DNA of 23,722 nt from a virus. The notes beneath the pieces are model-generated. The model did not search any database and was not told where the DNA came from. It saw only the letters and a list, made by a program, of their open reading frames with translations. Shown one piece after another: positions 1 through 23,722 of the stretch; within the stretch, counting starts at the first letter, position 1, and each line of letters begins with the position of its first letter. Where the stretch lies: IMG/VR virus record IMGVR_UViG_3300009155_000271, positions 1-23,722 of that record; one strand, written 5' to 3'. Both the position numbers and the translations under genes were made by a program.

Positions 1-950
1 TTCTGTCTTTGGGCAAGGTTCAGATTCTCATAAAAATAATTACGATTAAGATTGTTAGGGAGCGGAGTCACGACGCCGTTGTAGCCATAAAAGCGGTCCG
101 TTCCCGGCCAGTAATAAATGCCGTCATATTCCACCACGCATTTATTAGACATGATAGAGATTTGGTTAGAAATCGTGTCGAAGCGGAATACCGCCGTGCT
201 CCCGACGTACCCGAATCGAATTAGAGAATCAAGAGACCAGAAAAGACCGGACGGAGACTGAGAAGGACCGCCGCGAGTGGCCGCGCCGCAGACGATTTTT
301 TGATTGGTGACGTTAGCCGAACCAGTCCCGGAGTCATAAAAGTTAGTCGGAGACCCTGGAACCGACCACTGAACATACCCATTGTTGCCGTAGACCCAAA
401 GATACGGGGGAGTAGACAACACCCCGCCCGACACCTGAGCGGGGCCTTTGGTGGAAGAACCGGGAGCGGGCATCGCCGTCAAAGCCGAACTAAGACTATT
501 AGCGTTGCCGTAGTAAAGCTGAACGTTGGTCTCATCGTCTATAGAAGCTAACGAGGGCGCGGCCATCGCGAACAACAAAGCCGTGCTGGTCCCCGTTGGG
601 TCATACATTACGTCCATAGTCCAAATGTACGAAGTGTTGGTCGCAAAACTGGTCGGAGTACGGTCAATTATGCCAGCGCCGACGCCCGTAGAATCAAACT
701 GACAAGCCTCTAATTTAGAAGACGAACCCGTGTGAACGTTAACCGTCCCGGTTTGATTCGAAATGAACATCCCACGAGACAATCCAGCAAAACCAGACGT
801 CATCTGCCGATAACCACCCATCTTTCGGGGCCGTCCGCGCTGAAACCGACAATGCTGGGCGTCGTTATAAAAATCGCTTTCCAGATCCGTGCCGTCCCGC
901 TTAACCCCGGGCTTGGAAGCAAGATTAACGAGTTTCCTCATCTCGCTCAT
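1..950 (-). CDS. Tail hub / packaged-DNA stabilisation-like protein (3' end outside window)
   Basis: An open frame on the minus strand starts with ATG at 950-948 and runs without a stop off the left edge, giving at least 316 residues. The start overlaps the stop of the upstream adaptor gene as ATGA. The visible part is rich in G, S, T, N and aromatics with no membrane segment or signal peptide, as in a beta-rich virion protein. It opens with a basic stretch (SKPGVKRDGTDLES) and near the cut carries YYWPGTDRFYGYNG followed by NLNRNYFYENLNLAQRQ. I recall this signature from podovirus hub proteins in the position of P22 gp10, the packaged-DNA stabilisation protein. Position directly after an adaptor supports a role in closing the portal channel. 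The class is inferred from pattern and order; the true length is unknown. Confidence 0.6.
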   Translation of the reverse strand, partial: MSEMRKLVNLASKPGVKRDGTDLESDFYNDAQHCRFQRGRPRKMGGYRQMTSGFAGLSRGMFISNQTGTVNVHTGSSSKLEACQFDSTGVGAGIIDRTPTSFATNTSYIWTMDVMYDPTGTSTALLFAMAAPSLASIDDETNVQLYYGNANSLSSALTAMPAPGSSTKGPAQVSGGVLSTPPYLWVYGNNGYVQWSVPGSPTNFYDSGTGSANVTNQKIVCGAATRGGPSQSPSGLFWSLDSLIRFGYVGSTAVFRFDTISNQISIMSNKCVVEYDGIYYWPGTDRFYGYNGVVTPLPNNLNRNYFYENLNLAQRQ

Positions 951-1594
951 GCGCGAATTCCTTCTGCCTTGTTGATGCGAAGATCTCGCGTCTGCTGCTG
1001 GTCTTCTGCAGACAGAGAAGCTAGAGCGCGATCATAAGAGGCTTGCCAGACCGCTACTCGCTCGTCGTCTTTCAGATAAGGCGCGGTTTCTAACAAGCAA
1101 GCATACAACAGCAAATCTGGGGCGTTCAGAGTAAGCCAATTCGACGTGTTCACACTGTCCAGAGGATCGACCTTTTCAAAATACGAAAGCTCGAACGGGT
1201 AAGCCGCGTCTGGCGTGGGCGCTATCAAAAAATGGTTATAATCATAATCAGCATAATAAAGCGGCTCTGCCGTGGCGGTGCCGTCTGGAGCATAATACCG
1301 GCAGAAATCATATGGCCGCTTCTTAAGCCATTTGCGTGTCGTGGAAGTAGCTCCGGTGCCGAAGTTGAAGTAAGCCGTGGAATGCCAGCGCTGGGGTTTG
1401 TCCACTACATTAATGCCCGCCACAAAGGCCGAAACCACTGTCCGACGAAGCCCAAGGACCTTGGACTCGCGGGCGATGCGGTTTTCGGCCAACGCGATAA
1501 ACGTCGGGATCTCACTAATCAGTGACGTATCTAAACGATCCAAATATGATTCCAGGGTCGTCGTCAGCGAGCTATACGTCATGATGTAAGTCAT
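947..1594 (-). CDS. Portal adaptor protein, SU10/P22 gp4-like (215 aa)
   Basis: The protein opens with a helical segment, then SEIPTFIALAENRIARESKVLGLRR at about residues 26-50. An 'IP.FI.LAE.RI.RE' pattern is typical of the phage adaptor family that docks beneath the portal (SU10-type, analogous to P22 gp4). The middle is beta-like with many aromatics (YYADYDYNHFLIAP), and the C-terminal half is helical (APDLLLYACLLETAPYL...VAVWQASYDRALASL), the usual build of this family. GGAG lies 6 nt before the first ATG, so I keep that start over the second ATG four codons in. It follows the holin and overlaps the hub-like gene by ATGA. Its likely job is bridging the portal to the hub after DNA packaging. 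Family assignment is by motif and context. Confidence 0.7.
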   Translation of the reverse strand: MTYIMTYSSLTTTLESYLDRLDTSLISEIPTFIALAENRIARESKVLGLRRTVVSAFVAGINVVDKPQRWHSTAYFNFGTGATSTTRKWLKKRPYDFCRYYAPDGTATAEPLYYADYDYNHFLIAPTPDAAYPFELSYFEKVDPLDSVNTSNWLTLNAPDLLLYACLLETAPYLKDDERVAVWQASYDRALASLSAEDQQQTRDLRINKAEGIRA

Positions 1595-1606
1595 GGCAGT
1601 CTCCAG

Positions 1607-2008
1607 TTACTTTGAGGCTACGCCTTTGATCTTTTCCAGTGAACGCATGGTCCCAAGACCCAACATCCCCATGAGGACGGTTGAGAGGGTGCTCATGTCG
1701 AACGGGATCACGATGGAATCGTGCCCAAACAACTGCGCAAGCCAGTTAAGAATGGGGAGCAAGAGGAAGTGTGCGGCAAAAGCCGCCCCACACGCCCAAC
1801 CCACGAACGGACGCCAACCCGAAACGAAGATGTTCGTAGAAGCAGCTTCAATCTTGTTGATGTCAATCTGCTGCTGGACGCTGGCAAGCGCCGCCTCCAT
1901 CTGGGTCTTGATAAGAAGAGCCTCTGCGCTTGCCTTAGCAGCAGGGTCGGGCCAGATCTTGTTGATCAGGGTGTCAGCAAGACCGGCGACAGCACTAAGC
2001 GGATCCAT
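1607..2008 (-). CDS. Holin, three-TM / GTA-release type (133 aa)
   Basis: After an amphipathic helical N-terminus rich in Ala, Glu and Gln comes NIFVSGWRPFVGWACGAA, a Trp-rich signature of the 'holin of 3TMs, for gene-transfer release' family. It is followed by the hydrophobic stretch HFLLLPILNWL and a second one, STLSTVLMGMLGLGTM. The C-terminus is basic. Such proteins insert in the inner membrane and open it for the endolysin. I place the start at the ATG at 2008, where GGAG sits 7 nt upstream; an in-frame ATG six codons earlier has no such site. The gene overlaps the end of the endolysin gene by 14 nt, the usual lysis-cassette coupling. The family call is strong from the Trp motif and neighbour. 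Confidence 0.82.
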   Translation of the reverse strand: MDPLSAVAGLADTLINKIWPDPAAKASAEALLIKTQMEAALASVQQQIDINKIEAASTNIFVSGWRPFVGWACGAAFAAHFLLLPILNWLAQLFGHDSIVIPFDMSTLSTVLMGMLGLGTMRSLEKIKGVASK

Positions 2009-2489
2009 TGTCTTTCTCCGTGGCATGAGAGTGAACAGTGAACAACCGATTCATCCAACCTTTGCCGTAACGGTCAAAGTTGGCGGTTTCGGCATATTTC
2101 ATGGCCCGTGTCGCCATAAACAAGTTAAGCCAATTGACGGGATTAACCGCTTGAAGTCTAGCAACAGTAGCTGGCCCAATGAGGCCGTCGTCTTTCACGC
2201 CCGCCGCGACCTGCGCGAACTTAATCGCCCGTCCCCGGCCCTGATTAACAGCGCAATCAAACAGGGGGTAAGCCACCGTCCAGTTAAACTGGTCGCCTTT
2301 CACCGCGTCCCAGTAATCTTTCTTGTAGATCTCCTTGGCCTGAACCAGAGTGAGAGCTGCGATATCCAGATCCGGATAAGCCGACTTGGAGATGCCGAAC
2401 TTGGTCTCCCCGCCCGGGTCATGCGGATCATTAGAGTACTCTCCCTCAGAGCTTATTACAAGATTAAAAGCGCGCGAAAAGTTGTCCAT
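1995..2489 (-). CDS. Endolysin, GH108-type muramidase with C-terminal PG-binding region (164 aa)
   Basis: The protein degrades peptidoglycan. Residues 13-33 hold SSEGEYSNDPHDPGGETKFG, the hallmark of the GH108 lysozyme-like family; E15 in the 'EGEYSND' segment is the expected catalytic acid. A second region, DGLIGPATVARLQAV, around residues 98-112 matches the peptidoglycan-binding domain usually fused in this family, ending in the common YGKGWMNRL. There is no signal peptide or SAR helix, so it needs the adjacent holin for export. AAGGG 6 nt upstream favours ATG 2489. The ATG at 2495 overlaps the previous stop as ATGA and is the alternative. A longer open frame upstream to 2627 only reads through the preceding gene out of frame and is not used. 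Confidence 0.88.
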   Translation of the reverse strand: MDNFSRAFNLVISSEGEYSNDPHDPGGETKFGISKSAYPDLDIAALTLVQAKEIYKKDYWDAVKGDQFNWTVAYPLFDCAVNQGRGRAIKFAQVAAGVKDDGLIGPATVARLQAVNPVNWLNLFMATRAMKYAETANFDRYGKGWMNRLFTVHSHATEKDNGSA

Positions 2490-2491
2490 GA

Positions 2492-2722
2492 TCATCCCTT
2501 TACTAATTTGGCGAAGACACCCAAGATCTTGTCGCCCCCGGTCAAGATTAAAACAACCATGAGAACCCATTGCATTTGCTGCAACGACCGGAGTCCCTGC
2601 GCGAGTTCTCGGTAGCGCATCGTGCACTGGTCAACGTGAGCAGGAAGTGATTCCCGTTCACTGGACGACGAAGAATTTAGATTTTCGCCTAAGTCCGGAT
2701 TGATTAGCTTGTCGAAAATCAT
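2492..2722 (-). CDS. Small single-TM protein of the lysis cassette (76 aa)
   Basis: This short protein has a soluble, charged N-terminus with a Ser run (SSSSSERES), a helical stretch (YRELAQGLRSLQQMQ), then one hydrophobic segment (WVLMVVLILTGGDKILGVFA, residues about 52-71) and a basic tail. It ends two bases before the endolysin start. A helix followed by a C-terminal TM segment just before an endolysin resembles XhlA-like or auxiliary holin/antiholin proteins, but there is no diagnostic motif. I read it as an accessory lysis membrane protein by position only. An AGGT-type site lies a few bases before ATG 2722. The 67 bp between it and the glycine-rich gene hold nothing I can support. Confidence 0.6.
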   Translation of the reverse strand: MIFDKLINPDLGENLNSSSSSERESLPAHVDQCTMRYRELAQGLRSLQQMQWVLMVVLILTGGDKILGVFAKLVKG

Positions 2723-2789
2723 GATTACCTACTTTCGTGCCAGAGAACGTACCTCAACATCCCGTCTGGGGACTGAAGACATTACACCC

Positions 2790-3791
2790 TTAAAAGAGAG
2801 CAAAGAAGTAGCTTGTATTCGGATTATAGGTGACGATGACAACGCCTTGAGCGCCAGCGGCACCATTCGGGTTTGTTCCGGCGCTGCCACCAGAAGACGC
2901 GCCGCCACCGCCATACAAACCACCGGAGCTACCGGATCCACCATTTTCACCCGCACCGTTACCACCACCGCCACCGCCGCCGCCACCACCACCAGAGCCA
3001 GCAGTTCCTCCAGCCGTAACAGTATATTCAGTTCCAGCCCCACCAATGCCGCCAGTCCCGCCAGCCGTCGGGGTAGTACACGAACCACCGCCGCCACCAC
3101 CCGCACCATTTGTTCCAGTGCTGCCAGTCCCGCCGGGTGAAGTGCCGCCAGTAGCGCCAGCGCCGCCAGAGTAACTTAAGCCGCCAGCGCCGCCCGTTTG
3201 TTGCCCAGTTGTGCTGCCAGCAACACCAGCGCCACCCGTACCTCCACCACCCGCACCGCTAGATCTGTTTACAGTGCCAGCATTGCCCCCGGCAAACCCG
3301 TTGCCCAGATCACTGCCCGAGGAACCGCCGCCAGCACCGCCACTATTGGAAGTGGCACCCCCAGATCCACCACTGCCGCCAGAATACTTCGTAGAGCCAA
3401 CGCCAGATGCAGAAGCGCCACCCGCACCAGCACCAGTTCCGCTTGAAGCAGATCCCCCTTTAGCAAGAGCGCCATCAGCCGCAAGCGTTGGAGCAGAGTT
3501 GGTTGTCTTATTAATCCAAGTATCGCCACCACTAGTGCCTAAGTTCGAGGAAGCGGCAGTACCGCCTGCGCCACCGGATCCGATTGAAATATATACTGTG
3601 GCACCCGCTGTAATTCCTATTGCGCTTACCGAAGAATAAGCGCCGCCTCCGCCCGCGCCACGGGCCGTTCCAGTGGCAGAACGCGCGCCACCACCACCAC
3701 CACCGATAACCCTGATGGTACTACCAGCATCAGTCCAGTCAGCAGGAACAGTCCAAGTAGTTCCTGTTGTAAAGAGAAGCGTAGTCGGCAT
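2790..3791 (-). CDS. Glycine-rich tail protein, likely receptor-binding adhesin (333 aa)
   Basis: A short N-terminal segment (FTTGTTWTVPADWTDAGSTI, residues 7-26) leads into IRVIGGGGGG and then about 280 residues dominated by Gly, with Ser, Ala, Thr and Asn. The chain ends in GAQGVVIVTYNP. The 'TWTVPADW...IRVIGGGGGG' opening and 'GVVIVTY' ending are characteristic of the phage glycine-rich domain family. Similar repeats form polyglycine-II sandwiches in the gp38 adhesin of T-even phages. It lies after the long fibre and a small fibre-locus gene, so a tip adhesin that reads a host surface receptor is the best reading. The start overlaps the upstream stop by one base (TGATG). The frame is unbroken despite GGN repetition. 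Function is inference; the domain type is well supported. Confidence 0.78.
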   Translation of the reverse strand: MPTTLLFTTGTTWTVPADWTDAGSTIRVIGGGGGGARSATGTARGAGGGGAYSSVSAIGITAGATVYISIGSGGAGGTAASSNLGTSGGDTWINKTTNSAPTLAADGALAKGGSASSGTGAGAGGASASGVGSTKYSGGSGGSGGATSNSGGAGGGSSGSDLGNGFAGGNAGTVNRSSGAGGGGTGGAGVAGSTTGQQTGGAGGLSYSGGAGATGGTSPGGTGSTGTNGAGGGGGGSCTTPTAGGTGGIGGAGTEYTVTAGGTAGSGGGGGGGGGGGNGAGENGGSGSSGGLYGGGGASSGGSAGTNPNGAAGAQGVVIVTYNPNTSYFFALF

Positions 3792-4018
3792 CAGACCACA
3801 ACCTCTTCAACGGGAAGCTGGACTGCCTCTTCAAGAGGAGGGGGGTTGGGGTTGGAGAATGTGTTGGTGGAAGGATCATAAACCCAGCCAATATCACAAA
3901 ATTCACCCTCAATTAAGCCAACCAAGATGCAGCCATCAGGCGGCGGGTCTATTGCGGGATCTGCCACAATGACATTAATTACGATCATCGTATTATTATC
4001 CACAACAGCGCAATTCAT
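3791..4018 (-). CDS. Small fibre-locus protein of unknown function (75 aa)
   Basis: A short acidic protein starting MNCAVVDNNTMIVINVIVADP, with GWVYDPSTNTFSNP near residues 44-57 and a Pro/Glu/Val-rich tail. The pattern 'VVD.NN.IVNVIVA ... GW.YDP.T.TF' is one I associate with small proteins or domains found beside tail-fibre genes, where some act in fibre assembly. It sits between the long fibre and the glycine-rich protein and overlaps the latter by one base, so it is probably made with them. No transmembrane segment. I do not assign a mechanism; an assembly chaperone or a small virion component are both possible. Confidence 0.6.
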   Translation of the reverse strand: MNCAVVDNNTMIVINVIVADPAIDPPPDGCILVGLIEGEFCDIGWVYDPSTNTFSNPNPPPLEEAVQLPVEEVVV

Positions 4019-4028
4019 TTTAGCCTCC

Positions 4029-5996
4029 TTATACCTCAGTGGCTACTGCAACCACATCCCACGACGGGATAACAACATTATAAATCAACCCCAAATAAGT
4101 AGTTTTGGAAATCACCGTGGTGGTGGGGAGCGTGACACCAACAGCCCTGTAAATCGCATTATAAGTAAGCGCCCTAGCAGTGCCGTTGTCCTTAATGCGA
4201 ATGATAAGCTTTTGACCATCCAAAGGCGTGCCAGCAGGAACGGCAAAAGCCGCAGCAGCAGCCAGCGCAGTTAGATTGTACTGGTCCGTTGTGGAAACGT
4301 CTGGCGTTGGTGTGGCACTAGAAGCCACGTTGGTTATGCGCGGATTGATGCGACCGACAATAGCCCCAGAAACAGACAACGAACCTGTGACATCGACAGC
4401 AACGGTAGGGGCGGTGACGCCGCCAAACCTTGTGTTGCCATTAAAAGCGTTGTTTGCCGTGGAAGCCGCATAGAAGTTCCAGGCACCTGTAGCAGCAGTA
4501 ATATTGCTATAAAAACCCTGTTGGGTAGTAATGGCCGAACCAACGCCTAGCGAGGTATTAGCAGCCGAAAAATGCCTAAGAGTGGCAAGAGTAAACGCGG
4601 CAACAGCAGTGGCTGGGGCCGAACGAAACGCCTCATACAAGGTAGTAACACCAGACTGAGCAGTCTGAGCCATTACCAACCCGTAAGACGTTGCCGCACT
4701 GCCAGTATTGGTGTTGAAAGCAAGGAGAGTGTCAGCGGCAATCGCACCAAAAGCGTTAGTACCATGAGCACCAGTAGCAACAATTGAAGTAGACACCGCC
4801 CACGTGCTAGTGCCGCTTCGATAGGCATAACCGGTTCCGGTGAGACCTTCAAGCGCCGCCAAGTCATCAGCCAAAGCTAATGTTATGTTGCCGCTTGATG
4901 TAACTGGAGACCCCGAAACAGTGATGCCCGCTGCTGGGGGGGTGATGCCCACTGAAGACACTGAGCCGGTGGCAAGGGTACTGGAGCTAAGAATATCAGT
5001 GCCATCGCAATACACGATAACACGATAACCCTGGGTAATGGTGTAACCCGTACCAGCTGAAGTCTTAACCGTCAGGGTGTATGCGCCAGTTGTATTGTTA
5101 TAAATGGTGTACTGCTGAATTACTGTCGGCAAAATTACGTTGATATTGCCAGTCAAAGCGCCAAAATATGTATGAATAAGGTTAGCGGCTTCAGCCGTAG
5201 TAAGGGTAACATTAGAGCTACCAGCAACGTTCTTGCTAAGAATGGAATAAGCAAAGGTATTAGAACGACCGCGCCCAACCGTGTACCATGTGGATCCTGA
5301 GCAAATAACGAAGCACGACTCGCCGGGGTTTAGAGCAATCGAAGGGGTGGACCCATCAATGGTATCCGGCGCAGTAGGTGTTAGGCTAAGAGCGCCGGTC
5401 CCCTGATTAGACGCCAGATAAAAGAAATTGTTGCCCATCGTGGAGGCAAGAGACATGGTAAACGAACCAGCACCCCCCGTCCACGTAAGAAGGCCCGCAC
5501 GATTAGCCGCCAACACGGCGTAATTAGCCGACTGGGTAGTAACAGTATGAGCGGTATTAAGCGTAGTTGCAGAGACTGTAAGACCATACCCAACAAGCGA
5601 GGATGCGTCTGGGCTAGAAGTACCAGTTCCTAAACCAACTGTGCTGAAAGTGCCGTTGGCTGTAGAATTGTCCGTAAGATAAACGTAGACACCCTGACCC
5701 GCCGTGATAGTTACGATGGCTGTAACGCCATCATTAGCCACGACTTGAAAAGAATTAGAACCTTTATTAACAAAAAGAACAGACGCTCCAGTAGATCCCT
5801 GATTACCGGGGGGCATAATAAACTTAAGACTGCCCGCCGTAGCCGTGACATTCATGATGTCGGCAAGAGGATTGGAGCCGTCAATGGTTCCCGGCCACGT
5901 GTAAGTGGTATTAGCCGAAAGAGTGACGGTAGAATAGCTAGGATTAGAAGCGCTGACCGCAGTACCGCCGAAAATGTCCGTATACGTGTTGGTCAT
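4029..5996 (-). CDS. Long tail fibre / virion appendage protein (655 aa)
   Basis: A long protein rich in Thr, Ser, Ala, Gly and Asn, nearly free of Cys and without membrane segments, typical of trimeric beta-structured fibres. The N-terminus carries a TYTWPGTIDGSNPLADIMNV segment, followed by several repeated beta modules that share motifs such as 'VLFVNKGSNSFQV', 'FFYLASNQGTGALSL' and 'YTIYNNTTGAYTLTV'. The centre has SGNITLALADDLAALEGLTGTG, a phrase common in phage and prophage fibre shafts. The C-terminal part ends in GLIYNVVIPSWDVVAVATEV. No S74 chaperone triad or lectin fold is evident. An AGGA site lies before ATG 5996. Together with the two following genes it likely forms the host-recognition apparatus. 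Confidence 0.75.
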   Translation of the reverse strand: MTNTYTDIFGGTAVSASNPSYSTVTLSANTTYTWPGTIDGSNPLADIMNVTATAGSLKFIMPPGNQGSTGASVLFVNKGSNSFQVVANDGVTAIVTITAGQGVYVYLTDNSTANGTFSTVGLGTGTSSPDASSLVGYGLTVSATTLNTAHTVTTQSANYAVLAANRAGLLTWTGGAGSFTMSLASTMGNNFFYLASNQGTGALSLTPTAPDTIDGSTPSIALNPGESCFVICSGSTWYTVGRGRSNTFAYSILSKNVAGSSNVTLTTAEAANLIHTYFGALTGNINVILPTVIQQYTIYNNTTGAYTLTVKTSAGTGYTITQGYRVIVYCDGTDILSSSTLATGSVSSVGITPPAAGITVSGSPVTSSGNITLALADDLAALEGLTGTGYAYRSGTSTWAVSTSIVATGAHGTNAFGAIAADTLLAFNTNTGSAATSYGLVMAQTAQSGVTTLYEAFRSAPATAVAAFTLATLRHFSAANTSLGVGSAITTQQGFYSNITAATGAWNFYAASTANNAFNGNTRFGGVTAPTVAVDVTGSLSVSGAIVGRINPRITNVASSATPTPDVSTTDQYNLTALAAAAAFAVPAGTPLDGQKLIIRIKDNGTARALTYNAIYRAVGVTLPTTTVISKTTYLGLIYNVVIPSWDVVAVATEV

Positions 5997-6004
5997 TTTT
6001 TGTC

Positions 6005-6223
6005 CTAAACCGTTAGTTTGACGTCTGGGCGCGGAAAGCGCAGGGTTATCGCATCAGACTGCCTCGCTGGCAACCTCCAGGGGTCCTTCTGGTCGCGGCA
6101 TCCTTGAGTCTGGCAGACTCGAATGCCCGGGAAGTTCGGATCAGGACCAAGTTCCGTGTACTTCCGCTTCATTTTGCAACGATCGCATATCGCAACCGAA
6201 AGAGTGCCGGGGGCTTCGCTCAT
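6005..6223 (-). CDS. Zinc-ribbon-like phage miniprotein (72 aa)
   Basis: The N-terminal half has CDRC at residues 13-16 and a second Cys pair, VCQTQGC, at about 36-42, so four cysteines could bind one zinc ion. The C-terminal half is DPWRLPARQSDAITLRFPRP. The combination 'CDRC.MK..Y.EL.PDPN.PG.RVC...GC.D..DPWRLP' is one I recognise as a conserved small phage protein of unknown function that sits next to adaptor genes, as here. It overlaps the end of the adaptor gene as ATGA. A structural zinc module or nucleic-acid contact are possible; neither can be shown from sequence. Confidence 0.68.
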   Translation of the reverse strand: MSEAPGTLSVAICDRCKMKRKYTELGPDPNFPGIRVCQTQGCRDQKDPWRLPARQSDAITLRFPRPDVKLTV

Positions 6224-7290
6224 CGTGTGTATGCCGCAATAGCTGGAGTGATGTACTCCGGCGAGTTGTCACGCTCTTCAGCCTGCGCGTTCTTTAAAGC
6301 CTTATCAGCTAACCCCTGGAGAATTTGGAACCGATTAGGCTCGAAGGTCGGGTCTTCCAAGCACAAACGAACGGCAAGATCAGACACAAGAGCTTCCCAC
6401 CAGCGCTGGGGTACTTCCACTTCTTGCTGCGCGGCAGTGACGTCTTGTAAATATCGATGGGTCCAGAACACGATGTAATCAAACGCGTTCGTCGGAACCG
6501 GCCAAAGGTAAGCTGTTGGGTAGGTTCGCCCATGCTGAAGCCAATACTGGAGCGCCCGCTGTCCGTCGGAGGAATACGACTTGTTAGGAAGATTAGCATA
6601 ATCGTCTTGGTTAAGACGAGAAAGCGGAATGTCAGTTGGGTTATTAGCAAACGCTAGCTGCGATACATTCAGCGTTGCTCCACCCGTTTCCCGCACTCGG
6701 AAGTACAATGCATCATAAGGGGTTGCTATATCATACCAATAAAACTGCCCAGCAGCATAACTAGTAGAGCTAACATCGAGAGCAGTCGTATATGTAGTAC
6801 CGTCTGATGAATACTCGAATATGAGGTCGTAGGTTCCGGCAACGTTAAACCAGATTCCGGCTTGTGTGACGGCGACTGCGCTACTGAATAAGTACCCAAT
6901 GTTGCCGTTAATCGCGGTCTGAGTACACGGAGAGGAAAACGGGTAAGTCTGATTAAAAGCGCCCGAAGCCGTGCCGCTAGACGCGAAGGCCGTGCCGCCA
7001 GAGGAGAGGAGGGTGAGAGTCCGGTAATTGGCATTATCGACATCAATCACTCCCACTGGAAGAGGCATCTGGAGCTGATTAGGAATAACTCCAACGGGAG
7101 TCTGAGCAATGGTCCAGAGATACAACCCCTGAGACGCGAGCATAGATTGGAAGAACATGATCTGGTCGATCGCGCTTTCCAATACTTCCTGGGTAATGTC
7201 TGACGCCTTGCGACCACATCGCCTCATGGCGTGCTCAGAAAGCTTCGCCACATTGAACGATACAGTCCCAACGGTTCCTGAGGTAGCCAT
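6220..7290 (-). CDS. Adaptor / head-completion protein with inserted beta-sandwich domain (356 aa)
   Basis: Residues 10-90 are helical with 'CGRKASDITQEVLESAIDQI' and 'ASQGLYLWTIAQTPV', the opening of P22 gp4/SU10-type adaptors ('RCG...LN.L...W...G..LW'). Residues 220-356 complete that family: DIPLSRLNQDDYANLPNK, then AYLWPVP and PQRWWEALVSDLAVRLCLEDP. Between them, at about 93-218, lies an extra module (QAGIWFNVAGTYDLIFEYS, WYDI, LYFRVRETGGATL) that looks like a discoidin/F5-8-type carbohydrate-binding beta sandwich. The adaptor would dock under the portal; the insertion would be exposed on the virion surface. AGGAG lies 6 nt before ATG 7290, which overlaps the stop of the 44-aa gene (TAATG). 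A second adaptor (947-1594) is present. Confidence 0.75.
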   Translation of the reverse strand: MATSGTVGTVSFNVAKLSEHAMRRCGRKASDITQEVLESAIDQIMFFQSMLASQGLYLWTIAQTPVGVIPNQLQMPLPVGVIDVDNANYRTLTLLSSGGTAFASSGTASGAFNQTYPFSSPCTQTAINGNIGYLFSSAVAVTQAGIWFNVAGTYDLIFEYSSDGTTYTTALDVSSTSYAAGQFYWYDIATPYDALYFRVRETGGATLNVSQLAFANNPTDIPLSRLNQDDYANLPNKSYSSDGQRALQYWLQHGRTYPTAYLWPVPTNAFDYIVFWTHRYLQDVTAAQQEVEVPQRWWEALVSDLAVRLCLEDPTFEPNRFQILQGLADKALKNAQAEERDNSPEYITPAIAAYTR

Positions 7291-7424
7291 TAATGTCTCC
7301 TAACCCTCAAGAACGCAAGACACTCACCCCAACCCCAACCATACTCGGCGGGTGAATATCCATGCGCCATACAAGCATCATAAACCAGCCAAGCGTCCGA
7401 CGCTAGATCTTCTAAATTAGGCAC
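7290..7424 (-). CDS. Small hypothetical protein (44 aa, GTG start)
   Basis: A short frame starts at GTG 7424-7422 inside the end of the preceding virion gene and stops at TAA 7292-7290, overlapping the next ATG by one base. The translation begins MPNLEDLASDAWLVYDACMA and ends GWGWGECLAFLRVRRH. It has an amphipathic helix, two Cys and an aromatic Trp-Gly repeat, and it fills an otherwise empty gap. Overlaps at both ends match the style of neighbouring genes, which argues for translation. There is no convincing ribosome-binding site for the GTG, so it may depend on coupling from the upstream gene. No family recognised. Confidence 0.5.
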   Translation of the reverse strand: MPNLEDLASDAWLVYDACMAHGYSPAEYGWGWGECLAFLRVRRH

Positions 7425-8061
7425 CGGCAAGACTGGTATGGATCACGGTATAAACCACTGAACCCGTACCCGAAGTGATGGTCAGACGAGTAGCCCTAGG
7501 AATTGTGCTGAAAACAGACTGCTTGCTAGTAGTAGCGCTAACCACGCCAGTATCCGTGGACGAGAAAGCCAACGGAAAGGCAGTAACATAGTTAAACGGG
7601 TCGTCCTGAGAGTATTCGACGGTGTAAGTTACCGTGCCAGTAACAGTACACTGGATGCCGATCGGAGAACCGTAAGCACCGTTGATGTCCATCGGGACCC
7701 AAACAGTGGAACCGGTGGTGTTGGTGCCAACCGTGATCGCGCCCGCCAGAGCGGCTGAAACCACTGCCGAAGTAATGGTGTAGAAATCGCGGGTCGAAGC
7801 GACCGTGCTGGCAGACGGCAGAGTCAGGGTCTCCGTGATGGTGTTACCCTGGATATCCGTTCCGGTAAGCACGAGCGTCTTACCAGTGTCCGCGCCTGCA
7901 GTAGTCGCAAGCACACGGCGCTGGGTGTCCAGAGTAGCGACACCACCAGTGACAGTCGAGCCATTAAGAGTAAGGGCACCAGCTCCCGCAGGGGTCTGCG
8001 AAAGACAGATGTTGGTGGCAGAAGCTGCCACAAGGGCTTTCGTAAGGACTACTGGGCGCAT
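7417..8061 (-). CDS. Virion structural protein with beta-rich module (214 aa)
   Basis: A Thr/Ser/Ala/Val-rich protein with almost no charged residues, as expected for a beta-structured capsid or tail component. Residues 48-100 (RRVLATTAGADTGKTLVLTG, DIQGNTITETLTLP, DFYTITSAV) resemble a stretch in the next gene upstream (8121-9317), suggesting a shared domain. The C-terminal half carries VTYTVEYSQDDPFNY and ATRLTITSGTGSVVYTVIH, again beta-like. It lies between the capsid region and the adaptor, so head decoration, a head fibre or a neck component are all reasonable. No specific family recognised. Confidence 0.6.
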   Translation of the reverse strand: MRPVVLTKALVAASATNICLSQTPAGAGALTLNGSTVTGGVATLDTQRRVLATTAGADTGKTLVLTGTDIQGNTITETLTLPSASTVASTRDFYTITSAVVSAALAGAITVGTNTTGSTVWVPMDINGAYGSPIGIQCTVTGTVTYTVEYSQDDPFNYVTAFPLAFSSTDTGVVSATTSKQSVFSTIPRATRLTITSGTGSVVYTVIHTSLAGA

Positions 8062-8089
8062 GGGATCCCCCTAGGAATGAGAAGGAAGG

Positions 8090-8113
8090 GGGCGCTGGAA
8101 TCAACCAGCGCCC
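8090..8113 (-). terminator. Intercistronic hairpin after the 398-aa virion gene
   Basis: A perfect 9-bp GC-rich stem, GGGCGCTGG (8090-8098) with CCAGCGCCC (8105-8113), and a 6-nt loop. It lies just after the stop at 8121 in the leftward direction. The following transcript is CU-rich and lacks a real U run, so it may act as a partial terminator or as an mRNA 3'-end stabiliser. Confidence 0.5.
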
Positions 8114-8120
8114 GCGTCCA

Positions 8121-9317
8121 TTAGGCATAATACTGAGTTACGCCAAACATGGCAGTTGTACTCAGATTGGTCGATCGAATCGCGTCATACATGGGCAAAG
8201 ACAGCGAGAACACGAGACGTCGAGTACCATCAGTAGAACTCGTGTAGCCAGTACCCGGACCAAGCGTCCCGAGCTGGTAAGTACCCCGAACATCAGTGGA
8301 AGTAGCCGTGCTGGTGGTAGCAGCTGTAACCCAACCAGTAGAAGCAGTCAACTGCAGACCGTTCCAGAACCCACTGGTGTATTCCCAAAATTCAGACTTA
8401 ATGGGAAAACCAATAAGATCCGACGTTCCAATCGAGAAAGTGCCAGTAGACGAGCCACTCTTCGTCGGAGTTACCGACGAAATGTACTTGAACGCCTTGT
8501 TACCGTAAGCAGTCGAATTGGCAGAGACCGAAATAGTCTCCGACATCAGCACGCCATAAATGTCGTACCCACGAACGGTAACCGTCCAACCAGTATCAGA
8601 CGCGTTGTTCGACGTAACCGAAACACCGCGAGTGAGAGTCTGAGTGGGGTCCCAAAGTGACATGGCCCCCGCCGTCGCCATCGGACTAACGGCAAGCCCG
8701 TAGTTCTGCTCAAGATTAAAGAGCGGAAGCGTGGCGCTCTGTCCCGGTGCATCCGCAACCACCAGAGTGGTGCCGGAAACCGACACTACAGTGGTAAACA
8801 GATTAGTGGTGGCCGTAGCACCGCCACCGGGAATCATGATCTTCTGACCGGCATACAAGTACCGAGCCGTAACAGCGCTGGTCAGGGTAACAGTAGTAGA
8901 AGCAGCCGTCGTGGTCACATGACCCGTGCCATAGCCCGGGTCAAGGGCCATAGCATAGACGACGTTGCCGGAAACGGCAGGACTAAGGCCGTACGGGACC
9001 AACGGGGTGCCCGGAGCCACCGAAGTGCTGATGGCCGTAACCAAAGTCATTGCAGTGCCAGAAACAGCCGTCGCAGCTGCTGCGATTTTTGCGGCACCGG
9101 CAGTATGCGGAACCGCATCGATCAGAACGATTTTGGGCGAATGCAGGAAACTGTCAACGCGGCCCAAAGAAGGGGCAGTTTCGCCACCGGCTGAAGCGCG
9201 CGGATCAAGGAACGAAACGCCCTGGAAGAACGCGCTGGGACCCTGCTCATTATCCGAAGTCTGCTGCGGGTTAAGGTTACCAGTGGTAACCAGAGGACCC
9301 GAAAGTTGACTAAGCAT
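8121..9317 (-). CDS. Major virion structural protein downstream of capsid gene (398 aa)
   Basis: The protein begins with a polar segment (QTSDNEQGPSAFFQGVSFLD), followed by repeated beta-rich Thr/Ser/Val/Ala modules and a C-terminal 'FPIKSEFWEYTSGFWNGLQL' segment. Residues about 228-282 match the neighbouring 214-aa protein (DTGWTVTVRGYDIYGVLMSETI versus DTGKTLVLTGTDIQGNTITE...), so both probably carry one Ig-like fold. AGGAGG sits 7 nt before the ATG at 9317; the ATG at 9323 is only one base from that site, so I use 9317. It directly follows the major capsid gene. Decoration protein, head fibre or minor capsid component is likely; no exact family recognised. Confidence 0.62.
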   Translation of the reverse strand: MLSQLSGPLVTTGNLNPQQTSDNEQGPSAFFQGVSFLDPRASAGGETAPSLGRVDSFLHSPKIVLIDAVPHTAGAAKIAAAATAVSGTAMTLVTAISTSVAPGTPLVPYGLSPAVSGNVVYAMALDPGYGTGHVTTTAASTTVTLTSAVTARYLYAGQKIMIPGGGATATTNLFTTVVSVSGTTLVVADAPGQSATLPLFNLEQNYGLAVSPMATAGAMSLWDPTQTLTRGVSVTSNNASDTGWTVTVRGYDIYGVLMSETISVSANSTAYGNKAFKYISSVTPTKSGSSTGTFSIGTSDLIGFPIKSEFWEYTSGFWNGLQLTASTGWVTAATTSTATSTDVRGTYQLGTLGPGTGYTSSTDGTRRLVFSLSLPMYDAIRSTNLSTTAMFGVTQYYA

Positions 9318-9339
9318 TTTCATACCTCCTTTTTAAGGA

Positions 9340-9359
9340 GGGGAGCCTTTCAGCTCCCC
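9340..9359 (-). terminator. Hairpin after the major capsid gene
   Basis: GGGGAGC (9340-9346) pairs with GCTCCCC (9353-9359) across a 6-nt loop, immediately after the capsid stop in the leftward direction. It is followed by a smaller self-complementary stretch that includes the AGGAGG ribosome site of the next gene. No U run follows, so partial termination or transcript stabilisation is more likely than full termination. Confidence 0.5.
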
Positions 9360-9368
9360 CCGCGATTA

Positions 9369-10283
9369 TTAGAGGCCCGGGGTGCCGTACACGGCGCGGG
9401 GATCGGTCCATCCGGGAATGTAACGCTCCGTTGCCTTGTAGCGCATCGAGTCGGTTTCGAAATCGCCCTCCATGGACTTCTCCATCTTACGACGCCACAG
9501 GACCTTGAGGCCCTCCGGAGCGTCGGTCTGGACCCACCAAGCGGTGTTGGAAGTCAGACGGGAGAGGTTGGCCTGGCCACCCGACAGCATCCCCATCGAC
9601 TTGATCGGGTTGATGTCGTTGTTGTTGGTACCAGTCCGGAGAACGGACTTGAGGAGCACTTCTGCCTGGAACACGTTGCTGGGGGCAACAACGAGCTTCT
9701 GAGGATTCAAACGGATGCGCTTGCCGTTGTTGTCAACAGCGTTACGGATCTGAATGAGCATCTGCTCAAGGCTGGTCTGCGACAGAGCCGCAGCAGTCCC
9801 AAGCTGATTCGAGAAAGTGCCGGAAGCGATCGGGTGAGCGGTGTTGACCAGCGAAACGCCGTCGCCGCCCGTGTACGCGCTGTTGAAGGCGCGGTTCAGG
9901 ACGTTGGCGCAGAGCGTCTCCTTCGTCTCGACCAGCGACTGGGCGAGATGGCGGGAATAGACCTGGCCAATACGGATGTGATCGCCGTCTTCCACCAGAA
10001 CCTTCGTCAGAGCGAAGGCGAGGCCGAAGACCTTGTACACGTAGCGGGCGAGGAACAGCGTACCACCGGCCTGATAGTTAACCGGTGTGCCGTCGGGAAG
10101 CTCAGGGGCCGCACCAAAACCGAAGAGAACCGGCTCTTCGTGATAGTTGCGGGGAATGCCCTTACCCTCGAAGAAGATTTCCTTCCATTCATCGGCACGC
10201 TGGTCGTAAACGCCATCGAATGCCTCGTTAAGCACCGGCTCAACGATAGAACGGAAGTCTGTAGAACGCATGGGAAGTGCCAT
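9369..10283 (-). CDS. Major capsid protein, Mu gpT-like / HK97 fold (304 aa)
   Basis: The order of motifs follows the Mu gpT-type head subunit. A helical N-terminus contains 'FDGVYDQRADEWKEIF', then a basic loop. A spine-like region (GLAFALTKVLVEDGDHIRIG) leads to 'NTAHPIASGTFSNQL' and 'SLEQMLIQIRNAVDNNGKRI', and 'PQKLVVAPSNVFQAEVLLKS' precedes a C-terminal beta part ending with WTDPRAVYGTPG. 'SL....I...D.NG..I...P..LVV' is diagnostic of the HK97-like capsid fold in this group. GGAGGT lies a few bases before ATG 10283. Its place, after scaffold and decoration genes and before virion proteins, is exactly as expected. It would form the icosahedral shell, probably with help from the nearby GroES-like protein. 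Confidence 0.85.
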   Translation of the reverse strand: MALPMRSTDFRSIVEPVLNEAFDGVYDQRADEWKEIFFEGKGIPRNYHEEPVLFGFGAAPELPDGTPVNYQAGGTLFLARYVYKVFGLAFALTKVLVEDGDHIRIGQVYSRHLAQSLVETKETLCANVLNRAFNSAYTGGDGVSLVNTAHPIASGTFSNQLGTAAALSQTSLEQMLIQIRNAVDNNGKRIRLNPQKLVVAPSNVFQAEVLLKSVLRTGTNNNDINPIKSMGMLSGGQANLSRLTSNTAWWVQTDAPEGLKVLWRRKMEKSMEGDFETDSMRYKATERYIPGWTDPRAVYGTPGL

Positions 10284-10300
10284 AATAGACCTCCGTTATA

Positions 10301-10870
10301 TTAGAATGCGACCTTATTGGACGTGTACTGGTGAGTCGCGATACGAGCGCGAACGATGACATAAGCATCGCCCCAATCGTTATCGATACCGTAGTACTTG
10401 TCCAAAATGCGCATCTGGCCCTGTACGCCAGAACCAACGAGAGTGCTGAGCGTGGCAGCCGAAAGACCGGTCAGCGAGGAGCCAGCGGTCAGGTTCGAGA
10501 AGTTAGCTTCGTCACCAATGGAAGTCTGAGCCAAAGTGGCGTCCGACTGGATCGTGTATTCGATATTCGGGTCTTCCCAGAAATACGCAACCAGATCGGT
10601 GGCACCAAGCGTGGTGCTGGCGACCCAATTAGGCAGTTCGCGGCGACGGCCCGTCGAATCAGTGAAAGACACGCCAGCAAAAGCGCCGACGAAATCTTCC
10701 GTGCTCGACACCGGGGCAATGAGACCCGCAGTGGTGAGCTTTACAGGCTGGAACTTGTAAATGTTCGTGGCGTAGCCCGAAGCGATAGCGTTGGGAAGTG
10801 CGCGGGGGCGCACGAGACCAGACGGATTCTCGATCGGACGAAGCCCGTAGGGAGCAGATGTTGCAACCAT
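10301..10870 (-). CDS. Capsid decoration / cement-like protein (189 aa)
   Basis: The protein begins MVATSAPYGLRPIENPSGLV and contains 'IASGYATNIYKFQPVKLTT', 'GAFAGVSFTDSTGRRRELPN' and 'LVAYFWEDPNIEYTIQSDAT', ending in a beta-like YVIVRARIATHQY. This succession is one I know from small phage structural proteins encoded beside the major capsid gene and annotated as virion or decoration proteins. Length and all-beta character fit a capsid cement. It ends 18 bp before the capsid gene, with GAGGTAGG upstream of its own ATG 10870. Function is by family pattern and order. Confidence 0.62.
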   Translation of the reverse strand: MVATSAPYGLRPIENPSGLVRPRALPNAIASGYATNIYKFQPVKLTTAGLIAPVSSTEDFVGAFAGVSFTDSTGRRRELPNWVASTTLGATDLVAYFWEDPNIEYTIQSDATLAQTSIGDEANFSNLTAGSSLTGLSAATLSTLVGSGVQGQMRILDKYYGIDNDWGDAYVIVRARIATHQYTSNKVAF

Positions 10871-10908
10871 TGGTCCTACCTCGTGAGGAAGAGTTTCATG
10901 ATGTCGTC

Positions 10909-11499
10909 CTAGTTAAACTTGGGACGACGCTGTTTACCAAGCTCCTGCGTACCATCACCCATGATAACTCGCCCGCCCGCACGCTCCAGACCATCTTTAA
11001 TGGATTCCAAGTTAGCGGTAAGCTTCTGCTCCTCCGACAAAGGAGCGTCGTGATAAAGCTCGCGCATGTACTTGTGCCAAAGGTCTTCCGGCAGTTTGAA
11101 CAGGAGCATCTCGTTGACCGCGATGAAACCTTCCCATTCGCCACCGCGACGGCCACTGATTTCAAAAGACGGGATGTCTTCTGCCTTCACTGGAACGTAG
11201 CCGAGACGAACACGACGCTGAATCGGGTCTTGGGGATTAGTAGTAGAGAGCCAACAAAACCGCCAACCTGCGACAGCGGGCGGGGTGGGAAGAATATCCT
11301 GAGACCAGACAGTCTGCAGCTCGTTCAGCCGCTCGTTGTCGTCCAGTTCACGAGATTCCTCTAGTGCGCGATCCACCATTGCGCGTGAGATGCGGGTGTC
11401 AGAATCATCGGATTCTTCTACTCGCTTCAGCCGATCATCCGCCGGGGTTACCGTTGCCGGGATTTCCGGAGGAGAAGGGCGATTCTGTGGCGTTGCCAT
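10909..11499 (-). CDS. Conserved phage head-region protein, function unknown (196 aa)
   Basis: The N-terminal third is Pro-rich then highly charged (RLKRVEESDDSDTRISRAMV), probably disordered or coiled coil. The core holds WRFCWLSTTNPQDPIQRRVR followed by LGYVPVKAEDIP and 'VNEMLLFKLPEDLWHKYMRE', motifs I recognise from a conserved phage protein next to the scaffold gene. The C-terminus is basic (GKQRRPKFN). It lies between scaffold and decoration genes. A minor head or assembly factor is plausible; I cannot assign an activity. Confidence 0.6.
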   Translation of the reverse strand: MATPQNRPSPPEIPATVTPADDRLKRVEESDDSDTRISRAMVDRALEESRELDDNERLNELQTVWSQDILPTPPAVAGWRFCWLSTTNPQDPIQRRVRLGYVPVKAEDIPSFEISGRRGGEWEGFIAVNEMLLFKLPEDLWHKYMRELYHDAPLSEEQKLTANLESIKDGLERAGGRVIMGDGTQELGKQRRPKFN

Positions 11500-11510
11500 T
11501 ATTGTATCCT

Positions 11511-12503
11511 TCAGCGCTGCGTGGCGTTACGTTGACGAACGCGGGCGCGCTCAGAGAGAACTTTCTTAAGGCGAGCGGGGTCATCCCAGATCCCGGCTTC
11601 CTTATACATCGAGACCTCTTCCTTGGAAAGCGTACGACGCTCTGCGTCTACACTAACCCTGCCGGAAGATGTACGAGGTGGACCGCTGCTGCGGGCAGAA
11701 GAAGCCACGGAGCGCCTTTCACGAAATCCAGAAGAATCATCATCGACATCAGAATCACCACGAGAGTCAAACCGATGAGCAAGGCGACTCTTAACACGCT
11801 TGCGAAGCTCCTTCCAATACTCGGGAGTACGAGGATCGAAGCCCTCTGCCCGAACGGCGGAATCCAAAGCTTTAACTACCAGCGAGTCTTCCTGCGTCGA
11901 ATTTCCGTTGTACCAGGAATGGTCCTTCAGAAACTGCGTACCATGCTGGATCACCGCAGGGTCGACTGGACGAGGCTGCTGAGTTTGCTGGCGAGCCTGA
12001 TTAATGTACGTCTGCTTGGAACCGGCCAGAACCTCGTGCTGACGACGAGCCTCATAATAATACTCAGTAGCGCGTACGTGAGCCTCCGAGTCGCCAAGTG
12101 ATAGCGCATCGCGCATCGCCTGTTGAGCGTTCTGAATGTGGCTCGAAGCATTGTTAATCTGCTGATCAAGGCTCTGCAGATCCTGATTAAGGCCGCGCTG
12201 TTCATAAGAACCCATCCGCTGAGCAAGTTCGTCAATTTGACGACGCTGGGACTGGATGAGCGCGTCCTTCTGATTCTCGCGATCTCGACGCATCTCCCTT
12301 TTGCGTCGACGCTCTTCCCTGCGGCGAGCCTGCAGACTATCGCGGTCATCATCCGGATCATCAGAGTCTAGAGAACCCCCGTCAGCGTACTCCTCCGCCC
12401 CGTCCGTGGCCTCTGGCTGGGCAGACGGGTCTTCGGTGTCATCACCACCCTCGAACTCATCGAAGGCATTATCGTCATCATCTTCAAGATCGCGTACGGA
12501 CAT
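11511..12503 (-). CDS. Scaffold-like protein (330 aa)
   Basis: The layout is typical of a head scaffold. An extremely acidic N-terminus (LEDDDDNAFDEFEGGDDTED) is followed by a strongly basic helix (RRREERRRKREMRRDRENQK) at about 59-79. A Gln-rich coiled coil follows to about residue 180, then a folded segment with HSWYNG and a basic Ser/Arg-rich C-terminus. It lies just upstream of the decoration and capsid genes. Scaffolds of this type bind the inner face of the capsid subunit and leave or are cleaved during maturation. No protease signature is visible in it or nearby. The assignment rests on composition and gene order. Confidence 0.68.
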   Translation of the reverse strand: MSVRDLEDDDDNAFDEFEGGDDTEDPSAQPEATDGAEEYADGGSLDSDDPDDDRDSLQARRREERRRKREMRRDRENQKDALIQSQRRQIDELAQRMGSYEQRGLNQDLQSLDQQINNASSHIQNAQQAMRDALSLGDSEAHVRATEYYYEARRQHEVLAGSKQTYINQARQQTQQPRPVDPAVIQHGTQFLKDHSWYNGNSTQEDSLVVKALDSAVRAEGFDPRTPEYWKELRKRVKSRLAHRFDSRGDSDVDDDSSGFRERRSVASSARSSGPPRTSSGRVSVDAERRTLSKEEVSMYKEAGIWDDPARLKKVLSERARVRQRNATQR

Positions 12504-12514
12504 TTCGCGCTCCC

Positions 12515-12964
12515 TTAGACGAAGGCTTTGATTGCAAGCGGATCGCCCACAACCTTGCCAATAATTTCATGATCCTTGTAGATGACAAAGAGAGCTGGCT
12601 CTTCCTCACCCGAATCTACTTCCCACCGGTCGCCGCCGTACTTGGGAACACGGACAAAATCGCCTGGCTGACACCAAGCACCCTCGGGCCACGGGTTCAA
12701 CGACGTACGGTGATGAAAAGCCAGAGGGCCAAGGCTTACGACCTTGCCAATCTGAGTATTCCACTTTTCGGTGTCGCGAGCCTCATCCACGAGGATAATG
12801 CCGCCCTTAGAAACACGTTTTGCAGTACGAATCTGCAACAAGATCCGATCACCGAAAGGGATGATTCCCGGATCGATGCTCGGGAACGCAGCAGCCATCT
12901 CAGCAGCGTACGCCGCCTCAGCTGTTGAATTCGTCGTCATCGTCATCGTCATCGTCTTGGTCAC
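12515..12964 (-). CDS. GroES-like co-chaperonin (149 aa)
   Basis: Residues about 36-46 (PFGDRILLQIR) correspond to the opening of the Cpn10 fold, and GGIILVDEA at about 54-62 aligns with the GGIVL tip of the GroES mobile loop that grips GroEL. The rest follows suit: 'TQIGKVVSLGP', 'CQPGDFVRVPKYGG' and the end 'VIYKDHEIIGKVVG', which parallels the GroES C-terminus. The protein is longer than the ~97 aa of bacterial GroES because of an N-terminal extension (MTMTMTT, then an Ala-rich helix) and an insert after GKVVSLGP. T4 gp31 is the known precedent, used with host GroEL to fold the capsid subunit. The GTG start at 12964 has AGAGGAG about 10 nt upstream; a later ATG cannot be excluded. Confidence 0.85.
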   Translation of the reverse strand: MTKTMTMTMTTNSTAEAAYAAEMAAAFPSIDPGIIPFGDRILLQIRTAKRVSKGGIILVDEARDTEKWNTQIGKVVSLGPLAFHHRTSLNPWPEGAWCQPGDFVRVPKYGGDRWEVDSGEEEPALFVIYKDHEIIGKVVGDPLAIKAFV

Positions 12965-13133
12965 TTCTCAGAAACTCCTCTAAGATGGCAAGGGATTGCT
13001 CCAATCCCTTAATGTGAGCCACTCTCGCTCGGTAATCAGTATAATCCGACGCGAGAGTGGACACAAGATTTTCTGTTCGCAGGGTTATCTCGGCCTTTAT
13101 CTTTGTGATATAGACCGCTATGTAACGAGACAT
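12918..13133 (-). CDS. Small conserved phage protein with poly-Asp tail (71 aa)
   Basis: The chain starts MSRYIAVYITKIKAEITLRT and forms two helices, the second containing 'RARVAHIKGLEQSLAILEEFL', then ends in eight consecutive Asp and EFNS. I recognise the 'IKGLE....ILE.F' pattern from short phage proteins beside portal or capsid genes, of unknown role. The poly-Asp codons are GAT/GAC repeats that in another frame encode the MTMTMT start of the GroES-like protein, giving a 47-nt overlap. ATG 13133 follows directly on the stop of the upstream gene. An acidic helical miniprotein could bind a basic partner such as the adjacent Lys-rich proteins, but that is speculation. Confidence 0.6.
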   Translation of the reverse strand: MSRYIAVYITKIKAEITLRTENLVSTLASDYTDYRARVAHIKGLEQSLAILEEFLRSDQDDDDDDDDEFNS

Positions 13134-13310
13134 TTACTTAGCGCGACCGCCCTTCTTGGCCTTCATCTTGCCAGCGTCGTGCATCTTATCCATGGGGGAC
13201 TTTTCCCAATCCTTCATGGACATCCCGAATTTCTTCGAGAGCTTCTTGTCGCCGCGCATGTCTGCCGGTGACCCTTCCTTGAGGGGCTTAGCCATAGGTT
13301 TCTTGGCCAT
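13134..13310 (-). CDS. Lys-rich basic miniprotein (58 aa)
   Basis: The frame from ATG 13310 encodes MAKKPMAKPLKEGSPADM, a middle with KKLSKKFGMSMKDWEKSP, and a Lys/Met/Gly-rich end, KMKAKKGGRAK. It is highly positively charged, which suggests binding to DNA, RNA or acidic proteins. The frame can be extended upstream to 13346, but that part overlaps the preceding gene and lacks a ribosome site, so I use 13310. It ends immediately before the next ATG. Small Lys-rich proteins between portal and capsid genes are common in phages, and their role is unknown. Confidence 0.55.
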   Translation of the reverse strand: MAKKPMAKPLKEGSPADMRGDKKLSKKFGMSMKDWEKSPMDKMHDAGKMKAKKGGRAK

Positions 13311-13312
13311 GA

Positions 13313-13495
13313 TTAATACTTCACGCTGCCGCCGCAAGCCATGCACTTGCAGCTCTTGGCGTGGGCCTTGCCACCAGTCTTCATGCCATCACCCATAGCC
13401 ATTTTCTTGTGCTGGCCCATGAAGGAAGCCTTGAGGGTTGCTGGCATCTTCTTAGAAGCGGTCTTCTTGGGGGCGCTTGTCTTCTTCATCATCAT
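13313..13495 (-). CDS. Lys-rich miniprotein with CxCxxC motif (60 aa)
   Basis: Three ATGs in a row (13495-13487) begin MMMKKTSAPKKTASKKMPAT; any of them may be used. The remainder is Lys/Met-rich and ends KSCKCMACGGSVKY, with three cysteines as CxCxxC that could bind a metal or form a disulfide. It begins three bases after the portal stop, with GAGAA inside the portal end as ribosome site. The pair of basic miniproteins (this and 13134-13310) look alike in composition and may be distant duplicates. No function assigned. Confidence 0.55.
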   Translation of the reverse strand: MMMKKTSAPKKTASKKMPATLKASFMGQHKKMAMGDGMKTGGKAHAKSCKCMACGGSVKY

Positions 13496-13497
13496 GG

Positions 13498-16224
13498 TTA
13501 TTCTCCAATGGTAGAACCGTTTTTGATGTTACCTATCTTGCCTTCCGCTGAGCGCATTTCAGCGATTTCGATAGCCGTTGCATTGTCTTCTTCGTTCTTA
13601 CGAAGCTCAGTCTGAGACTGGAGTTCCTGGATCTTCATCTCGTTCTGAGCACGAAGCATTTCCAGCTCAGCTTCTTCTTGCAGCCTGAGCATCATGCTCT
13701 TCTGCTCCGCATCCAACTCCATTGCCATCTTCTGCTGATTGGCCTGAAGATCCATGGCCGTCTTCTGCTGGTCCATCTGAGCGGTTTGAGCCATCTTCTG
13801 CTGATCAGACTGCGACTGTATGGACAGTTCCTGCTGGTGCTGCTGAGCACGCTGCTGCATTTCGGCAGCGCGAATCTGACCAGTCTGCTGGATTTCCATC
13901 TGCTTGGTCTGATTCTTAGCCTGTTCAGCCTGCAGCTGCATGTTGGCGATCTGAAGCGACGGATCGTTCGCGCCCGGGGGCTGCTGCATAGCCTGACTGG
14001 CCTTCACGAACGTGTCCATGAGGGTCATTACTTTGCCATACACCGCCGGAATGTTCTGGTGCATTTTCTGCGAAATCAGCGCCAGAGTCTTGTCCAACTC
14101 GTTCATAACATCCTGATCATCGGTTACCAGAGTGGTAACGTCCTGACCAGCAACGTGATTCGTAAGCTCCATAGCCGTCTTGGCGTATGAGAACACGATG
14201 TGCTGCTTTAAATGCTCAATAGCAGCGGGCATGAACGTGGGCATCAAAAGGGCGGAATGGCCCATTAGAGGGTCAGTCAGGAAATTCAGATGTACCTGGA
14301 TATGGGCGAAGTGATCCTGATCTGGAAACGCCGTAGCCGGTCGACCCAAAGCCATCGACACATTCTCAGCCACGGGATTCTGGGGCTTGGGGGTCTCTGG
14401 CAGGAGCAGGATTTCGTCAATATTCGGGACCTTCATGGTCTCCAAATTACGGCGAACAATGGCTCGCTGATCGAACAACTGCGGGAACGACTGATTCAGA
14501 GCCAAAATGGCCTGATTCTGGGCGTAGCGCTGAGTTTCGGAGAAGATGTTAGGATCCGAAACCGGCTGAACATCCATAGGGCCGTCGTAGTCGGACTTGT
14601 ACGCTAGGATTTCCCCGGCGTCGTCCATAAGCTCCATCTCGTCCAAATAGTCAGCATTCAAGCGATGCAGGATCTCGAAAGATCTTGCCTGAGCAGCGTG
14701 ATTACGAGCAAAGATAGATGAAAAGACGATAGCGCCCTGTTCTAGAAGCGCGTTGGTGGTGCCAACGGGCATCTGGGAATTAGCGTCCGAGATCTTCTCT
14801 TCTGCGGTGGAAACAACCCCTTTGGCAGAGTCCACGAGGAACCCAAGGAGCTGGAACAAAACAGGGCTGGGCGGATTAAATGGGACAGGCATCGCGTACT
14901 TGCGAATATCCGGGTCAGTTGTGGAATCCGTACCCTGAATTTCGGCCACCTGCGTGGCTTGAATCGAAGTGCTCTGACCACCAACTTTCGCTCCTTTGAG
15001 CTTCAGAAGGGTGGGGGCGTTGTTAATGTGGGCTGAATCCAAAAGCGCCCGCAGAGCGCCAGTAGCCGCCGCCGAGAGCTGGCCAATTAGATGCCAAATG
15101 CCAATGCCCTGAGCGCCACGCCAAGGAATAAAATCATAGGAGGTGATCCAGTCGAGCTTCTTGTACCTCTTGTCATCCTCCTTCCAGTTACGGTAGACGG
15201 CGAGGACTTCAGATGATATGACATCCACCACAACAATGTACGGCGCTGGTCGACCGTCTTTGCGAGCAAGCGGATCTGTCTCGAAGCGATGCGTGATGTA
15301 GATGTTGTAGACCGTACGAACTCCGTCTTGGTTGTACGGGTCAAGGTCGATACCCTCAATTTTATTGTTTGCTTTCTCCGACTTGGAAATTTCCGGCGTC
15401 TGGGTAGCCGCGAAAATATCGACGTCGCGGTAGTAGCCGGTAGCAACCTGATCCTCATAAGTTTGTTGCGTGATGTACTGTCGGTGTGTAATGCGCTCAG
15501 CTGTATAGAAATTGCTAGCCGCTGCCGGAATGATAACGTCGTCGGCGGGAACAAACTCATAATCTGGACGTGCCTCGTCTGAATTCCACCACCAGCGAGT
15601 GTACTGCGACCCCGCCATCGGCTCTTGTGTCAACATCTGCTCAAGCTCAGCCCGATAATTCGGGATCTGATATGTGAGCTGCCAATTCATATGCTGGGTC
15701 TTGCGATTGGCCCTAGCGATCTTATGAAAATTCGGCGTGCCGATAATCTTGCTGCGGACGGGGCCATTCGGTGGGAACAGCTCGCGCATCATCCGCGCTG
15801 AAAAGTCGACGCAGGACTCGGCAATTAGTGGATGGGTAACCTTGTTAGCGCCCGCGAACTCCGCACCACCGGGGGCCGGTTCGCCCAGCCCAGAACGCTT
15901 GATAGCGTCAGCGTACTGTTGGTCGCGTTCTTTGCGGGCATCCAAATCGCGATCGATGAAATCCAAAATGCCGGTAGCGAATTCTTTCAGCTCGTACTCT
16001 TCGATCACGTCTTCCGCGAGATTCTCGGTAAAATCCCCGGCATACTTCTTGGTCTCTTTGATATTGGACTCAATAATTGCCGACCCGTCGTCGTTTTCTA
16101 CGATATGGAATTCGGCATCATCCGGCTCATCGCCATCCATCAAGGGCAGGTCCGGGTTGCCCTCAGCGAACTCGTCATTTTCTCGGCGGTTTCGCAGAGG
16201 ATCCTGGGGGAACTGTACGGCCAT
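13498..16224 (-). CDS. Portal protein, P22-like (about 908 aa)
   Basis: The largest gene encodes the dodecameric portal through which DNA is pumped. The N-terminus is acidic. Then come APGGAEFAGANKVTHPLIAE and 'CVDFSARMMRELFPPNGPVR', typical of P22-type portals, followed by a wing region (DVIIPAAASNFYTAERITHR) and clip/stem segments (LKLKGAKVGGQ; NAQMPVGTT-like DANSQMPVGTTNALLEQGA). The last 150 residues are a Gln/Met/Ala-rich long helix with QQTGQIRAAEMQQRAQQHQQ, as expected for the barrel of large podovirus portals. I prefer ATG 16224, with GAGG 8 nt upstream, over an in-frame GTG at 16242. P22's portal is about 725 aa, so this one is long. It stands downstream of terminase and four miniproteins. 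Confidence 0.88.
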   Translation of the reverse strand: MAVQFPQDPLRNRRENDEFAEGNPDLPLMDGDEPDDAEFHIVENDDGSAIIESNIKETKKYAGDFTENLAEDVIEEYELKEFATGILDFIDRDLDARKERDQQYADAIKRSGLGEPAPGGAEFAGANKVTHPLIAESCVDFSARMMRELFPPNGPVRSKIIGTPNFHKIARANRKTQHMNWQLTYQIPNYRAELEQMLTQEPMAGSQYTRWWWNSDEARPDYEFVPADDVIIPAAASNFYTAERITHRQYITQQTYEDQVATGYYRDVDIFAATQTPEISKSEKANNKIEGIDLDPYNQDGVRTVYNIYITHRFETDPLARKDGRPAPYIVVVDVISSEVLAVYRNWKEDDKRYKKLDWITSYDFIPWRGAQGIGIWHLIGQLSAAATGALRALLDSAHINNAPTLLKLKGAKVGGQSTSIQATQVAEIQGTDSTTDPDIRKYAMPVPFNPPSPVLFQLLGFLVDSAKGVVSTAEEKISDANSQMPVGTTNALLEQGAIVFSSIFARNHAAQARSFEILHRLNADYLDEMELMDDAGEILAYKSDYDGPMDVQPVSDPNIFSETQRYAQNQAILALNQSFPQLFDQRAIVRRNLETMKVPNIDEILLLPETPKPQNPVAENVSMALGRPATAFPDQDHFAHIQVHLNFLTDPLMGHSALLMPTFMPAAIEHLKQHIVFSYAKTAMELTNHVAGQDVTTLVTDDQDVMNELDKTLALISQKMHQNIPAVYGKVMTLMDTFVKASQAMQQPPGANDPSLQIANMQLQAEQAKNQTKQMEIQQTGQIRAAEMQQRAQQHQQELSIQSQSDQQKMAQTAQMDQQKTAMDLQANQQKMAMELDAEQKSMMLRLQEEAELEMLRAQNEMKIQELQSQTELRKNEEDNATAIEIAEMRSAEGKIGNIKNGSTIGE

Positions 16225-16251
16225 AATGGGGTCCTCGTGCACGAGTAAGAC

Positions 16252-16286
16252 ATAGCGGATCCTACGAAGAGGCTCCTGTCAAGTAT
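16252..16286 (-). promoter_or_regulatory. Candidate promoter upstream of portal
   Basis: A perfect -35-like TTGACA lies at 16282-16277 in the largest intergenic gap of the structural unit. The 11-mer ATACTTGACAG, then 19 bases, then GCTAT, is found again with the same spacing at 20051-20017. No standard -10 sits 17 bases away, so sigma70 use is uncertain. It could also be a repressor or activator site. Confidence 0.35.
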
Positions 16287-16293
16287 TGAAAAA

Positions 16294-16485
16294 TCAGGGG
16301 CCGTTAGCCAAAACGTCCAGCTCTTCTGTGACCATCTTCGCGAGGTGCAGAGATATTTCACTATCGATCGGGATAACTACGAGAGCGCGCACGGAATCAT
16401 CAGCGCTCTCTTTGTAATTACGGAATACGTTTTCGAGTGCCTGTTGGATCTGGAGTTCCAACCAGGAATTGTTTGCGTAGGTCAT
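16294..16485 (-). CDS. Small hypothetical protein (63 aa)
   Basis: Starting at ATG 16485, which overlaps the stop of the upstream gene as ATGA, the frame encodes MTYANNSWLELQIQQALENV, then VRALVVIPIDSEISLHLAKM and an acidic end. It is a mixed alpha/beta soluble protein without cysteines. The frame extends three codons upstream to another ATG, but the ATGA junction is the local style. No family recognised. It precedes the 69-bp gap that carries the portal promoter candidate. Confidence 0.5.
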   Translation of the reverse strand: MTYANNSWLELQIQQALENVFRNYKESADDSVRALVVIPIDSEISLHLAKMVTEELDVLANGP

Positions 16486-16676
16486 TCTTTCCATCCCATG
16501 TTTCGAAAGTACACAATTCGGGCTTCTTCAGTTTCAGCCAGATGCTTGTCGCACATCGGAATGAAATACGGAGTGTTTTTGCCGGGAATCGGGGGATTCG
16601 TAGTCTGGTAGGGCATAATGCCACCCGCAAACCCGAAATCGACGCGGCACACGCGGCACTTCGTCTCATATGGCAT
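16482..16676 (-). CDS. Small putative zinc-binding protein (64 aa)
   Basis: ATG 16676 overlaps the upstream stop as TGATG. The protein reads MPYETKCRVCRVDFGFAGG at the start, with CRVC at residues 7-10, and has CDKH at about 42-45. A CxxC...CxxH set could hold one zinc ion. The middle is Pro/Tyr-rich (MPYQTTNPPIPGKNTPYFIP) and the end is helical. It is a second zinc-finger-like miniprotein in the structural unit, unrelated in sequence to 6005-6223. Its role is unknown. Confidence 0.55.
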   Translation of the reverse strand: MPYETKCRVCRVDFGFAGGIMPYQTTNPPIPGKNTPYFIPMCDKHLAETEEARIVYFRNMGWKE

Positions 16677-16930
16677 CAGCACTTCCACGCCCGGAGGCTC
16701 TTGTTAATGCGGGAATTCGGGTCTTTGGCGGTCTTCTCGGAGGTCAGCTTCTTCTTCATGCCCGTCATTCGCGCACAAAAGCTGTCTTTCCGGGGTCCGC
16801 CTTCCGGCTGGGGCGCTTTCAGCCCCGGCTTGCCCGGGTTAGCGGCCTTGTACGAGGCCCGACCCTTGGCGTTCAGTCCGCCGCTGGGGTTTTTGCCTTC
16901 CTTCCGGGTCCACGCTGGAGTCTTGACCAT
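16676..16930 (-). CDS. Conserved basic phage protein, DUF6321-like (84 aa)
   Basis: The sequence opens MVKTPAWTRKEGKNPSGGLN and continues 'AKGRASYKAANPGKPGLKAP', 'GGPRKDSFCARMTGMKKKLT' and 'DPNSRINKSLRAWKC'. I recognise this as a very conserved small basic phage family (DUF6321, from memory), usually found near terminase and portal genes. It is Lys/Gly-rich and probably binds nucleic acid or assists packaging, but no activity is established to my knowledge. It overlaps both neighbours by one base (TAATG upstream, TGATG downstream), so it is translated as part of a chain. Confidence 0.68.
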   Translation of the reverse strand: MVKTPAWTRKEGKNPSGGLNAKGRASYKAANPGKPGLKAPQPEGGPRKDSFCARMTGMKKKLTSEKTAKDPNSRINKSLRAWKC

Positions 16931-17139
16931 TACTTGCCCTTTCCGAGAATCTTGTTAGCCTTGGCGTCGATCTTGGCCTTGGATGCGGGGCTGAGCTTGC
17001 CCGCCTTAACCATCGCTGAGGCTCGGGCCTTGGCATTCCCGGCGTGTGACTTGTCGGGCATGGGGTACTTGCGCTCCCCGGGCAGCCCAAAAGTGGAGTC
17101 CTTGAGCTTGTTCCGGGATTTGGAGCTAAGATTTGCCAT
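16930..17139 (-). CDS. Conserved small phage protein, DUF6582-like (69 aa)
   Basis: From ATG 17139 the protein reads MANLSSKSRNKLKDSTFGLP followed by 'GERKYPMPDKSHAGNAKARA' and a Lys/Ala-rich helix ending ILGKGK. The phrase 'FGLPGERKYP.PD.SHA.NA..R' is shared by many phage proteins of unknown function (DUF6582-like, from memory). A longer frame upstream to 17214 overlaps the terminase end and lacks support. It lies 17 bp after the large terminase gene and overlaps the next gene as TAATG. Confidence 0.62.
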   Translation of the reverse strand: MANLSSKSRNKLKDSTFGLPGERKYPMPDKSHAGNAKARASAMVKAGKLSPASKAKIDAKANKILGKGK

Positions 17140-17156
17140 TTTGAGATCCTTCCGGC

Positions 17157-18548
17157 TCACGCCGCATACGGGTTGGCCAAGTCGTTCACGTCGTCGTCCA
17201 CGTAGTCCTCCCATTCGGGGCGGATCGTCTCGACTCTGACGAATTCGTTGTTCGAGAGGTGCTTCATCGCTTGCGTAGCCACGTCCACATAGTCGTCATT
17301 TTGTGCATAAGGAAAGGTACAAAGCTGCGTAATAAATGGCTCCACCCAGTCTCTTGGGGATCCGCGCCGGACCATGGACTCCGGAACATAAAAAGCCCCA
17401 TTCGCAAACAGATGTGACACCGCATGCGCACGCTGAACCTTATCGGCGCGTCCGGGATTGTATGAACGAATCGGGAGACCGGCGATCCGCAATTCTTGCA
17501 TGAGGCTGAGACCTGAGCCTTTGGCCTCGATGAGCACAGCATCTGGTCGTCTGGGTGGTGTTCCATACTCTGAATTATACTCTTCTATGGCCTTCTTCCG
17601 CAATTCTGGGAATTCAAGCTTCTCCGACCAGCAATCGAGGAGCATTACGCCCCATTTCCCATACTGGTTCGGTATTTGGAATGCCCCAAATGTGGCATAC
17701 GCGGTGGGGTCCGAATGGGTCCGCTGCGTGAAGGCGGTATCCCAGGATTGCACGATATATTCCAAGCGGGGCAGGGCCTTTTTCGCGGGCCATAGCTTGA
17801 ACCATTTGCGCTTGAAGATACCGGCGTTCTCCATATCCAGGAGTTCGCCGTAGATCTCTTGCCGCCCCAGCTCGGTCCCTTCGTACTGCGTGATCTCTTT
17901 GAAGAAGCTCGGAGCGAGGTGCTTCTTATTCTCATGGGTCGAACCGGTCGTGATAATAATCCCCGACTCCTCCGGACCCTTTGTCTTCCACTTGTTCACG
18001 ATGGTCGAGATAATCGGAACCGGCTTGGGGGTGGTCGTCAGTATCTTCTGGGGGCCTTTCCCGGAGGGCGACACCAATCGCAGCCCAAAATTCAGCATGT
18101 CCATAGTGTCCGGGTGTTCCCACGCGGCCACCTCGTCGCACCATGCGCGATGGAACTGCGGGCCGCGCAGACGTTCCGGCTCCGTCGCCACAAATCCGAA
18201 ATACATCGTGCCGTTCACGAGGGTCAGCTCGGCGGTTGACCGGTTGTACTTCTGGATCATCTTCCCCGGGAGTCGACTGATGATACCCGAATCACCCTCG
18301 AAGCACACCTTTTGTACGTCCGCGAAGGTCGGCGCTACCACGGCTATACGGGTCTCCGGCTCGTTAACCCCGTACCAGACCACATCTTCCGCGCCCAAAC
18401 GGGTCTTGCCAAACCCGCGACCCGCCATTACGAGCCACGTGTTCCACCACTCCCCGGGCGGGGTCAGCTGCTTGGCCCGCGCCTCTTCGAGCCACGCCAT
18501 CCGTCGGCGTCCCATTTCCAGTCGGAGGTCTACGGCGATCTGTCCCAT
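17157..18548 (-). CDS. terL: Terminase large subunit (463 aa)
   Basis: This is the DNA-packaging motor and headful or site nuclease. Walker A is GRGFGKT at residues 43-49, with W38 upstream as in the COG5323/GTA-like group (GEWWNTWLVMAGRGFGKT). Walker B with the catalytic Glu is HRAWCDE (133-139). The coupling motif is TTTPKP (171-176). The RNase H-like nuclease part has SWDTAF with D270, IEAKGSG with E341, and NDDYVD near 417-422 for the third acidic residue, so all three catalytic positions look present. Length is usual. The start overlaps the small-subunit stop as TGATG. The enzyme docks on the portal encoded downstream. Confidence 0.92.
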   Translation of the reverse strand: MGQIAVDLRLEMGRRRMAWLEEARAKQLTPPGEWWNTWLVMAGRGFGKTRLGAEDVVWYGVNEPETRIAVVAPTFADVQKVCFEGDSGIISRLPGKMIQKYNRSTAELTLVNGTMYFGFVATEPERLRGPQFHRAWCDEVAAWEHPDTMDMLNFGLRLVSPSGKGPQKILTTTPKPVPIISTIVNKWKTKGPEESGIIITTGSTHENKKHLAPSFFKEITQYEGTELGRQEIYGELLDMENAGIFKRKWFKLWPAKKALPRLEYIVQSWDTAFTQRTHSDPTAYATFGAFQIPNQYGKWGVMLLDCWSEKLEFPELRKKAIEEYNSEYGTPPRRPDAVLIEAKGSGLSLMQELRIAGLPIRSYNPGRADKVQRAHAVSHLFANGAFYVPESMVRRGSPRDWVEPFITQLCTFPYAQNDDYVDVATQAMKHLSNNEFVRVETIRPEWEDYVDDDVNDLANPYAA

Positions 18549-19216
18549 CAGTTCTTCGCTTTTTCTGCGGCCATCTCGTTCAGCTTCGCGAACAGCTCGT
18601 TCACCTGATCGTTGGCCGTCCGGTCGCCTTCATCCTCGTCACGCGGGTTCTGGTCGTTCCTCAGCCCGTAGGCTGTCCGCTCCAGTTGCACCAGCCGCGC
18701 TAGCGACTTCGTGACCTTATCCAGGAAGTCGGCTGGGCCGTCCTTCCCCATCAGGTGGAGATTCGGGTATACTTTGTTGCCCGTCTCATCTATCGGCCAG
18801 AGGTCCGGACTGACCAGCTCTTGCAGCGTGTCCACGTACGCTGTCGTCACGTTCCGCAGTCGCTTGATGTCTTGCCGGTGCTCGGTTACCACCGTTACCG
18901 CTGTAAGCAGGGTGGCTTTCTTGATGTCGTCGGGCGAAAACAGACTATGCTCGATATCCCGTGGATAGGTCGCACCCTCATGGATCGCGGGGGGCGGGAC
19001 ATATATCTCCGACTTGGAATCCGCCATCGCGTGTGCATCATCTTCTAGATCATCCATATCTAGGGGACGAACCCAGTTGCACTTTCGGGCGTGATTCATA
19101 AGCGCCGTGCGCTTCACGTCGTAATGTTTGCAAATATGCTCGATGCTCACCAGCCCCTGCCGGTACATAAGCTCAATTGCATCCCAATCGCGGGTAGGCG
19201 GTTTTGTAAAGGTCAT
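18548..19216 (-). CDS. terS: Terminase small subunit-like DNA-binding protein (222 aa)
   Basis: The first 45 residues (TRDWDAIELMYRQGLVSIEH, then ICKHYDVKRTALMNHARKCN) form a helix-turn-helix of the type found at the N-terminus of small terminase subunits, with 'NW' ending the recognition region. The centre is helical (KKATLLTAVTVVTEHRQDIK) and the C-terminus acidic, with coiled-coil character that would oligomerise. It directly precedes and overlaps the large subunit. GGAG lies 6 nt before ATG 19216; the in-frame extension to 19306 runs through the terminator region and is rejected. It would recognise the packaging site on phage DNA. Confidence 0.82.
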   Translation of the reverse strand: MTFTKPPTRDWDAIELMYRQGLVSIEHICKHYDVKRTALMNHARKCNWVRPLDMDDLEDDAHAMADSKSEIYVPPPAIHEGATYPRDIEHSLFSPDDIKKATLLTAVTVVTEHRQDIKRLRNVTTAYVDTLQELVSPDLWPIDETGNKVYPNLHLMGKDGPADFLDKVTKSLARLVQLERTAYGLRNDQNPRDEDEGDRTANDQVNELFAKLNEMAAEKAKN

Positions 19217-19241
19217 CACTATCTCCAAGTGATCGACCCAA

Positions 19242-19250
19242 AGAATAACA
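19242..19250 (-). promoter_or_regulatory. Candidate extended -10 promoter for the terminase unit
   Basis: TGTTATTCT on the minus strand gives TATTCT at 19247-19242 with an extended -10 TG. It sits between the terminator and the terS ribosome site, where a new promoter is needed. The -35 region is only a T run, so an activator or phage factor may be required. Confidence 0.3.
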
Positions 19251-19263
19251 CACCGGAGAACAG

Positions 19264-19304
19264 AAAAAAAGAGGGGGAGACAGGAGAGGACCCATCTCCC
19301 CCTC
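19264..19304 (-). terminator. Intrinsic terminator (leftward)
   Basis: A perfect 10-bp stem, GAGGGGGAGA (19295-19304 read leftward) with TCTCCCCCTC (19280-19271), a 14-nt loop, and then seven Ts (19270-19264) on the minus strand. This is a classical rho-independent terminator. It ends the short 19947-19424 transcript before the terminase unit. Confidence 0.85.
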
Positions 19305-19423
19305 AAGAAGCTCGGTTAACCTATACAGATGCGATATGCCAGTTTCGGTCAACACATACTCTGGCACAAGGGGGGAAAACCAGAGGAGCTAGGCACGTAT
19401 CATATCACGGGCGGAGGGACCCG

Positions 19424-19648
19424 TCAAGGCGTCTTTCCGGGTTTGCTGATGGTAATACCACCCAATAACCCAACAAAAGCCCCGACAATCATATTGAACG
19501 CCGGTCCAATGAGCTTGAAGATCTCGTAGTTGTTGACGCGCTCGTCAAACAGCGCCACGAGCATCACGAATACAACGCCAGCAACAACAACGGCTAGCGT
19601 TATAACCACCAAAACCAAGATGAACGTGATCACCTTCTGGCTGTTCAT
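19424..19648 (-). CDS. Small two-TM membrane protein (74 aa)
   Basis: After a short polar start comes a long hydrophobic stretch (VITFILVLVVITLAVVVAGV, continuing to LVALF; residues about 6-33). A polar turn with FDERVNNYEIFK follows, then a second segment, IVGAFVGLLGGITI, and a basic end KPGKTP. A two-TM hairpin with basic C-terminus resembles small holins or superinfection-related membrane proteins, but a holin already exists at 1607-2008. ATG 19648 overlaps the upstream stop as ATGA. It lies before the intrinsic terminator and so belongs to a two-gene transcript. Function unknown. Confidence 0.6.
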   Translation of the reverse strand: MNSQKVITFILVLVVITLAVVVAGVVFVMLVALFDERVNNYEIFKLIGPAFNMIVGAFVGLLGGITISKPGKTP

Positions 19649-19947
19649 TTCGCGGGCTTCTTACGGGGGGCCGGAGTGGGGGTAGGGGTGGGGGTGGGGG
19701 CTACTTCATCCGGGATCTGGGGGACCCAAGAAGCGTGGAAGCCTTCCTCGTGCGTGAATAGGACTTCACTACCATCTATATAGGATATACGTACCTTGGG
19801 GGACCCATTAGGTACTTCGTGACAAAAGAGGCTGGCGTTATGCTCCAGCAACTCCGTGATCAACAGATTGAGATTCAACCCATGATTCTTGGAGTCATAA
19901 GCCTTGGCGCGGGTGTCCAGAAACTCGTAGACAGAGGCAGTGTACAT
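19645..19947 (-). CDS. Hypothetical protein with TP-repeat tail (100 aa)
   Basis: From ATG 19947 (GGAG 8 nt upstream) the protein reads MYTASVYEFLDTRAKAYDSK, then LNLNLLITELLEHNASLFCH, VRISYIDGSEVLFTHEEGFH and a C-terminal PTPTPTPTPAPRKKPAK. The body is a small alpha/beta fold; the tail is a Thr-Pro repeat with a basic end, encoded by a C-rich strand whose complement can form a G-quadruplex. A further ATG at 19980 in frame has no ribosome site. Three GGGGGACCCA decamers fall in or just before this gene, in three different codon phases. It is the first leftward gene from the control region, so possibly early. No family recognised. Confidence 0.55.
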   Translation of the reverse strand: MYTASVYEFLDTRAKAYDSKNHGLNLNLLITELLEHNASLFCHEVPNGSPKVRISYIDGSEVLFTHEEGFHASWVPQIPDEVAPTPTPTPTPAPRKKPAK

Positions 19948-20013
19948 GGGGTATACTCCGGGGATAGGGGGACCCAACATTTGTAAGGGCCGTTTGAAAT
20001 ACTACTCTATTAC

Positions 20014-20051
20014 ACTATAGCATGCCCCAGCCGGGACCCGCTGTCAAGTAT
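20014..20051 (-). promoter_or_regulatory. Candidate leftward promoter of the control region
   Basis: TGCTATAGT gives an extended -10 TGn plus TATAGT at 20019-20014, reading leftward towards the 100-aa gene. A perfect TTGACA lies upstream at 20047-20042, but 22 bp away, longer than usual. The extended -10 may work without it. The ATACTTGACAG-19-GCTAT arrangement recurs before the portal gene. Confidence 0.5.
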
Positions 20052-20088
20052 TTTTTGCGGGGCGACCCCCTGTAACACCAATGGTACC

Positions 20089-20116
20089 TGCGTCGGACGC
20101 ATGGTAGGGTTGCGTC
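20089..20116 (+). promoter_or_regulatory. Operator-like TGCGTC repeats
   Basis: TGCGTC and its inverse GACGCA flank one base at 20089-20101, forming a 13-bp palindrome. A third TGCGTC follows at 20111-20116, 22 bp (about two helical turns) after the first. They lie between the two divergent promoters and end 8 bp before the rightward -35, a natural place for a regulator. Confidence 0.4.
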
Positions 20117-20124
20117 GATGGGGG

Positions 20125-20153
20125 TTGTGCCGTTTGTCGGGGCGTGGTACAAT
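20125..20153 (+). promoter_or_regulatory. Early promoter 1 (TTGTGC, 17 bp, TACAAT)
   Basis: -35 TTGTGC (20125-20130), a 17-bp spacer and -10 TACAAT (20148-20153) preceded by GCGTGG. It shares layout and the TGG-TACA core with two other promoters at 21159 and 22224. It drives the 155-aa gene; the predicted leader is about 55 nt and structured. Confidence 0.7.
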
Positions 20154-20158
20154 ACTCG

Positions 20159-20199
20159 GGTGGTGGTGGCGAGGCAATCCCGCTCTCGCCCCACCCACC
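20159..20199 (+). promoter_or_regulatory. Leader hairpin downstream of promoter 1
   Basis: GGCGAG (20168-20173) pairs with CTCGCC (20185-20190) over an 11-nt loop. The stem can be extended outward with GGTGG-type repeats against CCACC repeats and small bulges. It occupies most of the leader and ends just before the AGGAG ribosome site at about 20204-20208, so it could affect initiation or mRNA stability. Confidence 0.45.
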
Positions 20200-20215
20200 G
20201 GCACAGGAGCCACCC

Positions 20216-20683
20216 ATGCAGACCAAGATCTCCCGCGCGCAGCGCGCCAGCACCACCACCGCAGGCCTCGTGGCCACGATCGCGGATGGCCAGTACACCC
20301 TGACAGACGCCTATGGCCGCATCGCAGCCACTGGGGTCGAATTCGACGCCACGCTGGCCACGGCCATCGAATGGCTCGCCGCGAACCCCCACGACGTCCG
20401 CCGTCGGTCGATCGTACCGAATGCCTACAAGGCCAAGTACGCTCTCACCAAGGACACCTGCGGCGACAGCCTCGCGTTCGCGATCAAGGATCTCGTGAAT
20501 CCCACAGGTAAGCGGGTCGAGATCGAGACTCTGGAGGCTCTGATGGCCGCCAACGGAATCGACACCGATCGCTGGGCGCACCTGAATAACGGGCAGCGCG
20601 TCATGAATACCAGCAACGTCCTCCGCGCGAAGGTCAAGCGCGGCGAGCGGGTGGTGGTCGGCGACGACTCCTACGGGTCGTAA
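20216..20683 (+). CDS. Hypothetical early protein (155 aa)
   Basis: ATG 20216 has AGGAG 7 nt upstream; the open frame before it lies in the leader and is not used. The protein starts MQTKISRAQRASTTTAGLVA, has a beta-like DGQYTLTDAYGRIAATGVEF, then helices (TLATAIEWLAANPHDVRRRS). It ends 'WAHLNNGQRVMNTSNVLRAK' and VKRGERVVVGDDSYGS, a phrase I have the impression recurs in small proteins of phages and plasmids, without known role. It is soluble, with no TM segment or catalytic motif. It is the first gene behind promoter 1 and is followed by a three-hairpin element. Possibly a host-takeover or regulatory protein, by position only. Confidence 0.62.
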   Translation: MQTKISRAQRASTTTAGLVATIADGQYTLTDAYGRIAATGVEFDATLATAIEWLAANPHDVRRRSIVPNAYKAKYALTKDTCGDSLAFAIKDLVNPTGKRVEIETLEALMAANGIDTDRWAHLNNGQRVMNTSNVLRAKVKRGERVVVGDDSYGS

Positions 20684-20691
20684 TCCGGGCA

Positions 20692-20759
20692 GGGGGGCGG
20701 GAATCCGCCCCCCACTCCCAATTCCCTTACGGGGGAATTCGGAGTGGGAATCCTCCCAC
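20692..20759 (+). promoter_or_regulatory. Three-hairpin intergenic RNA element, copy 1
   Basis: Hairpin 1 is GGGGGGCGG (20692-20700) with CCGCCCCCC (20705-20713) and a GAAT loop. Hairpin 2 pairs CACTCC (20713-20718) and AATTCCC with GGGAATT and GGAGTG (20733-20746), with one C-C mismatch. Hairpin 3 is GTGGGA (20744-20749) with TCCCAC (20754-20759) and an ATCC loop. Hairpins 2 and 3 share bases and exclude each other. The element ends 5 nt before AGGAG, the ribosome site of the next gene. Hairpin 1 could terminate transcription. A second copy is at 21614-21679. Confidence 0.65.
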
Positions 20760-20774
20760 GAATAGGAGAATAAG

Positions 20775-20858
20775 ATGCGTCGTTCACGAATCATTGGGAA
20801 TTGGGCCGCGTTGGCCGGTGCCGCCATTCTCGTCGCAATTCTGATCGCGGGGGTCTGA
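20775..20858 (+). CDS. Tiny single-TM peptide (27 aa)
   Basis: An AGGAGAA site lies 5 nt or so before ATG 20775. The peptide starts MRRSRIIGNWAALAGAAIL and continues into VAILIAGV: a basic N-terminus and one Ala/Ile/Leu helix spanning most of the length, so an N-in membrane peptide. It stops two bases before the next ATG. The strong ribosome site directly after a structured element supports real translation. One of four tiny membrane peptides in this arm. Function unknown; membrane-active host-shutoff, superinfection exclusion or toxin-like roles are possibilities only. Confidence 0.6.
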   Translation: MRRSRIIGNWAALAGAAILVAILIAGV

Positions 20859-20859
20859 G

Positions 20860-21114
20860 ATGGAGAACATGCTAGACAAGAAGTCTCGCGCCGCGTGGGC
20901 GCTGGTTCCGGTCGTGGTGGAACACGCGGAACAACACTGGGGCAAGTTCGGTTGGGACATGATCGTGGAATGCTGGAGCCGCGAGGAAATCGGGATCGAG
21001 CTGGAACACTACGGAATCACGACCAAGACAGCCGCAATTCGCCATTTCGGCCAGATCGCCCGAAGCTGGTGGGAACATGAGCGGGAAGCCAAGGCCGCAG
21101 GCGGGGAATACTGA
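20860..21114 (+). CDS. Hypothetical early protein (84 aa)
   Basis: The protein reads MENMLDKKSRAAWALVPVVV, then 'HWGKFGWDMIVECWSREEIG' and 'HYGITTKTAAIRHFGQIARS', with an acidic-basic helical end. It is all-helical and Trp-rich. The segment EIGIELEHYGITTKTAAIRH could be read as a helix-turn-helix, but weakly. The ATG lies two bases after the stop of the 27-aa peptide; no strong ribosome site, so coupling is likely. An ATG three codons later is an alternative. No family assigned. Confidence 0.58.
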   Translation: MENMLDKKSRAAWALVPVVVEHAEQHWGKFGWDMIVECWSREEIGIELEHYGITTKTAAIRHFGQIARSWWEHEREAKAAGGEY

Positions 21115-21115
21115 G

Positions 21116-21148
21116 AAATCGGGGGGAAATCGGGGGGAAATCGCGGGG
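21116..21148 (+). repeat. Tandem 11-bp G-rich repeat, possible G-quadruplex
   Basis: AAATCGGGGGG occurs twice (21116-21126, 21127-21137), followed by the variant AAATCGCGGGG (21138-21148), just before promoter 2. The runs of 6, 6 and 4 Gs, with nearby GGGG on either side, could fold into a G-quadruplex in DNA or in read-through RNA. Confidence 0.65.
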
Positions 21149-21158
21149 AACAAAACCC

Positions 21159-21187
21159 TTGCGCCCACCCCCGGGGTGTGGTACACT
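21159..21187 (+). promoter_or_regulatory. Early promoter 2 (TTGCGC, 17 bp, TACACT)
   Basis: -35 TTGCGC (21159-21164), a 17-bp spacer and -10 TACACT (21182-21187) preceded by GGTGTGG. Layout and core match promoters 1 and 3. It drives the acidic 122-aa gene. Confidence 0.65.
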
Positions 21188-21195
21188 TTGTTGGT

Positions 21196-21216
21196 GGGGC
21201 GGCGCGGTGCCGCCCC
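21196..21216 (+). promoter_or_regulatory. Leader hairpin downstream of promoter 2
   Basis: GGGGCGGC (21196-21203) pairs perfectly with GCCGCCCC (21209-21216) over a 5-nt GCGGT loop. It starts 9 nt after the -10, so it forms at or near the 5' end of the transcript, where a stem can protect mRNA from decay. Confidence 0.5.
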
Positions 21217-21237
21217 CGGAACCGGAGAGGACCGGAA

Positions 21238-21606
21238 ATGGCAATCAGGAAGATTCGGACAGGCGCAGTCCTGTTCTCGTACAGCGGCGGCAGGGAATAC
21301 GAAGCCGAGTGGTTCCCGACGCTGGAACTGGCGCAGGCAGAGAAAGCCCGAGCCAAGGAAGTCGCCATCGAACACGACGAATGGGACGAGGAAGCCGAGG
21401 AGGAGTCGCCTTCCCTCTGGATTTCGGCAGTCGGACCCGACGGCTCGAATGTCGAGGGCGAGATTCTCGGGGCGCACGACGAAGACTGGAAGGTCTTGGA
21501 AATCTGGGCCTTCGACGACAGCGAGGAGAACGCCGAGGAGGCTTGGGAAGCCATGGAAGACAAACACCCGGAAGCCATGGTGGCGTGGTACCGGCAGCCG
21601 AACTGA
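21238..21606 (+). CDS. Acidic hypothetical early protein (122 aa)
   Basis: ATG 21238 follows a GGAGAGG site. The protein starts MAIRKIRTGAVLFSYSGGRE with a beta-like part, then a Glu-rich stretch with EHDEWDEEAEEESPSLWISA, and ends 'EENAEEAWEAMEDKHPEAMV'. Negative charge is very high across the second half, a feature shared by DNA-mimic and nucleic-acid-competing phage proteins, though acidity alone proves nothing. The frame extends upstream to 21178 through the promoter leader and is trimmed. It ends before the second three-hairpin element. No family recognised. Confidence 0.6.
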   Translation: MAIRKIRTGAVLFSYSGGREYEAEWFPTLELAQAEKARAKEVAIEHDEWDEEAEEESPSLWISAVGPDGSNVEGEILGAHDEDWKVLEIWAFDDSEENAEEAWEAMEDKHPEAMVAWYRQPN

Positions 21607-21613
21607 GCTGGAA

Positions 21614-21679
21614 GGGCCGGGGAAACCCGGCCCACTTCCCTCCGCCCCACGGGGAAGAGCGAAGTGGGAATCTTCCCAC
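21614..21679 (+). promoter_or_regulatory. Three-hairpin intergenic RNA element, copy 2
   Basis: Hairpin 1 is GGGCCGGG (21614-21621) with CCCGGCCC (21626-21633), closed by a GAAA tetraloop. Hairpin 2 pairs CACTTC (21633-21638) with GAAGTG (21661-21666), with inner C-rich and G-rich arms. Hairpin 3 is GTGGGA (21664-21669) with TCCCAC (21674-21679) and an ATCT loop. The 3' end, TCCCACGAATAGGAGAA, is identical to copy 1. In hairpin 2 a C-G pair of copy 1 is a T-A pair here, a compensatory change. Confidence 0.65.
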
Positions 21680-21695
21680 GAATAGGAGAAGTACG

Positions 21696-21884
21696 ATGGA
21701 AATCGCAGCCAAGTTGCACCCGACGGAAGACTGGTGGGAACAGGGGGAAATCAAAGTTCCCAAGGGAACAAAGGAAATCAAATTCTTTGTCCAGTTGGAC
21801 GGCGGGGAAATCCAGGAAGTCGGCCAGATCGCTTTCCTCGACGACCAGTTCGACGACATTCTGGACGGACCGGAGGAAGTCTGA
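21696..21884 (+). CDS. Acidic hypothetical protein (62 aa)
   Basis: ATG 21696 follows AGGAGAA after the second structured element. The protein reads MEIAAKLHPTEDWWEQGEIK, then KEIKFFVQLDGGEIQEVGQI and ends DDQFDDILDGPEEV. It is small, acidic and mixed beta. The stop overlaps the next ATG as TGATG, so both are translated together. A longer frame reading upstream through the element is not supported by a start site. No family recognised. Confidence 0.58.
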   Translation: MEIAAKLHPTEDWWEQGEIKVPKGTKEIKFFVQLDGGEIQEVGQIAFLDDQFDDILDGPEEV

Positions 21885-22180
21885 TGAGAATTTACGTTTC
21901 CCTTCGGGACGTGGACAGCCAGCCACGGGAATTCCAGGAATTCACGGTGGAAACCGCCACGAGCTGCGAGGTTCTGACCGAGGAAATCGTGCGGGAAGCC
22001 TTGGTGGAAATGGATCGCCAGATCCAAGGAGAAGACCCAATGGAACCGGAAGTTCTGAGCTGCCCGATCGTTCTGGTCCCAATTCCAGGGAACGAATACG
22101 GGTACGAGACAGTGGAAATCATCGCCCAATGCGATCGCTTTCCGTTCCACGCGATACTGGAAATCGCCTCTTATTCCTGA
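21884..22180 (+). CDS. Acidic hypothetical protein (98 aa)
   Basis: ATG 21884 overlaps the preceding stop as TGATG. The protein reads MRIYVSLRDVDSQPREFQEF, then CEVLTEEIVREALVEMDRQI, with PIVLVPIPGNEYGYETVEII near the end. A regular beta-alpha-beta pattern and acidic character are visible, with no TM segment or motif. It is the last gene before the third promoter. No family recognised. Confidence 0.58.
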   Translation: MRIYVSLRDVDSQPREFQEFTVETATSCEVLTEEIVREALVEMDRQIQGEDPMEPEVLSCPIVLVPIPGNEYGYETVEIIAQCDRFPFHAILEIASYS

Positions 22181-22195
22181 TGGAAGCTTGGAAAT

Positions 22196-22222
22196 GGGGT
22201 GGAATCCTAGGGAATCCACCCC
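22196..22222 (+). terminator. Hairpin between the second and third early units
   Basis: GGGGTGGA (22196-22203) pairs with TCCACCCC (22215-22222) over an 11-nt loop, ending one base before the -35 of promoter 3. No U run follows. Its place after a stop and before a promoter suggests a terminator or insulator. Confidence 0.45.
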
Positions 22223-22223
22223 C

Positions 22224-22252
22224 TTGACAGGATCTGTCGGGTGTGGTACAAT
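22224..22252 (+). promoter_or_regulatory. Early promoter 3 (TTGACA, 17 bp, TACAAT)
   Basis: A near-consensus sigma70 promoter: -35 TTGACA (22224-22229), a 17-bp spacer ending GTGTGG, and -10 TACAAT (22247-22252). It is the strongest of the three by sequence and drives the distal block of genes from 22274. Confidence 0.82.
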
Positions 22253-22273
22253 TTGTCTGTAGTAGGAGGCCAC

Positions 22274-22336
22274 ATGGGCTATCTCGTTCTGGCGGCAATC
22301 GCCATATTCTTCATCTATCGCAGGAAGGGACACTAG
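22274..22336 (+). CDS. Tiny single-TM peptide (20 aa)
   Basis: AGGAGG lies 4 nt before ATG 22274, close but usable. The peptide is MGYLVLAAIAIFFIYRRKGH: one hydrophobic helix of about 14 residues and a basic C-terminus, so probably N-out or peripheral. It begins only 22 nt after the -10 of a strong promoter and stops one base before the next gene. It could be a real membrane peptide or a leader that couples translation to the following gene. Confidence 0.5.
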   Translation: MGYLVLAAIAIFFIYRRKGH

Positions 22337-22337
22337 A

Positions 22338-22625
22338 ATGTCAGTCTTGGAAAGTTACGACCCCGAAGTCTCGTCGCTAATCGACGAAGCCAAGGAAGCC
22401 TTGAGCCTCTCGATCCCAGAGAACATTCGCCGGGATTGCGAGGCACCTTCGCAGATCGGATTCCTGACCGCGATGGTTCGAATCGCCGCGTATTGCAGGG
22501 ACATCGAGGAATTCAAGGAGGCCATTCGGTGGCAGATCCAGTGCCAGCGCGAACGCGCCGAGGTTCTGGCCGACCAGCAGCTGGAATGGTTGGACGACAT
22601 GCGGAACAGGAGGGACGCGGAATGA
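22338..22625 (+). CDS. Hypothetical helical protein (95 aa)
   Basis: The protein reads MSVLESYDPEVSSLIDEAKE, then a central helix with IGFLTAMVRIAAYCRDIEEF and a long amphipathic end (QCQRERAEVLADQQLEWLDD). It is predicted all-helical with coiled-coil character and acidic. AGGAAGG upstream of the short peptide's stop serves as ribosome site. It overlaps the next gene as ATGA. No family recognised. Confidence 0.55.
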   Translation: MSVLESYDPEVSSLIDEAKEALSLSIPENIRRDCEAPSQIGFLTAMVRIAAYCRDIEEFKEAIRWQIQCQRERAEVLADQQLEWLDDMRNRRDAE

Positions 22626-22825
22626 GCGAACACGACGAGATAGTTCGACTGGTGGCCGAATACGACCGCCTGTGCGAATACTGCGCGGAGAATCCAAACG
22701 ATTCCGACGCAGAGGTGGAGCTTGAGCGATTCCGAGAGGAATGGCCTGGAATAGCCGAAGGCCTGTGGGATTCCAAGGGCAACTACGTTGGTGAAATTCG
22801 CAACGAAAATGGATGGACGCCATGA
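22622..22825 (+). CDS. Acidic helical hypothetical protein (67 aa)
   Basis: ATG 22622 overlaps the previous stop as ATGA. The protein reads MSEHDEIVRLVAEYDRLCEY, then CAENPNDSDAEVELERFREE and ends GNYVGEIRNENGWTP. It is strongly acidic, helical, with two close cysteines (CEYC at 18-21). It overlaps the next gene in the same ATGA manner. No family recognised. Confidence 0.55.
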   Translation: MSEHDEIVRLVAEYDRLCEYCAENPNDSDAEVELERFREEWPGIAEGLWDSKGNYVGEIRNENGWTP

Positions 22826-22998
22826 TTACGATGGAAGAGATGGAAGCTCGAATCGAGCGCACAGCAGAATCTATGATGGATTCCGCCGACGAACAGCTCC
22901 AGAATGGAGAGATTTCGCGGGGGCGCTACGAAGCGCTCCTGCAGGAAATGAACGATTGGGTGGATTTGATGTACGAGGAGCTGCGGAAATGCAAGTGA
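22822..22998 (+). CDS. Acidic helical hypothetical protein (58 aa)
   Basis: I start at ATG 22822, which overlaps the upstream stop as ATGA; an in-frame ATG at 22813 is the alternative. The protein reads MITMEEMEARIERTAESMMD, then SADEQLQNGEISRGRYEALL and ends with a helix (WVDLMYEELRKCK). It is Met/Glu-rich and helical, possibly dimeric. It overlaps the next gene by 10 nt. No family recognised. Confidence 0.52.
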   Translation: MITMEEMEARIERTAESMMDSADEQLQNGEISRGRYEALLQEMNDWVDLMYEELRKCK

Positions 22999-23339
22999 TC
23001 GACGATTTCCTCAAGGCCAAGCGGCAGAGAGTTGTGGACCGGGAACGCACGTTCATGGTTTGGGTTCGCGACCCGCAGGAGCTGGAATTCACCCAGCTGA
23101 ACGATTTCATCAGGGTGTTCGGGCCTCCCGGTCCTTTCACCGTGGGGATGGCCAGCGAAGTAGTACGAAAGGCTCTCGGGATGGCTTCGGGGTGGGACGG
23201 CGGGATGACGCACTGGGACGAACCCAGAGTGGCTCCGTACTCATTAGAACCCGACTCGGATTTCGTGGAATTTACGGTTCGAATCACGGAATACGGGGAA
23301 CTGCTCGGTTGGCTCCATTTCCGACTGGCGGAAGTCTAA
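22989..23339 (+). CDS. Hypothetical early protein (116 aa)
   Basis: ATG 22989 lies inside the end of the previous gene, with GGAG about 10 nt upstream. The protein reads MQVIDDFLKAKRQRVVDRER, then a beta-like MVWVRDPQELEFTQLNDFIR and FGPPGPFTVGMASEVVRKAL, ending VRITEYGELLGWLHFRLAEV. A mixed alpha/beta soluble protein and the largest of the distal block. No catalytic motif seen, no family recognised. Confidence 0.55.
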   Translation: MQVIDDFLKAKRQRVVDRERTFMVWVRDPQELEFTQLNDFIRVFGPPGPFTVGMASEVVRKALGMASGWDGGMTHWDEPRVAPYSLEPDSDFVEFTVRITEYGELLGWLHFRLAEV

Positions 23340-23340
23340 G

Positions 23341-23448
23341 ATGGAAGTCCTTGTGTTACCAGCCGTGTTACTTGTGGGCCTTCTCGGTCTGGTCTGGGGG
23401 ATATTTCACGTTCCCCGGCCCCCGGGGAGGAGGAAGCCGAAATGGTGA
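23341..23448 (+). CDS. Short single-TM protein (35 aa)
   Basis: ATG 23341 follows one base after the previous stop, with GGCGGAAG nearby upstream as a weak ribosome site. The protein starts with one hydrophobic helix, MEVLVLPAVLLVGLLGLVWG, and ends in a basic, Pro/Arg/Lys-rich tail (RPPGRRKPKW). This is a plausible small membrane protein with cytoplasmic tail. Its end overlaps the next mini-frame by 7 nt. Confidence 0.5.
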   Translation: MEVLVLPAVLLVGLLGLVWGIFHVPRPPGRRKPKW

Positions 23449-23495
23449 CACTGTTCCACTTGGTCGTGGTGGTAATCCAGATTTTGTGCGCATAG
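23442..23495 (+). CDS. Possible 17-aa membrane peptide
   Basis: ATG 23442 has GGAGGAGG about 10 nt upstream, inside the 35-aa gene, and encodes MVTLFHLVVVVIQILCA, nearly all hydrophobic. A good ribosome site and an overlap with the previous gene make translation possible, but at this size the call is weak. It is followed at once by a GC-rich hairpin. Confidence 0.3.
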   Translation: MVTLFHLVVVVIQILCA

Positions 23496-23500
23496 GTTCC

Positions 23501-23540
23501 GGGAGCGGGACCAGAGAAGATCTCAAGGAAGCCCGCTCCC
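23501..23540 (+). terminator. Hairpin at the end of the rightward unit
   Basis: GGGAGCGGG (23501-23509) pairs perfectly with CCCGCTCCC (23532-23540) over a 22-nt loop. It comes just after the last rightward frame and is a likely transcription terminator or mRNA 3' stem, though no U run follows directly. Confidence 0.55.
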
Positions 23541-23561
23541 CGATACCCAGAAGACCTTCCC

Positions 23562-23591
23562 TTACAGCCTTACAGGTCTTACAGGTTACAG
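23562..23591 (+). repeat. Four closely spaced TTACAG repeats
   Basis: TTACAG occurs at 23562, 23570, 23579 and 23586, with steps of 8, 9 and 7 bases. Three copies are preceded by C. Such iteron-like spacing can mark a protein-binding site, but the flanking sequence is of doubtful quality. From 23496 to the window end no gene is supported. Confidence 0.4.
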
Positions 23592-23617
23592 TCCGAAGAT
23601 TTCTTTTTTCTTACCTT

Positions 23618-23654
23618 CCCCCCCCCCCCCCCTTTATTTTTTTTTTTTTTTTTT
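23618..23654 (+). other. C15 and T18 homopolymer runs near the window end
   Basis: Fifteen Cs (23618-23632) are followed after TTTA by eighteen Ts (23637-23654). The next bases are AT-rich, then GC-rich, unlike the preceding genes. Runs like these are typical of read or assembly error at contig ends, though a real low-complexity genome end cannot be excluded. Confidence 0.6.
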
Positions 23655-23722
23655 AAATTGTAATACACTTTATAAAAAACCCCCCAAACCTCTACCGGCC
23701 GGGGCCTTACGGGATTTCTAAA

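Follow-up and report, generated by a model that had tools for sequence, protein, structure and literature searches.

A glycine-rich TNF-like protein with a C-terminal hydrophobic tag, a candidate exchangeable head of a phage tail fibre

The window, that is, the whole stretch of DNA analysed here, comprises the 23,722 bases of a linear virus record, with the structural genes on the minus strand. The minus-strand genes include the large terminase (17157-18548), the portal (13498-16242), the capsid (9369-10283) and a 655-aa tail fibre (4029-5996) that matches phrog_12796 (tail fiber) and phrog_3030. Behind the fibre gene lies a small ORF of 75 aa (3791-4018, minus strand), the stop codon of which overlaps the ATG of a gene for a Gly-rich protein (2790-3791, minus strand). 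An endolysin and a holin are listed after the Gly-rich ORF, the adaptor is encoded at 947-1594, also on the minus strand, and a further structural protein is listed after the adaptor. Among cultured phages, the best matches of the adaptor are Caulobacter phages (50%), and the capsid gene is 76% identical at the DNA level to that of Caulobacter phage GB2A. Eleven base differences separate the window from a near-identical contig (L003/L083): five are clustered at 4608-4614 within the fibre gene, one is at 5273 and five are near the end of that contig. Elsewhere, an 11-base unit is repeated in tandem at positions 21115-21150 (3.3 copies, 96% matches) with the top Tandem Repeats Finder (TRF) score of the window, and a C run followed by a T run near the right end (23618-23654) may be an artefact of the assembly end.

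The Gly-rich ORF is open over 333 codons from an ATG start to a TAA stop, and 119 of its 333 residues are Gly. The Gly-rich stretch extends from about residue 30 to residue 316 and is flanked by a conserved N-terminus (TWTVPADW...) and a likewise conserved C-terminal strand (GAQGVVIVTY), in agreement with the first-pass annotation, which had described an intact frame of about 1 kb and Gly-rich sequence between a conserved N-terminal segment and a beta end. No PHROG was assigned to the protein, and its score against the Pfam family PF21722 (Gly_rich_2) is 10.3 bits, below the curated cut-off of 24.3. The family nevertheless matches 10 of the 23 rows of our alignment at E up to 0.01, and one relative, L090, exceeds the cut-off with 24.8 bits.

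Relatives were found by an IMG/VR search in 28 viral loci, two of which (L082 and L083) are copies of the window phage. The alignment of 23 rows, window included, defines one conserved domain of roughly 250-340 residues, and the other 22 rows are 37-68% identical to the window protein. The domain occurs alone, at the head of longer proteins (L085, L090 and L093) or in two or three copies per protein (L098, L101 and L102). The earlier expectation that the frame is under selection is borne out by dN/dS values of 0.12-0.17 across six pairs. In six close relatives, the Gly positions of the window protein are conserved at 0.81 and the other positions at 0.48, and insertions and deletions occur mostly at the tips between the Gly runs. 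The loop comparison proposed by the first-pass annotation thus reveals variable tips, set between Gly runs that are themselves mostly constant. A direct tblastn search of named phages with Gly-rich queries gave no matches, for which the low-complexity filter is the likely cause, so that the result does not speak for absence. Further Gly-rich relatives were seen in passing. L107 encodes a Gly-rich domain (7902-8864) after a signal peptide apparent by eye, possibly a secreted cellular relative, and six bacterial contigs (L139-L144; Bdellovibrionaceae, Cupriavidus, Bauldia, Alphaproteobacteria, Patescibacteria and an uncultured bacterium) contain relatives that may be either prophage-borne or cellular.

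AlphaFold2 prediction on the 23-row alignment yields a model with a pLDDT of 92.8 and a pTM of 0.91, in which the last residues are the part of lowest confidence (55 for the last block). The protein is predicted to be a TNF-like beta-sandwich carrying a Gly-rich lattice of the kind found in the fibre protein gp24 of cyanophage Pam3. The sandwich is formed by strands within residues 3-136 together with the last strand (residues 317-322), and the Gly-rich extensions form the lattice. The closest solved structures, as identified by Foldseek and VIA-align, are Pam3 fibre gp24 (PDB 7ypx and 7yfw; Z 18.6, rmsd 2.2 Å over 191 residues), which shares both the TNF-like and the Gly-rich parts, followed by chain Q of the tail-tip structure of mycobacteriophage Bxb1 (PDB 9d93; Z 14.9, rmsd 4.1 Å over 201 residues), which is 18% identical to the window protein in the Foldseek alignment and 34% identical over the VIA-aligned residues. 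A search of PDB sequences with the alignment profile returned just the two Pam3 fibre entries at E up to 1, the better at 5e-7 with a strong composition bias, and a single-sequence phmmer search of the PDB gave just a weak, composition-like match (E 0.058). The Gly-rich domain of animal ALK/LTK has a like general layout, with Z of 7.1-7.7 over 129-134 residues, below the level that the aligner itself trusts; the likeness was already remarked for Pam3 (PMC9608196, available portion). In the BFVD, matches at E up to 0.001 comprise 209 viral models, and most of the 50 listed are from uncultured Caudovirales.

The comparison also suggests differences in how such proteins may attach to the virion. 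According to the available portion of PMC9608196, Pam3 gp24 is found in virions, docks to the baseplate through its own N-terminal helical domain and carries tips that are proposed to bind the host. The window protein, by contrast, has no N-terminal helical docking domain of the Pam3 type: its model starts at the sandwich with a strand at residues 3-7, contains no helix before residue 127, and bears a C-terminal tag instead. Its Gly-rich part also looks larger, about 287 residues counted from the first to the last Gly run with strands included, compared with the 125 given for Pam3. Similarly, gp38 of phage S16, a protein separate from the fibre that presents Gly-rich motifs and variable loops at the fibre tip, is described in the available portion of PMC6851490 as attached through a bundle of N-terminal helices that bears three Trp, and as carrying a beta-helix, and those N-terminal attachment helices are absent from the window model. 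The first-pass annotation had called the protein a polyglycine-type adhesin; the folds closest to the model are TNF-like and Gly-rich, and the entry 6F45 of S16 gp38, a three-layer polyglycine II sandwich on a beta-helix, does not appear among the Foldseek and VIA-align rows, an absence that excludes nothing. Polyglycine 'brush' domains have been predicted for mycobacterial siphophages as Gly-rich tail-tip parts with a proposed role in host binding (cited in PMC13243795), and the descriptions in the available portion of that article do not mention a shared C-terminal attachment tag.

The window protein ends in ...TSYFFALF, in which SYFFALF (residues 327-333; 2793-2813, minus strand) follows the linker NPNT and is proposed as a docking peptide. 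Stand-alone Gly-rich proteins tend to similar hydrophobic ends, such as SYFFALF, SNFFMLF and GNFFLLFK. Three tag patterns were used, one fixed beforehand and two, strict and loose, written after the ORFs of the fibre loci described below had been viewed; the window tag fits the prefixed and loose patterns and not the strict one. The prefixed pattern matches 22 of 1,505 ORFs, namely 19 Gly-rich proteins (11 distinct) and three copies of one MANRYWVGG protein. The tagged Gly-rich genes sit behind a fibre gene that ends in a common domain of about 110 aa, hereafter fibCT, which in the window comprises the C-terminal 110-115 aa or so of the fibre (4032-4376, minus strand; phrog_3030, E 3e-21) and is the proposed docking site of the tag; phrog_3030 matches 13 of the 15 aligned fibCT copies. 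Among 42 complete Gly-rich ORFs scored with the strict pattern, tag and fibCT occur together in 12, the tag alone in none, fibCT alone in two (L133 and the window, the tag of which is of the loose pattern) and neither in 28, a table that is partly circular because the fibCT model was built from fibres beside mostly tagged proteins. The Gly-rich domains of L085 and L088 are 90% identical; the tag is present on the copy behind fibCT and absent from the one joined to a long repeat region. The L113 record holds two untagged Gly-rich genes, and no fibCT was found in it. As a separate observation, L085 carries two Gly-rich genes in one phage record (8001-10499 and 12528-13337), one fused to a long repeat region and untagged, the other short, tagged and behind a fibCT fibre.

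Since the fibCT model derives from the same fibres, an independent test was needed, and IMG/VR was scanned with the fibCT alignment alone. This yielded at least 80 loci (79 with a fibCT ORF), of which 67 carry a complete downstream ORF of at least 150 aa within 1 kb, 61 of them distinct. The prefixed pattern matches 40 of the 61 distinct downstream ORFs and none of the 196 other complete ORFs of those loci, and the broader patterns match 46 and 49 of the 61 against 0 and 1 of the 196; the loci are related rather than independent, so that Fisher values for these contrasts are too small and overstate the evidence for the association. In loci fetched through the adaptor, one of 365 ORFs of at least 150 aa, cut ORFs included, matches the prefixed pattern, and this single match (L058 and copies) proved to lie directly behind a fibCT fibre. 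In the near-identical records G015 and G016, the fibCT and Gly-rich match was found before the C-terminus had been seen; the protein ends in NFNFFAFFNGA, the three extra residues of which place it outside the tag patterns, and in G015 a 66-aa ORF lies between fibre and head. The loose pattern fails in 12 of the 61 ORFs, namely six MSYY[PS]LIS proteins, L171, L176, L203, L213, L221 and L222, and in L221 the tag is on a later ORF instead. The MSYY[PS]LIS proteins (L159, L166, L172, L188, L189 and L190) are 253-275 aa long, stand behind fibCT fibres and lack a tag of the usual form; one of them, L159, has a match to a virion structural PHROG. On the tree of the Gly-rich domain, the loose labels, among which L128 is a probable false positive, require nine changes of the tag. 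The well-supported branches supply four independent pairs; on average, fibCT agrees with the tag in 3.7 of them, and no pair runs the other way (p 0.125), a test too small for significance alone.

The fibCT domain was modelled with a pLDDT of 86.9 and has no sequence relative in the PDB (best E 0.22). Its fold matches are weak, with a best Foldseek E of 0.004 and all Z at or below 8.4; they include a region of the Solidus tailspike (8.4), the Pa223 capsid spike (8.2) and TSP4 of CBA120 (7.6-7.9). By residue numbers, the TSP4 match spans XD1, which is described as a spacer in the available portion of PMC8825819, and it is therefore not taken as proof of docking. These matches hint that fibCT may be a trimeric appendage domain. 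The N-terminal part of the fibre (residues 4-347; 4956-5987, minus strand) is 35-43% identical by BLASTP to tail proteins of backbone relatives (L004, L005, L007, L010, L110 and L111), and no fibCT was found in the whole records of L005, L007, L010, L110 and L111. Of 20 backbone relatives searched whole, 18 are without the Gly-rich domain, 17 without fibCT and 17 without both; the three with fibCT are L057 and L060, each with a Gly-rich domain, and L061, the tagged protein of which is the same MANRYWVGG protein as the match from the adaptor loci. Conversely, in the phages with the most similar Gly-rich proteins (L084, L085, L087, L088 and L094), the adaptors are just 23-32% identical. Taken together, the backbone kin without fibCT or Gly-rich domain and the distant adaptors of the Gly-rich kin make the fibre end and the head look as if they had been acquired together.

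Behind fibCT, the tag is borne by heads of several kinds. Clustering by phmmer of 69 heads trimmed of their last 30 residues (60 of the 61 ORFs, the later ORF of L221, seven heads of named phages and the window) gives 18 clusters, 15 of which have at least one member tagged by the loose pattern; the clusters are defined by sequence, and several may share a fold or remote ancestry. Besides Gly-rich and MANRYWVGG proteins, the heads include minor tail proteins of phrog_553/2106 and an F5/8C-like head in L160 (DUF5000 39.5 bits against a cut-off of 25; F5/8C 27.1 against 28.2). The largest cluster unites Gly-rich and MANRYWVGG proteins, probably because some proteins, such as that of L241, bear both domains. 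Among 154 pairs of IMG/VR loci with fibCT at least 75% identical, the heads are clearly different in 21, with tags on both sides in 17 and on neither side in four; 14 of the 17 pair the Gly-rich head of L179 with others, mostly MADRYWVGG/MANRYWVGG, at a fibCT identity of 76-83%.

Tagged ends were likewise observed in a set of cultured phages, comprising 16 records chosen from match lists. The heads end in TGNFFFMF in Methylophilaceae phage P19250A (gp21), NGTFFAFF in Tsukamurella phage TPA4 (orf29), AGNFFAFF in Mycobacterium phage Journey (gp21), AAFFALF in Streptomyces phage Kromp (gp22), GNFFPLIMA in Tonenili, GNFFPLIAA in Lukilu and QNFFPLIAA in ten I3-type Bixzunavirus records. The fibres of Lukilu and the I3-type phages are 98-99% identical, whereas their heads are at 33% in a forced global alignment and match locally over just 39 residues, yet share the end NFFPLIAA; similarly, the Tonenili fibre is 88-89% identical to those of Lukilu and the I3 type and its head is at 32-33%. 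Since phrog_553 is matched by the I3, Tonenili and Lukilu heads alike, these swaps are replacements within a remote family and no proof of unrelated folds. The head of Mycobacterium phage Lukilu (L235, 1856-3034) is 392 aa long, as against 202-210 aa in the other Bixzunavirus records seen, and adjoins a nearly identical fibre.

The window protein has a predicted Gly-rich lattice of the Pam3 and Bxb1 kind, and its gene directly follows that of a tail fibre. It is therefore likely to be an adhesin of the fibre tip, and in this respect the adhesin assignment of the first-pass annotation is supported, although the change by slippage that it attached to the adhesin is disfavoured. We consider it probable, judging from the model and the sequence comparisons, that the Gly-rich protein serves as a receptor-binding head docked to the end of the fibre by its C-terminal tag, and that such heads are interchangeable. 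The head would sit at the fibre tip with its tag inserted into the fibCT domain, and the variable tips between the conserved Gly residues would touch the host surface. Heads might be exchanged between phages because compatibility with the fibre would depend on the tag alone. The main sources of new host specificity would then be the replacement of entire heads and alterations of their tips, and not slippage of Gly codons.

Other explanations of the tag and of the fibre were weighed against this reading. The tag may ride with fibCT in a recombination cassette and serve another role, either recognition by an assembly chaperone, perhaps the product of the small ORF, or closure of the head trimer. 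Small ORFs indeed lie between fibre and head in many loci, and the assembly of Pam3 gp24 involves a chaperone, gp25 (PMC9608196, available portion). Relatives of the 75-aa ORF are located directly upstream of Gly-rich genes in L085, L089, L090, L096, L117, L120 and L122, a 66-aa ORF is placed likewise in L241, and the sole PHROG match of the window ORF is phrog_14370 (unknown function, E 0.003); a chaperone or assembly factor is a possible assignment for it. However, no small ORF is found between fibre and tagged head in L084, L087, Tonenili, I3, TPA4, Journey and Kromp, and the tag is common to many head clusters, so that a function in the folding of a single head type is unlikely; we regard this explanation as rather improbable. 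Somewhat more doubtful still is that the fibCT fibre is a capsid or neck appendage and that the Gly-rich head decorates the head region, with docking by the tag kept. The Bixzunavirus fibCT gene lies behind a gene annotated as head decoration, and the Pa223 capsid spike is among the better fold matches of fibCT; against this, the first 340 or so residues of the window fibre are common to proteins of relatives annotated as tail protein or tail fiber protein, Journey gp20 is annotated as a minor tail protein and matches the Douge central fibre through residues 150-478, not fibCT, and the fibCT gene of P19250A comes after a gene for host specificity protein J.

Contact of the hydrophobic tag itself with host lipids or membrane, as a part of receptor binding, appears very unlikely. 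The tag is strongly hydrophobic, and the mycobacteriophage brush domains are said to expose hydrophobic patches (PMC13243795, available portion), but it is shared by phages that infect Methylophilaceae, Mycobacterium, Tsukamurella and Streptomyces, hosts with very different envelopes, and it tracks fibCT rather than the host. We give least credence, and very little of it, to the proposal of the first-pass annotation that slippage in GGN and CCN repeats diversifies the adhesin and sets host range. The coding sequence is Gly-rich, the tips are variable, and the window departs from both L085 and L088 in the length of the long Gly run at about residues 267-277, with deletions at 277 in relatives. 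Yet the long chain of imperfect repeats that had been reported dissolves under Tandem Repeats Finder into arrays of at most 34 nt with scores of at most 45, and the DNA is thus mostly degenerate Gly codons, not a long slippery array. At a dS of 0.52, L085 and L088 differ in their shared domain by a single gap, of one codon close to the N-terminus, with no insertion or deletion in any Gly run, and the five other pairs have 2-8 small gaps each, mostly between Gly runs; the window and its two near-identical contigs show 0 differences in the gene. The low dN/dS, the few gaps in Gly runs and the short arrays argue for purifying selection on a folded domain and make slippage unlikely as the main route of change, the run at about 267-277 being an exception to otherwise mostly stable Gly runs.

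Docking of an interchangeable head through its C-terminal tag is therefore the reading that we retain for the window protein. In a more general form, on which we are evenly divided, fibCT of the phrog_3030 type would accept any head with an aromatic/aliphatic tag of 5-7 residues, roughly (G/S/N)-F-(F/L)-x-(L/M/F)-F, and would allow one-gene swaps across phages of Pseudomonadota and Actinomycetota; the head families would then comprise the Gly-rich TNF-like, F5/8C-like, MANRYWVGG and phrog_553 proteins. Among the matches listed in searches of the open-access literature, no description of a shared C-terminal head tag was found, and the available portions of the reports on Douge (PMC13033339), on Claus, Corndog and Mysterious (PMC13252515) and on LSH1 (PMC13243795) hold no shared C-terminal docking tag of this sort; the hub protein of Mysterious has a C-terminal anchor loop of another kind (PMC13252515, available portion). 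The fast sequence change of receptor-binding proteins makes them difficult to identify. If our reading is correct, it would explain how a protein without the attachment domains of Pam3 gp24 or S16 gp38 could be retained on the virion, and gene position together with the C-terminal end would suffice to find heads, even ones that no annotation has called adhesins. The tag would then locate such proteins in phage genomes that lack annotation, and one could follow how distant phages exchange host specificity.
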